NCBI GenBank assembly: GCA_019114005.1
Contig: DXGH01000071.1
Coordinates: forward strand, 60,000 to 123,999
Reading direction: 5' to 3'
Origin: Candidatus Acetatifactor stercoripullorum
Lineage (GTDB): Bacteria > Bacillota > Clostridia > Lachnospirales > Lachnospiraceae
DNA: 64,000 bases
The position numbers and the translations under genes are program-made. Shown one piece after another: positions 1 to 64,000 of the stretch (its first letter is position 1; every line of letters begins with the position of its first letter). The notes below the pieces were generated by a model. It was given only the letters and a program-made list of their open reading frames with translations, did not search any database and was not told where the DNA came from.

Positions 1-362
1 ATTGACAGGCCAACCACGCCCAGAATCGTGATAACAAGAGCAATGACAATACCAACGATGGAGCAGATCAAGCCAGCCTTGGCCAAGCCTGTTTTGCCCT
101 GCTTATTGGCAAAAATTGCGCAGACAATTCCGGCAATACCAGGAATGATACCGATATATGCGCTGCAGCAGCCCAGTACAATTGCCAGAATACCCATAAC
201 AAGGCTGACAATTGCAAGTACATTTGTCTGCTTAGGCGCCTGCTGAGGTGATGTAGGAGGAACCTGATACTGATTGAAAGAAGTATTGTCCTGATAGTTA
301 TTTACAGGTGTACCCTGTCCGTTTTCTGTGTTCTGTCCGTTTTGAAAATTTTGTCCGTCCAT
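1..362 (-). CDS. DUF4190-like small membrane protein, N-terminal part (3' end runs off the window start)
   Basis: Minus frame from ATG at 362 reads MDGQNFQNGQNTENGQGTPVNNYQDNTSFNQYQVPPTSPQQAPKQTNVLAIVSLVMGILAIVLGCCSAYIGIIPGIAGIVCAIFANKQGKTGLAKAGLICSIVGIVIAL; Q/N-rich head then two hydrophobic helices typical of DUF4190. Confidence 0.7.
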   Translation of the reverse strand, partial: MDGQNFQNGQNTENGQGTPVNNYQDNTSFNQYQVPPTSPQQAPKQTNVLAIVSLVMGILAIVLGCCSAYIGIIPGIAGIVCAIFANKQGKTGLAKAGLICSIVGIVIALVITILGVVGLS

Positions 363-395
363 CTTCTTCTCCTTTAATAAATTTAATAAGATTCA

Positions 396-833
396 TTATT
401 CACTTAGCAGATTCCCCTGGGCGTCGGTATTGATCTTACCGGTAAGAATCATAATACCTTCGATCAGGCCCCAAATCCATATGCCCAGTACGAGGAATAT
501 GCCGATCACAATACAGCTTAATACACATCCCACCAGAGTGAGCACAAGCTGGGTCACAGCCTTCGCAGTATAGCCAAGATAGAAATTATGTACCCCGAAG
601 CATCCTAAGAAAATGCCAAGCAGGCCAGCCGCCATCTTTGACTTGCTGCCGGAAGCCGCTGCAGTATTTGCAACCCTCACACCGCAGTTTAAGCAGACTT
701 CTGCATTGGGTGCAACCGGCTTTCCGCAGTTTTGACAATAGTTTGATCCATGTCCCTTTGCCACGCCGCACTTTACACACATTACAGCTTCATCGGTCAT
801 ATAAGGCTCTCCACAGTTCTTGCAAAAATACAC
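396..833 (-). CDS. TM2 domain protein with two N-terminal zinc ribbons
   Basis: CKNCGEPYMTDEAVMCVKCG and CQNCGKPVAPNAEVCLNCG followed by GLLGIFLGCFGVHNFYLGYTAKAVTQLVLTL (TM2 signature). Confidence 0.85.
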   Translation of the reverse strand: MYFCKNCGEPYMTDEAVMCVKCGVAKGHGSNYCQNCGKPVAPNAEVCLNCGVRVANTAAASGSKSKMAAGLLGIFLGCFGVHNFYLGYTAKAVTQLVLTLVGCVLSCIVIGIFLVLGIWIWGLIEGIMILTGKINTDAQGNLLSE

Positions 834-1009
834 TTGTTTACTCCTCCCTCCTTTAGTATTGTCAATGAGTAACTATGCAATGAACACTCATCATAGAACA
901 TTATACAGCATAATCCTTTACTTTACTAGTAGAAAACGCATAATTATTATGAAAATCTTAAGTAATTTTGAATTTTACCGCAAGAAAACGCACCGGCTGT
1001 TTTTTTCAT

Positions 1010-1046
1010 GATAAAAAAGGGCCGCAGTCTCTTAAACTGCGGCGCC
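1010..1046 (-). terminator. Rho-independent terminator of the GGGtGRT operon
   Basis: GCCGCAGT (1021-1028) / ACTGCGGC (1036-1043) perfect stem, followed on the minus strand by CCCTTTTTTATC. Confidence 0.85.
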
Positions 1047-1083
1047 TTTCAGGCTCTGTAGCTTATAAATCGAAAAGCATGTC

Positions 1084-2094
1084 TTAGAATTTTCCAGCCT
1101 GTGCAGCCTCCTCGATGGAAACTGCTACAGCTACCGTCATGCCAACCATAGGATTGTTTCCGGCGCCGATCAGTCCCATCATCTCAACATGGGCAGGCAC
1201 AGAAGAGGAACCTGCGAACTGTGCATCAGAGTGCATACGTCCCATAGTATCTGTCATACCGTAGGAAGCAGGACCTGCAGCCATATTGTCAGGATGCAGG
1301 GTACGTCCTGTGCCGCCGCCGGATGCAACGGAGAAATACTTCTTTCCCTGTTCGATACATTCCTTCTTGTAGGTTCCTGCAACGGGATGCTGGAATCTGG
1401 TGGGATTGGTAGAGTTTCCGGTAATGGAAACATCAACTCCCTCCTTGTGCATAATAGCAACGCCCTCGCAAACATCGTTTGCACCGTAGCAGTTTACCTT
1501 TGCGCGCAGTCCGTCGGAGTAAGACTTGCGGAACAATTCCTTTACAGTGTTTGTATAAGGATCATACTCTGTCTCCACAAAGGTAAAGCCGTTGATGCGG
1601 GAAATAATCTGTGCAGCGTCTTTTCCAAGACCGTTCAGAATCACACGCAGCGGTTTCTTGCGGACCTTGTTTGCCTTCTCTGCAATACCGATAGCTCCCT
1701 CTGCAGCCGCGAAGGACTCATGACCTGCTAAGAAGCAGAAGCATTCGGTCTCCTCCTCCAGCAGCATCTTTCCAAGATTGCCGTGTCCAAGGCCCACCTT
1801 ACGGGTGTCTGCCACGGAGCCGGGGATACAGAAAGCCTGCAGGCCCTCGCCGATTGCAGCGGCTGCATCCGCCGCTCTTCTGCAGTCCTTTTTGATTGCA
1901 ATGGCAGCGCCTGTTATGTAAGCCCAGCAGGCATTTTCAAAACAGATAGGCTGAATGCCTTTAATCTGATTGTAAACGTCAAGACCGGCATCCTTGGTGA
2001 TCTTTTCAGCCTCTTCCAGAGAAGCGATGCCATAGCTGTTTAACACGGAATTGATTTTGTCAATTCTTCTTTCATATGATTCAAATAATGCCAT
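1084..2094 (-). CDS. GGGtGRT protein (conserved, function unknown)
   Basis: 336 aa; contains the eponymous SGGGTGRTLHPDNMAAGPASYGMTDTMGRMHSDAQFAGSSSVPAHVEMMGLIGAGNNPMVG. Confidence 0.85.
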   Translation of the reverse strand: MALFESYERRIDKINSVLNSYGIASLEEAEKITKDAGLDVYNQIKGIQPICFENACWAYITGAAIAIKKDCRRAADAAAAIGEGLQAFCIPGSVADTRKVGLGHGNLGKMLLEEETECFCFLAGHESFAAAEGAIGIAEKANKVRKKPLRVILNGLGKDAAQIISRINGFTFVETEYDPYTNTVKELFRKSYSDGLRAKVNCYGANDVCEGVAIMHKEGVDVSITGNSTNPTRFQHPVAGTYKKECIEQGKKYFSVASGGGTGRTLHPDNMAAGPASYGMTDTMGRMHSDAQFAGSSSVPAHVEMMGLIGAGNNPMVGMTVAVAVSIEEAAQAGKF

Positions 2095-2130
2095 CTTACT
2101 TGTCCTCCTAATGAAGTTTCACTTCTACAC

Positions 2131-2823
2131 TTACTCTTTTCTGGGATCGATAATCTTTACTGCATCGGCTACGCGGCCATACTGTCCCTTTGCCTTTTCC
2201 CATGCAGTGTTGGGGTCGTCGCCCTTCTTGATGAAATCAGTCATCTTTCCAAGACTTACGAACTGATAACCGATAATCTGATCCTCTGCGTCAAGAGCGA
2301 TACCTGTTACATAGCCTTCCGCCATTTCCAGGTAACGAGGACCCTTTTTCAGTGTGCCATACATGGTGCCTACCTGGCTTCTTAAGCCCTTGCCCAAATC
2401 CTCCAGGCCGGCGCCAACAGGAAGTCCATCCTCTGAAAATGCGCTCTGAGAACGTCCATAAACGATCTGCAGGAACAGCTCTCTCATGGCGGTGTTGATC
2501 GCATCACATACCAGGTCTGTATTCAGAGCCTCCATAACGGTTCTGCCAGGCAGGATTTCAGCAGCCATTGCTGCGGAGTGGGTCATACCGGAGCAGCCGA
2601 TGGTCTCTACCAGAGCCTCCTGAATAATACCCTCCTTAACATTCAGGGTCAGCTTGCAGGCGCCCTGCTGAGGCGCACACCAGCCCACACCATGAGTCAG
2701 ACCGGAAATATCCTTAACTTCTTTTGCTTTTACCCATTTCGCCTCTTCCGGAATGGGAGCACAGCCGTGAGCAACACCCTGCGCTACTGGACACATTTCT
2801 TCAACTTCCTTTGAATAAATCAT
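2131..2823 (-). CDS. NifU-like iron-sulfur cluster assembly scaffold protein (GGGtGRT partner)
   Basis: 230 aa; ETIGCSGMTHSAAMAAEILPGRTVMEAL resembles the NifU/IscU fold; co-directional, upstream of the GGGtGRT gene; RBS AAAGGAG before ATG. Confidence 0.8.
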   Translation of the reverse strand: MIYSKEVEEMCPVAQGVAHGCAPIPEEAKWVKAKEVKDISGLTHGVGWCAPQQGACKLTLNVKEGIIQEALVETIGCSGMTHSAAMAAEILPGRTVMEALNTDLVCDAINTAMRELFLQIVYGRSQSAFSEDGLPVGAGLEDLGKGLRSQVGTMYGTLKKGPRYLEMAEGYVTGIALDAEDQIIGYQFVSLGKMTDFIKKGDDPNTAWEKAKGQYGRVADAVKIIDPRKE

Positions 2824-2948
2824 GTGAAATCTCCTTTCAAATCTGCATCTTACAATATTATTGATAAAATAATATCATAATCCTCGTGTTCATTTTCTCA
2901 TATTTACACTGAAAAATCCAGAGCATTTTATGATTTTTTACATTTTTT

Positions 2949-3114
2949 GTAACAGCTTAGCCATAAGTTGCATGACAAGCAAATCATGCTTGCATGAAGT
3001 TGCTTGTTGCACAGCTTATGAGCGGAGCGCCCGATAATGAGCAAAGTTAGCTGCGAAGCAGCGAAAAAGCACCATGGGTGCGGCTTTGCGAATGGGCGCC
3101 TGCTAAGCTGTTAC
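2949..3114. repeat. Complex multi-stem palindromic intergenic element
   Basis: Outer stem GTAACAGCTTAG (2949-2960)/CTAAGCTGTTAC (3103-3114) enclosing several nested exact stems (see findings). Confidence 0.7.
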
Positions 3115-3123
3115 TTTTACTTT

Positions 3124-3957
3124 CTACGCCAGCATCATCCGGTCATTTGCAAATTCTCCGCCGCTGACCTCCTCAAACTTCGCCAGCAGGTCCGCCACCT
3201 GGAGCGATTTCTTCTCTTCCCCGGACACATCATATATAATTTTTCCCTCGTGCATCATCACAAGGCGGTTTCCCAGGCGGATGGCATCCTTCATATTATG
3301 GGTCACCATCAGAGCCGTCAGATGATTTTCGCCAATTATTTTTTCGGTGATTTCCAGCACAATCCTTGCGGTTTTAGGGTCCAGCGCCGCCGTATGCTCA
3401 TCCAGCATAAGAAGCCTCGGCTGCTGCAGCGTAGCCATCAAAAGGGTAAGGGCCTGTCTCTGCCCGCCGGACAACAGCCCAACCTTCGAGGTCATACGCT
3501 CCTCAAGGCCCAGCCCCAGGCTTTTCAGCTTTTCATAATAAAATTCTTTCTCACTTTTTGTAATTCCCCATTTAAGTCCTCTGGCCCGGCCCCTGCGGTA
3601 GGCTAAAGCAAGATTCTCCTGAATCTCCATGCCTGCAGCCGTGCCCTTCATAGGGTCCTGAAATACTCTGCCCAGGTACTTTGCCCTGGCATGCTCCGGC
3701 ATGCGTGAAAGGTTCACCTGGACCTTATTTTCCTCTCCATCCTTTGTAAAAAGCATGTCTTCTATAATGATTTTACCGGCATCGATAGGATAGACCCCCG
3801 CAATCATGTTAAGCACGGTAGATTTGCCTGCTCCGTTTCCACCGATCACCGTAACAAAATCGCCGTCATTTAAGGTGAGGTTAATGCCGTCTAAGGCGCG
3901 TTTTTCATTGATCGTGCCCTTGTTAAAGGTTTTATAAACATTGCTGAGCTCTAACAT
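3124..3957 (-). CDS. ABC transporter ATP-binding protein (TrpX-type system)
   Basis: Walker A GGNGAGKST, signature LSGGQRQ, Walker B LLMLDEH; stop/start TAATG overlap with permease. Confidence 0.9.
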   Translation of the reverse strand: MLELSNVYKTFNKGTINEKRALDGINLTLNDGDFVTVIGGNGAGKSTVLNMIAGVYPIDAGKIIIEDMLFTKDGEENKVQVNLSRMPEHARAKYLGRVFQDPMKGTAAGMEIQENLALAYRRGRARGLKWGITKSEKEFYYEKLKSLGLGLEERMTSKVGLLSGGQRQALTLLMATLQQPRLLMLDEHTAALDPKTARIVLEITEKIIGENHLTALMVTHNMKDAIRLGNRLVMMHEGKIIYDVSGEEKKSLQVADLLAKFEEVSGGEFANDRMMLA

Positions 3958-4874
3958 TACAGATTACCTCCATCTTCCGAGTAAGCCTTATGTACGCGCC
4001 ATTTGGACGCCGCAACAGGAATGCACAGGGCAAGCGCCACAAAAATAGCGGAAAACAGCTTCATGTCGTTTGCATCCAGACCAATGCGCAGCACCAGCGC
4101 ACGAATTACAAAGTAAACAACGCTTCCCAGTACTGCAGAAATCAGCTTGGCCCAAAAGCTTATTGCCTTTCTCATAAGCACATCTCCAATGACGATTGCC
4201 GCAAGTCCAATCACGATGGCTCCGGTTCCCATTCCGATATCGGCGTATTTCTGCTGCTGGGCCACCAGGGCGCCGGATAAGCCCACCAGCCCGTTGCTCA
4301 GTGCAAGCGCAATGATCTTGGTAATTTTTGTGTTGCAGCCCAGGGCGCGGATCATGTCCTCATTGTTGCCGGTAGCGCGCATGGCGCAGCCAAGCTCTGT
4401 TCCAAAAAACCAATACAGCAGAAGAATCAAAACCACTGCTACGGCCAGTCCCACAATCAAAGCTGCCCAGCCGTTGGAGAGTCCCGTAAGATCGCTGAAC
4501 TGGGAAATCATGGTATCCACCTTCAAAAAAGGAGTGTTGCTTTTTCCCATAACACGCAGATTGATAGACCAAAGTCCCAGCTGCGTCAAAATACCTGCAA
4601 GAATTGCAGGAATATCAAAAGCCGTATGCAGCATGCCCGTCACCAGTCCCGCAAGCGCTCCGGCAAGCAGCGCAAGCAGGGAAGCCACAAAGGGGCTGTA
4701 ACCCTTTTCCACCACAAAGAGGGCGCAGACACAGCCTCCCAGGGCAAAACTCCCGTCCACTGTCAGGTCTGCAATATCCAAAATCTTATAGGTGATATAG
4801 ACCCCAAGAACCATAACCCCCCACAAAATACCCTGGGATACCGCTCCCTGCATTTGAATCAAAAATGCACTCAT
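3957..4874 (-). CDS. ABC transporter permease (branched-chain/TrpY-like)
   Basis: Hydrophobic permease with DLTVDGSFALGG; ORF open to 4925 but ATG at 4874 (MSAFLIQMQGAVSQG) is the more likely start. Confidence 0.85.
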   Translation of the reverse strand: MSAFLIQMQGAVSQGILWGVMVLGVYITYKILDIADLTVDGSFALGGCVCALFVVEKGYSPFVASLLALLAGALAGLVTGMLHTAFDIPAILAGILTQLGLWSINLRVMGKSNTPFLKVDTMISQFSDLTGLSNGWAALIVGLAVAVVLILLLYWFFGTELGCAMRATGNNEDMIRALGCNTKITKIIALALSNGLVGLSGALVAQQQKYADIGMGTGAIVIGLAAIVIGDVLMRKAISFWAKLISAVLGSVVYFVIRALVLRIGLDANDMKLFSAIFVALALCIPVAASKWRVHKAYSEDGGNL

Positions 4875-4886
4875 AATCAACCATAC

Positions 4887-4918
4887 CTTTCCTGCTGAAA
4901 CGCTTTCCTGCTGAAACG
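4887..4918. repeat. Perfect 2 x 16-bp tandem duplication in the permease 5' region
   Basis: CTTTCCTGCTGAAACG at 4887-4902 and again at 4903-4918. Confidence 0.95.
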
Positions 4919-5011
4919 CGTCCACGCATTAATGTCTCAAAGATAATAATAAAGAATTTATATCATAAACGCAAGCTATTTTTCATATTATGACGGCAAT
5001 TTGTGACATCA

Positions 5012-5057
5012 AAAAGGGGAAGGACAGAAAAGAATCTCCTTCTGCCCTTCCCCTCTT
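5012..5057 (-). terminator. Intra-operon hairpin/terminator between substrate-binding protein and permease genes
   Basis: Minus strand GGGGAAGGGCAGAAG...CTTTTCTGTCCTTCCCCTTTTTGATG. Confidence 0.75.
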
Positions 5058-5093
5058 CATTTTATGGTACGCTTCAGACTGTATTTATTTCTT

Positions 5094-6134
5094 TTATTCA
5101 TCCAGCACGGACAAATCTACTCCAAGAGCCGCAGCCGTCTCTTCATTTACGGTAAGCTCACACTTGGAGGCGTCAAGATAGCCGATAGGCATTTCTGCAG
5201 GAGAAGCTTCTCCTTTCAAAATGGAAACTGCCATTTCTCCTGCAAGGTAGCCCAGCTGGTAATAATCGATACCATAGGTTGCAAGGCCGCCAGCCTCCAC
5301 CATGCCTGCCTCGCCGCAGATAATGGGAAGTCCGTTGTCGGTGGCAACCATAGATACGGTAGCCATACCTGCCGCTATGGTATTATCGGTAGGCGCATAA
5401 ATTACGTCCACCTTTCCTACCATAGATTCCACTACGGTCTGAATTTCGTTAGAGCTTGAAACGGTGAAGGTCTCACTGGAAAGTCCCTTTTCCTCGCAGG
5501 CTGCAATAGCCATCTCAGCCTGAATCTGAGAATTTGCCTCTGCAGAGCAGTACAAAATGCCTACTCTCTGCGCATCGGGGAAAATTCTGGTGAGCAGATC
5601 GATCTGCTCTGTCACAGGGGTCAGATCGGAGGTTCCAGTCACATTGGTTCCGGGAGCCTCATTGTCATTCACCAATCCCGCCTCGGCATAATCCGTGATG
5701 GCAGTGCCTACAATGGGAATCTCCGAAGTAGCTCCGGCTACCGCCTGTGCCGCAGGGGTGGCAATGGCGAGAATCAGATCATTCTCCTCGCTTACCAGCT
5801 TTGTGGCAATGGTCTGGCATGCGGACTGGTCATTCTGGGCGTTCTGCTGATCTACCTTGTAGATGATGCCGGAAGCGTCCAGAGCCGCAATAAAGCCTTC
5901 GTTGGAAGCATCCAGAGCCGCATGCTCTGTCAGCTGGAGCACACCTACCTTATAGGTCTGTCCGTCTGCTGTCTGCTCTGCAAAAGAAGCGCTCTCCTCT
6001 CCCGTCTGGGTCTGGACAGACGCTTCTGTCTGTTCCTGTGTTGCGCCGCTTTGGGCCGTTTCGCTGCTGGAGCAGGCTGTGAGCATAGACGCAGCCATCA
6101 CCGCAGCCAGAAAAATAGACACTTTTTTTCTCAT
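5094..6134 (-). CDS. ABC transporter substrate-binding lipoprotein (TrpX/ABC_sub_bind family)
   Basis: Lipobox MLTACSS; KVGVLQLTEHAALDASNEGF...GTSDLTPVTEQIDLLTRIFPDAQRVGILYCSAEANS. Confidence 0.9.
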   Translation of the reverse strand: MRKKVSIFLAAVMAASMLTACSSSETAQSGATQEQTEASVQTQTGEESASFAEQTADGQTYKVGVLQLTEHAALDASNEGFIAALDASGIIYKVDQQNAQNDQSACQTIATKLVSEENDLILAIATPAAQAVAGATSEIPIVGTAITDYAEAGLVNDNEAPGTNVTGTSDLTPVTEQIDLLTRIFPDAQRVGILYCSAEANSQIQAEMAIAACEEKGLSSETFTVSSSNEIQTVVESMVGKVDVIYAPTDNTIAAGMATVSMVATDNGLPIICGEAGMVEAGGLATYGIDYYQLGYLAGEMAVSILKGEASPAEMPIGYLDASKCELTVNEETAAALGVDLSVLDE

Positions 6135-6181
6135 AATAAATTCTCCCTTGTATTTATTACTTTAACGCACAAACGTATTAA

Positions 6182-6239
6182 TGCGTTAGTGCAATCTAGC
6201 ACTAGAAAAAATATACAACAAGGGAGAAAATAAGTCAAT
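6182..6239 (-). promoter_or_regulatory. Sigma-A-like promoter with operator-like dyad upstream of the TrpX-like gene
   Basis: Minus strand TTGACT-17 nt-TATATT, then TAGTGC-TAGATT-GCACTA dyad near the predicted +1. Confidence 0.65.
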
Positions 6240-6241
6240 GG

Positions 6242-6910
6242 TTATTTCCTTTTTGCAACAATTTCCTTTTGAGATTTAAAGATGCTGTCAGCCGGAACCA
6301 CACCTCTTACCATGGAGGTGGGGTAGATATTGGAATTTCTTCCCACCACTGTTCCGGGGTTAAGCACGCTGTTGCAGCCTACCTCCACGCAGTCTCCCAG
6401 CATAGCTCCCATTTTCTTTAAGCCGGTTTCCAGAAAGTCCTCCTTTCCCTTTACCGATACAAGGGTCTTGTCGCTTTTTACATTGGAGGTGATGGAGCCT
6501 GCCCCCATATGCGCCTTAAAGCCAAGAATGCTGTCCCCTACATAATTGTAGTGGGGAACCTGCACCTTATTAAAGAGAACCACATTTTTCAGCTCTGTGG
6601 AATTCCCTACCACAGCTCCCTTTCCCACAATGGCGTTTCCCCGAATGTAGGCACAGTGTCTGATCTCAGCCTCCTCATCGATGATCAGCGGACCATTTAA
6701 GCAGGCCGTAGGGGCCACGCGGGCGCTTTTTGCCACCCAGATGTCTTCCCCTCTTTTTTCGTAAAATTCCTCCGGAAGTCTCTTCCCCAGCTCAATGATA
6801 AAATCATGAATCTTTGGCAGAACCTCCCAGGGATATTCCGCTCCCGCAAAAAGCTCTGCCGCAATGGTCTCCTTTAGGTCAAACAGATCATAAATTGTAA
6901 TATTCTCCAT
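6242..6910 (-). CDS. Left-handed beta-helix nucleotidyltransferase/acyltransferase-like protein
   Basis: Hexapeptide-like repeats: ACLNGPLIIDEEAEIRHCAYIRGNAIVGKGAVVGNSTELKNVVLFNKVQVPHYNYVGDSILG. Confidence 0.75.
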   Translation of the reverse strand: MENITIYDLFDLKETIAAELFAGAEYPWEVLPKIHDFIIELGKRLPEEFYEKRGEDIWVAKSARVAPTACLNGPLIIDEEAEIRHCAYIRGNAIVGKGAVVGNSTELKNVVLFNKVQVPHYNYVGDSILGFKAHMGAGSITSNVKSDKTLVSVKGKEDFLETGLKKMGAMLGDCVEVGCNSVLNPGTVVGRNSNIYPTSMVRGVVPADSIFKSQKEIVAKRK

Positions 6911-6949
6911 ATTCTCATTCCTTTCCGCAGACTCATGCTGCCCTATATT

Positions 6950-8941
6950 TTACTGTTTGCTGCTGTAATTGGCCTCCGCCGCCTGAAACTGGGCGTAAAG
7001 CATCCTCTGATTGTTCATCTGTTTTACGATATTGGTTCTTCGTGTCACGAAATCCGACAGCTTTTTCATATATTCCTCGGGAGATATCTTTCCGTCCGCC
7101 ACAAGGGTAAGTCCCTTTTCCCAGCTTGCGGTCAGGGCCGGGTCAAGAAGGGGCCTGATGGAGCTGTTTACCACATCGTAGACCATCTCGCCCATCAGGG
7201 TGGGCGTGAGAACCTGGCTCTTTTTATTCAGTGCAAGGTATTCAATATTTACCAGCTTTTTTAATATTTCCGCCCTGGTGGCGCTGGTGCCGATGCCGCT
7301 TCCCTTGATCTGGGCCCGCAGCTCCTCATCCTCAATAAACTGTCCTGCATTTTCCATGGTGAGAATTATGCTTCCCGAGGTATACCGCTTTGGAGGAGAG
7401 GTTTCTCCCTCCTTGATCTCATAATTCTCAGCCTGAAGCTTATGCCCTTTTTTGAGGCCGGACAAAAGCCCTACCAGCTCACTGTCGCATTTTTCCTCCC
7501 CCTCCTCCTTTTCCTGTGTCTTAAAGGAATAGGCCAAAAGCTTCAGATATCCCTCCTCCTCCAGCACCTTGAAGTTTGCAAAAAAGCGTTCCTCCTTTAC
7601 CCTGATCACAAGGGCGAATTTCCGATAAACAGCCGGAGGATAAAAGATGCTCAGGAATCGTCTGGCAATGATTTCATATACCTTTGCAGAAACCGGAGGC
7701 AGCGACGAAAGATTGTTCAGTCCCTGGCCTGTGGGAATAATGGCATAATGGTCTGTAATCTGCTTATCGTTCACATAACGGGTTTTGGCAATCCCCTTGT
7801 GCCTTCCCTCAGAGAGAATCCAGGCCGCCGCCTCCGCCGTGTGCCCAAAGCCCCGCAGCCCCCCGATATTCTTATGAATTTCCTTTGCCACGGCAGAGGA
7901 AAGCACCCTGGCGTCGGTCCTGGGATAGGTGACCATCTTCCTTTCATAGAGCTCCTGGACAATCCGAAGGGTCTCGTCGGGACTGATCTTGAAATATTTG
8001 GAGCAGTCGTTCTGCAGCTCCGCCAGATTGTAAAGCAGCGGCGGATTTTTCTTTTCCTGCTTCCGCTCTATGCTTTCCACTGTGATATCCCCCACCGGCT
8101 CCTTTTCCAAATAGGCGATCAGCTTTTCTGCGCTCTCTTTTTCCCGAAAACCGTTCTCTTTGTATAGAAGGGGCGAAGCATACAAGCCAGAGCCCTCCAC
8201 CGCCTTCCACTCTCCCGAAAAGCATTTCTCCTGCAGCTTGAAATTTCCAATCACCCTGTAAAAGGGGGTCTTTACAAAGGAACGGATTTCCCGCTCGCGG
8301 TTGACGATCATGCCAAGGACGCAGGTCATCACACGGCCCACGGAAATAACCGCCTTATCCCGTTTCAGGTAGTCCCGCAGGGTTCTCCCGTATTTCAACG
8401 TCAGGGCCCTGGAAAAATTAATTCCCATCAGATAGTCCTCTTTTGCACGCAAATAAGCCGCGTGGCTTAAGTTGTCATATTCCTTCAGGTCCTTAGCCTC
8501 GCGGATTCCTCTTAAAATTTCTTCTTCCGTCTGGGAATCAATCCAGACCCTTTTTCGTTCCTTGCCCTGTACTTGAGCCATCTGCTCCACCAGACGGTAA
8601 ATATACTCTCCCTCCCGCCCGGAGTCGGTACAGACGTAAATGGTGCTTACGTCCGGACGGTTCAGCAGTCCGCTCACAATAGAATACTGTTTGCGGGCAC
8701 TTTCGATTACCTCATAACGAAAGGTTTCCGGGATAAAGGGAATGGTATCAAAGCTCCATCGTCTGTATTTCTCGTCATAGGCTTCCGGATAGCTCATTGT
8801 CACCAGATGTCCCACACACCAGGTGACAATGGCCTCCCCGCCCTCCAGGTACCCTTCCCTGGAGTTCATATTTATTTTCAGTGCGGCGGCAAATTCCCTT
8901 GCCACACTGGGTTTTTCCGCTATAAATAAGTTTTTGCCCAC
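6950..8941 (-). CDS. topB: DNA topoisomerase III
   Basis: FIAEKPSVAREFA N-terminus, VTYPRTDARVLS active-site region, GIGTSATRAEIL. Confidence 0.95.
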   Translation of the reverse strand: MGKNLFIAEKPSVAREFAAALKINMNSREGYLEGGEAIVTWCVGHLVTMSYPEAYDEKYRRWSFDTIPFIPETFRYEVIESARKQYSIVSGLLNRPDVSTIYVCTDSGREGEYIYRLVEQMAQVQGKERKRVWIDSQTEEEILRGIREAKDLKEYDNLSHAAYLRAKEDYLMGINFSRALTLKYGRTLRDYLKRDKAVISVGRVMTCVLGMIVNREREIRSFVKTPFYRVIGNFKLQEKCFSGEWKAVEGSGLYASPLLYKENGFREKESAEKLIAYLEKEPVGDITVESIERKQEKKNPPLLYNLAELQNDCSKYFKISPDETLRIVQELYERKMVTYPRTDARVLSSAVAKEIHKNIGGLRGFGHTAEAAAWILSEGRHKGIAKTRYVNDKQITDHYAIIPTGQGLNNLSSLPPVSAKVYEIIARRFLSIFYPPAVYRKFALVIRVKEERFFANFKVLEEEGYLKLLAYSFKTQEKEEGEEKCDSELVGLLSGLKKGHKLQAENYEIKEGETSPPKRYTSGSIILTMENAGQFIEDEELRAQIKGSGIGTSATRAEILKKLVNIEYLALNKKSQVLTPTLMGEMVYDVVNSSIRPLLDPALTASWEKGLTLVADGKISPEEYMKKLSDFVTRRTNIVKQMNNQRMLYAQFQAAEANYSSKQ

Positions 8942-8957
8942 GAATCTATGTCCTCAC

Positions 8958-10685
8958 TTAAGCTGTGAAGGCCTTCTGAAAAAGCTTTTCCAGCTCCTCC
9001 GGCGGCTGCGGCTTTCCACAAAGATACCCCTGAATCACGTCACAGCCAATGGCATGCAGGTACTTATACTGCTGTTCATCCTCCACACCCTCGGCGATGG
9101 ACTCAAAGCCCAGACATTCCACCATATTGATGATGGATTCTGTGATCACCCTGGTGGCAGAATCCGTCAAAACCGTGTCAGTAAAGCTTTTGTCAAGCTT
9201 TAACGTATCTATGGGAAGCTGCTTTAAATAGGACAGAGAAGAAAATCCTGTGCCGAAGTCATCCAGGGATATTTTGATCCCACAGGCATGCAGCTGTTTG
9301 AGCTTATCGGAAACCATGTCAAAGTCATTGATCAGGATGCTCTCCGTAATTTCCAGTTCTACGTCGGAGGGATCTACCTGATATTTCCGGATGGTCTTTA
9401 AAAGAGAATCCACAAAATCGTCTCTTGCACACTGCAGCGCGGATATATTGATGGACATGATAAAGGAAACTCCATATTGCTTCCGCCAGGCAGAATACTG
9501 CCTGATGCTTTGTTCCACCACCCAGTTTCCGATGGGAATAATGGCGCCGTTTTTCTCCGCAATAGGAATAAACACGGAAGGGCTTATCATCTTCCCGTCC
9601 TCCTCCCGCCATCTCACAAGCGCCTCAACCCCGCGCAGCTTTTGGTTCCCCGCATAAAACTGGGGCTGAAAATATAGCACAAAATTTTTCTTGAACACAG
9701 CCTCCTTGAGCTTGTTTTCCAGCTCAACCGTCTCCAGAAATTCATTCAGTATGGAAGCGTTAAAATACCGTATGGTATTCTTTCCGGTGCTCTTCCCTTT
9801 AAACATGACGATCTCCGCACACTTCATCAGCTCAAGGGCCGAGGACGCCGCCTCAGGAAACTCTGCAACGCCTATGCTGACGGTAATCTGAAGCTCCTGG
9901 CCACTGCTTAAGCAGAAGGGCTCCCTGGTTCGCTTCTGTATGGTCTTGTGTATGTGCTCCACGCTGTGGTCTCCCATGGGCTCATAAATGGCCATACAAT
10001 ACACATCGCTGCTTAAATGACAGACGATTACCTCCCTGCTGCACAGCTCCTTTAAAAAGCTGCCAAACTGCTGGACCAGCTCGTCTCCAACTACCAGGCC
10101 CATACCGTCATTTATCTTTCTAAAATCGTCGATGTCGATCACCAGTACGCTGACCACACTGTTTCTTTCCTTGGCAGTTCTCACAAATTCGCCCAGCTGG
10201 CGCACAAAATAATTGCGGTTATAGAGTCCTGTGAGCCCATCATAATATGCCATGTAGGTCAGCTCTTCATTCTGATTTTTAAATTTTGTGATATCGGAGG
10301 TGCATATCACCTTCTCCTCTGGACGTCCCAGGGCGTCATAGGTTACATTGGCGCAAAACCGAAACCACCGCTTTTTATCCTTCATAAGACATTCTGCCGT
10401 CAGAGAAGCTTCTCCACTTTTTTCCAAAAACAAAACGTCTCTCAGCTTAAGCAGGCAGGATTCGTCCACAGCGTCAAAAAGCTTTGCCGCCTCCTTCATG
10501 TCGTGCACTTCAAAGTCAAAAAAATCATGCCACTTCCCCAAGGTGACAACTTCATTTTTCTCAAAAGAATAATACAGAAAAGCCTCGGCAGAGGCATCGC
10601 ATACCATATGGTACATGCGTTCCTTTGCCGCCAGCTTTTGGTTCATCGCTTTCAACAGATTTAATTGATAGCGCATTTCATTCAT
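8958..10685 (-). CDS. PAS-like/GGDEF-EAL domain protein (cyclic-di-GMP)
   Basis: GGDEF region DGLTGLYNRNYF...MGLVVGDELVQQF (GGDEF degenerate: VVGDE); EAL region LRGVEALVRWREEDGKMISPSVFIPIAEKNGAI, ITESI, LDDFGTGFSSLSYLKQLPIDTLKLDKSF. Confidence 0.9.
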   Translation of the reverse strand: MNEMRYQLNLLKAMNQKLAAKERMYHMVCDASAEAFLYYSFEKNEVVTLGKWHDFFDFEVHDMKEAAKLFDAVDESCLLKLRDVLFLEKSGEASLTAECLMKDKKRWFRFCANVTYDALGRPEEKVICTSDITKFKNQNEELTYMAYYDGLTGLYNRNYFVRQLGEFVRTAKERNSVVSVLVIDIDDFRKINDGMGLVVGDELVQQFGSFLKELCSREVIVCHLSSDVYCMAIYEPMGDHSVEHIHKTIQKRTREPFCLSSGQELQITVSIGVAEFPEAASSALELMKCAEIVMFKGKSTGKNTIRYFNASILNEFLETVELENKLKEAVFKKNFVLYFQPQFYAGNQKLRGVEALVRWREEDGKMISPSVFIPIAEKNGAIIPIGNWVVEQSIRQYSAWRKQYGVSFIMSINISALQCARDDFVDSLLKTIRKYQVDPSDVELEITESILINDFDMVSDKLKQLHACGIKISLDDFGTGFSSLSYLKQLPIDTLKLDKSFTDTVLTDSATRVITESIINMVECLGFESIAEGVEDEQQYKYLHAIGCDVIQGYLCGKPQPPEELEKLFQKAFTA

Positions 10686-10737
10686 AATATGCCTCCCCAA
10701 TATCCGAAACGGGCAAAGCCCGACAGACAAAACCTTG

Positions 10738-11823
10738 TTATCGTTTTGTGATGTACCCCTGGGCCTTTAACAGCTCCGCACAGAGAATCGCTCCGCCAGC
10801 AGCTCCCCGAACCGTATTGTGAGACAGCCCTACAAACTTATAATCATACACTGTATCCTCGCGCAGCCTTCCCACGCTGATTCCCATGCCCTTTTCATAG
10901 TCCACATCCAAAGCCACCTGTGGTCTGTTTTCCTCCTCAAGATACTGGATAAACTGCTTAGGTGCGCTGGGAAGCCCAAGTCTTTGAGGCTCTCCGCTGA
11001 AGGATACAAGCTTCTCGATCAGCTGCTCCTTTGAAGGCTTCTTCTTAAATTTCACAAAGACCGCCGCCGTATGGCCGTTCAAAACCGGCACCCGGATACA
11101 CTGACAGGTGATTACAGGAAACTGGGCCGGCACAATCACCCCGTCCTGTATGGAACCCCAGATGCGGAGGGGCTCCTTCTCGCTTTTCTCCTCTTCTCCG
11201 CCGATATAGGGGATAATGTTTCCCACCATCTCCGGCCAGTCCTGAAAGGTCTTGCCGGCTCCTGAGATAGCCTGATAAGTGGTTGCCACTACTTCATAGG
11301 GCTCAAACTCCTTCCACGCTGTGAGCACAGGCGCGTAGCTCTGAATAGAGCAGTTGGGTTTTACCGCAACAAAGCCTCTTTTTGTTCCAAGACGCTTTTT
11401 CTGATATTCTATCACTTTCATGTGCTGGGGATTAATCTCCGGTATCACCATGGGAACGTCGGGCGTCCATCTGTGAGCGCTGTTGTTGGATACTACGGGA
11501 GTCTCTGTCCTGGCATAAGCCTCCTCTATCTTCTTAATCTCATCCTTTGTCATATCCACTGCGCTGAATACAAAGTCCACCTGAGACGCCACCGCCTCCA
11601 CTTCATTCACATTCATGACAACAAGACCTTTTACCGCCTCTGGCATGGGGGTGTCCATCTTCCATCTGCCTCCCACTGCCTCTTCATAGGTCTTTCCCGC
11701 AGAACGGGGGCTTGCCGCTATGGTAGTCACCTCAAACCAGGGGTGATTTTCCAGAAGGGAAATAAAGCGCTGTCCCACCATGCCTGTTCCGCCTAAAATA
11801 CCAACCTTTAATTTCTCACTCAT
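10738..11823 (-). CDS. asd: Aspartate-semialdehyde dehydrogenase
   Basis: GGTGMVGQRFISLLENHPWF; VKPNCSIQSYAPVL catalytic Cys; QAISGAGKTF. Confidence 0.93.
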   Translation of the reverse strand: MSEKLKVGILGGTGMVGQRFISLLENHPWFEVTTIAASPRSAGKTYEEAVGGRWKMDTPMPEAVKGLVVMNVNEVEAVASQVDFVFSAVDMTKDEIKKIEEAYARTETPVVSNNSAHRWTPDVPMVIPEINPQHMKVIEYQKKRLGTKRGFVAVKPNCSIQSYAPVLTAWKEFEPYEVVATTYQAISGAGKTFQDWPEMVGNIIPYIGGEEEKSEKEPLRIWGSIQDGVIVPAQFPVITCQCIRVPVLNGHTAAVFVKFKKKPSKEQLIEKLVSFSGEPQRLGLPSAPKQFIQYLEEENRPQVALDVDYEKGMGISVGRLREDTVYDYKFVGLSHNTVRGAAGGAILCAELLKAQGYITKR

Positions 11824-11857
11824 ATTTTTTTTCCTCCTCCCGGCGCAGCCGGATAAT

Positions 11858-13285
11858 CTATTGTTTCTGCGGGTTTAAGATCACATTGTCCGGCAGAATA
11901 TCAATTCTGTCCTCCTGCAGATATTTTTGGTTTACCTCGATTACCTTCTTCATGGCCTCCGGTCCGGGCGCGCCGATGGTAAGCCTTTTTTCCACACAGG
12001 TCTTTAAGGAAACCGCCTCGTAAAAGTCAGGCTCAAATCTATCGCTGATGGCCTGCAGCTCCTCAAGGCTTAAGGCATCAATAGAGGTATCCTTGTCAAT
12101 ACAGTATAATACCAGTCTTCCTATAACAGCATGTGCATCCCGGAAGGGAACCCCTTTGTTCACCAGGTAGTCCGCAGCGTCCGTGGCATTGCTGAAACCG
12201 TTCACCGCACTTTTTTCCATGCGGTCCTTTTTAAATCTCATGGTTTTCAGCATCCCTGTAAACAGAATCAGACAATTCTGCACCGTATCCATGGCGTCAA
12301 AGGATACCTCCTTGTCCTCCTGCATATCCTTATTATAGGCAAGGGGCAGTCCTTTCATGGTCGTAAGAAGAGAAACCAGTGCGCCGTACACCCGGCCTGT
12401 TTTTCCTCTCACCAGCTCCGCGATATCAGGATTTTTTTTCTGGGGCATGATGCTGCTTCCGGTGGAGTAAGCGTCATCCAGCTCCACAAACTGATATTCA
12501 TTGGAATTCCACAGTATAATTTCTTCACAAAAACGGCTTAGGTGCATCATCACAGTGGACAGCGCCGCGAGAAATTCTATCAGATAATCTCTGTCGGCCA
12601 CGGAATCCATACTGTTTAAGGTGGGCCCCTCAAACCCCATCAGAGAAGAGGTATAGCTTCTGTCCAGAGGATAGGTGGTTCCCGCCAGGGCTCCCGCTCC
12701 CAGAGGGCAGTAATTCATGCGGCAGTAAATATCCTTCATTCGAAGCCTGTCGCGCTTGAACATTTCAAAGTAGGCGCCATAATGATGGGCGAGGGTTGTG
12801 GGCTGGGCCTTCTGCAGATGGGTAAATCCAGGCATATAGGTTTCCAGATTTTCCTCCATGGTGTGGAGAATTACCTCTAAAAGGGACTTTAACAGGTCGT
12901 CCGTTTTCAAAACCTGCAGTCTGGTATACAGCTTCATGTCTAACGCCACCTGATCGTTTCTGCTCCTGCCTGTATGAAGCTTCTTTCCGGCCTCTCCGAT
13001 CCGGCTGATAAGCTTGGCCTCCACAAAGCTGTGAATATCCTCATATTCCGGGCCGATCTCCAGATCGCCTCTGTCTACATCATCCCGTATTCCCGTAAGT
13101 CCCTTGATAATGTCATCCCTCTCTGCGGATGTGAGAATCCCCTGCTTGGAAAGCATGATGACATGGGCGATGCTGCCCTCTATATCCTGGTGGAATAAAC
13201 GCTTGTCAAACTGTATGGACGCATTAAACTCATAAACCATCCGGTCCGTTTCTTTGGTAAAGCGTCCGCCCCACAACTGTGCCAT
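11858..13285 (-). CDS. argH: Argininosuccinate lyase
   Basis: WGGRFTKETD; HTGRSRNDQVALD; GSSIMPQKKNPDIAELVRGKTGRVYG. Confidence 0.97.
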   Translation of the reverse strand: MAQLWGGRFTKETDRMVYEFNASIQFDKRLFHQDIEGSIAHVIMLSKQGILTSAERDDIIKGLTGIRDDVDRGDLEIGPEYEDIHSFVEAKLISRIGEAGKKLHTGRSRNDQVALDMKLYTRLQVLKTDDLLKSLLEVILHTMEENLETYMPGFTHLQKAQPTTLAHHYGAYFEMFKRDRLRMKDIYCRMNYCPLGAGALAGTTYPLDRSYTSSLMGFEGPTLNSMDSVADRDYLIEFLAALSTVMMHLSRFCEEIILWNSNEYQFVELDDAYSTGSSIMPQKKNPDIAELVRGKTGRVYGALVSLLTTMKGLPLAYNKDMQEDKEVSFDAMDTVQNCLILFTGMLKTMRFKKDRMEKSAVNGFSNATDAADYLVNKGVPFRDAHAVIGRLVLYCIDKDTSIDALSLEELQAISDRFEPDFYEAVSLKTCVEKRLTIGAPGPEAMKKVIEVNQKYLQEDRIDILPDNVILNPQKQ

Positions 13286-13386
13286 AGCCTGTCTCCTGTC
13301 TTTTTTTTAAACTCGAAATTGATATTACCATAAAAAACGCTTTTCTGCAATACAGTGTACCGTTAGTTTTACACCCTTTTTCCGCC

Positions 13387-13407
13387 TTTATCATAATATA
13401 TGATAAA
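13387..13407. promoter_or_regulatory. Candidate operator palindrome upstream of the orphan ABC genes
   Basis: TTTATCAT-AATAT-ATGATAAA, perfect 8-bp arms. Confidence 0.5.
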
Positions 13408-13431
13408 TTGATTTCATAATCGCGAAAGGGT

Positions 13432-14217
13432 ATGTCCTTTATGCAGAACATCTTGGAGCTTAAAAATATCGGCTATTCCTATCACAGCCTTCAAGGAGAA
13501 ACAAAGGCCCTTAAAAACATTTCTTTCGGCGTAGGGGAGGGGGAATTTGTAGCGGTGGTGGGTCCAAGCGGCTGCGGAAAATCCACACTGCTTTCCATTA
13601 TATCCGGCCTGCTTCCACCGGAAAGGGGCACCATCGCAGTGAATAATCCGGACGGTTCCCTCCATTACCCCAGGGTTGGATATATGCTTCAGCGGGATCA
13701 TCTCTTTGAATGGCGCACTGTATACAAAAATGTTATTTTGGGACTGGAAATCAACCATATGATGACCCCGGAGAGGCTGGCCCATGTAGACCAGCTGCTT
13801 TTTGATTACGGGCTGGATAAATTCCGGGACAAACGTCCAAGCGAGCTGTCCGGGGGCATGAAGCAGCGGGCGGCGCTGATACGGACTCTGGCCCTGGACC
13901 CCCAGCTGCTTCTTCTGGATGAGCCCTTCAGTGCTCTGGATTACCAGACAAGACTTATGGTTTCTTCGGATATCTGCCAGCTGATACGGGCTGCCGGAAA
14001 AACCATGATCATCATTACCCATGATCTTTCCGAGGCCATCAGCCTTGCGGACCGTGTAATCATCCTGTCTGCAAGACCGGCCGTGGTAAAAATGGAGGTT
14101 CCCATTCATCTTACCCTGTCCGACGACTCGCCGCTGGCCGCAAGAAACGCACCGGAATTTCAATCTTATTTCAATCAACTGTGGGAGGAGCTTGGCTGTG
14201 AAAGAAAAGAAATGTGA
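13432..14217 (+). CDS. ABC transporter ATP-binding protein (SsuB/TauB/ThiZ-like)
   Basis: GPSGCGKSTLLSIISGL; LSGGMKQRAALIRTLALDPQLLLLDEPFSALD. Confidence 0.9.
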   Translation: MSFMQNILELKNIGYSYHSLQGETKALKNISFGVGEGEFVAVVGPSGCGKSTLLSIISGLLPPERGTIAVNNPDGSLHYPRVGYMLQRDHLFEWRTVYKNVILGLEINHMMTPERLAHVDQLLFDYGLDKFRDKRPSELSGGMKQRAALIRTLALDPQLLLLDEPFSALDYQTRLMVSSDICQLIRAAGKTMIIITHDLSEAISLADRVIILSARPAVVKMEVPIHLTLSDDSPLAARNAPEFQSYFNQLWEELGCERKEM

Positions 14218-15001
14218 ATTGACAAAACAGGAGGAATTTGTAAAAAGCCACAAGAGGCATCATCATCTGATTACCTCCTGGCGTTTTCTGATATTAGTCC
14301 TTTTTTTGGTTTTGTGGGAGGCAAGCGCTGATTTGGGCTGGATAGACAGCTTTTTCTTTTCCAGCCCAAGCCGTGTGGTGCTGCTTTTTATAGAGCTTTG
14401 TGCAGATCGCTCCATCTTCCTTCACATTGGCATCACCCTTTGGGAAACCCTTCTAAGCTTTCTTTTGGTGTTTCTCATCAGTTTGATCAGCGCTACGCTG
14501 CTATGGTATTCTACGAAGCTTTCCGAAATTTTAGAACCGTATCTGGTTATTTTAAACAGTCTGCCGAAATCTGCTCTGGCTCCGCTGTTTATCGTATGGC
14601 TGGGAACAGGAACAAAAACCATAATCGTAGCAGGCATATCCGTGGCCCTGTTCGGCTCCATCATCAGCTTTTACACAGGCTTTAAGCAGAGTGATTCCGA
14701 GAAGGTGACTCTCATCTACACCCTTGGAGGGAAAAAGCGGGATGCCTTTTTCAAAGTAATCCTCCCAAGCTCCGTGCCCGTGCTTTTAAGCACCACCAAG
14801 GTAAATATCGGCCTTGCCCTGGTAGGCGTGATTATCGGCGAGTTTCTTGCCGCAAGGCAGGGACTTGGATATCTAATCATATATGGATCCCAGGTATTTC
14901 AGCTTGACCTGGTGATAATGGCGGTAGTGATCCTGTGTCTGATCGCCTTTGGCCTGTACCGGGGGATACAGCAGATAGAGTATCATATCAGAAAGGGCTG
15001 A
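14198..15001 (+). CDS. ABC transporter permease (SsuC/TauC-like)
   Basis: Membrane protein with ILNSLPKSALAPLFIVWLGTGTKTII; GTG at 14198 is preceded by GGGAGGAG at better spacing than the TTG at 14192. Confidence 0.85.
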   Translation: MKEKKCELTKQEEFVKSHKRHHHLITSWRFLILVLFLVLWEASADLGWIDSFFFSSPSRVVLLFIELCADRSIFLHIGITLWETLLSFLLVFLISLISATLLWYSTKLSEILEPYLVILNSLPKSALAPLFIVWLGTGTKTIIVAGISVALFGSIISFYTGFKQSDSEKVTLIYTLGGKKRDAFFKVILPSSVPVLLSTTKVNIGLALVGVIIGEFLAARQGLGYLIIYGSQVFQLDLVIMAVVILCLIAFGLYRGIQQIEYHIRKG

Positions 15002-15026
15002 GCGAAAATGTCCGTGTCAGAAAAAA

Positions 15027-15055
15027 GGGAGTCAGGAAAAGAATGTCCTGACTCC
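15027..15055 (-). terminator. Terminator after the GH3 gene (and possibly after the convergent permease)
   Basis: GGGAGTCAGGA/TCCTGACTCCC stem with flanking TTTTTT on the minus strand. Confidence 0.85.
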
Positions 15056-15079
15056 CTTTGGCAAAGGATACCTTATATT

Positions 15080-17362
15080 TTACAGGCTGTTAAGCTCCTT
15101 TAATATCGCTTCCAGTTCCTTATGGGAGCCTTTGTCAAAGCTCAGCATTCCCCGCAAGGGCATATACTTCATCATTGCCAGCTCCATTTCCTCTGTGATG
15201 GCCTCCTTGGCGGCGCTGCTCTTCTCAGGCTCCTTTTTCTCCTGGTTTTCCATCTGTGTGCTCTGCTTCTTTCGGAAACGCTCCACCACTGCTCTTGCCG
15301 CCGGATCCTTGTATATATCCTCATAAATGGAATCCCCGTCATAGGTTCTCTTTATCTGGGTGGTAGACTCCACCATTACAGTCTGGCAAAGAACAATATC
15401 CCGGGAGGACTTTCCGATCAGAATATCAAATTCTCCGGATTCCACATACCAGTCGTGAATCTCCGTGTTGTAGTATGCAAAGGCCCGCTTGCCCAAAGTA
15501 AAGGAAACTGTCTTTGTCTCTCCCGGCAAAAGAGCAATCTTTGCAAAATCCCGAAGCTCCTTCTCCGGCCGCAGCACAGAGCTTTCTTTATCCCGGACAT
15601 AGAGCTGGACGATCTCTTTTCCTGGGCATTTTCCCGTGTTTGTAATATCCACACTTACAGTAAGGGTGTCCGTATCCTTTAGCCTTTGCCTGTCAGCCTG
15701 CAGATTGGAATAAGTAAACTCCGTGTAGGATAAGCCGTGTCCGAAGGGGAACAATACTTCCATTTTCTTTTTGTCATAATACCGGTATCCCACAAAAATT
15801 CCCTCCCGGTAGTCCACGCTGTTTCCTTCCCCGGGGAAAAACAGATAAGAGGGATTGTCCTCCAATTTCACAGGGAAGGTCTCCGGCAGCTTGGCACTGG
15901 GATTTACCCTGCCAAACAGAATATCATATTCTGCCGCCCCCACGGCCTGGCCGCTCAGATAGGCTTCCACAATACCCTTAACCTTGTCCGCCCAGGGCAT
16001 TTCCACCGGAGAACCATTGTGCAGCACTACAATTACATTTTCCTGTACCTTTAAAATCTCATCGATCAACGCATTCTGACAGTCCGGTATGCGCATATGG
16101 GTTCGGTCAAAGCCCTCCGATTCAAATGCGTCCGGCAGTCCTGCAAAGATCACTGCGGCCTTTGCTTCTCTTGCGGCCTCCACAGCCTCCTTCACCAGCG
16201 TTTCATTTATTTCATCTTTCTCATCATCAAAGCCCTGGGCAAAAATAATGTTGGGATTTGCCGCAGCCGCATCCATGACAGAGGTCACCTTATGGCTGTT
16301 GATATGGGAGCTTCCGCCTCCCTGATAGCGGGGTTTTTTCGCATATTTCCCGATAAATGCGATTTTTTCCGACTCATCCAGGGGCAGTACGCCGTCATTC
16401 TTTAAAAGGACTATGGTTTCCTCTGCAATTTTCCTCGCCGCCTCATGGTCTGCATCCCTGTCAAACACAGCAGTTTTATCTCGATTTTCCGCAAAGCGGA
16501 ACACTATATTCAGGATTCTTGCCACCGCCTGATCCAAAATCTCCTCAGAAAGCCTGCCCTCTTTCACCGCTGTCACAATCAGCTGGTCATTCTCCCCGTT
16601 TGAGGAGGGCATCTCCAGATCAAGACCTGCGGCCAGATCCTCCACACGGCTGTTCACGGCGCCCCAGTCACTTACCACATAGCCGTCAAAGCCCCACTCC
16701 TTTCTCAGCACATCTGTGAGATAGGTTTTATTTTCCGCCGCATAGACACCGTTTATTTTATTGTAGGAGCACATGACCGTCCAGGGCTTCTGTTTGCACA
16801 CGGCCCCTTCAAAAGCAGCCAGATAGATTTCACGAAGCGTTCTCTCATCTATGTTGGAGGAGCTGCTCATTCTTCTGGTCTCCTGGTTGTTTGCCAGAAA
16901 ATGCTTGATGCTGGTTCCCACATTTTTACTCTGTACGCCCTTGATGAGGGCTCCTGCCATTTCAGTGGCTAACAGCGGGTCCTCGGAATAGTATTCAAAA
17001 TTCCTGCCGCAGAGAGGGGAACGCTTTATATTCACCGCCGGACCTAAAATGACGCTGACTCCCTCCGCCTGACATTCATTTCCTAAAATTTCTCCCATTT
17101 CCTCTAAGAGCTCTCTGTTAAAGGATGCGGCAGTAGCACATCCCGCCGGAAAGCAGACGGCCTTAATACTCTCATTTACTCCCAGATGATCCGCCTCCTG
17201 ATCCTGCTTGCGCAGGCCGTGAGGGCCATCTGATACCATGGACGGTGCAATTCCCAGCCTTTCGATGCCTTTCGTGTGCCAGAAATCACCTCCGGAACAC
17301 AAGGAGGCCTTTTCCTCCAGTGTCATTTGTGCAATTAATTCCTTGATCTTTTCTTCTTTCAA
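15080..17362 (-). CDS. Glycoside hydrolase family 3 beta-glucosidase-like enzyme (TTG start)
   Basis: MVSDGPHGLRKQ; GYVVSDWGAVNSRVEDLAAGLDLEMPSS; C-terminal fibronectin-like region. TTG at 17362 (LKEEKIKELIAQMTLEEKASL) is preceded by GGAGGAGG. Confidence 0.9.
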   Translation of the reverse strand: MKEEKIKELIAQMTLEEKASLCSGGDFWHTKGIERLGIAPSMVSDGPHGLRKQDQEADHLGVNESIKAVCFPAGCATAASFNRELLEEMGEILGNECQAEGVSVILGPAVNIKRSPLCGRNFEYYSEDPLLATEMAGALIKGVQSKNVGTSIKHFLANNQETRRMSSSSNIDERTLREIYLAAFEGAVCKQKPWTVMCSYNKINGVYAAENKTYLTDVLRKEWGFDGYVVSDWGAVNSRVEDLAAGLDLEMPSSNGENDQLIVTAVKEGRLSEEILDQAVARILNIVFRFAENRDKTAVFDRDADHEAARKIAEETIVLLKNDGVLPLDESEKIAFIGKYAKKPRYQGGGSSHINSHKVTSVMDAAAANPNIIFAQGFDDEKDEINETLVKEAVEAAREAKAAVIFAGLPDAFESEGFDRTHMRIPDCQNALIDEILKVQENVIVVLHNGSPVEMPWADKVKGIVEAYLSGQAVGAAEYDILFGRVNPSAKLPETFPVKLEDNPSYLFFPGEGNSVDYREGIFVGYRYYDKKKMEVLFPFGHGLSYTEFTYSNLQADRQRLKDTDTLTVSVDITNTGKCPGKEIVQLYVRDKESSVLRPEKELRDFAKIALLPGETKTVSFTLGKRAFAYYNTEIHDWYVESGEFDILIGKSSRDIVLCQTVMVESTTQIKRTYDGDSIYEDIYKDPAARAVVERFRKKQSTQMENQEKKEPEKSSAAKEAITEEMELAMMKYMPLRGMLSFDKGSHKELEAILKELNSL

Positions 17363-17452
17363 GCTCGTACCTCCTCCTGCCCGTTGAAACGGACCTCTGT
17401 TTCTCATTGTAATTTTATCCTATCAGAAAAAAGAAATTCCGTATATTTCTTT

Positions 17453-17506
17453 TCTTGACAAGAATATAGGTCAATCTTGACTTTTTCCTTCCTGCTTTCT
17501 ATGATG
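17453..17506 (+). promoter_or_regulatory. araC-family gene promoter with two flanking palindromes
   Basis: TTCTTG-A-CAAGAA and GTCAA-TC-TTGAC palindromes; promoter TTGACT-17-TATGAT. Confidence 0.6.
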
Positions 17507-17559
17507 ATTTTAGGGAAAGCAAAAAGAAGATAACCACATCGGAAAGGGAGGGATTTTCC

Positions 17560-18438
17560 GTGCATCAAAGTATTCATGAGGAAATACCGGTATCGGAAGC
17601 TTTAGAGGTAAACTTTAGAATTTATGAGGACAGCAATCATCTGGTTCCCAACCACTGGCACGACAGTCTGGAGGTAGTGTATCTTTATCAGGGAACGATG
17701 AAGGTAACCATAGCGGACAAGGCTTCTCTTCTAAATCAGGGAGATTTTATCCTGATAAACTCAGCAGACATCCATTCCACCTTCTGCGAAGCCTATGTAA
17801 AGGTGCTGCTGCTTCAGATTCCCCAGACCTTTTTAAAACAAGCCATATCAGGCTTTGAACAGGGCAGATTTTGTAATTTCTATCAGCAAAGCGATGCCTT
17901 AAACACCCACGCTTCTCCCCAGTTTCAGGAAATCCACAGTAAAATCACACAGCTTCTGCTGTGTATGGGAGAAGCCTTCTACCAGAAGCAGCCATGGTAT
18001 TCCCTGCATTTTAAAAGTCTTCTGTATGAACTATTGTTCCTGCTTATGAAATACTTCCGCCAGGAGATCAATCCTGCCCTGCAGGTGAAAACGGCCAAGA
18101 ATCTCAAACGCTTAGAGGGCATTCTCAATTATGTGAGAGACCATTATCAGGAAAGCGTTTCCCTGACGGAAATTGCAGAATTTGCCGGTCTTACCCCGGA
18201 ATATTTCTGCAGGTTTTTTAAAAAATATATGGGACAGACCTTTCAGGAGTATTTAAACACCGTGCGCCTGACTCATGTGTATGAGGACTTGGCAGAAACA
18301 GATTTGAGCCTTACCACCATTCTCGGCAGCCACGGCTTTACCAACTATAAGCTCTTTATGCGTATGTTCCGCAATACCTATCACTGCACTCCTTCTCAGA
18401 TGAGAAAAATCCTGTCAGGGAAGGACAAAGGGGATTAA
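17560..18438 (+). CDS. AraC family transcriptional regulator with cupin-type sensor domain
   Basis: N-terminal NHWHDSLEVVYLYQGTMKV; C-terminal VSLTEIAEFAGLTPEYFCRFFKKYMGQTFQEYLNTVRL. Confidence 0.93.
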   Translation: MHQSIHEEIPVSEALEVNFRIYEDSNHLVPNHWHDSLEVVYLYQGTMKVTIADKASLLNQGDFILINSADIHSTFCEAYVKVLLLQIPQTFLKQAISGFEQGRFCNFYQQSDALNTHASPQFQEIHSKITQLLLCMGEAFYQKQPWYSLHFKSLLYELLFLLMKYFRQEINPALQVKTAKNLKRLEGILNYVRDHYQESVSLTEIAEFAGLTPEYFCRFFKKYMGQTFQEYLNTVRLTHVYEDLAETDLSLTTILGSHGFTNYKLFMRMFRNTYHCTPSQMRKILSGKDKGD

Positions 18439-18453
18439 AAGATTGCCTTACAA

Positions 18454-18492
18454 AAAGGCACCCCGGAAACATATGATGTTTCCGGGGTGCCT
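18454..18492. terminator. Strong hairpin terminator between araC and tRNA-Thr
   Basis: AGGCACCCCGGAAACAT-ATG-ATGTTTCCGGGGTGCCT. Confidence 0.85.
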
Positions 18493-18501
18493 TTGCCAGT
18501 A

Positions 18502-18574
18502 AGCTGAAAATGGGACTCGAACCCACGACCCCTTCATTACGAGTGAAGTGCTCTACCAACTGAGCTATTTCAGC
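18502..18574 (-). tRNA. tRNA-Thr (anticodon CGT)
   Basis: Minus strand GCTGAAATAGCTCAGTTGGTAGAGCACTTCACTCGTAATGAAGGGGTCGTGGGTTCGAGTCCCATTTTCAGC; 7-bp acceptor stem, anticodon stem CTTCA/TGAAG with loop CTCGTAA. Confidence 0.95.
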
Positions 18575-18746
18575 ACCTAGCATAAAGCTGTAAAAGGGGA
18601 ATTGGTTGCAATTGCTTTTGCAACTAAGTGTATTATATCGGGTTTGGCTTTTTTTTGCAACCATAAATTTATTATTTTTTACAAAAAGTACCGCCAATAA
18701 TGACAATTATCGACAATCTCCGAAAAAAGCCTTTACCAAAAGCTCT

Positions 18747-19706
18747 TTAGCGCGCTCCCTTGTCATAGATAACCCCCAGCGCTCTGGGCGCTCCGTTCTG
18801 TTTTGAGAAGAAAATCAGAAGCAAGAGGGTAAGCACATAGGGCAGTATCATCACCAAGTCCTGAAAGCTGCTGGGCATCTGCAAAACCTGTACCAGGCGG
18901 TATCCGCCGGAACGGGCAAAGCCAAATAAAAGGCAGGCCGCCAGAGTAGGCAGAATTTTCCAGTTTCCAAAAATCAAGGCAGCGATGGCCAGATAGCCAT
19001 ATCCCACATAAATATTAGCGGAAAAATTGGCGGAGATGGAATAGGCAAAGCAGATTCCGCCCAGGCCGGACAAAGCGCCGGATATGATAATGGCAGCCAG
19101 CCGGATTTTTCCCACATTTCTTCCGGCGGCATCCACAGCATGGGGATTATCTCCGCAGGCCCGCAGGTGCATGCCGAATCTGGTCTTGTACATCACAAAC
19201 CAGGATAAAAAAGCCACCAGCACAATGACGATCTCAAAAGGATACAGATTGGTAAAAACAGCTCCCAGCACAGGAATCTCTGAAAGGAACGGCACCGTAA
19301 TCCGGGAGGACACCGTCAGCACAAACTTATCCGAGGCTGCCCCAAAAAAGATACGGTTGAAAAGCTTTGTCAGATAGGCGGTAAGCGCCATAGCCAGAAT
19401 ATTTACCACCACACCGCTGATTACCTGGTTTGCCTTAAATTTCAGGCAAAGCAGGGCATGAATCAAAGCAAAGGCGCCTCCTCCGATCACGGAAAAAGCC
19501 ATGGCAATATAGAAGGGGACGGGAGAATTACCGGCAAAGCTTCCCGACACAAGCACCGCTGCGAAGGCGCCTGTAAAGGCTCCAAACCCCTGCAGGCCCT
19601 CCACTGCCAGCATAGTTACGCCTGATTTTTCGCAGTAGATGCCGCCGATGGCCATAATAAACAGGGGAAGAGCGAAGGATAATCCGTCTATAATGATAAT
19701 GTTCAT
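18747..19706 (-). CDS. Nucleoside ABC transporter permease (NupQ-like)
   Basis: Membrane protein: GIYCEKSGVTMLAVEGLQGFGAFTGAFA...KFKANQVISGVVVNILA. Confidence 0.88.
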   Translation of the reverse strand: MNIIIIDGLSFALPLFIMAIGGIYCEKSGVTMLAVEGLQGFGAFTGAFAAVLVSGSFAGNSPVPFYIAMAFSVIGGGAFALIHALLCLKFKANQVISGVVVNILAMALTAYLTKLFNRIFFGAASDKFVLTVSSRITVPFLSEIPVLGAVFTNLYPFEIVIVLVAFLSWFVMYKTRFGMHLRACGDNPHAVDAAGRNVGKIRLAAIIISGALSGLGGICFAYSISANFSANIYVGYGYLAIAALIFGNWKILPTLAACLLFGFARSGGYRLVQVLQMPSSFQDLVMILPYVLTLLLLIFFSKQNGAPRALGVIYDKGAR

Positions 19707-19743
19707 ATTTTCCTCTCATTCTGCCGCGCAGGCGGCTTTGTAA

Positions 19744-20856
19744 TCAGATGGAACTTTGTTCTGCCTTTTTCGCATCCAAAGTATTTCTTCTATGTTCCAT
19801 TCTCCACTTGATATACACATTGCAGGCGCTGAATAAAAGAATGATGCCGGTGATTACAGAGGCAATCTCCGAATCCACCCCAGCCGCCGACTTCATATAG
19901 GTGCTGCCCTTGCCAATCAAGGTAATCAGCATCGTTGAGAAAATGATACCCACCGGGTGGTTGTTTCCCAAAAGGGAAACTGCAATGGCGTCAAAGCCTG
20001 TGCTGATCAGCACCTTTGGCTGAATGGACCCTACGTATCCAAGATAATAGGTGACTCCTGCCAGTCCGGCCAGGGCACCCGATATGGTCATGGACAGCAC
20101 CATGCTTCTCCCCACATTAATTCCGGCATATTTTGCCGCGCTTCGGGAATATCCCACGGCCTTCAGCTCGTAGCCCAGCCTTGTCTTGGCCAGAAGAAAC
20201 CATACCAAAAACACAGCCAGAAGAGCAATGACAATTCCCAGCGGAATGTCCAGCTTCAAATTTCCCACCGGCGTGTTCATCAATGTCAGTCTCGCCGCAT
20301 CAGAAACCTCTCTTGACTGTCTGGAGACCGGGTCCACGAAATAAGTATTGATAAAAAAGCTTATGACATACTGGAAAATATAATTTAACATAATGGAAGA
20401 AACCACTTCATTGATGTTGAAGCGGTATTTTAGCAATCCAATCAGCGCTCCCGCAAGAGAGCCGGCCACAATGCCCACCAGAATCACCAAAGGCTTTGCA
20501 AGCACTCCGTTAAGCCCGCTGTAGCCCACAATTACCGTAGCCGTAAATCCCGCCGCCAGCATCTGCCCCGATACGCCGATGTTAAAAAGCCCGGCTTTAA
20601 GGGCCACTGCCACCGCCAGCGCAGCAAATATCATAGGAGTAAAATAATTTACATAGCTGAAAAAGTCCGTCAGCATGCTCTTGTAGGAGGCATAGGATGC
20701 CTTGGGAGCCAGTCCGCTCCCCTGTAATAAGGAATAATAGGCCCGAAAGGGATTGCTTCCTGTAAGAGCAATGATAATGCCTCCCGCAACCAGACTGCAC
20801 AAAATCGCAAAGAGAGGAATCCTCACAGAGGTCCATAATTTCTTTACCTGTCTCAT
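19744..20856 (-). CDS. Nucleoside ABC transporter permease (NupP-like)
   Basis: ALKAGLFNIGVSGQMLAAGF; RFNINEVVSSIMLNYI. Confidence 0.88.
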   Translation of the reverse strand: MRQVKKLWTSVRIPLFAILCSLVAGGIIIALTGSNPFRAYYSLLQGSGLAPKASYASYKSMLTDFFSYVNYFTPMIFAALAVAVALKAGLFNIGVSGQMLAAGFTATVIVGYSGLNGVLAKPLVILVGIVAGSLAGALIGLLKYRFNINEVVSSIMLNYIFQYVISFFINTYFVDPVSRQSREVSDAARLTLMNTPVGNLKLDIPLGIVIALLAVFLVWFLLAKTRLGYELKAVGYSRSAAKYAGINVGRSMVLSMTISGALAGLAGVTYYLGYVGSIQPKVLISTGFDAIAVSLLGNNHPVGIIFSTMLITLIGKGSTYMKSAAGVDSEIASVITGIILLFSACNVYIKWRMEHRRNTLDAKKAEQSSI

Positions 20857-22431
20857 TTATGCCATGCCTCCCTTCTTTTGTACGCCGGCCGTATGGCGGA
20901 CGCCCATCATAAACTCTCCCACCTGATTGGTGGTAAGGGTATCTGCCGGAGCTATCTTCTGCAGGCTTCCGTTATAGATCACCGCAATGGTGTCCGCACA
21001 ATTCATGATCTCATCCAGCTCCAGAGAAATCAAAAGAATGGCCTTGCCCTTGTCCCGCTCTCCGATCATCTGCTTATGAATATTCTCAATGGCACCGATA
21101 TCCAATCCCCTGGTGGGCTGCACAAATATCATCAGGGGAGAACCCAGCTCGATCTCCCTGGCAATAATAGCCTTCTGCTGATTGCCGCCGCTCATGGAGC
21201 GCACGATGGTAGCGCTTCCCTGACCGCTTCGGATATCATAGTCGTGTATAAGCTTCTCACTGTTTTTTTGAAAGGCCTCCTCCCTCAGCACTCCCTTTCT
21301 GCAGAAGGGTTCCTTGTAATAATCCTTTAACGCCAGATTATCTGACAGGGAAAAGTCCATGACCAGACCATAATTCTGTCTGTCCTCAGGAATATAGGAG
21401 ATTCCTCTCTTTGTCCGCTCCCGTATGGAAAGATTTGTGATATTTTCGCCGTTTAGGGTTATTGTGCCAAAACGGGCCGGAATCAGTCCCGCTATGGCAT
21501 CCGCAATTTCCACCTGTCCGTTTCCCGCTACGCCTGCAATGGCCAATATTTCTCCTGCGTGAACCTGAAAAGACGCGTCACGCACCACCTGAAAATTCTG
21601 CTTGTCAAACACATTCAGATGGGACACGTCCAGGACTACACTGCCAGGCTTTGCGGGGGTCTTTACCGTCTCAAAGCTTACCTCCCGCCCCACCATCATG
21701 TTGGCCATCTTCTTGGTGGAGGTGTCTGCCACATCCAAAACGCCGATCAGCTTCCCTCTGTTTAAGATAGCGCATCGATCTGCAATTTTCTTGATTTCCT
21801 CCAGCTTATGGGTGATCAGAATGATCGTTTTTCCCTTGTCCCGAAGCCCCTTTATGATATCCAGCAGAAATTCGATCTCCTGGGGCGTCAAAACTGCCGT
21901 AGGCTCATCGAAAATAAGGATTTCAGCCTCCCTGTAAAGCATTTTCAAAATCTCCACTCTCTGCTGTGTGGAAACGTTGATGTTCTCGATTAAATCCGTT
22001 GGATTCACCGCAAGACCATATTTTTCCGAAAGCGCTCCAATTTCCTGGTTTGCCTTTTTCATGTCCACCACGTTGATACAGCCCAGGACCTTCTTTACCG
22101 GCTCCATCCCCATAACGATATTTTCCGCAACGGTAAAATTGGACACCAGCTTAAAGTGCTGATGTACCATGCCGATATTCAGCCGGGCAGCGTGATTGGG
22201 CGACTCCAGCTTCACCTTCTCCCCGCGAATAAAAATCTCACCCTCATCCGGCTCATACATTCCAAAGAGCATACTCATCAGAGTGGATTTGCCGGCGCCG
22301 TTTTCCCCAAGCAGAGCAAAGATTTCACCCTTTTTGATCTGAATGGTCACGTCATCATTGGCTGTGATTCCAGGAAAACGTTTGGTAATATGTTTCATTT
22401 CCACAATATAGTCAGCCATGCTTTCTCCCAT
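20857..22431 (-). CDS. Nucleoside ABC transporter ATP-binding protein (NupO-like, two ABC domains)
   Basis: GENGAGKSTLMSMLFGMYEPDEGEI; second domain MSGGNQQKAIIAREI...QPTRGLDIGAIENIHKQM. Confidence 0.92.
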   Translation of the reverse strand: MGESMADYIVEMKHITKRFPGITANDDVTIQIKKGEIFALLGENGAGKSTLMSMLFGMYEPDEGEIFIRGEKVKLESPNHAARLNIGMVHQHFKLVSNFTVAENIVMGMEPVKKVLGCINVVDMKKANQEIGALSEKYGLAVNPTDLIENINVSTQQRVEILKMLYREAEILIFDEPTAVLTPQEIEFLLDIIKGLRDKGKTIILITHKLEEIKKIADRCAILNRGKLIGVLDVADTSTKKMANMMVGREVSFETVKTPAKPGSVVLDVSHLNVFDKQNFQVVRDASFQVHAGEILAIAGVAGNGQVEIADAIAGLIPARFGTITLNGENITNLSIRERTKRGISYIPEDRQNYGLVMDFSLSDNLALKDYYKEPFCRKGVLREEAFQKNSEKLIHDYDIRSGQGSATIVRSMSGGNQQKAIIAREIELGSPLMIFVQPTRGLDIGAIENIHKQMIGERDKGKAILLISLELDEIMNCADTIAVIYNGSLQKIAPADTLTTNQVGEFMMGVRHTAGVQKKGGMA

Positions 22432-22502
22432 CTGCCGCTAAACAGCCTTCGTTTTTTCATAGTATAACAGATTTTGTCTCATTTAGGAACCTGAAATTTA
22501 TA

Positions 22503-22540
22503 AAACGACGGATGCCCTTTTGGGAACATCCGTCGTCCAT
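22503..22540 (-). terminator. Intra-operon hairpin between BMP lipoprotein and ATPase genes
   Basis: Minus strand GACGACGGATG-TTCCCAAAAGGG-CATCCGTCGTTTTAT. Confidence 0.8.
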
Positions 22541-22563
22541 TACTTTAAAATTTACACTTTTCC

Positions 22564-23775
22564 CTACCAAGTAAAGGTCTCGGGTGTAATTCCGTTGAAG
22601 TTTGCCGCAGGCACAATCTCTCCGCTCTTTAATTTTGCCTGAGCTGCGTCAATCTTCTCAATGGCTTCAGCACTCAGCTGGTTTCTGCCCTCTTCGCTTA
22701 CATAGCCTGTGGAATCGGTGGCTGCTGTCAGCGTCACATTAGCGCCTGCAAAGGTGCCGTCCTTTACGGTGTTAAGCGCATTGTAAACCGTATCGTGCAT
22801 TACCTTAAGACCGCTGGTGAGTACTACGTTGGTATCTCCGTTTGCGCCGTCGTCATACTGGTCAACGTCACAGCCGATTACCATAACACCGTCTGCCTCC
22901 TTTGCTGCAGTAAACACACCGTTGCCGGAAGCTCCTGCCGCCACAAAAATGATGTCAACACCTTCTGCAATCAAAGCGTTGCCAAGCACCTTGCCGGTAG
23001 CCTCATCAGAAAAGTTTCCTACATAATTGCCGCCCACATTCGCGCCGGTTACATCTGTTCCAGCATAGGAAGGAAGCTCAACCACCTCCACATTCAGGCC
23101 TTCGGTCTCATTTGCATATTTTACGCCGCACTCAAAGCCATACTGATAATTTACATTGGAAGGATAAGCAATTCCGTTCACAACTGCCACCTTGCCCGTG
23201 GTAGTAGAAAGGGCAGCTGCCATACCTGCATAGAAGCCGCTCTCCTGCTCTGCGTAGTATGCCGCATACACATTGTCGATCACCTGATCCTCTGTTACCT
23301 CTGTTCCTCCGATGGTAGGCCAGGAATCAATGAGAATAAACTTTGTGTCAGGGTTTTCCTGCGCTACATCGCCGATGCCCGCAAACTGGAAGCCGCAGCA
23401 GACAATCACGTCGTAGTCGGCAACCACATCTGCAACTGCCTGAACAGCCGCTGCGCTGTCACCGGATTCCTCCCTGATGGGAGTAACGGTTGCGCTGGGA
23501 TTTTCCTCGATAAACTTCAAAACGCCGTTATAGTTGTCCTGATTAAAGGAACCATCGTCCACACCTGAAGGGCTGGAAACGATAGCAATCTTTAATCCCT
23601 CCCCGCTGCCTTCCTGTGCAGCCTCTTCGCCGGTGCTTTCCACAGCCTCTTCCACAGTGCCTTCTACAGTGCTTACAGACGCTTCACTGCTGTTGTCTGC
23701 CGTGGTTTCCCCACCGCAGGCAGCAAGAGAAAAAGTCATAACCGCTGCAAGTGCAAGTGCCAATGCTTTTTTCAT
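22564..23775 (-). CDS. BMP family nucleoside-binding lipoprotein
   Basis: Lipobox FSLAACGG; IAIVSSPSGVDDGSFNQDNYNGV; DIIFVAAGASGNGVFTAAKE. Confidence 0.93.
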   Translation of the reverse strand: MKKALALALAAVMTFSLAACGGETTADNSSEASVSTVEGTVEEAVESTGEEAAQEGSGEGLKIAIVSSPSGVDDGSFNQDNYNGVLKFIEENPSATVTPIREESGDSAAAVQAVADVVADYDVIVCCGFQFAGIGDVAQENPDTKFILIDSWPTIGGTEVTEDQVIDNVYAAYYAEQESGFYAGMAAALSTTTGKVAVVNGIAYPSNVNYQYGFECGVKYANETEGLNVEVVELPSYAGTDVTGANVGGNYVGNFSDEATGKVLGNALIAEGVDIIFVAAGASGNGVFTAAKEADGVMVIGCDVDQYDDGANGDTNVVLTSGLKVMHDTVYNALNTVKDGTFAGANVTLTAATDSTGYVSEEGRNQLSAEAIEKIDAAQAKLKSGEIVPAANFNGITPETFTW

Positions 23776-23905
23776 AATTCTCCTCCTTTATTAACCCATT
23801 GGTCCTTCTTTTGTCCCACACAGATAATACTGTGAAGATACATTGATAATATAACATCAGCCTGTACAAAATTCAACCATTAAATTACTGCTTTGACACT
23901 TCCTG

Positions 23906-24724
23906 TCAATTTTCGCCCTTCATGTGCACATCCAGCTGGGGATAGGGAATCTCTATCCCCGCCCGGTCAAGGGCATATTTACAGTTTTCCGTAATGCGCC
24001 ATTTCCCCTCCCAGAAATGTTCATTTGTAAAAAAGCAGCGCACTCCCAGATTGATGGCGGAGGCTGCAAGCTCCGACACATACACGCGCATTTCCTGGTC
24101 CTTCAGTACAAAGGGATCGTTTTCCAAAACCTCCATAAGCGCTTCCTTCGCCTTTTTGATATCGGAATCGTAGGAAATGCCGATCACAATGTCCATCCTT
24201 CGGGTTTTGGCAGCGGACATATTGATAATACTGTTGTTTGCCAGGGTGCCGTTTGGCAGCACGATCACCTTGTTATCGCCGGTCACCAGCTTGGTATAAA
24301 AAATCTGAATCTCCGCAACGGTTCCCTCCTGATGATCCGTATTTTCGTGGATATAATCCCCCACCTTAAAAGGCTTCAGCACCAGTATCAGCACACCTCC
24401 CGCCAGATTGGAAAGGCTGCCCTGAATGGCAAGTCCGATAGCTACGCCCGCAGAACCAAGCAGGGCCACAATGCTGGCCGCATCCACGCCAAAGGAAGTC
24501 GCCAGTAAAAAGATCAGCACCACATAAAGGGACGTTTTCAAAAAGGAATCCACAAACTGCACGGCGCCCACCTCCGCGCCTGCTCTCTGCATGGACTTTC
24601 GCAGTATCTTGCGCAAAAGCTTCACAACCTGTACGCCGATTAAAAAAAACACTACTGCCAGCACTACGCGGATTCCAAGATGCAGCGCCTTCTCCGGCAG
24701 CGTCTCCAAAAAATCCAAAAGCAT
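23906..24724 (-). CDS. Small-conductance mechanosensitive channel (MscS family)
   Basis: ALLGSAGVAIGLAIQGSLSNLAGGVLILVLKPFKVGDYI; TAATG overlap with glgB. Confidence 0.92.
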   Translation of the reverse strand: MLLDFLETLPEKALHLGIRVVLAVVFFLIGVQVVKLLRKILRKSMQRAGAEVGAVQFVDSFLKTSLYVVLIFLLATSFGVDAASIVALLGSAGVAIGLAIQGSLSNLAGGVLILVLKPFKVGDYIHENTDHQEGTVAEIQIFYTKLVTGDNKVIVLPNGTLANNSIINMSAAKTRRMDIVIGISYDSDIKKAKEALMEVLENDPFVLKDQEMRVYVSELAASAINLGVRCFFTNEHFWEGKWRITENCKYALDRAGIEIPYPQLDVHMKGEN

Positions 24725-27033
24725 TATTTCTCCCCTTTCTTTTTCTTCCGAACGGGTGTGTTTTTCCGGATTCTCTGCTCGATTACCCTCTCAAGCTCCT
24801 CCTCCGTGTAGGGTATGAATTCCAGAATGCTCAAGGACAGGGGGGCCAGCTTTACGGTGATGGACTGCTTTTTGTCGTCCCATTCCACATCCTGGGCTTT
24901 TTTCACTCTGCCGTTTACCACGCCGCTTCCACCGTACTTCACATGATCAGAATTAAAAATTTCCTTATACTTTCCCTCAAAAGGCACCCCGGTAGTGATC
25001 TCCTGCTCCACCCCGGCAAAATTGGCCACCACCAAAAGAACCTCCTCTTGGTCTGCTCCTTTTCTTAAATAACTCAGATAGCACTCTTTCGAGGAAATGT
25101 TGTTGATCCACACAAAGCCCTCCGGACTGTCGTCAAGCTCATACAATGCCTTCCTGGTCCGGTACAGATGATTTAAGTCCTTCATCAGCTCTGCCACTCC
25201 CGCATGCTCTGGATTTTGCAAAAGCTCCCACTCTATGCGCCTGTTTTCGTTCCACTCGTCAAACTCTCCGATATCCTGGCCCATAAACAAGAGCTTCTTT
25301 CCAGGATGGGTGATCATATAGGAGTAGGTCAGCCTCAGGTTTGCAAATTTATCCTTTCTCTCTCCCGGCATTTTGCCGATCATGGTAGCCTTCCCGTGAA
25401 CCACCTCGTCATGGGAGAATACCAGCATAAATTTTTCGCTGTAGGCGTAGATCATGCTGAAGGTCAGTTCGCCGTGGTGATAGCTTCTGAAATAGGGATC
25501 ATATTTGATATAGGTGAGATAGTCGTTCATAAAGCCCATATTCCACTTTAAATCAAAGCCAAGTCCTCCCTCCTCCAGGGAACCGGTGATCAGAGGAAAA
25601 GCGGTACTTTCCTCTGCAATGGACAGCACACCGGGGTTGCGCTTTTTCATGATGGAATTCAGGTGCTTCATAAATTCAATGGCCTCCAGGTTTTCCTTTC
25701 CCCCGTACATATTGGCCACCCACTCGCCGTCCTTTTTACCGTAGTCCAGATAAAGCATGCTGGCCACCGCGTCCATGCGGATAGCGTCGGCATGATATTT
25801 TTCCACCCAGAACAGCGCGTTGGCAATCAGATAATTTGACACCTGAGGCCGTCCGTAATTATAGATCAGCGTCCCCCAGTGAGGATGAAAGCCCTGTCTT
25901 GGGTCTTTATGCTCATACAGGCAGGTGCCGTCAAAATTGGACAAGCCATAGGTATCTCTTGGGAAATGGGCGGGCACCCAGTCAAGGATCACGCCGATGC
26001 CAGCCTTGTGGAGCTCATTTACAAAAAACATGAAATCCTCCGGGCTTCCATACCTTGCCGTGGGCGCATAATAGCCGATCACCTGATAGCCCCAGGAGCC
26101 GTCAAAGGGATGCTCCATCACCGGCATCAATTCCACATGGGTATACCCCATTTTCTTTACATACGCAATCACCTTCGGCGCAATATCCCTGTAATTTGCG
26201 TAGTCCTCCCCCTCCCTGGGATCCACAAAGGAACCAAGATACATTTCGTATACGCTCACAGGCACATTGCCTGTCTGGAATTTTGCCCTGTTTTTGAGAA
26301 AGGCATCATCCTCCCAGACGAACCCATTCAGGTCAGCGATCACCGACGCCGTCTCCGGTCTTTTCTGGGCAGCGTTCCCGTAGGGATCCGCCTTCAGATA
26401 GGTGAGTCCCCCTTTCAGCTTAAGCTCAAATTTATAATTGTCCCCAGCCTTGGCATCCGGCACAAACAGCTCGAAAATTCCGGAATCCCAAAGCCTTCTC
26501 ATCTGATGGACGCGGCCGTCCCACTGATTGAAATCCCCCACAACGCTGACGCGGAGAGCATTGGGCGCCCAGACCGCAAAATAAGTGCCCCTCTCTCCCT
26601 CATGCTCCATGGGATGCGCCCCCAGCTTTTCATAAATGGTATAATGAATGCCGTTTTTAAATTTTTCCGTATCGCTTTTTGTGATCACAGGACTATGCCT
26701 ATAGGGGTCTTTTCGGGTGACACTGACACCGTTTCCATAGATAACCAGATATTGATATGCTTTAAGCTGCCTTTCGGGAAGCAGCACAGCAAAATAACCG
26801 TCCTCATCTGCTGTTTCCATGGCGATATCACAGCCCCCGGCCTCTTTTTCTTCTCCTGCCTGTTCTTCGTCCAGCTGGAGAAACACCTCCTTAGCCCCTG
26901 GGAAATATGCCTGTACCAGCGTCTGTCCCCCAGCCTTGTGAGGTCCTAACAATGCGTGCGGATTATCGCTCTCCGAATAAATGATCTCCTCTATTTTGGG
27001 CCAGTTCATCAATTTATATAATTTGTTTGTCAT
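24724..27033 (-). CDS. glgB: 1,4-alpha-glucan branching enzyme
   Basis: ELMPVMEHPFDGSWGYQVIGYYAPTARYGSP; DAIRMDAVASMLYLDY; start MTNKLYKLMNW at 27033. Confidence 0.93.
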   Translation of the reverse strand: MTNKLYKLMNWPKIEEIIYSESDNPHALLGPHKAGGQTLVQAYFPGAKEVFLQLDEEQAGEEKEAGGCDIAMETADEDGYFAVLLPERQLKAYQYLVIYGNGVSVTRKDPYRHSPVITKSDTEKFKNGIHYTIYEKLGAHPMEHEGERGTYFAVWAPNALRVSVVGDFNQWDGRVHQMRRLWDSGIFELFVPDAKAGDNYKFELKLKGGLTYLKADPYGNAAQKRPETASVIADLNGFVWEDDAFLKNRAKFQTGNVPVSVYEMYLGSFVDPREGEDYANYRDIAPKVIAYVKKMGYTHVELMPVMEHPFDGSWGYQVIGYYAPTARYGSPEDFMFFVNELHKAGIGVILDWVPAHFPRDTYGLSNFDGTCLYEHKDPRQGFHPHWGTLIYNYGRPQVSNYLIANALFWVEKYHADAIRMDAVASMLYLDYGKKDGEWVANMYGGKENLEAIEFMKHLNSIMKKRNPGVLSIAEESTAFPLITGSLEEGGLGFDLKWNMGFMNDYLTYIKYDPYFRSYHHGELTFSMIYAYSEKFMLVFSHDEVVHGKATMIGKMPGERKDKFANLRLTYSYMITHPGKKLLFMGQDIGEFDEWNENRRIEWELLQNPEHAGVAELMKDLNHLYRTRKALYELDDSPEGFVWINNISSKECYLSYLRKGADQEEVLLVVANFAGVEQEITTGVPFEGKYKEIFNSDHVKYGGSGVVNGRVKKAQDVEWDDKKQSITVKLAPLSLSILEFIPYTEEELERVIEQRIRKNTPVRKKKKGEK

Positions 27034-27049
27034 AAGAGTCTCCCTTCCC

Positions 27050-28303
27050 TTATCGAATTTCCAGATCATGCAAAAACAGGCCGCTTCTGAGCTTGGGCTC
27101 AAACCAAGTGGACTTGGGCGGCATAAGCCTTCCTGCGTCCGCCACCGCAAACAGCTCTTCTATGGAGGTGGGATACAGGGAAAAGGCCGCCTTCATGTCC
27201 GTATGCACTCTCCGCTCCAGCTCCCCAAGCCCTCTGATACCCCCTACAAAATCAATGCGTTTGTCGGTTTTCGGGTCCTGTATGCCCAAAATCGGTTCCA
27301 GCACATGGTTCTGCAGAATGGATACGTCCAATCCCGCCACCGCATCCTTGCTTTTTACAGTCTCCTTTGCCGTAAGCAGATACCAATCTCCTTCCAGATA
27401 CATGCCAAAGCTTCCTTTTTTGTCCGGCTTACAAGGAGTTTTCCCCCATTTTTTCACCGTAAAGCCTTCCTCCAGTTTTTTTAAGAAGTCTTCCGGCTCA
27501 AGACCATTCAAGTCCTTCACCACACGGTTGTAATCCAGAATGTGCAGCTCATCATCCGGAAAAAGCACGGAAAGGAAATAATTATACTCCTCCTGCCCCG
27601 TAAAATCCGGATGGGCCTGTCTGCGCATCTGCCCCACTCTCACCGCAGAAGCGCACCTGTGATGTCCGTCCGCAATATACAGGCTGGGAATGGCAGCAAA
27701 GGTCTTTTTTATCTCCGCAATCTTCTTTTCCTCAGAAATCACCCATACTCTGTGAACGACCCCATCGGAGGCGGTGAAATCATACACCGGTTCGCTTTCT
27801 TTTGCCGAAGCCACAATTTCCCTTAAGGTGTCGTTCGCCCGGTATGTAAGGAAAATAGGGCCTGTCTGCATATTGCAGGCATCCACATGGCAGATGCGGT
27901 CCTTCTCCTTTTCCGCTCTGGTATTCTCGTGCTTTTTGATCACTCCTGTGCTGTAATCGTCTATGGAAGCGCAGGCTACGATTCCGGTCTGTGATGCGCC
28001 ATCCATAATCTGCTCGTACAGATAATAGCAAGGCGTCTTCTCCTGTACAAAACGCCCCTCCTGTATCTGGCTCCAAAGAAGCTCGGCGGCCCTTTTATAT
28101 ACCCTTGGGTCGCAGGTGTCCACCTCCGGGCCAAACCCGGTCTCCGCCCTGTCGATGGCCAGAAAAGAATCGGGATTCTTCTCCACCTCTCTGCAGGCTT
28201 CCTCTCTGTTGTACACATCATAGGGCAGCGCAGCTATCCTGCCTGCCAGGTCCGCCCTGGGACGGTATGCCCGAAAGGGCTTGATCTCAGCCATAGCTTC
28301 CAT
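27050..28303 (-). CDS. DUF1015 family protein
   Basis: MAEIKPFRAYRPRADLAGRIAALPYDVYNREEA; LYIADGHHRCASAVRVGQMRR. Confidence 0.88.
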   Translation of the reverse strand: MEAMAEIKPFRAYRPRADLAGRIAALPYDVYNREEACREVEKNPDSFLAIDRAETGFGPEVDTCDPRVYKRAAELLWSQIQEGRFVQEKTPCYYLYEQIMDGASQTGIVACASIDDYSTGVIKKHENTRAEKEKDRICHVDACNMQTGPIFLTYRANDTLREIVASAKESEPVYDFTASDGVVHRVWVISEEKKIAEIKKTFAAIPSLYIADGHHRCASAVRVGQMRRQAHPDFTGQEEYNYFLSVLFPDDELHILDYNRVVKDLNGLEPEDFLKKLEEGFTVKKWGKTPCKPDKKGSFGMYLEGDWYLLTAKETVKSKDAVAGLDVSILQNHVLEPILGIQDPKTDKRIDFVGGIRGLGELERRVHTDMKAAFSLYPTSIEELFAVADAGRLMPPKSTWFEPKLRSGLFLHDLEIR

Positions 28304-28427
28304 CCTCTTTTCTTAAAATTGTTTATTTTTATTTTATCAAATAAAACTATACATAACAAGCATCCGGTGCTAAAATGTTTCCAGGGAAGAAAATGCACGG
28401 CGAAAACCGCGCGGAAATGAGGAAAAT

Positions 28428-28706
28428 ATGACAGACGAGCATAGAAAAATATTAGAGAGAATCAACGCTTACGCAGAGGAGGTAATGGCCGATATTGATC
28501 CCCAGAAGGTGCAGGTTTCCGTTCAGCTGGACAAGCTGCGGCCCATCATGGAGACCATCGCCGCAGAAATGGAAATGAGTCTGGAGGATTTCTTTATTCT
28601 GTACATGGATATACAAAGCGAGGCCTCCTGTCTCTCCGATCAAAAGCTCAGGGATGAGCTGCGGGACTTGAACGAAGGCGACGGGGCCCCTCTTTTGTAC
28701 CGTTGA
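28428..28706 (+). CDS. Small acidic conserved-type hypothetical protein (92 aa)
   Basis: Only convincing plus-strand ORF between divergent neighbours; followed immediately by a strong plus-strand terminator. Confidence 0.65.
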   Translation: MTDEHRKILERINAYAEEVMADIDPQKVQVSVQLDKLRPIMETIAAEMEMSLEDFFILYMDIQSEASCLSDQKLRDELRDLNEGDGAPLLYR

Positions 28707-28711
28707 TGAAA

Positions 28712-28758
28712 GGCCGTCAGGCACAACTCTCTCAAAGAGCTGCCTGACGGCCTTTTTT
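28712..28758 (+). terminator. Rho-independent terminator
   Basis: GGCCGTCAGGCA ... TGCCTGACGGCC followed by TTTTTT. Confidence 0.92.
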
Positions 28759-28781
28759 TGTGTGCGCCTTAAGGCGCGCAC

Positions 28782-29948
28782 TCAGCCTTTCACGATTCTC
28801 ACTCTGAATACGCCTTCCAGATTTTCCAGGGTATTTACAATTTCCTGAGTGGGTGCTGCCTCCACATCCAGCATGGTGTAAGCCACCTCTCCTCTGGATT
28901 TGTTGATCATATCGCTGATATTGATCCCCTTATCTCCAAAGGCCGCCGTAAATTTCGTAATCATATTTGCAATATTCTTGTGGAAAATAGCCACTCTTCC
29001 CGCCTTTGTGCACACGCCCATGTCGCAGGCAGGATAGTTCACGCTGTTTTTGATGTTTCCGTTTTCCAGATAATCTTTCAGCTCCTCCACTGCCATCTTT
29101 GCACAGTTGTCCTCAGACTCCTCCGTGCTTGCGCCCAGATGAGGAATCACAATACAGCCCTTCTTTCCTGCTGTGACCGTATTGGGGAAATCGGACACAT
29201 ACCTGTGTATTTTCCCGCTCTCAATGCCCTCCAGCACATCCTCTTCCTTTACAAGCAGGTCTCTGGCAAAATTCAAGATCACCACGCCATCCTTCATTTT
29301 GCTCATAGCTTCTTTGTCTATCATTCCTCTGGTGGAGTCCAGAAGGGGTACATGGATGGTAATGTAATCACACTGGGCGTAAATGTCATCCACGTTAAAC
29401 ACATGCTTCACGTCTCTGCTGAGATTCCAGGCAGCGTTCACAGACACATAAGGGTCATATCCGTATACCTCCATGCCAAGATGAACGGCAGCGTTGGCCA
29501 CCTTTACGCCAATGGCTCCAAGGCCGATAACACCCAGTTTTTTGCCTGATATCTCCGTCCCGGCAAAATGCTTTTTCTCCTTTTCCGCAGCCTTGGCAAT
29601 ATTTTCATCGTCCTTTGCCGATTTTACCCATTCGATGCCCCCAACCACATCTCTGGCCGCCAGAAGCATGCCTGCAAGCACAAGCTCCTTTACGCCGTTT
29701 GCATTTGCGCCGGGGGTATTAAATACCACGATGCCCTTTTCCGCACATTTATCAAGAGGGATGTTGTTGACGCCTGCGCCCGCCCTTGCCACTGCAAGGA
29801 GTCCTGCGGGCAGCTCCATGTCGTGCATGGACGCGCTTCTTACCAAAATACCCTGGGCGTCCTTTGCATCACTGCACAGCTCATACCCTTCCGTCAGATT
29901 CTGCAGACCCATCTGCGAAATAGGATTCAGACAATTAATATAAAACAT
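28782..29948 (-). CDS. serA: D-3-phosphoglycerate dehydrogenase with C-terminal ACT domain
   Basis: LGVIGLGAIGVKVANAAVHLGMEVYGYDPYVS; C-terminal EVAYTMLDVEAAPTQEIVNTLENLEGVFRVRIV. Confidence 0.92.
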   Translation of the reverse strand: MFYINCLNPISQMGLQNLTEGYELCSDAKDAQGILVRSASMHDMELPAGLLAVARAGAGVNNIPLDKCAEKGIVVFNTPGANANGVKELVLAGMLLAARDVVGGIEWVKSAKDDENIAKAAEKEKKHFAGTEISGKKLGVIGLGAIGVKVANAAVHLGMEVYGYDPYVSVNAAWNLSRDVKHVFNVDDIYAQCDYITIHVPLLDSTRGMIDKEAMSKMKDGVVILNFARDLLVKEEDVLEGIESGKIHRYVSDFPNTVTAGKKGCIVIPHLGASTEESEDNCAKMAVEELKDYLENGNIKNSVNYPACDMGVCTKAGRVAIFHKNIANMITKFTAAFGDKGINISDMINKSRGEVAYTMLDVEAAPTQEIVNTLENLEGVFRVRIVKG

Positions 29949-29949
29949 T

Positions 29950-31041
29950 TTAACTCTCCTTTGCATTTTCCGCTTCAAATTTCTTCATAAACGCAACCAG
30001 CTTTTCCACGCCCTCGATAGGCATAGCGTTGTAGATGCTGGCGCGCATGCCGCCCACTGTCCTGTGTCCCTTTAGGTTTTCAAAGCCTGCAGCCTTGGCC
30101 TCTTTTACAAATTTAGCGTCCAGCTCTGCGTCGCCGGTCACGAAGGGCACATTCATCAGGGAGCGGTCCTCCTTGCGGACCGTGCCGTGAAAGAGACTGC
30201 TCTCATCCAGATAATCATAGAGGATTTTTGCCTTTCTTTCATTGTACTCCTTCATGGCTGCAAGGCCGCCTCTCTTTTTCAGCCACTTAAACACCTTGCC
30301 GCAGATATAAATGCCATATGCGGGAGGCGTGTTGTACAAAGACTGATTATCCGCATGAATTTTGTAGCGAAGCATGGTGGGAGTACCAGGAAGCACATCC
30401 TCGGTGATCAAGTCCTCTCTGATGATAACGATCACAACTCCCGCGGGGCCGATATTTTTCTGTACACCGCCGTAAATCATTCCGTATTTTGTCACATCCA
30501 CCGGCTCTGACAAAAAACAGCTGGACACGTCCGCAACCAACGGCTTTCCCTTGGTGTTCGGCAGCGTTTTGAATTTCGTTCCGTAAATGGTGTTGTTTTC
30601 ACAAATATACACATAATCCGCATCCTCGCTGATGGGAAGATCGGAGCAGTCCGGTATGTAAGAAAAGGTCTTATCCTCTGAGGAGGCAATCTTGTTTGCC
30701 TTGCCGTAGATGCAGGCCTCCTGGTAGGCTTTTTTTGCCCATTGTCCCGTGACAATGTAGTCGGCCACCCGGTTTTTCATCAGATTCATGGGAATCATTG
30801 CAAACTGCTGGCTGGCTCCTCCCTGGAGAAAAAGCACCTTATAATTGTCGGGAATATTCATAAGCTCCCTCAAATCCGCTTCCGCTTCCTGGATAATGGT
30901 TTCAAACGCCTTGGAACGGTGGCTCATCTCCATTACAGACATTCCTGTGCCCTTATAATCCAGCATTTCATCAGCCGCTTCCCGCAAAACCTCTTCAGGC
31001 AGCACTGCGGGGCCCGCCGAAAAATTATATACTCTTGCCAT
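29950..31041 (-). CDS. serC: Phosphoserine aminotransferase
   Basis: YNFSAGPAVLPEEVLREA; YVYICENNTIYGTKF; GGVQKNIGPAGVVIVI. Confidence 0.95.
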   Translation of the reverse strand: MARVYNFSAGPAVLPEEVLREAADEMLDYKGTGMSVMEMSHRSKAFETIIQEAEADLRELMNIPDNYKVLFLQGGASQQFAMIPMNLMKNRVADYIVTGQWAKKAYQEACIYGKANKIASSEDKTFSYIPDCSDLPISEDADYVYICENNTIYGTKFKTLPNTKGKPLVADVSSCFLSEPVDVTKYGMIYGGVQKNIGPAGVVIVIIREDLITEDVLPGTPTMLRYKIHADNQSLYNTPPAYGIYICGKVFKWLKKRGGLAAMKEYNERKAKILYDYLDESSLFHGTVRKEDRSLMNVPFVTGDAELDAKFVKEAKAAGFENLKGHRTVGGMRASIYNAMPIEGVEKLVAFMKKFEAENAKES

Positions 31042-31069
31042 TTGTAAAAGTCCTCCTCATTCTTATTTG

Positions 31070-31110
31070 ACCATAGGTATAGAATAATCTTTCCTTTCAC
31101 TTTAGTCAAC
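31070..31110 (-). promoter_or_regulatory. serC-serA promoter
   Basis: Minus strand TTGACT-17-TATTCT upstream of serC. Confidence 0.6.
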
Positions 31111-31145
31111 TGCATTGTTAAAATATTTTCAATTTTTTGTATTTT

Positions 31146-32531
31146 TTAGTAAAACATCACCACAGGTGTCCCCGTCTCCACCATCTCATACAGCTCTGCC
31201 ATTTTCTGAGAGGGCGTATTAATGCACCCGTGTGAGCCGTTCTTTTTGTAAATTTCACCGCCAAATTCTGTTCTCCAGGAGGCATCATGTATTCCAATCC
31301 CTCCTTTGACAGGCATCCAGTATTTCACAGGGGACGCATAGCCTTCCCCGCGCAGCACCCTGTTTCTCTGTTTGTTATATACATAATTCACACCCTCAGG
31401 CGTACCCCATTTTCTGCTGAGGTTTCCGGTGACCACCTCTGTCTCCAAAAGAAGTTTACCCTCTTCGTAATAGTACATTTTCTGCTGGGTCATGTCGATT
31501 TCGATATAGGTGTCTCCAATATCGTCCTTCCCCCGGTGCAGTCCCTGCCTTTTGTACGCAGGAATATGGACGCAGCTTTCCCCTGCAGGAATGCTCTCCA
31601 TCAGATATTCCACCTCTGCCTTTTGATCTAACTGTGTGCCGTAGGTTCCTCCCTCTATGGTCACCACATCTCCCCTGGTGGAAAGAAAGCTCCTCTCCCC
31701 GCCATAGGTATCATATTCTCCGGCCAGCTCTTTTATGAAAGCCTCCACCTGCTCTTTTTCCATCACCAGCTCTCCCGATTCGTCAAGCACGGGAAGTCCG
31801 TATTCTGTTTTGAGAAAGCCTGCGGTGATGGACGCATCCAGCAAAATTTTTTCATCCCCCATATCATAGGTGATCTGGCAGTCCTGAAACTGCTCTATCT
31901 TTTTCCACAGCTTAAGTGTCTGTTCATCCTGCTCATCTTTCTTAAGCGCATAATAGCAGTCTGCGTCCCCCAGAGAAAGCTGGGTCTCTCCCTCTTTTAT
32001 CACAGACAAAAGCGCCTGATACGCCTTTTGGGTATCCAGCCTGCCGCTTAAGCCGTCTATCAGCGTATAGCCCTCGTCTCTGCGTTCGATAGAAAGTCCG
32101 GGCTCTCTCTCAAGCTCCTGTCTGACAAAGGGCAGCTCCTGCCAGAGCTTTTCCAGCTTTTCTTCGTCAAAGGAAACCGCCGGGGCCAGAGTGTTTCTTT
32201 GTGCCGTGAAATATCCGGCCCACAGAAAGGAATTCTGCTCCTTTAAGGACTCCTCTAAGGACTCCGTATAGTCCCCTTTGTAATCCGCCTGGGATAAATC
32301 CAGCAGATAGGATTGTCCCGTACTGTCCGTAATTGTAATAATCGGAGCCTCCGTAAAAGACAGAAGCTCCGAGTTTACCTCCTCCACTGACTTGCCTGTG
32401 CAATAAACACCGTTAATCCAGGTATTTAAGCTAAATACCCCTCTGTAATAAAAGGCCAGAGCCAGATATCCAGAAACTGCGGCAAGCAATAGGATAACCA
32501 TCACCAAAAAAATTCTTGTCCTTCGTTTCAT
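31146..32531 (-). CDS. L,D-transpeptidase (YkuD) with N-terminal anchor and peptidoglycan-binding-4-like repeats
   Basis: GIGIHDASWRTEFGGEIYKKNGSHGCINTPSQKMAELYEMVETGTPVVMFY with HGCIN catalytic motif. Confidence 0.92.
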   Translation of the reverse strand: MKRRTRIFLVMVILLLAAVSGYLALAFYYRGVFSLNTWINGVYCTGKSVEEVNSELLSFTEAPIITITDSTGQSYLLDLSQADYKGDYTESLEESLKEQNSFLWAGYFTAQRNTLAPAVSFDEEKLEKLWQELPFVRQELEREPGLSIERRDEGYTLIDGLSGRLDTQKAYQALLSVIKEGETQLSLGDADCYYALKKDEQDEQTLKLWKKIEQFQDCQITYDMGDEKILLDASITAGFLKTEYGLPVLDESGELVMEKEQVEAFIKELAGEYDTYGGERSFLSTRGDVVTIEGGTYGTQLDQKAEVEYLMESIPAGESCVHIPAYKRQGLHRGKDDIGDTYIEIDMTQQKMYYYEEGKLLLETEVVTGNLSRKWGTPEGVNYVYNKQRNRVLRGEGYASPVKYWMPVKGGIGIHDASWRTEFGGEIYKKNGSHGCINTPSQKMAELYEMVETGTPVVMFY

Positions 32532-32537
32532 CCCAGA

Positions 32538-34211
32538 CTATTCCTTCAAATCGTCTCCATCAAAAACCTCATCAATGGGAGCCCCCGCAGGAACCATAGG
32601 GAACACCTTGTCATCCTCCGGAATCATGCACTCGATCATAACCGGCGCATTCATGGCAATTGCCCTTTTGATGGCCGGCTCCACCTCCTCCTTTGTGGAA
32701 ACACGGATAGCCGCACAGCCAAGTCCCTCGGCAACCTTGCAGAAATCTACTTTGTCATTTAAAACAGTCTGGGAATAACGCTTCCCATAGAAAAGAGTCT
32801 GCCACTGGCGAACCATGCCCAAAACATGATTGTTGATCACCACCTGGATGATGGGAATCTGATATCTGCTGGCGGTGGCAAGCTCATTCATATTCATCCG
32901 GAAGCATCCGTCTCCCGCAATGTTAATACATATCTTATCAGGCCGCCCCACCTTTGCGCCGATACAAGCTCCCAGGCCGTAGCCCATGGTGCCAAGGCCG
33001 CCGGAGGACAAAAAGGTTCTGGGCTTAGTAAATTTGTAGTACTGAGCCGCCCACATCTGATGCTGTCCTACATCCGTGGTAATGATAGCGTCTCCCCCTG
33101 TAATCCGGTCGATTTCTTCAATCACATAGGGACAGGACAGTTTTTCCTTGTCATATTTTAAAGGATACTTCTCCTTCATCTCCTGGATGGCATTCATCCA
33201 TTCCTCGTGGTTTTGCTGCACCAGCTTCTTGTTCAGCCGGGAAAGCACCTCCTTTAAATCTCCCACCAGACAGGCATTTACACGAATGTTTTTGTTGATT
33301 TCCGCCGGGTCGATATCAATTTGTATGATTTTCGCATTCTCGGCAAAGCGCTTGGGATTTCCGATCACTCTGTCCGAAAATCTCGCTCCCAGGGCAATCA
33401 AAAGATCGCACTGGCTGACACCCAGGTTAGAAGTCTTTGTGCCGTGCATACCGATCATGCCTGTGTAGCGTCTGCTTCTGCCGTCAAAAGCTCCCTTGGC
33501 CATCAGGGTATCGCAGACAGGCGCGTCGATCAGCTCCGCAAACTCCGCCACCTCCTTGGAGGCTCCGGACAAAACAGCTCCGCCGCCCAGATAAATATAC
33601 GGCTTTTCTGCCTTATTGATATAATCCGCAATCCGGTCCAAATCCTCCTCGCTGTAGGAAGGCGCAGACTCCTTCGTCTGAGGCTTTGCAGGAACATACT
33701 CGCAGACCGCCGCTGTCACATCCTTTGTGATATCCACCAGGACAGGACCCGGCCGCCCGCTTTTCGCAATAGAAAAAGCCTTGCGGATGGTATCCGCCAG
33801 AATTTCAACATTCTTCACAATAAAGCCATGCTTTGTGATAGGCATGGTAACTCCCGCGATATCCACCTCCTGGAAGCTGTCCTTCCCCAGCATGGGAAGG
33901 TTCACATTGGCAGTGATGGCAACCATGGGCACGGAATCCATATACGCGGTGGCAATGCCGGTTACCAGATTGGTGGCTCCCGGACCGCTGGTGGCAAGAC
34001 ATACTCCTACCTTTCCCGTTGCTCTGGCATAGCCGTCGGCGGCATGAGCCGCTCCCTGCTCGTGAGAAGTCAATATGTGTGTAATTTCATCACTGTGCTG
34101 ATACAGTGCGTCATAAATATTCAGAATAGAGCCTCCAGGATACCCGAAAACGGTATCCACTCCCTGCTCCTTTAAACACTCTACAACAATTTCCGAACCA
34201 TTTAACTGCAT
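32538..34211 (-). CDS. ilvB: Acetolactate synthase large subunit
   Basis: VFGYPGGSILNIYDALYQ; TSGPGATNLVTGIATAYMDSVPMVAIT; GDGCFRMNMNELATA. Confidence 0.95.
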   Translation of the reverse strand: MQLNGSEIVVECLKEQGVDTVFGYPGGSILNIYDALYQHSDEITHILTSHEQGAAHAADGYARATGKVGVCLATSGPGATNLVTGIATAYMDSVPMVAITANVNLPMLGKDSFQEVDIAGVTMPITKHGFIVKNVEILADTIRKAFSIAKSGRPGPVLVDITKDVTAAVCEYVPAKPQTKESAPSYSEEDLDRIADYINKAEKPYIYLGGGAVLSGASKEVAEFAELIDAPVCDTLMAKGAFDGRSRRYTGMIGMHGTKTSNLGVSQCDLLIALGARFSDRVIGNPKRFAENAKIIQIDIDPAEINKNIRVNACLVGDLKEVLSRLNKKLVQQNHEEWMNAIQEMKEKYPLKYDKEKLSCPYVIEEIDRITGGDAIITTDVGQHQMWAAQYYKFTKPRTFLSSGGLGTMGYGLGACIGAKVGRPDKICINIAGDGCFRMNMNELATASRYQIPIIQVVINNHVLGMVRQWQTLFYGKRYSQTVLNDKVDFCKVAEGLGCAAIRVSTKEEVEPAIKRAIAMNAPVMIECMIPEDDKVFPMVPAGAPIDEVFDGDDLKE

Positions 34212-34247
34212 TTGTCAAAATCCTCCCTGGGCTTTCTCATCACACGC

Positions 34248-35936
34248 TTATTTTCTGGAAGGCACTTCCAGCACGGCCCCTTTGTTGCCGCTGGTTACAA
34301 GCTCCCTGTATCTGGAAAGATATCCCGTTGTCACCTTGGGCTCTCTTGGCTGCCATTTCTTTCTTCTTTCCGCCATTTCTTCCTCGGATACCAGCACATC
34401 CAGTCTGTTCTCCGGTATATTGATGCTGATGATATCGCCCTCTTCCACCAGGGCAATGGGGCCGCCCACAGCAGCCTCCGGGGAAACGTGGCCGATAGAA
34501 GCGCCTCTGGATGCACCGGAAAAACGGCCGTCGGTTATCAGGGCCACACTGGAACCCAGACCCATTCCCGCAATCGCCGAGGTGGGATTTAACATCTCCC
34601 GCATTCCCGGGCCGCCCTTAGGGCCCTCATAACGAATCACCACCACATCTCCTGCCACGATTTTACCGGATTTGATGGCTTCGATTGCATCCTCCTCACA
34701 GTCAAACACCCTGGCCGGTCCCTGATGCACAAGCATCTCAGGCGCCACCGCAGAACGCTTCACCACACCGCTGTCCGGCGCAAGATTTCCCTTTAAGATA
34801 GCGATGCCTCCGGTCTCGGAATAGGGATTTTCGATGGGACGAATCACCTCCGGATTCTTGTTGACGCAGCCCTTTATATTTTCACCGATCGTCCGGCCTG
34901 TAACAGTCATGCAGTCCAGATGCAGCAGATTCTTCTTGGTCAGCTCATTCATTACCGCATAAACGCCCCCGGCCTCGTTTAAGTCCTCTATGTAGGTAGG
35001 GCCTGCCGGAGCCAGATGACACAGATTAGGAGTTTTGGCCGACAGCTCATTTGCGATATCCAGATTCAGCTCCACGCCCGCCTCCCTGGCAATAGCAGGC
35101 AGATGCAGCATGGAATTAGTGGAACAGCCAAGGGCCATGTCCACCGTCAGCGCATTCAGGAAGGCATCCTTGGTCATAATATCCCTGGGCTTGATATCTT
35201 TTCTTACAAGCTCCATAATCTGCATGCCCGCATGCTTTGCCAGACGGATACGCTCTGAAAACACCGCCGGAATCGTACCGTTGCCCTTAAGTCCCATGCC
35301 GATGGCTTCTGTCAGACAGTTCATGGAATTGGCGGTATACATGCCGGAGCAGGAGCCGCAGGTAGGACACACCTTCTCCTCAAATTCAGACAGCTCCTCC
35401 AGGGTCATGGTTCCCGCAGCCACGCTTCCCACCGCTTCGAACATGGAGGACAGACTTCTCTTTTGTCCGTGCACCCGTCCCGCCAGCATAGGGCCGCCGG
35501 AGACAAAGATTGTGGGGATGTTCAGTCTTGCCGCCGCCATCAGAAGTCCGGGCACATTCTTGTCACAGTTGGGCACACACACCAGTCCGTCAAAGCCGTG
35601 GGCCATGGCCATACATTCCGTGCTGTCCGCGATCAAATCTCTGGTCACAAGAGAATATTTCATTCCCACATGTCCCATGGAAATGCCGTCGCACACTGCA
35701 ATGGCCGGGAACACCACAGGCATTCCTCCCGCCATGGCAACTCCTATCTTCACAGCCTCCACAATTTTGTCAAGATTCATATGGCCGGGTACAATTTCAT
35801 TGTAAGAGCTCACAATGCCGATCATGGGCCGGCTGCGCTCCTCCTCCGTGTAACCCAGCGCGTTGAATAAGCTTCTATGGGGCGCCTGTGCGGTGCCTGT
35901 CTTTACGGAATCGCTTCTCATCTTTCTATCCTCCAC
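34248..35936 (-). CDS. ilvD: Dihydroxy-acid dehydratase
   Basis: [61 protein letters not shown]. Confidence 0.96.
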
Positions 35937-35999
35937 TTTTCTTATCTATTTCCTTCTATTACCTCTATTGCCAATTTTACTGCCTGTTCCCTTAAAATG

Positions 36000-37085
36000 T
36001 CACCGGATGCGCTCTGCTAAAAGGTCTCCCATCTCACTGCAGCTTGTAAGGGTCATGCCCTGGGACATAATATCCTGCGTGCGGTATCCTTCCGAAAGCA
36101 CCTGTTTTACGGCGTTCTCTATGGCCTGGGCCTCTTTGTCCAGATTAAAGCTGTAGCGCAGCATCATTGCAGCGCTGAGTATGGTTGCGATGGGATTTGC
36201 AATATTTTTTCCCGCAATGTCCGGCGCAGAGCCGTGGCTGGGCTCATAAAGTCCGAAGCTGCTGTCGTTTAAGCTTGCGCTCGCCAGCATGCCGATGGAG
36301 CCGGTAACCATGCTGGCCTCATCGGAAAGAATATCGCCAAACATATTCTCCGTCAAAATCACGTCAAACTGAGCGGGATTTTTTACAAGCTGCATGGCGC
36401 AGTTGTCCACCAGCATATGCTCCAGGGTTACATCCGGATAATCCTCTGCCACCTCTTTGGTCACGCTTCTCCAAAGCCTGGAGGAATCCAATACATTGGC
36501 CTTGTCCACGCTGGTCACCTTTTTACGGCGCTTTCTGGCAATCTCAAAGCCCTTTACCGCAATACGCCTTATTTCGTTCTCATCGTAGGTCAGGGTGTCA
36601 ATGGCCTTTCGGATGCCGTTTTCCTCTATGGTCTTTCTCTCACCGAAATAAAGACCTCCTGTCAGCTCCCGCACAATCACCATGTCAAATCCTGCGCTGC
36701 TGATCTCCTCCTTTAGGGGACAGGCCCCTGCCAGCTCTTCATACAGCACCGCCGGGCGCAGGTTTGCAAAAAGGTTCAGCGATTTTCGCAGGGCCAAAAG
36801 CCCAGCCTCCGGCCTTCTGTCAGGGGGAAGCTGATACCAGGGTGAAGTGGTGGTATCTCCTCCGATGGAACCCATGAGCACCGCATCTGCCGCCTTGGCG
36901 TCCGCAACAGCCTCTTCTGTCAGGGGCACTCCATGGACGTCGATGGACGCCCCTCCCATCAAAATATCCTGAAACAAAATCTTATGGCCGTAAACATCAG
37001 CCGTCTTTTCCAGAATTTTTTTAGCTTCTCTTATAATCTCCGGTCCTATGCCATCCCCGGGAATGCAGACAATATGTAATTCCAT
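36000..37085 (-). CDS. leuB: 3-isopropylmalate dehydrogenase
   Basis: VCIPGDGIGPEIIREAKKIL; RELTGGLYFGER; YEPSHGSAPDIAGKNIANP. Confidence 0.95.
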   Translation of the reverse strand: MELHIVCIPGDGIGPEIIREAKKILEKTADVYGHKILFQDILMGGASIDVHGVPLTEEAVADAKAADAVLMGSIGGDTTTSPWYQLPPDRRPEAGLLALRKSLNLFANLRPAVLYEELAGACPLKEEISSAGFDMVIVRELTGGLYFGERKTIEENGIRKAIDTLTYDENEIRRIAVKGFEIARKRRKKVTSVDKANVLDSSRLWRSVTKEVAEDYPDVTLEHMLVDNCAMQLVKNPAQFDVILTENMFGDILSDEASMVTGSIGMLASASLNDSSFGLYEPSHGSAPDIAGKNIANPIATILSAAMMLRYSFNLDKEAQAIENAVKQVLSEGYRTQDIMSQGMTLTSCSEMGDLLAERIR

Positions 37086-37189
37086 AGTTTCCCTCATTTC
37101 TGCGCCGCCCTCTGCGCATTTTTTTCCATTTTAACATAAAAGCAGCGCCTGAACAATGAGGCACTGCCTTTGCTTCTCCAGATATCTTC

Positions 37190-37516
37190 TTAATTTTCAC
37201 CGGGCTTCTCTACGCGGCTGATTGCTGATTTCTCCATGGGGATACGGCAGTTCTTATTATTACCAAATTCAACGATTACAGTGTCGTCCGTAATATCAAT
37301 GACAATGCCGTAAAAGCCCGATGTAGTCAGCACGCAGTCTCCCGTCTCCAGCGATGCAAGCATGGACGCAAGCCTTTTGCGCTCCTTTTTCTGGGGCCTC
37401 ATAAAGAAGAAATACATTGCGCCGATCAGCACTGCATAAACAAGCAGTATTCCGATAAAGCTCACCGTGCTTCCAGCTGCACTGGCCGCCGCATCATCTG
37501 TTAACAATATTCCCAT
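37190..37516 (-). CDS. yajC: Preprotein translocase subunit YajC
   Basis: MYFFFMRPQKKERKRLASMLASLETGDCVLTTSGFYGIV. Confidence 0.93.
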   Translation of the reverse strand: MGILLTDDAAASAAGSTVSFIGILLVYAVLIGAMYFFFMRPQKKERKRLASMLASLETGDCVLTTSGFYGIVIDITDDTVIVEFGNNKNCRIPMEKSAISRVEKPGEN

Positions 37517-37611
37517 TGCTCCTCCATTCCGACGTTTTCCGCCTGTAAAAGTACTTCAAGTAATAATCATACACAAAATTTCTCACAGGGGCAAGTAGTT
37601 TTATAAAAATT

Positions 37612-38745
37612 TTACTCCTGATGCGTGGACATGCGCTCTAATTTTTCCTTTTTGTACTGTGCAAACCGGTTTTCATCCAAAGCGGCTCTGATTTCCTCCA
37701 TCAAAGTATTATAAAAATAGAGGTTGTGCAGCACACACAGACGCATTCCCAGCATCTCCTTTGCCTTCAGCAGATGTCTGATGTAGGCTCTCGAATACCG
37801 GCGGCAGGCCGGACAGCCGCAGCCCTCCTCTATGGGTCTGTCATCCAGCTCATACTTTGCATTAAAAAGATTGATTTTTCCATGGTTCGTATACAAATGA
37901 CCATGGCGGCCGTTTCTGGTGGGATACACACAGTCAAAAAAGTCGATGCCTCTCTCCACTCCCTCCAAAATATTGGCCGGGGTTCCCACTCCCATCAGAT
38001 ACGTAGGCTTATGATCCGGCAGATAGGGCACTACCTCCTCCAGAATATTGTACATTTCCTGATGGGTCTCTCCCACCGCCAGGCCGCCCACCGCATAGCC
38101 GTCCAGCTCCATTTCCGAAATCCGCTTTGCATGCTCGATCCTGATATCCGGATAGACCGCTCCCTGGTTGATGCCAAACAAAAGCTGATTTGGATTGAGG
38201 GTATCCTCCAGAGCATTCAGCCTTTTCATTTCCTCCTTACAGCGGGCAAGCCACCTTGCCGTGCGGTCCACAGAGGCCTGCACGTAGCCTCTCTCCGCCT
38301 TGCTGGGAGGGCACTCGTCAAAGGCCATGGCGATGGTGGACGCCAGATTGGACTGTATCTGCATGCTTTCCTCCGGTCCCATGAAAATCTTTCTGCCATC
38401 TATATGAGAATGAAAATAGACACCCTCCTCCTTGATTTTGCGCAGACCTGCCAGGGAAAACACCTGAAATCCCCCGGAATCTGTCAAAATAGGCTTGTCC
38501 CAGGACATAAATTTGTGGAGGCCGCCCAGCTGCCTGATAATCCGGTCCCCCGGTCTTACATGAAGATGATAGGTGTTTGACAATTCCACCTGGGTTTTGA
38601 TCTCCTCCAGATCCTGTGTGGACACCGCCCCCTTGATAGCCGCAACGGTGCCCACATTCATAAATACAGGCGTCTCTATGACGCCGTGCACCGTTTTAAG
38701 CCGGGCGCGTTTTGCCCGTCCCTCCTTCTTGATCAATTCATACAT
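37612..38745 (-). CDS. tgt: tRNA-guanine (queuine) transglycosylase
   Basis: TPVFMNVGTVAAIKG; LTDSGGFQVFSLAGLRKI; CGCPACRRYSRAYIRHLL zinc site. Confidence 0.96.
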   Translation of the reverse strand: MYELIKKEGRAKRARLKTVHGVIETPVFMNVGTVAAIKGAVSTQDLEEIKTQVELSNTYHLHVRPGDRIIRQLGGLHKFMSWDKPILTDSGGFQVFSLAGLRKIKEEGVYFHSHIDGRKIFMGPEESMQIQSNLASTIAMAFDECPPSKAERGYVQASVDRTARWLARCKEEMKRLNALEDTLNPNQLLFGINQGAVYPDIRIEHAKRISEMELDGYAVGGLAVGETHQEMYNILEEVVPYLPDHKPTYLMGVGTPANILEGVERGIDFFDCVYPTRNGRHGHLYTNHGKINLFNAKYELDDRPIEEGCGCPACRRYSRAYIRHLLKAKEMLGMRLCVLHNLYFYNTLMEEIRAALDENRFAQYKKEKLERMSTHQE

Positions 38746-39835
38746 TATCTAAATATTCCTCCCAAAATTCTTCCAGTGTGATGCCCTGTTTTGTGATCAC
38801 CTCCGCCGCCTTCACTCCTACATAGCGGAAATGCCAGGGCTCATATTCAATTCCCGTGATGTATTCTTTCCCCTTTGGATAACGAAGGATAAAGCCGAAT
38901 CTGCAGCTGTTTTCCGCAAGCCATTTTCCGGCCTCAGTGTCCCCGAAGCCTTCATCCAGGGACATATAGGTGCTGCAGACAATATCCAGAGCCAGTCCGA
39001 TCTGGTGCTCGCTGGCCCCGGGCACGGTCACCGCCTGGCTGGAAAGCTGATACGCCTCCATATAGGACATTCCTTTGTTCATATACCGCTCAATTTTGCG
39101 GTTAAAAAGCATTTTCTGATACTCCAGGTCACGGTAAGGGGAACAGATCATCAAATCCACCCCGTCCTCCTCGGCCGCCTGGAGCATATCCAGCAGATCA
39201 TCTATGATTCGTTCATCGCACTGCATGCTTCCCTTAATGGTGCCCAGGGTGAAGGTATAGTCCTCCGGAATGGAGTGCTGCTTGTTGATCAAAACAAGCC
39301 GCCAGTCATCCTTTGAAAACACATACTCCTGTTCCTCATCCGGCTGGGTTTTTCCGCCGCCTTGCGTGCTGTCGTTCTGCGCATCCGAAGAAAGGCTGTT
39401 CCGCTGCGGAGTGGCCTCCAATATTTCAGATGCCTGATATTTATCCCCAATACTCATCCCATGGGAAATTTCCAGCTGCTCATTTCCCTCCAGTACATCC
39501 TCGTCCTCTAAAATCTCCATATCCTCCAGATTGATCTGCGTCTCCTTCGCAAGAGACACTGTCCGGGAGGTCTGCCCTTCTCCGTTTGGGCTGTCAGAGC
39601 CCATTTCCCCTGCAGAGATAAACAAGGGAAAGGAAAAGCTGCTGTATACGGCAAACAGCAGAAAGGACATACACACCATCCCCAGGCGCTTTCCATTGTC
39701 CCGAAAATAGCCGGCCACATGAACCGCCAGCCTCCAGAAAGCAATACCGGGAAGCACCAGCATCCGGCAAAAGCGGTTTCTTCTGCCAAACCTCACTACC
39801 GCTCTATGAAATTTTGTGTTTTTTTTATCCCTCAT
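38738..39835 (-). CDS. Membrane-anchored D-alanyl-D-alanine carboxypeptidase (VanY family)
   Basis: SPYRDLEYQKMLFNRKI; PGASEHQIGLALDIV; YEPWHFRYVG; 8-nt ATGTATGA overlap with tgt. Confidence 0.9.
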   Translation of the reverse strand: MRDKKNTKFHRAVVRFGRRNRFCRMLVLPGIAFWRLAVHVAGYFRDNGKRLGMVCMSFLLFAVYSSFSFPLFISAGEMGSDSPNGEGQTSRTVSLAKETQINLEDMEILEDEDVLEGNEQLEISHGMSIGDKYQASEILEATPQRNSLSSDAQNDSTQGGGKTQPDEEQEYVFSKDDWRLVLINKQHSIPEDYTFTLGTIKGSMQCDERIIDDLLDMLQAAEEDGVDLMICSPYRDLEYQKMLFNRKIERYMNKGMSYMEAYQLSSQAVTVPGASEHQIGLALDIVCSTYMSLDEGFGDTEAGKWLAENSCRFGFILRYPKGKEYITGIEYEPWHFRYVGVKAAEVITKQGITLEEFWEEYLDNV

Positions 39836-39916
39836 TGGTAATCAGCCTTTTTTCAAACATCTTTTTATGATAATATCATACTTTTTCCTCATATGCACCC
39901 TTTTTCTCCAAAAAAG

Positions 39917-39945
39917 TTGCGTTTTCCCATCCTGTTGGCTATAAT
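39917..39945 (+). promoter_or_regulatory. aroC promoter
   Basis: TTGCGT-17-TATAAT about 40 bp upstream of the ATG. Confidence 0.6.
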
Positions 39946-39984
39946 GTGGATTACAGTTTAAAATTCATTTCTGGAGGGAACCAT

Positions 39985-41094
39985 ATGGCAGGGTCAACTT
40001 TTGGAACCATATTTAAAATCACCACCTGGGGCGAATCCCACGGCAAGGCCTTAGGCGTAGTCATAGACGGCTGTCCTGCCGGGCTTTCTTTGTGTGAAGA
40101 GGATATTCAATCCTATCTGGACCGCAGGAAGCCGGGTGCAACCAGCATCTCCACTCCCAGAAAGGAAGCGGATCAGGTAGAAATTCTCTCCGGCGTCTTT
40201 GAGGGGCGCACCACCGGAACTCCTATCATGCTTATGGTGCGCAATACCTCCCAGATTTCAAGGGATTACAGTGAAATAGCCTCCTATTACCGTCCCGGAC
40301 ATGCGGACTATACCTTCGATCAAAAGTACGGCTTTAGGGATTACAGAGGGGGCGGACGCTCCTCCGGCAGGGAAACAGCAGGCCGCGTGGCCGCCGGAGC
40401 TATTGCCTGCAAAATATTAAAGCAGCTGGGGATTACCGTTTTTGCCTACACGCGCTCCATTGGACCAGTGGAAGCTGATCTTACCCGCTTTGACAGAAAG
40501 GCCGCCCGAAACACCGCCACAGCCATGCCGGATTACCAGGCGGACAAAGAAGCCACAGCCTTTTTGGAGGAAACCAAACGGCATACGGACTCTGCAGGAG
40601 GCTGTATGGAATGTATTGTAGAGGGCGTTCCCGCCGGAATTGGAGATCCTGTGTTTGAAAAGCTGGACGCCAGTCTTGCAAAAGCCATTATGTCCATAGG
40701 AGCGGTAAAAGCCGTAGAGATTGGGGACGGATGCAGCGTATCCGCAAAAAACGGCAGTCAAAATAACGACGCCTTTCGCATGAAGGACGGCCATGTGGTC
40801 AAGGCCACCAACCATGCCGGGGGAATTCTGGGCGGCATCAGCGACGGCGATACCATCCTGGTCAGAGCCTGGGTAAAGCCCACGCCTTCCATTTTCAGCA
40901 GTCAGCAGACAGTGAACAAAGCCGGGGAAGAGATCGATATCCAGATTAAAGGGCGCCACGACCCCGTTATCGTTCCCAGAGCGGTGGTGGTCATGGAATG
41001 TATGACCGCTCTCGTAATTCTGGACGCCATGATGGTAAATATGTCTGCCAGAATGGACTCCCTGGATAAATTTTATGGAAGGCATCCAGAATAA
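39985..41094 (+). CDS. aroC: Chorismate synthase
   Basis: GSTFGTIFKITTWGESHGKALGVVIDGCPAGL; YRPGHADYTFDQKYGFRDYRGGGRSSGRETAGRVAAGA; ATG at 39985 preceded by GGAGGG. Confidence 0.96.
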   Translation: MAGSTFGTIFKITTWGESHGKALGVVIDGCPAGLSLCEEDIQSYLDRRKPGATSISTPRKEADQVEILSGVFEGRTTGTPIMLMVRNTSQISRDYSEIASYYRPGHADYTFDQKYGFRDYRGGGRSSGRETAGRVAAGAIACKILKQLGITVFAYTRSIGPVEADLTRFDRKAARNTATAMPDYQADKEATAFLEETKRHTDSAGGCMECIVEGVPAGIGDPVFEKLDASLAKAIMSIGAVKAVEIGDGCSVSAKNGSQNNDAFRMKDGHVVKATNHAGGILGGISDGDTILVRAWVKPTPSIFSSQQTVNKAGEEIDIQIKGRHDPVIVPRAVVVMECMTALVILDAMMVNMSARMDSLDKFYGRHPE

Positions 41095-41147
41095 GCAGAT
41101 TTAAAAATGCGGATTTTCCCTTTTCAAAAGAGGTTATCCCATGATAG

Positions 41148-41283
41148 GTGATTGTGAAACTCGCTCCATGGCATCAAAAACTGGGCGTAATAACCAAAAT
41201 AAGAGTGACTAGCTACTGCTTTGGAACCCGTTTTTGGTTATTACGCCCAGTTTCGTGATTTTATCAGCAAGTTTCGCAATTAC
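41148..41283. repeat. Long imperfect inverted repeat between convergent aroC and lactonase-like genes
   Basis: Inner perfect 22-bp arms AAACTGGGCGTAATAACCAAAA (41178-41199)/TTTTGGTTATTACGCCCAGTTT (41232-41253), outer 18-nt arms 41148-41165/41266-41283. Confidence 0.85.
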
Positions 41284-41302
41284 TTAATTACAAAAGCAAG
41301 GC

Positions 41303-42355
41303 TCAGGAAATTTTATGGAAGGCAATACAGTTTGGCACATCCACTTTGATGGCAGGGCCGTTCATCACAAGGGTTCCTGCCTCAAGATCCACATGGAAAA
41401 ACGTCATGTCGTTTGTCTCATGATTCAGCGACACCAAAAACTTATTGTTGGGAAACAGCATTGCATCCTTGGGATACTCTCCGCTGATTGGCAGGCAGAA
41501 CACCTTTTTCAAGGTGCCGTCCTCTTTGTTTACCTTAAAAATCACAACGGAGTTGTCCCCTGCATTGGTGCTGAGCAGATAATTGTAATCGCTGGAAAAG
41601 CTCAATGCACTGGCCGCATTGGTGCTTCCTTTGGTAATGGAAACCGTCTCAACCGTCTGCACCTTCTCAAAATACGGCATGCCGTTTCTGTCCTCATAAG
41701 AATAAACATCAATATAGCATTTCCATTCATGTACAATATAAATGAATCTTCCATCCTGGGAAATCTTGATATGTCTGGGCGCAGACTCCAGCTCGCTGCG
41801 GATCATATCCATAAGCCTCACCTTCCCCTTGTTCAGGTCCAGGCTGTAGACATTCACATGATCCATTCCCTGATCCGCCACCAGAAGATATTTATTATCA
41901 TGGGTCATACGGGCACAGTTAATGTGGGGCCTGAAGTTCCGCTCCGCAATGCTTCCAAGACCCTTATGATAAATCTCATCCGTGATTTCTCCGATGGAGC
42001 CGTCCTCCTTCAGGCGCAGCACTGTCAGCTTGCCGTCGTGATAGCCGGCCACAAACAAATAGCTGTCCGTGTAATCCGTCGACACATAACAGCCTCTCAT
42101 TCCGTTGATCGGTGCAAAATTAATCAGCTCAAGACTGCCGTCCTCCAGAATATAATAGGACTCCACGCCGAAATCCGTGATGGAATACAGATATCTGCCG
42201 TTATGAGAAATGGTCACATAGGAAGAATTTGTAATCTCCACCTTATCCTTTTCCACAAACCTTCCCCGCTCCATATCCACATCATATATTTTGATTCCAT
42301 GGCTGTCCCCCTGGGTATAGGTAGACACGTACGCCACATACTTCTCTTCTGCCAT
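41303..42355 (-). CDS. Lactonase-family seven-bladed beta-propeller protein (6-phosphogluconolactonase-like)
   Basis: YVAYVSTYTQGDSHGIKIYDVDMERGRF; repeated blade motifs ISHNGRYLYSI, ISQDGRFIYIVHEWK, FSSDYNYLLSTNAGDNSVVIF; TAAGGAGG RBS before ATG 42355. Confidence 0.85.
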   Translation of the reverse strand: MAEEKYVAYVSTYTQGDSHGIKIYDVDMERGRFVEKDKVEITNSSYVTISHNGRYLYSITDFGVESYYILEDGSLELINFAPINGMRGCYVSTDYTDSYLFVAGYHDGKLTVLRLKEDGSIGEITDEIYHKGLGSIAERNFRPHINCARMTHDNKYLLVADQGMDHVNVYSLDLNKGKVRLMDMIRSELESAPRHIKISQDGRFIYIVHEWKCYIDVYSYEDRNGMPYFEKVQTVETVSITKGSTNAASALSFSSDYNYLLSTNAGDNSVVIFKVNKEDGTLKKVFCLPISGEYPKDAMLFPNNKFLVSLNHETNDMTFFHVDLEAGTLVMNGPAIKVDVPNCIAFHKIS

Positions 42356-42512
42356 AGCCGCTGCCTCCTTAGGTATTTTAAAGCTATCCTTAATATAGCA
42401 CAAAATTTAGGGTTGTAAAATACTTTTTCCCTATAAATTTCCCGGCCCTGATATCCTATGGCGCCGTAAAAAAGAAGATGCTGCAGCTTTTGTCCACAGC
42501 ATCCCTTTTTTG

Positions 42513-42806
42513 CTATTCCTTTGTCTCGCACCCACAGGTTTCTCCACGCCCATAATTGGAAAAATCCTGTCTCCCCGATTCCTGCCTGCTGTCACAGCCC
42601 CGGTCATTCCAGGGAGGCGGCATGAATCCCGGCCTATCACAGCGGTCGCGGTCACGATCCCGGTCTCTGTCGCGGTCTCGGCCGCAGTCCCTATTGTCAT
42701 CCTCGCATCCGCAGGAATCGCTGTTGCCTTCCACACCATTCCCACACCATGTATTTCCGGAATTGCCAAAGCAGCACAACAGCAGCAACAAAACAATACA
42801 GTTCAT
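42513..42806 (-). CDS. Small Cys-rich protein with hydrophobic N-terminus and (Arg-Asp)n repeat
   Basis: MNCIVLLLLLCCFGNSGNTWCGNGVEGNSDSCGCEDDNRDCGRDRDRDRDRDRDRCDRPGFMPPPW...; GGGAG RBS upstream of ATG 42806. Confidence 0.65.
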   Translation of the reverse strand: MNCIVLLLLLCCFGNSGNTWCGNGVEGNSDSCGCEDDNRDCGRDRDRDRDRDRDRCDRPGFMPPPWNDRGCDSRQESGRQDFSNYGRGETCGCETKE

Positions 42807-42846
42807 TTCAGCTCCCATATGAAACAAATATTCTATTTACTTTATT

Positions 42847-43446
42847 TTATTCCACAGGCCGCCTCTGTTGCATGTCCCTTGTTTTGTTTCCCTCTTTTCC
42901 CGCTTTATTCTTTCTCCTCTTCAGCTCCTCCTTCATATACCGGAAGGTTTCCTCCTCTCCCCTCTTTGCAAGCATAATGAGCATTTCCTCTAAAATTCTT
43001 TTGGTCTCCTCATGTATGGGCGCTTTATCCGTACCCCCGTAGTAGTAGGTAAGAGGAGATTCATCCGTATAGCTGCCGCCCAGATATACCTTGCTGGCAG
43101 CTATCCTGTCCATGATCATCTCTACAATATATTGATAAGGCATTGGCACAGGGGCCATGCCTCCCGGTACATCCCTGGTGGAATAATCAATCCAGTACTC
43201 GTAATGATGCCTGTTTCTGCCTTTGTGATGAAGCCAGGCGCTGGAATAGCCTATGGCCTCCCGCTCCGCATTGTTAGGGCTTCTGTTTCCCTGATAATAT
43301 CTGGCGCCCACCAGAAATTCCGCAGGACTGTATTTTGACAGATCATGAAGCAGTCCCTGTCTGTACAGCCCAACCCGGAAGCAGCCTTTAGCAACCAGAT
43401 ACTTATGATAGGTAATTGTCTTAAAATGTTTCCACGCCTTACTCAT
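42847..43446 (-). CDS. DUF5662 family protein
   Basis: MSKAWKHFKTITYHKYLVAKGCFRVGLYRQGLLHDLSKYSPAEFLVGARYYQGNRSPN. Confidence 0.8.
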   Translation of the reverse strand: MSKAWKHFKTITYHKYLVAKGCFRVGLYRQGLLHDLSKYSPAEFLVGARYYQGNRSPNNAEREAIGYSSAWLHHKGRNRHHYEYWIDYSTRDVPGGMAPVPMPYQYIVEMIMDRIAASKVYLGGSYTDESPLTYYYGGTDKAPIHEETKRILEEMLIMLAKRGEEETFRYMKEELKRRKNKAGKEGNKTRDMQQRRPVE

Positions 43447-43450
43447 TCTT

Positions 43451-45346
43451 TCATACGACCTGCTTTCCTGCTGCCTCCACAGAAATACTCTGAAAGACCG
43501 CAATACTTCTGGGTGGAATCCTTCTATGGGTCTCCTCCCCCTCGTCCTTCATCTGATCTTCTCCCGCCGTGACACACACAAGCTTCCACTGCAGGCCCTT
43601 TGGCAGCTTAGGCATGGCCAGCTTTTGATACTCCCAGTACATATTTACCGCCAGATAGAAAAAGTCATCATCCATGGAATCCGGCAGCTTTTCATATCTG
43701 CCGCAATACATAATGCCAATATGTCTGTTGTAGCCCTCCAGCTGAGGCTTCCAGGCGCTTTTTCCGTGATAGGACAAATCCGGATATCCCAGCGCAAGAT
43801 AATCCATGCCCTTTAACTCTTCCCCTGGATGCAGTATGGGATGGGCCTTGCGAAGCGCCGTCATTTTGCGCCAGAAATCATACAGCTCCCTGTTCTTTTC
43901 CAGATCATTCCAGTTCAGCCAGGCCACCGCATTGTCCTGGCAATAGGGATTGTTATTGCCCTTTTGGGAATTGCCGAATTCGTCCCCCATAAATAAAAGG
44001 GGAACGGACTGGGAAAAAAGAAGCAGACAAATGGCATTCTTCATCTGCTTGAGCCGAAGCTCCTTTACCTTCTTTCTGCGGGTGCTTCCCTCCTCCCCGC
44101 AGTTCCAGCTGCAGTTATAATTGCTTCCATCCCGGTTTCCCTCTCCGTTGGCCTCATTATGCTTTCGGTCATAGGAAACCATATCTGCCAGCGTAAATCC
44201 ATAATAATTGGTAATATAATGAATTCTTCCCATTCTCCTGGGATTACAGCGCATTTGATGAATCACGCTCTCCAGCATGTTTTCATCTCCTTTTAGGAAT
44301 CTACGCATAATATACATATAATCGTCCTGGTATACCGCCAGATTTTTCTGTTTTTCCCGGGTTCTGCCCCGGTAAATTTCATCTGCGTCAAAGGCGTAAT
44401 ACCATAGTTTGGTATCCGACAGCGCCGGATCCTTTGCAATCTGGTTCACGGGCAGATTTTCCCCCATCAGATGAAACCCGTCCACATGGTATTCCAATAC
44501 CCAGAAACGCAGAATTTCAGAAATATCCATCCCTTCCGCGTCCTTCGGAAAATAAAACTGCATAACAATTTCCATATTGTTTTTGTGAAAGGCCTTCACC
44601 ATGTTTTTAAATTCCACACAGGGGTTCTTCGAAGCGGCATAGCCCGCTTTCGGCGCATAATAAAAGCCCTTTTTATAGCCCCAGTAATTCAGCCTGGGCC
44701 CGGCTGCGGATGCCTCCTTCCGCGGAAGAAAGGCCTGCTCCTTTTTCGCCTCCAGGCGTTCTGCAGACGTTTCATAAGACGGCTCGGCAGAAAGCTCAAT
44801 AAATTCATAGCATGGCTGCAGCTCAATGGTGGTAAATCCGCTTTCCTTCAAATATGGCAGCTTCTCCGTAACGCCCAGAAAGGTTCCGCCGCAGGATACG
44901 CCGGAGGAAGGATGTCTGGTAAAGCCTCTCACATGGATACAGCTGCAGACGCAGTCCTCGTAGGCCAACCCCGGTCTTTTATCTCCCTCCCATTCAAAAT
45001 CTGTTTTCAAAAGCACCGCCCGCAGACCGCTCTCCTGGCGCGCCCTGCCGTAGGCATGATCGGACAGAAAGCCTCTGGCATAGGGATCCGCAGCAATTCT
45101 GTCCTCTTCATAAAATTGGTAAGAAATGGAATCCCCATCCAATCCCTCCAAAAATTTACAGTAAATGTCCCCTATTTTCTCTTCTTTAGAAAAAGGAATC
45201 CTGCGAAGCCTTTTCCCAGTTTCTCTCTCATACAGCACAATGCCGCATTTTTCTTTTTCCGATACAAAGGAGAAGCGGATTCCGCCCTCCTCACAGTGCG
45301 CACCAAGAGGATATGGCCTTAAGGGTAATCTTTTTTCTGTCATTTT
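43451..45346 (-). CDS. Glycogen debranching / isoamylase-pullulanase-like GH13 enzyme
   Basis: YPLGAHCEEGGIRFSFVSEKEKCGIVLYERETG (CBM48-like); NYYGFTLADMVSYDRKHNEANGEGNRDGSNYNCSWNCGEEG; MGDEFGNSQKGNNNPYCQDNAVAWLNW. Confidence 0.88.
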   Translation of the reverse strand, partial: KMTEKRLPLRPYPLGAHCEEGGIRFSFVSEKEKCGIVLYERETGKRLRRIPFSKEEKIGDIYCKFLEGLDGDSISYQFYEEDRIAADPYARGFLSDHAYGRARQESGLRAVLLKTDFEWEGDKRPGLAYEDCVCSCIHVRGFTRHPSSGVSCGGTFLGVTEKLPYLKESGFTTIELQPCYEFIELSAEPSYETSAERLEAKKEQAFLPRKEASAAGPRLNYWGYKKGFYYAPKAGYAASKNPCVEFKNMVKAFHKNNMEIVMQFYFPKDAEGMDISEILRFWVLEYHVDGFHLMGENLPVNQIAKDPALSDTKLWYYAFDADEIYRGRTREKQKNLAVYQDDYMYIMRRFLKGDENMLESVIHQMRCNPRRMGRIHYITNYYGFTLADMVSYDRKHNEANGEGNRDGSNYNCSWNCGEEGSTRRKKVKELRLKQMKNAICLLLFSQSVPLLFMGDEFGNSQKGNNNPYCQDNAVAWLNWNDLEKNRELYDFWRKMTALRKAHPILHPGEELKGMDYLALGYPDLSYHGKSAWKPQLEGYNRHIGIMYCGRYEKLPDSMDDDFFYLAVNMYWEYQKLAMPKLPKGLQWKLVCVTAGEDQMKDEGEETHRRIPPRSIAVFQSISVEAAGKQVV

Positions 45347-45349
45347 CAT

Positions 45350-45433
45350 CCTCGTTTCTACGCTGCTTTTGCGCATAAGCGATTTTGTGGCAAGCAGCGC
45401 ACAGACACAAACCGCCGTGTAAAAAATATGCCT
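45350..45433 (-). repeat. Dispersed leader repeat, copy A (upstream of debranching enzyme)
   Basis: CCTCGTTTCTACGCTGCTTTT...GCAGCGCACAGACACAAACCGC; matches copy B at 57256-57340. Confidence 0.7.
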
Positions 45434-45528
45434 GGAATCTTATTTCATTATAATGTATTGCAAGAAAAATCACAAGCGGTTATAATTGAAGCAGACAGTT
45501 GAAAAGCTGAAATAAAAGGAGAAAATAT

Positions 45529-45846
45529 ATGGCAAACCAAAAAGATTATGAAGATGAGGAAATGACTGTTGAGCTGGAGCTGGAGGATGGAAGCATTGTA
45601 AACTGTGCCGTCATCACCATCCTGGCAGTGGAGGGAAAGGATTATATCGTTCTTCTGCCTTTAGATGAAAACGGTGAAAATGAGGACGGCGAAGTCTGGT
45701 TTTACGGCTACAGCGAAAATCCCGATGATCCAAATGAGGAGCCGGAGCTTTCCTTTATCGAGGATGATGAAGAATACGAACGCGTTGCGGACGCCTTTGA
45801 CGAATATTTGGACAGCTGTGAATTTGACGAATTAGTAGACGAATAA
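45529..45846 (+). CDS. DUF1292 family acidic protein
   Basis: [65 protein letters not shown]. Confidence 0.9.
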   Translation: MANQKDYEDEEMTVELELEDGSIVNCAVITILAVEGKDYIVLLPLDENGENEDGEVWFYGYSENPDDPNEEPELSFIEDDEEYERVADAFDEYLDSCEFDELVDE

Positions 45847-47654
45847 TATTCCTTCCACAGAGGATTCAGGAATCTCGATGGAAGCCTGGGGCGCTCTTTC
45901 GTGCCGGTCACGAAAAACAGCTCCAGGCTTTTCTTCGCTCTCGTCATAGCCACATAAAAAATTCTGCGCTCTTCCTCACAGGCCTCCTCATCGGGCAGAC
46001 ATCCATGAGGAAAAATCCTTTCATTGCAGTCCGGCAGATACACATGGTCAAATTCCAAACCCTTAGAGGCATGAACCGTCATAAGGCATACTCCTTTCTT
46101 ATGCCCTTCTTTGTCCGGCCCTTCTTTATCCGGCCGGTCTGTGTCAGGGCACGTACGCTGAGCCTCCAGCCATTTCTCTATGGTTGGAAAACAGGAAGCG
46201 TCTGTCTGGGCCCATTCCAGTATTTCCAGCCACTCCTCCAGCCTTTCCCGGTCCTTTGCCGCCTTTCTTTTCAAAAAAGCCTCATATCCCAGTGCTTTTC
46301 TTATATAACGCACCAAAAGGCCCGGCGGAAAATGTCTCCCCTGACTGAGCTTTTCCGTAAGCTCTGCGCCCTCCCCCTTTTGAAAAGCCTTCAGTTCAAA
46401 CCCCAAAGCTTCCCGGTCTCCAAAGGGAACCGTCCTCCAGACGCGCAGCCAGTTTTCTCTTGCATTCTGTCCAAGCGCCAGCTTCATATATGCGGCCACA
46501 TCCTTCAGAATAAAATGTTCATACGGATTTTGAACGCTTTCCTTTATCTCATAAGGAATTCCTGCCCTTTTCAGGCATATGGCAAACCGCTGCATCAAAA
46601 AATTGGTACGAAACAATACCGCCCTGGACTGTGCCTTCTCCGTACTCTGAATGCTCTGTATCACCGCCAGATACTGCTCCTCCCTTTTCTCAAAGGAACG
46701 GATTTTTACCCTTCCGGCCTCCTCCTTTTTCTGCAGACAGGCTCGAAGCTCTTTCGAGAAACGATCTTTGTTTTCACCGATAACCAGGAGAGAAGCCTTT
46801 ACAATTTCCGGTCCGCTCCGATAGTTGATATCCAAAAGAAGCTGTCTGGCCCCAAACTCAGAAACAAACCGCTTCAGGCAGGCAGGTTTGGAGCCTCTAA
46901 ATCCATAAATAGACTGATCGTCGTCCCCCACGGCAAAAATCCCCCGGCAGTTTTTCCCTAAAAGCTTTATGATCTCATACTGTACCGGGTTAATGTCCTG
47001 AAATTCGTCCATCAAAATATGGTCAAAGCGCTTCTGCCAATAGGCCAGAAGCTTTTCATCCCTCTTCAGATATTCCAGGCACAGGGAAAGCATATCGTCA
47101 TAGTCCAAGGCCCCTGTCTTTTGCCGCTCTCTTTCGTATTCCCGGCATAAAGGCAAAAAGCAGTCCCGCCACTCAGGCTCCAGCGCAAAAACCGCCCCAG
47201 CCTCCTCCCCGGTATTTTTGTAAAAGCTCATGGCGCCAAGCAGCTTCAAGGCATTCTCCTCCAGGTTCTCCGGACTGTTTTCCTTTTTATATTTTTTCAT
47301 CAGGGGAAGCAGAAGCTGTTTTTTCTCCTGCATGGATAAAATCCTTGGATTTGTAAGAATATGAGAAGCTCTCAGAATGTGATAAAAGAAAGAGTGGAAA
47401 GTTCCAAAGCTTACGGGCATCACCCCACTGCATTCCTTCAGAAAGCGATTCTGCATGGATTTAGCCGCTTCCCTGGTAAAGGTGATCACCAGAATCCGTT
47501 CCGGGGGAACCTTCTCTTTCAAGAGCAGATAAAAAATACGATGGGTAATGGTAAGGGTTTTACCGGAGCCGGGGCCCGCCAGCACAAGCAAAGGCCCCTC
47601 TCCGTAAGTCACAGCTTCCCGCTGTGCATCATTCAACGCTTTTAAGTCAGGCAT
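45708..47654 (-). CDS. UvrD/Rep family superfamily-1 DNA helicase
   Basis: [82 protein letters not shown] 8-nt overlap with gltX stop. Confidence 0.94.
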
Positions 47655-49101
47655 TTTCAAGCAGCGCAATCCCCTTTCGGATTCTCTGCAGAGATTCCTC
47701 CTTGCCTAAGATTTCCAAAATCTCCGTTGCCCCTGCAGGCGTCATCTGCTTTCCCGAAACCGCCGTCCGGATAGGCCACATCACATAGCCGTTTTTGCAG
47801 CCCTTTTCCTCCACATACTGCAAAAGCCTCTGATACAGCCCATCGTTGCTGTAATCCTCCTGAGCCTCCAAAATGGGGAGCACCTCTTTTAACACCTCCA
47901 GGGAGGAGGCTTTGTCCGTTTTCATCTTTTTGTGGGTATACATGTCCGGGTCATATTCCGGCAGCTCCTCAAAAAAGTCCACATGGGAGGCTATATCGGG
48001 AAATACCTCGATTCTGGTTTTCACCATGGCCGCAATCTTTTTTAAGTCATAGGGCTTTGTGATGACAGCCTTCAGGTAAGGCTCCGCCATACTGTAAAAG
48101 GTGTCAAAGTCCATGGCCTTTAAATATTCCCCGTTCATCCATCGTAGCTTTACTATGTCAAACACGGCGGGGGATTTGCTGATCCTGTGATAATCAAACT
48201 CCTGAATCAGCTCCTCCAGAGAAAAAATCTCCCGGTTGTCCTCAGGGCTCCAGCCAAGCAGCGCCACATAATTTACAATAGCCTCTGTGACAAAGCCCTG
48301 CTCCAGCAGGTCCTCAAAGGAGGCATGTCCGCTTCGCTTGCTCAGCTTTTTATGGTTTTCATCCGTGATCAGGGGCAGATGGATATACACCGGCACCTGC
48401 CAGCCAAAGGCCTCGTACAGCCGCACATATTTGGGGGAGGAGGACAGGTATTCGTTTCCCCGCACCACATGGGTGATATTCATGGTATGATCGTCCACCA
48501 CATTTGCAAAATTGTAGGTGGGATAACCGTCGGATTTAATCAGTATCATATCATCCAGCTGATCGTTGTCCACGGTAATGTCTCCATAAAGCTCATCATG
48601 AAAGGTGGTTTTCCCTTCGTTGGGAATATTCTGGCGGATTACATAGGGCTTACCCTGGGCAAGATTTGCTTCCACCTCTTCTTTCGTCAAGGACAGGCAG
48701 TGCTTGTCGTAGATCATGATTTCCTTGCCGTCCACCACCTCGGTTTTTAAGGACGCCAGCCTCTCCTTGTCGCAGAAGCAGTAATATGCTTCTCCCTTTT
48801 CAATCAGCTCCTTCGCATATTTCATATAAATGCCTGTGCGCATACGCTCACTCTGCACATAGGGACCGTATCCTCCGTCCTTGTCCGGTCCCTCATCCGG
48901 AATCAGACCGGTTTTTTCCAGCGTGCGGTAGATAAGCTGGGTAGCGCCCTCCACATAACGCTCCTGATCGGTATCCTCGATCCGCAGCATGAAATCTCCA
49001 TTTTCATGCTTTGCGATCAAAAATTCATATAACGCAGAGCGCAGATTTCCCACGTGCATTTTGCCGGTGGGGCTGGGCGCATATCTTGTCCTGATTTTCA
49101 C
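47647..49101 (-). CDS. gltX: Glutamyl-tRNA synthetase
   Basis: [44 protein letters not shown]. Confidence 0.96.
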
Positions 49102-49193
49102 TGCTACACCTCCCTGTCCGTTTAAACGAACATCTCTTTCCTATTTGACACTTTTCTTATTCTATCTTTTTTTTCCAAAAACCGCAATGTATT

Positions 49194-51434
49194 TCATGGA
49201 AAATATTCCTTTTTTTCTCCTGCCTTTAAGAAGACCTGCCACTGATGTTCCTTCCAGGTAACTTGACAGGTATACTGGGAAACGGCATTTACGCAAAACC
49301 GCAGAAGCTTTCCATCCTTCCAGTAAATGTCATAGGAGGCATTTCCCCTGGCGCGTATGCCTTCTATGGAGCCTTCCTCCCATTTGGGAGGAAGCGCCGG
49401 TAAAAGCAGTACTTCCTCCTCCACCGACTGCAGCAGCATTTCTCCCACCGCCGCTATGGCTCCAAAATTCCCGTCAATCTGAAAGGGCGGATGATTGTCC
49501 AAAAGATTAGGCAGTGTGGATTTCTGCAAAAGCTGTACGAAATTTTCATAGCAGGCCTGTCCATCCATCAGCCTTGCATAGAAATTCATAATCCAGGCCC
49601 GGCTCCAGCCCGTATGGCCGCCTCCGTTTTTCAGCCTGCTTTCCAGGGTTGTCCTGGCAGCCTCCACAAGAGCCCTCTGGCAAGCATCCTTTTGTCCCGC
49701 CCGGATCTGAAAGGCCGGATGCAGCGCGTACAGATGGGAAATATGCCTGTGGCCCGGCTCCGCTTCCTCATATTCCTCAAACCACTCCAGAAGCTGTCCA
49801 TTCCTGCCAATACGGTGAGGCGGCAGCTTTTTCAGACATTTTCTTACCTCATCTGCAAAGGTCTTATCCCGTTCTCCCAAAAGCTTGTCCGCCTTCAGAA
49901 ATTGTTCAAACAGCTCCCGCAGAATCTGGCTGTCCATAGCCGGGCCGAAGCAGACACAGCCTTTTGTGCCGTCCGGCAGTATATATTTATTTTCCGGCGA
50001 AACAGAAGGAGTTGTCACCAGGTATCCTTGATATTCTACCAGATAATCCAGGAAAAAGAATACGGCATCCTTTAATACAGGATACATTCTCTCTAAAAAC
50101 GCCAGGTCTCTGGTGTAGTCATAATGAAGCCAGATATGGGTGCTCAGCCAGGCCCCTCCCATGGGCCAGACTGTGGCAGGCGTATAAACGTCCTGGGGTG
50201 CCGTATCTCCCCAGAGATCGGTATTGTGGTGTGCCACAAAGCCCCGGCACCCATACATTTTCTCAGCGGTCTCCCTTCCATTTTCCGCCATTTTCTCAAG
50301 CAGCTCAAACAATGGCAGGTGCATTTCAGAAAGGCCAAACATTTCCGCCGGCCAATAATTCATTTCCGTATTAATATTGATGGTATATTTGGAACCCCAG
50401 GGAGGATTGTATTCCCGGTTCCAGATGCCCTGCAGATTGGCTGGCAGCGATCCGGGGCGGCTTGCAGAAATCAAAAGATACCGACCATAGTCAAAATAAA
50501 GCTTCATCAGGCTGTTGGAGGGCTGTCCCTCCTCCCTGTTTTCTTTCTCTGCCAGAGACAGCTTTACTCTGCCAAAATAGTTCCGGTACTCTCTGATATG
50601 GGCCTGCCGCAGTTCTTCGTAAGGCTTTGCCGCTGCCTCCTGCAGGGTGTGCAGCACATACGATCTGGGATCATTGTGCCGGAAATGGGTTCCGGCGGTA
50701 AAGAAAACCAGAATTTCATCCGCATTCTCCGCCTGCAGGCTTTCTCCAAGGGCAAAAAGGCGTCCCCCGGAGGCTTTCATTTTGATGCCTGCGCAGAAGC
50801 CATAGTCTTTGACGGTTCCATCCTTTTCCTCCTGAAGCCCTTCTGCCATCTCTCCCAGCCGTCCCTCCATGAGCATACAGCCCTCAGACCGAAGGGAGCC
50901 GTCACAAAACCCCGGACGAAGAAGCCGCGCAGCAGCCGATACTTTTCCGCCCTCCGCCCAGATTCTGGTTATGATACAGTTATTTTCCGCATCTGCAAAG
51001 GTTTCCCTGTGATAAATAATATCCCTGCCGGAGAATTTCCAAGTCACCTGGTGCACCGCAGTTTCAAGATCAAGGCACCTTTCATAATCCTCCCAATCAC
51101 AGGAGTCATTGAGCATATCAATATACAAATCTCCCAGGGTCTGATAACATCTTTCACTTTGAGGAACCCCGCTGAAGGCGTATTTTAAAATCCGCTCTGC
51201 CTCCGGTATCCTGCCCTCAAAAATCAGTTTCCGCACCTTTTCCAGATTTTTTCCAGCGTCCGGATTTATTCTGGAGAGCCTGCCGCCGCTCCACACAGTA
51301 TCCTCATTAAGCTGATAATGCTCCTCACACGGATTTCCAAAAATCATAGCCCCCAGCTTTCCGCATCCTATGGGCAAAGCCCGCTCCCAATCCTTGAAAG
51401 CAGGCTCCTTAAATATCAATTTTGAAGCTTCCAT
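49194..51434 (-). CDS. Glycoside hydrolase family 95 (alpha-L-fucosidase-like)
   Basis: [95 protein letters not shown]. Confidence 0.93.
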
Positions 51435-51435
51435 T

Positions 51436-52938
51436 TTATTCTTCATGCTCCTTTGGCACCTTTTCCTGAGCTGCGTCCTTAAACTGGGCAAGGGCCTTGG
51501 CCGCCTGGGGAATGGGAATATTGGTTCCCGCTCCTGCAACGCAGCCGCCGGGGCAGGCCATTCCCTCAATCAGACAGCCGTTCATCCTGCCGGCCTTTGC
51601 CAAAAGCAGCACCTTTTTGCATTCCGCAAGGCTTTCCGCATGGGCGATATGCACCTCTGTACCGGGATAATAGGCCTTGATACAGTCCTCAATGGCACTG
51701 GCCACGCCTCCGGCCACACCATAGCCTCTTCCGGCTGCGGTGGCGTCCTGCATCTCATCCATTGCCTTAATCTCCTCTAACAGAATGCCCCGGGCCTCAA
51801 ACATGCCCGTCAGTTCCTCAAAGGTAATTACAAAATCCACATCCGAACGCACGGTCCTGCGGCTGGCTTCCAGCTTTTTCGACGCACAGGGGCCGATAAA
51901 GACCACCAAGGCCTCCGGATGCTCCTTCTTGATCACCCGGGCGGTAGCCACCATGGGCGTCAGCTCATTACTGATTTTATCAATGGTTTCAGGAAACAGA
52001 TTTTTTGCCATGACGGCCCAGGAGGGGCAGCAGGAGGTCAAGGCAAATGCCTGCCTGCCGCTTGCCACTTCCTTTACATAATGCTCCGCCTCCGCCATGC
52101 ACCCCATATCCGCTCCAATGGCAGTCTCATAGACGTCTGCAAATCCAAGCTCCTTCAACGCAGTTTTAAACATCTGCGGCGTTACCTTGGGACCAAATTG
52201 TCCCACGAAGGAGGGCGCCACCTGGGCAATCACCTTTCTGCCCGACTGCATGGCACGTATCAGCTGAAATATCTGGGATTTGTCCGCGATCGCTCCAAAT
52301 GGACAGCTGACCATGCACTGTCCGCAGGACACGCACATATTGTTGTCGATTACCGCCCGGCCCACCTTGTCTGATTTGATGGCGCCAATGCCGCAGGCTG
52401 CCTTACAGGGCCTTTCCTTGTGGCAGATGGCATCATATGGGCAGACGTCCCGGCATTTGCCGCACTTGATACATTTCTCCTGATCGATCACAGACTTGCC
52501 CTTTACCATGGTAATGGCCCCTCTCGGGCAGACAGCCTGGCAGGGGTGGGCCACACAGCCCATGCAGGAGTCCGTTATCTCATAGCGGTTTTCCGGACAG
52601 GCATTGCAGGCGGAAGGTATCACCTGCATCAGAGGCGGCTCATAATATTTTTCGTCGATATTGCTCTCCTCAAGCCCCTCTGTCAGGTGTCCCGGACGAT
52701 CTCTGTTCTCCGGCCGCAGGCTCATTCCCATGGCAAGCCGGATACGCTCCCTGATCACCGCTCTGTCCCGGTATACATTTTCCCAGAAAACAGACTCCTC
52801 ATAGTCCACAATCTTATAGGGCAGCGCCTCCATATCATCCTTCAGATTTTGAGAATGATATGCCAGATTGGCCACTTCCTTAAAAACCCGTCTTCTGGTC
52901 TGTTTGACCGGCGTATCAATGCCTCGCATGCTGCTCAT
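51436..52938 (-). CDS. Monomeric [FeFe] hydrogenase, group B-like (multiple 4Fe-4S clusters)
   Basis: H-cluster motifs [29 protein letters not shown]; four-Cys ferredoxin motifs such as [18 protein letters not shown] and [16 protein letters not shown]. Confidence 0.9.
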
Positions 52939-53037
52939 CTGAATCCCTCACTTTGATTTAGTTTGATATTTTTTTAACATATATGCAATTTCTTTATATC
53001 ATACTTATCCGGTAAAATCAAGTGAAGTTTGGATGAT

Positions 53038-55089
53038 TTACGATACAAACAGGCTTCCGATCTGAAACACAAGGGTTGACGCAGCCCAGGCCAAAATCAG
53101 CTGAAAGACAATCATTTTCAAAGTAAATTTCCAGGAGCCGCTCTCCTTTTTGATGGTGGCAACCGTAGCTACGCAGGGAACATACAGCAGGCAAAACAGC
53201 ATCAGGCAGTACGCATTCAAAGGGCCGAAGGAGGGATTCACCATATGGATATTTTCCACAATGGCCGCCATCCCTTCCGCTGAATTTGCATTTGCCACAC
53301 CGAACAAAACCGCAAAGCTGGAAACCACAACCTCCTTTGCGGAAATTCCCGACAAAAGGGCTACGCCGATCTGCCACATCCCAAGTCCTGCGGGCCGAAG
53401 CACCGGCACAAGGAAACGGCCGATAGCGGCGCCAAAGCTGTCCGCCGGATTTTCCACCATCCCGGCCATTCCAAAATTCAGCACAAACCATATGACAATG
53501 GACGCGATAAAAATAGTGGTTCCCGCCTTGGAAAGATAGTCCTTGAGCTTGTTCCACACATAAATGCGTATGGTTCTCGGGTTTGGCCGCTTATACTCCG
53601 GCAGCTCTATCAAAAGAGAATCATTTATCTTTCCCTTCTCCAGGCCATTGATTGCAAGGGCAGCCAAAATAGCTGTGGCCATGCCCACTACATACAGTGA
53701 AAAGGCCGCTATAGCAGCGCAGTCTGGGAAAAACATTTCCGAAAACAGCACATAGATAGGCAGTCTGGCAGAGCAGGACATAAAAGGTGTCACCATAATG
53801 GTTTTTCGCCGATCTCGCTCTGTCTCCAGGGCCCGGGTAGCCATAACGGCGGGCACTGTACAGCCAAAGCCCAGAATCATAGGCAGAAAGGCTTTTCCTG
53901 ACAGTCCAACCTTTCCCATCACCGAGTCCATAACATAAGCCACTCTCGCCATGTAGCCGCTGTCCTCCAAAACAGCAAGGGCCAAAAACAGGATAAATAG
54001 ATTGGGGATAAAGGTAAGGATACCACCCACTCCGGCAATAATGCCGTCCACAATCAAGGATTGCAGCCAGGGCGACACGCGCAGCCCCTCCAGAAGCCTC
54101 GAAGCCTCCCCGGACACCAGAGCAAGCCCTTCCTCAAATACGCCCTTCAGGGCGTCTCCCACTGTGAAGGTGAGGAAGAACACCAGACACATGATCAGCA
54201 AAAACATGGGAATTCCCCACACAGGATGGGTCAAAACTCTGTCTATCCTGTCCGTGGAGGCCGCTTTCTGGCTCTTGTGCAGCAAAGTTTCCTCCACTAT
54301 TTTTTCGATGTAGGCATACTTACACTGGATGATTTCCTTCTCATAGCTTCTGTCCGCCACGTTAGTGATCTGTATGGGATGCTCCGTGCGCACCTCCTCA
54401 TCATCCTCCAAAAGCTTTATGGCATGCCAGCGCAGGGAGGCATGGTTCGGATAGCGGGCCTGCAGCATCACCTCCAGCTTGGCAATCCTTTCCTCTATAG
54501 GCTTAGGATAGTCCAGAATGTACTCCTCCATTCCCTCCTCATAATGATGAATCACCGCGTGCAGCAAAACATCCAGTCCCGTCCTTTTGGCCGCAGACAC
54601 CGGAATCACCGGAATATGTCCCAGCATTTCCGGAAGCCTGTGCAGATCGATTTCCATGCCCCGCTCTTTCACAATATCCATCATGTTGAGAGCCAGCACC
54701 ACCGGCTTTCCAAGCTCCAAAAGCTGTAAGGTAAGGTAAAGATTGCGCTCCAGGGAGGAAGCGTCCACAATGTTGATAATCACATCTATGTCGTCATCCA
54801 TTACACATTTTCTGGTCACCTTCTCCTCTATGGTGTAGCAGGTCAAAGAATAGATGCCCGGTGTGTCCGTAAGGGTGATTCGGGTATCCTCATAGAAGGC
54901 CTCTCCCTCCACCTTTTCCACTGTAACCCCCGGCCAGTTGGCAACCTTCAGCTTAGAGCCCGTAAGTGCGTTAAAGAGGGTGGTTTTCCCGCAGTTAGGA
55001 TTTCCCACACAGGCCGCATGGATGTGATTTGTCTTTGGATTTGTTTTAGAATTTATCTTTGATTCATTCTTTCTTTTACCGACGCTCAA
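53038..55089 (-). CDS. feoB: Ferrous iron transport protein B
   Basis: GNPNCGKTTLFNALTGSKLKVANWPGVTVEK; DTPGIYSLTCYTIEE; Gate motif VMGKVGLSGKAFLPMILGFGCTVPAVMATRAL. Confidence 0.96.
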   Translation of the reverse strand: MSVGKRKNESKINSKTNPKTNHIHAACVGNPNCGKTTLFNALTGSKLKVANWPGVTVEKVEGEAFYEDTRITLTDTPGIYSLTCYTIEEKVTRKCVMDDDIDVIINIVDASSLERNLYLTLQLLELGKPVVLALNMMDIVKERGMEIDLHRLPEMLGHIPVIPVSAAKRTGLDVLLHAVIHHYEEGMEEYILDYPKPIEERIAKLEVMLQARYPNHASLRWHAIKLLEDDEEVRTEHPIQITNVADRSYEKEIIQCKYAYIEKIVEETLLHKSQKAASTDRIDRVLTHPVWGIPMFLLIMCLVFFLTFTVGDALKGVFEEGLALVSGEASRLLEGLRVSPWLQSLIVDGIIAGVGGILTFIPNLFILFLALAVLEDSGYMARVAYVMDSVMGKVGLSGKAFLPMILGFGCTVPAVMATRALETERDRRKTIMVTPFMSCSARLPIYVLFSEMFFPDCAAIAAFSLYVVGMATAILAALAINGLEKGKINDSLLIELPEYKRPNPRTIRIYVWNKLKDYLSKAGTTIFIASIVIWFVLNFGMAGMVENPADSFGAAIGRFLVPVLRPAGLGMWQIGVALLSGISAKEVVVSSFAVLFGVANANSAEGMAAIVENIHMVNPSFGPLNAYCLMLFCLLYVPCVATVATIKKESGSWKFTLKMIVFQLILAWAASTLVFQIGSLFVS

Positions 55090-55322
55090 GCTTTTTCCTC
55101 CTTCATCTGTCTGATTTCAATATTGGAGGAAATATGCTTTCCCAGCGCCAGTCTGGTGCCGCGCACCTGGATAATCATAGCGCCCCGGCGCTTCCTGTTA
55201 AGCACCTTCACAGGAGTACCGTCATTTAAGCCCAGCGCCTGAAGCCTTCTGGTGACAGCAGGCTCCACATACAGCCCGCTGATGCGGTAGCTTTCATTCT
55301 TTTGTGCCTCATATAAAGTCAT
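55086..55322 (-). CDS. feoA: Ferrous iron transport protein A
   Basis: VTRRLQALGLNDGTPVKVLNRKRRGAMIIQVRGTRLALGKHISSNIEI; ATGA overlap with feoB. Confidence 0.9.
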   Translation of the reverse strand: MTLYEAQKNESYRISGLYVEPAVTRRLQALGLNDGTPVKVLNRKRRGAMIIQVRGTRLALGKHISSNIEIRQMKEEKA

Positions 55323-55406
55323 TTTATCCCCGGGGAAGGCGTCAAGCCCTCCTGTCTCCTCTCGCATTTGATTCTCAACATAGGCATTTGCAAAACTCGC
55401 TTCCTG

Positions 55407-55994
55407 TTACCAGCTTTTAATAAAGGTATCCACATAGTTGTCCAGGCATTTACGGATGACCTCAATGGCCTCCTCCCTGTTTCCCTTCTCGTTTACAGCC
55501 GTGGTCTTGTTCTCCAGGGACTTATACACCGTAAAGAAATGCTCCATTTCATCTACCACGTGGGGCGGCAGCTCGCTGATATCGTGATAGCAGTTATAAT
55601 AAGGATCATTGAAGGGAACCGCTATAATCTTCTCATCATTCTTGCCGTTATCCAGCATGGAAATGACGCCGATGGGATAAGCTCTCACCAATGTCATGGG
55701 CTGCACAGGCTCAGAGCACAGCAAAAGTACATCCAGGGGGTCTCCGTCGTCGCCGTAGGTGCGGGGAATAAAGCCATAATTTGCCGGGTAATGGGTGGAG
55801 GTATGCAAAATACGGTCCAAAATCAGAAAACCGGTCTCCTTATCCATTTCATATTTGTTTTTACTTCCCTTTGAAATCTCAATCACACAGATAAAATCCG
55901 TAGGCGTCACCCTCTGGGTGCTCATAGTGTGCCAAATACTTCCATTCATTTCTTTCATAATACTCTCCATTCCGAAGCGTTTTTCAAACTCCAA
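55407..55994 (-). CDS. Inorganic pyrophosphatase (family I-like)
   Basis: HYPANYGFIPRTYGDDGDPLDVLLLCSEPVQP; ENKTTAVNE. Confidence 0.9.
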   Translation of the reverse strand: MEFEKRFGMESIMKEMNGSIWHTMSTQRVTPTDFICVIEISKGSKNKYEMDKETGFLILDRILHTSTHYPANYGFIPRTYGDDGDPLDVLLLCSEPVQPMTLVRAYPIGVISMLDNGKNDEKIIAVPFNDPYYNCYHDISELPPHVVDEMEHFFTVYKSLENKTTAVNEKGNREEAIEVIRKCLDNYVDTFIKSW

Positions 55995-56001
55995 ATTAAG
56001 G

Positions 56002-57249
56002 TCATCCGCGAATCTGACCGTTTCCGTGAATCACATATTTATAGGAGGTAAGCTCCCTTAAGCCCATGGGGCCTCTGGCGTGAAGCTTCTGGGTGCTGAT
56101 TCCGATTTCCGCCCCAAAGCCAAATTCAAATCCGTCCGTAAAGCGGGTGGAGGCGTTCACATAAACGCATGCCGCATCCACCTCACCTAGAAATTTTTCT
56201 CCGGTCTCTTTATTTTGTGTGACGATGCAGTCGGAATGCTTCGTATTATATTTGTTGATGTGGGCGATGGCCTCCTCCACGCTGTCCACGGTTTTTAAGG
56301 ATAGAATATAGTCCAGATATTCCGTTCCGTAGTCCTCCTCTGAGGCCGGCGTACAATCCGGCAGGATTTCCCTGACAGCCTGGTCTCCCCGAAGCTCCAC
56401 ACGGGAAGGACTCAAAGCTTCTGCAAGCCTGGGCAGAAACGCCGCTTCGATGTCCCTGTGGATCACAAGGGACTCACAGGCATTGCACACGCCGATGCGC
56501 TGGGTTTTGGCATTGACAACAATGCGAACCGCCATGTCCAGGTCTGCATCCTTATCCACGTAGACATGGCAGTTTCCCGTTCCCGTCTCGATCACGGGAA
56601 CAGTGCTGTTTTCCACCACGCTTCGGATCAGTCCCGCTCCCCCTCTGGGAATCAGCACATCTACATAGCCGTTCATTTTCATAAGAGCGGCGGCGGCGGC
56701 TCTGTCCGTACTTTCAATCAGCTGCAGGGCGTCCGCAGGCATGCCTGTCTGTTCCAGAGCGCTTCTTAAAATCTCCACGATGGCAATGTTGGAGCGCAGA
56801 GCATCGCTCCCCCCTTTTAAGATCACTGCATTTCCGGTCTTAAAGCAAAGTCCGAAGGCATCCGCCGTCACATTAGGGCGGGATTCATAGATGATCCCGA
56901 TTACGCCAAGGGGAACTCTCTTTTTCTCGATCACAAGGCCGTTGGGGCGCTCAAACCGCTCCATGATCTCCCCCACACAGTGGGGCAGCTCTGCAATCTG
57001 GCACAGTCCCTCCGCCATGGCTTCAATACGCTCTTTTGTCAGACGGAGTCTGTCAATCATTCCCGGGTGCATACCGCTTTCCTGCGCTGCGCGAATATCC
57101 TCTTCATTGGCGTCAAGAATCTTTGGGGCCTGGCTGGAAAGCAGCTTTGCCGCTTCTCTAAGGGTGGTGTCTCTTTCCTGCGCAGACACCTTCTGCAAGG
57201 CATATTTGGCCGAGACGGCCCTCTCTCCCATCGCTTGTAAATCTGTCAT
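56002..57249 (-). CDS. proA: Gamma-glutamyl phosphate reductase
   Basis: RVPLGVIGIIYESRPNVTADAFGLCFKTGNAVILKGGSDA; VCNACESLVIH; STRFTDGFEFGFGAEIGISTQKLHARGPMGL. Confidence 0.96.
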   Translation of the reverse strand: MTDLQAMGERAVSAKYALQKVSAQERDTTLREAAKLLSSQAPKILDANEEDIRAAQESGMHPGMIDRLRLTKERIEAMAEGLCQIAELPHCVGEIMERFERPNGLVIEKKRVPLGVIGIIYESRPNVTADAFGLCFKTGNAVILKGGSDALRSNIAIVEILRSALEQTGMPADALQLIESTDRAAAAALMKMNGYVDVLIPRGGAGLIRSVVENSTVPVIETGTGNCHVYVDKDADLDMAVRIVVNAKTQRIGVCNACESLVIHRDIEAAFLPRLAEALSPSRVELRGDQAVREILPDCTPASEEDYGTEYLDYILSLKTVDSVEEAIAHINKYNTKHSDCIVTQNKETGEKFLGEVDAACVYVNASTRFTDGFEFGFGAEIGISTQKLHARGPMGLRELTSYKYVIHGNGQIRG

Positions 57250-57255
57250 AGAATT

Positions 57256-57340
57256 CCTCATTTCTGCGCTGCTTTTTTTCACACAATGCCCTTGCGCCGG
57301 GCAGCGCTCAGACGCAAACCGCTTTATAAGAAAGCCTGCC
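57256..57340 (-). repeat. Dispersed leader repeat, copy B (upstream of proA)
   Basis: CCTCATTTCTGCGCTGCTTTT...GCAGCGCTCAGACGCAAACCGC, same spacing (45 vs 44 nt) as copy A. Confidence 0.7.
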
Positions 57341-57341
57341 T

Positions 57342-57899
57342 CTAACAGCATATCACCTGGCAGGGCCTTATATCCCGTTCTTCCATGGGGATTTCCTCCA
57401 CCATCTGGCAGCGAAAGCCGATGGCTATGGTCCGAAGCTGTAAAGCCGGCTTATCTGCCAGATATTTGTCATAGAATCCCTTTCCATAGCCGAGCCTGCC
57501 CCGCATCCCGTCAAATGCCGCTCCAGGCATCAGCATCAGGGTTCTCTGGGCATTCTCATGGGAATATTCATATGCCTCTGTGCCCGGCAGGGGCTCCAAA
57601 ATCCCTTTATATCCGGAAATAAGGTCACCCAGTGACCTTACCCTGTAAAAATTCATAATTTCTCCCTCTACCCTGGGCAGATAAAGTCTCTTTCCTGTTC
57701 TCAGAGCCTCTTTTAAAAGCTCGCTGGTATCTATCTCGCTTCCGAAGCCTGCAAAGCCCAGAATGCTTTCCGCGCCATAAAACCATTGATGGCCCAATAT
57801 GCGCTCTGTCACCAGCACGCAGGCTCTTTCTCTCTCCTCTTTCTTAAGACGCGCTCTCTCAGCCAGCGCTCTTTTACGAATTTCTTTTTTTGTTTCCAT
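57342..57899 (-). CDS. 5-formyltetrahydrofolate cyclo-ligase
   Basis: KKEIRKRALAERARLKKEERE; MLMPGAAFDGMRGRLGYGKGFYDKYL. Confidence 0.93.
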   Translation of the reverse strand: METKKEIRKRALAERARLKKEERERACVLVTERILGHQWFYGAESILGFAGFGSEIDTSELLKEALRTGKRLYLPRVEGEIMNFYRVRSLGDLISGYKGILEPLPGTEAYEYSHENAQRTLMLMPGAAFDGMRGRLGYGKGFYDKYLADKPALQLRTIAIGFRCQMVEEIPMEERDIRPCQVICC

Positions 57900-58101
57900 A
57901 TTTTTCCCCAAGATTTTCCAAGGTGCCGTCCGGCCTCTCGATGGTAATATTGTCAAGCTGGGCCCGCAGATTCCTTCGGATGCTTTCCACGTATTCTCTG
58001 CGGAGTCTTGCCTGCTCCTCCTTTTCAGCCTCGCTTAATCCCTGGCTTTGAGACTTGTGGTAGAGCTCGTTGATCCGTCTGATTCTCTCTTCCATGTTCA
58101 T
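57874..58101 (-). CDS. DUF896 (YnzC-like) small protein
   Basis: RIRRINELYHKSQSQGLSEAEKEEQARLRREYVESIRRNLRAQLDNI. Confidence 0.93.
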   Translation of the reverse strand: MNMEERIRRINELYHKSQSQGLSEAEKEEQARLRREYVESIRRNLRAQLDNITIERPDGTLENLGEKYGNKKRNS

Positions 58102-58116
58102 GACAGTGCTTCCCCT

Positions 58117-58986
58117 CTAAAACTTATGTAAATTTTCCACAAAAGCAGGCAGGTCAAACCCTTCCCTTTGATGGGCCATAAAAAGAGTGCCCTCCTTTTC
58201 TCCTGCTAAAATCCTGTGCAGCACACCGATATCCCGGCTGTTGGCAATAATCATGTCTACATTAGAGCTTGTGGCAATTTTTGCAGCGATCAGCTTGGTG
58301 TTCATGCCTCCTGTACCCACGCTGCTTCCCGTGCTGGATTTTCCCATTTCCATCAGATCATCCGTCAGCTCATCCACCTGTTCAATAAAACGAGCCTCCG
58401 GGTTTTTCCTGGGATCATCCGTATACAGGCCGTCAATATCCGACAAAAGGATCAGGAGATCCGCCTGAATCAAGGCTGCCACAATGGCGGAAAGCGTATC
58501 GTTATCGCCGATTTCTATTTCGTAGGTTGCCACTGTATCATTTTCGTTCACTATGGGGATTACTCCCATGCGCAGAAGCTGGGAGAAGGTATTGTGGGCG
58601 TTATAGCGGTTCAAATTGTCCACGACCGTATTCTTTGTCATCAGTATCTGCGCCGCCACCTGATTGTACTCCGCAAACAGCTTCTGATAGGTCATCATCA
58701 GTCTCGCCTGTCCCACCGCGGAGCAGGCCTGCTTTACCGCCATTGCCTCCGCTTGGGTGGGGGCCGTTATTTCCTTCAAATGCACTGCCTTTTTTCCCAC
58801 GGCAATGGCCCCGGAGGTCACAAGCACAACCTCCTTCCCCTGGTTGCGGATATCGCACAGCTCCCTCACCAGCTTTTCCAGCCGAATGTAATCCAAGTCA
58901 CCGGTCTCCCTGTGTTGCAGGGAGGAGGAACCGATTTTTACCACAATACGCTTTTTATCCTTTATGTATTCCCTCAGGCTGCTCAA
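58117..58986 (-). CDS. proB: Glutamate 5-kinase (short form, no PUA domain)
   Basis: KKRIVVKIGSSSLQ; VTSGAIAVGKKAV; PIVNENDTVATYEIEIGDNDTLSAIVAALIQADLLILLSDIDGLYT; GTGGMNTKLIAAKIA. Confidence 0.96.
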   Translation of the reverse strand: MSSLREYIKDKKRIVVKIGSSSLQHRETGDLDYIRLEKLVRELCDIRNQGKEVVLVTSGAIAVGKKAVHLKEITAPTQAEAMAVKQACSAVGQARLMMTYQKLFAEYNQVAAQILMTKNTVVDNLNRYNAHNTFSQLLRMGVIPIVNENDTVATYEIEIGDNDTLSAIVAALIQADLLILLSDIDGLYTDDPRKNPEARFIEQVDELTDDLMEMGKSSTGSSVGTGGMNTKLIAAKIATSSNVDMIIANSRDIGVLHRILAGEKEGTLFMAHQREGFDLPAFVENLHKF

Positions 58987-59054
58987 AGTTTTTCCTCGTT
59001 TTCTGCACGTAGCATTTTTTCTGACTGTTATTCTACTTTATTTTCCCTTCGCCG

Positions 59055-60728
59055 TCAATGTCTCTCCAATTCTCCTGCAATGGCCTCCGCAACCCGCAGT
59101 CCGTCCATAGCCGCAGAGGTAATGCCTCCCGCATAGCCTGCTCCCTCCCCGCAGGGATAAATCCCTCTGATGGCAGACTGCAGAGTCTCGTCCCTGTGGA
59201 TACGCACCGGGGATGAGGTTCTGCTTTCTACACCAAGAAGCAGAGCCTCCGGCCCGTCGAAGCCCTTGATCTGCCTGCCGAAGGCCTTCATGCCGTCCAC
59301 AAAGGCCTCGTTGCATTCCCGGGGCAGAATCCGGCTCACATCCCCGTAGCAAAACTCTCCCTTACAGAGCGGCTCACATCCCGCCTCCGCTGCCAGACCG
59401 GAAATCACTCCCTTGGCCAAAAGCTGCTCCTGATCCATTCCCGTCTCCACACACCTTTGAAAAACATCATAGCGCTGCACAGGTATTTTCCCGCTTCCCA
59501 GCAAAAAGGCTCTTTCCTCCAGCCTTCTCTGAAAGGCAATGCCTGCCAGGGGATGCTTTGAACCATAATCCTCACTTGTCACAGACACAATAATGGCGCT
59601 GTTTGCCGCCCGGCTGTCCCGTCCGCTGTAGCTCATGCCGTTGACGGCCAGCCTGCCCTCCTCGGAGGATGCGTTTACCACATAGCCTCCGGGGCACATA
59701 CAGAACGAATAAACACCTCTCTTGTTTTCTGCCTGGGCCGTCAGCTTATAAGCTGCCGCTCCCAGTTTTCCCGGGTCCGCTGTTTTGTACTGGCTTAGGT
59801 TGATCATCTCCTGTGGATGCTGTACTCTAAGTCCCACCGCAAAGGATTTGGCTTCCATGGGAACACCCTTATCATACAGCATGGAAAAGGTATCTCTGGC
59901 ACTGTGCCCTATGGCCAGCACAAGCTGCTTGCAGGGAAGCGTTTCCCTGGCATTGATTACAACACCCCGAACCCTTTGCCCTTCTGTGAGAAGCTCCGTC
60001 ACCTGGCTCTGAAAACGAATCACCCCGCCCAGCCGGATGATTTCCTCCCGCATCCTGCGCACAATGCCGCAGAGCACATCCGTTCCGATATGGGGCTTGG
60101 CCTCATAGAGCACGGAAGGCTGCGCACCGAATTTCACAAAGGTTTCCAGCACCGCCCGGTTTCTGCCCTCCTTATCCTTTACCAGCGTGTTGAGCTTACC
60201 ATCCGAAAAGGTTCCCGCACCTCCCTCGCCAAACTGTACGTTGGAGGAAGGGTTCAGTACGCCCTCCCTCCAGAAACGCTCCACGTCCTCTCTGCGCTCC
60301 TCCACAGGCTTTCCCCGTTCCAGCAGAATCGGGGCATAACCGCCCTTCGCCAGATAATATCCGCAGAAAAGTCCTGCGGGACCGCAGCCTACGATGACCA
60401 CAGGGTTTCCTTTCCCTGAAAGACGATGGGTTTTTGGCTCTGGAAAATGATAGGCCGAAGGAGAGGCAGCTTCTATTCCATGCTGCTTTGCCACCTTTTC
60501 CCATTTGGGTTTTGCCAGAGCCTTCAGAACGGCTTCTTCGTTTTGCACCTGAACCAAAAGACTGTAAATATAATAGATATCCGGTTTCTTTCTGGCATCC
60601 ACAGACTGCCTGAGTATCTCCAGGCCTAAAATTTCCGTATCCTTCACGGGAAGCAGCTGTAAGACCTTTCTTTCCAGCTGCTTCCTTGTATGATCCGTCT
60701 TAAGCTTTACCTGATTGATTCTGATCAT
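59055..60728 (-). CDS. NAD(P)/FAD-dependent oxidoreductase (uncharacterised FAD dehydrogenase family)
   Basis: PVVIVGCGPAGLFCGYYLAKGGYAPILLERGKPVEER; VQFGEGGAGTFSDGKLNT; GIYPCGEGAGYAGGITSAAMDGLRVAEAIA. Confidence 0.88.
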   Translation of the reverse strand: MIRINQVKLKTDHTRKQLERKVLQLLPVKDTEILGLEILRQSVDARKKPDIYYIYSLLVQVQNEEAVLKALAKPKWEKVAKQHGIEAASPSAYHFPEPKTHRLSGKGNPVVIVGCGPAGLFCGYYLAKGGYAPILLERGKPVEERREDVERFWREGVLNPSSNVQFGEGGAGTFSDGKLNTLVKDKEGRNRAVLETFVKFGAQPSVLYEAKPHIGTDVLCGIVRRMREEIIRLGGVIRFQSQVTELLTEGQRVRGVVINARETLPCKQLVLAIGHSARDTFSMLYDKGVPMEAKSFAVGLRVQHPQEMINLSQYKTADPGKLGAAAYKLTAQAENKRGVYSFCMCPGGYVVNASSEEGRLAVNGMSYSGRDSRAANSAIIVSVTSEDYGSKHPLAGIAFQRRLEERAFLLGSGKIPVQRYDVFQRCVETGMDQEQLLAKGVISGLAAEAGCEPLCKGEFCYGDVSRILPRECNEAFVDGMKAFGRQIKGFDGPEALLLGVESRTSSPVRIHRDETLQSAIRGIYPCGEGAGYAGGITSAAMDGLRVAEAIAGELERH

Positions 60729-60742
60729 ATGTAAAATCCCCT

Positions 60743-61984
60743 CTATCGTTTGTCTGCTTGTACGTCTGCTGACGCCGTCCCGGCCAGATATCCGCTGCAC
60801 CAGGCCCACTGCAGGTTATATCCGCCGCATTTTCCATCCACATCCATGATCTCCCCGGCAAAAAACACCCCCGGTGCCTTCTTGGATTCCATGTCCCTGG
60901 TGATTTCCCGTGTATCCACTCCCCCCGCGCACACCTGGGCGTTATCATAGGAGTTGCTCTGGTTCACATGAAGTGTCCACTGTCTGCAAAGGGCAAAAAC
61001 CTTTTCAATGGCTTCTTTATCCGCCGTCTCTGCCATCTGCCCCGGCTTTAATCCGGCGTTTTTGATAAACAGCGTCATCAGCTTTTTATGAAGCATACCC
61101 GTAAAAAATTCCTCCACCGTGCGGTCTCTTAACAAAAGCCTTCTGGACGCCTTCAGCATTTCATACTCCCCGGAGGAATAATCCGGCAGAAGATTCAGCC
61201 GGACTGTGACCTCCTTTTCTTTCAAAAGCAGATAATTTACAACTCTGCTTACCTGAAAAACAGGAATTCCGGAAATTCCGTAATCCGTAAGCTGCAGCTC
61301 TCCCATCTCTGAGACCTGCGTTTTTCCATGATGCACCACTTCAATCAAGGCCTGCGTTCTGACTCCTGACACAGCCTTCAAAAAATTCTCTCTGCACCGA
61401 AGCTGCACCAGCGCCGGAACCACAGGCGTCACCTTGTGGCCCAGGCCTGCCGCCAGCTCATAGCCCGTGCCGTCTGAACCGGTTCTTGGGGCCGCCTTGC
61501 TGCCACAGGCTAACACTACGCTGTCAAAGTAATCCGTCTCTTCTCCTATATGTAAAGCAATTTTCCCATCTGGGGTTTTTTCCACTCTCTGAACCCTGGA
61601 ATTTGTTCTCACACATACACCCAGAGTCCTCAGCTCTGTGCGCAGCACATCAAGCACCACCGCCGCCTGTTCGCAGGCAGGATATAGATATCCGTTTCTC
61701 TCCTTCAGCAGAAGTCCCAGACCTTGAAAAAATCGAATGGTGTCTTCCGTGCCAAACCGCTCCAGGCTGTCTTTGATCCACTGGGAGCTGCTTCCATAGT
61801 ATGCCTGCTCGGAAAGAGCCCTGTTTCCCAGATTACATTTTCCATTTCCTGTGACAAGCAGCTTTTTCCCCACCCGTTCATTTCGCTCAAATAGAGTGAC
61901 CAAAGCTCCTCTTCTGGCTGCGGCAATGGCTGCCGTCATTCCCGCAGGTCCTCCTCCTATCACTCCAACCTTGCATTTCCTCAT
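60743..61984 (-). CDS. HI0933/BaiN-like flavoprotein (NAD(P)/FAD-dependent oxidoreductase)
   Basis: KVGVIGGGPAGMTAAIAAARRGALVTLFERNERVGKKLLVTGNGKCNLGN; GVFFAGEIMDVDGKCGGYNLQWAWCSGYLAG. Confidence 0.9.
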   Translation of the reverse strand: MRKCKVGVIGGGPAGMTAAIAAARRGALVTLFERNERVGKKLLVTGNGKCNLGNRALSEQAYYGSSSQWIKDSLERFGTEDTIRFFQGLGLLLKERNGYLYPACEQAAVVLDVLRTELRTLGVCVRTNSRVQRVEKTPDGKIALHIGEETDYFDSVVLACGSKAAPRTGSDGTGYELAAGLGHKVTPVVPALVQLRCRENFLKAVSGVRTQALIEVVHHGKTQVSEMGELQLTDYGISGIPVFQVSRVVNYLLLKEKEVTVRLNLLPDYSSGEYEMLKASRRLLLRDRTVEEFFTGMLHKKLMTLFIKNAGLKPGQMAETADKEAIEKVFALCRQWTLHVNQSNSYDNAQVCAGGVDTREITRDMESKKAPGVFFAGEIMDVDGKCGGYNLQWAWCSGYLAGTASADVQADKR

Positions 61985-62029
61985 CGTACTCTCCATTCTG
62001 CCTGCCAGGCATCCTGCCTTTTCAGGTCC

Positions 62030-62779
62030 TCAGCTGGAGTAGGTCTCCAGAAAATCATAAAGACTTTCCTCGTCCTCCACCCACATCATCTGAATGATTT
62101 CCAGCTGCAATGCCTCCGGCAGGCTGTCCAGCTTTATTCCGGTATTGATATAAATCGTCTCCATATCCTCCAGATACACCACAACTTCATTGTTCTGTAC
62201 CGCAAGATAAAAGCAGCTGCCAGGCTGCAGATATTGATAATTCATCTGTACCACAACCCGCTCTCTGGAAAAAGAAAGCACTTCCAGCCCCACAAAGCCT
62301 CTCTCCATTTCCGACAGCGGCGGAAACGCTTCATAGGACTCCATTGCCGCCAGAAACTGCTCTCTGTTCATTCCCACGTACTTATCCGGCAGTTTCCAGC
62401 TGGTCTCCACCACCGTATGGTTTATAATGTCTGTCTCCTCCAGCACATATTCCGTATCCACACACAAAGTCTCCCCTGAGGAAGCGGCTTCCTGGATACC
62501 TGAAGAAACATAAGCTTCTTCTGATGTTTCTTCCATCCCGGCATCCTGCGGCACACTCTCCTGCATAACGTCGGCCCGCTGGGTATCCATATCAAAATCC
62601 GTTTCCAAAGGCTGCTGTTCTTCAATCGTCTCCGGGTAAAACTCCGGCGTCTCTGTCTGCTGCTGCACCCTGCCGGGATAAAAAAACTCCACGGCCTTGA
62701 TTCCGGCAAAAAAACCGATTCCGAGCATTACCGCCGGAAACACAAAAAACAGCAGCGCACCTTTCACAAATTTCATCAT
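62030..62779 (-). CDS. Membrane-anchored BofC-like protein
   Basis: Single N-terminal TM; C-terminal LPDKYVGMNREQFLAAMESYEAFPPLSEMERGFVGLEVLSFSRERVVVQMNYQ...FYLAVQNNEVVVYLED resembles the BofC C-terminal domain. Confidence 0.55.
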   Translation of the reverse strand: MMKFVKGALLFFVFPAVMLGIGFFAGIKAVEFFYPGRVQQQTETPEFYPETIEEQQPLETDFDMDTQRADVMQESVPQDAGMEETSEEAYVSSGIQEAASSGETLCVDTEYVLEETDIINHTVVETSWKLPDKYVGMNREQFLAAMESYEAFPPLSEMERGFVGLEVLSFSRERVVVQMNYQYLQPGSCFYLAVQNNEVVVYLEDMETIYINTGIKLDSLPEALQLEIIQMMWVEDEESLYDFLETYSS

Positions 62780-62882
62780 CTTCCTGACCTTCTGCTGTAA
62801 AGCCTGTTTTTTTACATAGAAGTATCAGCTGTTTCCATGAAATTTATACATGCCTGTAACGATTTCTGCGCTGCTATCTATT

Positions 62883-64000
62883 TTATTTTCCCACTGCTTT
62901 TACAAAAAGCTTAAGCAGGCGTCCTCCCTGCACAGCCGCAAGCTCCTGAACCTTGAAATTGCGCAAAGCCAATAGAATTCCCCAGTAAACCGCAAAGGAC
63001 ACCCCAAAGCCAATCAGCGCAGCAGCCACATTTCCCAGATGCGGTGTAAAAAATTCCCCAATGAGAAATTCCATAAGAGCAGCGCCGCAGACAGCGCCTA
63101 AGGGAATGCAAAAGGTTCGTACCATCTGTATCCCTCGTCCCAGTCTGCCAATTACAAAAAATCCGGTCAGTCCGCAGTAGAGAGCGCTTCCTATGACTCC
63201 GCCGTATACCAGGGAAAGAATCCCTGCATTCCCTGCCTGCAGAAACAATGCTGAGGCTGCCGCAAAAATCACATTTGCAATCCCCAGACAGGCGGCCACA
63301 TGATATTTTTTCCCCTGAGAAAGCAAAATGCTCTTAAAATAAAATGCAAAGGCCCCAAACACAATTATGCTTGAACCAAAGCGCAGCATAGAAGCCAGTG
63401 TCTCAGCCCGGGCCTCATTGAAAATTCCCGCCGTCTGCTGCGCCATAACAGCCAAAAACACTGCAAAAAATAATGCCTTTGCCCAAATCATGTGAATTCC
63501 CGCCTGAAAGCAGTTTCTGGCATAGCGCTGATCCTCCCGCTTTAAGCCGTGGGTAACTCTGGCTCCGGCCGGTATCAGGGAAGCACACAGTAAAAAAAGA
63601 AAGCCTGCGCAAAGGGCCAGATACTGTCCGTAATATACTCCATAGCTCTGTCCTCCCAAATCTGCGCCCTGGGCATTTTTATGAAAAAATACCATTCCAA
63701 ACCACACAGGAAGCCGTTCCAGCAGTCCTGTCAAAAGAAAAGCTCCCATGCTTCCATACAGGATTCTTGTAAAATCCCATAAAGATTCTCTGGTCTTTTT
63801 TCCTTCTTCTGCTTTTTTTCTCTCTTTGCTGCTTCCCCGGTAAACCAAAAGCAGAAACAGAAGAATCAGAATCTCCGTAAGACTTACCGCAATGGCCGCC
63901 CCGGAGCCTGCCCACATAAAGGTAAACTCTTCCCTGCCGAGAAGGCCGCTTACCTTTTCTCCATAACTCTTAAGGATATTACAAAACAAAAGAGAAAATC
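62883..64000 (-). CDS. SpoVB/MurJ-like polysaccharide flippase, 3' part (5' end runs off the window)
   Basis: Multi-TM protein; frame stays open past the listed TTG at 63989 to the window edge, so the true start is outside. Confidence 0.75.
   Translation of the reverse strand, partial: FSLLFCNILKSYGEKVSGLLGREEFTFMWAGSGAAIAVSLTEILILLFLLLVYRGSSKERKKAEEGKKTRESLWDFTRILYGSMGAFLLTGLLERLPVWFGMVFFHKNAQGADLGGQSYGVYYGQYLALCAGFLFLLCASLIPAGARVTHGLKREDQRYARNCFQAGIHMIWAKALFFAVFLAVMAQQTAGIFNEARAETLASMLRFGSSIIVFGAFAFYFKSILLSQGKKYHVAACLGIANVIFAAASALFLQAGNAGILSLVYGGVIGSALYCGLTGFFVIGRLGRGIQMVRTFCIPLGAVCGAALMEFLIGEFFTPHLGNVAAALIGFGVSFAVYWGILLALRNFKVQELAAVQGGRLLKLFVKAVGK

Follow-up and report, generated by a model that had tools for sequence, protein, structure and literature searches.

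A MITE-like element of Lachnospiraceae with a folded interior probably related to Clostridiales-1 RNA

The interval 2949-3114 of the window, the whole stretch of 64,000 nucleotides that was analysed, is quite probably a small non-autonomous DNA transposon of MITE-like type. It would carry a conserved module related to the Clostridiales-1 RNA, would be moved in trans, most likely by IS66, and would probably act as RNA. Dispersed copies, an 8-bp target duplication in the family, an empty orthologous site, covariation in arm 2 and a relation to the Rfam family RF01699 are apparent from sequence comparison. If this reading is true, a catalogued gut-bacterial RNA would have to be reinterpreted as a mobile element; this would explain its many copies per genome and direct attention to transposition and insertion polymorphism rather than to a fixed regulator.

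Architecture and location of the element

The element is non-coding, about 165 bp long, and is described here on the + strand, whose fold has apparently been selected. As the first-pass annotation had placed it, it lies between a NifU-like gene (2131-2823), in whose upstream region the insertion landed, and an ABC transporter ATPase gene (3124-3957), whose end is about 10 bp from the element; both genes are on the minus strand. The NifU-like gene adjoins a GGGtGRT-family gene (PF14057), forming an apparent pair at 1084-2823. Positions 3124-6134 correspond to an ABC transporter operon, with a binding protein that resembles the tryptophan-type TrpX (NF041285, below cut-off).

The left terminal inverted repeat (2949-2960; family consensus GTAACAGTTCAGCC) and the right one (3103-3114; GTAACAGCTTAG in the window copy) are exact over 12 bp here and extend over about 14 bp across the family. 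According to the proposed mechanism, GTAACAGTTCAGCC and its inverse would have two roles, as terminal inverted repeats and as the 5' and 3' sides of the outer stem of the fold. Two arms are enclosed. Arm 1 (2962-3020) is a long hairpin with a hypervariable stem and a conserved G(CTTG)C tip. Arm 2 (3022-3099) contains the conserved core GAGCGCC-N5-ATGAGCAAAG ... CTTTGCGAATGGCGC around two hairpins (3050-3062 and 3069-3081), and the letters of its internal loop, ATGA/GAATGG, are nearly invariant. All 16 arm sequences previously claimed (16/16) are exact at their coordinates; the tip of arm 1 had to be re-read as TCATG-CTTG-CATGA, that is, a G(CTTG)C tetraloop. A kink-turn reading of the ATGA/GAAT loop was discarded, because the tandem G.A, although present, is separated from the bulge by two A-U pairs.

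Copies, target duplications and a candidate transposase

The earlier annotation had named two outcomes that would speak against it, a lack of both a second copy and conservation in relatives, and a lack of covariance support for the stems; neither is the case. In the 73 contigs of the own genome (3.07 Mb), BLASTN returned 13 matches including the window copy, some of them arm 1 or arm 2 alone. By the same method, 15 of 61 genomes carry copies, all of one genus. The arm-2 covariance model (R1) had matches in 82 of 138 congeneric genomes, in 36 of 299 Lachnospiraceae genomes taken one per genus (35 of 298 besides the own genus), and in one genome outside the family among those sampled from the order. 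Copies are mainly intergenic, with 3 of 69 located within an ORF of at least 150 aa. Carriage by phages or plasmids was considered and rejected: the exact pattern is absent from plasmids and IMG/VR, and only weak partial relatives occur, on four uncultured phage contigs.

Flanking direct repeats were analysed in 120 distinct copies whose two ends could both be recognised. The repeat is exactly 8 bp long, with an identity of 0.537 compared with 0.312 after shuffling (maximum 0.353) and 24 exact cases, while other lengths are at or near background. This direct repeat is fixed at 8 bp over the family, and therefore the unit transposes. The insertion target is T-rich. In the window copy the target duplication is not preserved, with 4 of 8 positions matching between the left flank CATTTTTT (2941-2948) and TTTTACTT (3115-3122); two sibling copies in the own genome keep repeats of 8/8 and 7/8. 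Furthermore, the orthologous site is empty in three congeners (L344, L345 and L346), where the two flanks of the window copy, once joined, align across the junction.

The family thus combines terminal inverted repeats, a fixed-length target duplication, a short non-coding body dispersed between genes and an empty site, the features expected of a MITE, and it is very likely a mobile structured element. The "REP/MITE-type mobile palindrome" of the first-pass annotation can be kept in its MITE-like half, on the grounds of inverted repeats, 8-bp duplication, dispersed copies and empty site, and has to be given up in its REP half. A REP/REPIN element moved by RAYT, a Y1 tyrosine transposase, would also be an intergenic palindrome dispersed in many copies. 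However, an 8-bp target duplication is not a REP feature, the inverted ends are long, and the search for a RAYT in the host found Y1_Tnp as a 43-position fragment and no complete RAYT, making this origin extremely improbable.

At two loci (L025, 1503-2006; L139, 6614-7008), arm 2 and the right end are together repeated head to tail, with a period of 104 bp and 3.8 to 4.8 copies, and a further locus (L008, 1500-1590; G000:C62) has the ends and arm 1 without arm 2, an apparent deletion derivative. In being small, dispersed and modular, with an RNA-like fold, the element resembles the BOX elements of Streptococcus pneumoniae (PMC3049150), and the 104-bp arrays are comparable to the several boxB modules as an internal module in variable copy number. 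The likeness is one of architecture, since ends and hosts differ, and membership of BOX is not claimed.

In its ends (GTAACAGTTCAG) and in the 8-bp repeat, the element agrees with IS66-family transposons of the same genus that have a single ORF, the ISBst12-like type. The IS66-family loci L036, L037, L038 and L041 share the GTAAC-GTTCAG end motif of the element. The ends of L036 are GTTACAGTTCAGTG/GTTACTGTTCAGAC, and those of L038 and L041 are GTAACTATTCAGCA/GTAACTATTCAGAA; these three congeneric elements have ends of the GTAAC/GTTAC-GTTCAG type and exact 8-bp repeats (CCGATTTT, ATTTTTAT and GTTTTTTT). By NCBIfam, the L037 and L038 proteins are IS66 transposases above the cut-off; the L036 protein is below the NCBIfam cut-off and above the Pfam cut-off for DDE_Tnp_IS66. 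GTAA ends together with 8-bp repeats are also described for IS66 in PMC11946415, and both are found in the element family.

Unlike these transposons, the element encodes no protein, with no IS66 transposase ORF within its 166 bp, and the same genome yielded no complete partner whose ends are identical. A search of the own genome yielded no IS66 transposase, so the link with IS66 is drawn from the ends and the repeat length; in 25 high-copy genomes, likewise, no IS66 with matching ends was detected. A single-ORF IS66 enzyme probably moves the element in trans. Such a transposase would cut at GTAAC and duplicate 8 bp of T-rich target.

Likely relation to the Clostridiales-1 RNA

The first-pass annotation had also considered a folded RNA, and this half of its proposal agrees with a relation of the interior to the Rfam RNA Clostridiales-1. 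A default Rfam scan gave no match at 2949-3114, whereas a permissive scan aligned positions 2951-3112 of the + strand with RF01699 over its full length (model 1-166; 31.0 bits, E 2.8e-5). The gathering cut-off of 48 bits is not reached by the window copy (31.0) or by its best sibling (45 bits). Further GTAACAG-type loci behaved similarly: 15 of 16 matched RF01699 at full length and in the correct orientation, scoring 23 to 45 bits (E from 9e-7 to 0.7), the exception being L220. The reverse search was weak but in place (L250, E 7e-5; L243, E 0.003).

The window copy has the full-length consensus structure and the conserved letters of RF01699. The shared + strand layout comprises the outer stem, arm 1 with a GCTTGC tip, the CCGCC junction and the UGAGCA...UGCGAAU arm, and the hosts of both are Lachnospiraceae. 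However, the element scores 31 against a cut-off of 48, its outer stem and ends are GTAACAG instead of TGATGCC, it does not have the third hairpin, and its duplication is 8 bp rather than 5 bp. The interior is therefore filed as a relative, not a member: likely a diverged branch related to Clostridiales-1. This GTAACAG branch, abundant in Acetatifactor and relatives, escapes the Rfam cut-off.

RF01699 itself has matches in 136 of the 250 Lachnospiraceae genomes searched, frequently at 10 or more places per genome. Canonical Clostridiales-1 copies (L234-L263 and L282-L308) are bounded by an 18-bp inverted repeat, TGATGTTGGGGTCAAAAG, with ends TGATGCCAGGGTCAAAAG / CTTTTGACCCCAACATCA, and have duplicated 5 bp of AT-rich target (exact in 19 of 33; identity 0.77 vs 0.53). 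To judge from these repeats, the canonical copies also lie on mobile units, with ends that differ from the GTAACAG type. A partner transposase for the canonical ends was looked for and not found. A DDE_Tnp_1 / IS1634-type partner for TGATGTTGGGG ends was not found, and the neighbouring ORFs are host genes.

The accessible part of Weinberg et al. 2010 (PMC2864571) presents Clostridiales-1 as a probable RNA that is not cis-regulatory, and mentions no mobility. The openly searchable literature, subscription papers and supplements aside, holds no description of Clostridiales-1 as mobile. What is new is that two kinds of transposon end carry the same folded core, which makes selection on the RNA directly testable. 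As a tentative and somewhat doubtful extension, Clostridiales-1 could be a structured RNA passenger that has been carried by two or more unrelated types of transposon end (TGATG... with 5 bp, GTAACAG... with 8 bp). The RNA core itself would then spread in Lachnospiraceae and recruit transposases in turn, and the RNA may help in trans with transposition or with tolerance by the host.

Apparent selection on the fold and genomic setting

As RNA, positions 2940-3125 fold at -80.4 kcal/mol, compared with a shuffled mean of -55.5 (z -5.96), and none of 200 shuffles was as good. Covariance analysis supported the pairing of arm 2, one of the stems for which the first-pass annotation had proposed this check. 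Among 104 distinct sequences, 98.5% of cells are paired and both sides have changed in 16 of 22 pairs, a result equalled in 0 of 500 shuffles, in an alignment that was fitted to the covariance model and so leans towards structure. A smaller alignment built without the model has compensatory changes in 8 of 22 pairs.

Isolated mismatches in the stem of arm 1 are biased by strand: G.T outnumbers A.C (61 vs 24) and G.A outnumbers C.T (52 vs 3), as counted in a gapped alignment (the stems have bulges) in which only Watson-Crick pairs were rewarded. After strict thinning of related copies, G.T to A.C is 20 to 13, which is not significant (p 0.30), and G.A to C.T is 25 to 0. Part of the bias may stem from one conserved motif near the tip. 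The bias suggests that selection acts on the + strand in a folded, single-stranded form. If the + strand is selected in its folded shape, the interior probably acts as RNA once transcribed, and RNA is favoured over single-stranded DNA as the active form.

It has to be asked whether the fold could instead function in DNA, either single-stranded or cruciform, perhaps as a signal for a transposase or for replication. Computed as DNA, the opposite strand of 2940-3125 also folds well (z -6.59), and GNA triloops such as GCGAAGC are unusually stable in DNA. On the other hand, a symmetric cruciform would not have an excess of G.T and G.A mismatches on the + strand (single-stranded + strand DNA is unaffected by this argument), and the G(CTTG)C tip resembles CUUG, a stable RNA tetraloop. 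A DNA role is thus considered quite unlikely.

It could also be argued that the element is a purely selfish MITE whose interior has no RNA role, the fold being a by-product of an ancestral inverted-repeat structure. The hallmarks of a mobile element are fully present, and MITEs commonly fold (PMC10969869). However, the arm-2 stems covary across many genera, the ATGA/GAATGG letters are nearly invariant, the same core recurs on units whose ends differ and whose duplication is 5 bp, and the mismatches are strand-biased; this explanation therefore appears unlikely. In the preferred reading, that of a mobile element with an RNA-active interior, the folded interior would be a diverged Clostridiales-1 branch held in shape by + strand selection and probably active as RNA when transcribed.

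GTAACAG-type copies tend to sit just upstream of outward promoters, more often on their left side. The flanks of 84 copies were examined over 110 bp. An outward sigma-70-like site is present on the left side of 30 copies, compared with 0 to 9 after shuffling, and on the right side of 12, compared with 1 to 2; the -35 box is mostly 9-40 bp from the copy. Inward promoters in the same flanks are at background level. No strong outward promoter accompanies the window copy, and no promoter link was seen for canonical Clostridiales-1 copies. In 51 of 69 cases the left-hand gene is oriented away from the element. As a guess, the RNA could serve as a compact, folded leader or tail with which the element can be carried next to promoters harmlessly; another guess is that it binds a protein that helps the element to spread.

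The inward background also speaks against a stationary small RNA gene duplicated by ordinary means, in line with the Rfam entry "Gene; sRNA" for Clostridiales-1. Such a gene would fit the RF01699 relationship and the arm-2 covariation, but it leaves the fixed-length target duplications, the inverted terminal repeats and the empty sites unexplained. The 8-bp duplication strongly disfavours it, and this origin is very improbable.

A second long palindrome is located at 41176-41255 of the window, flanked by a chorismate-synthase-like gene and its neighbour. Its exact stem is about 22 bp (AAACTGGGCGTAATAACCAAAA), and by eye it is unrelated to the element at 2949-3114.
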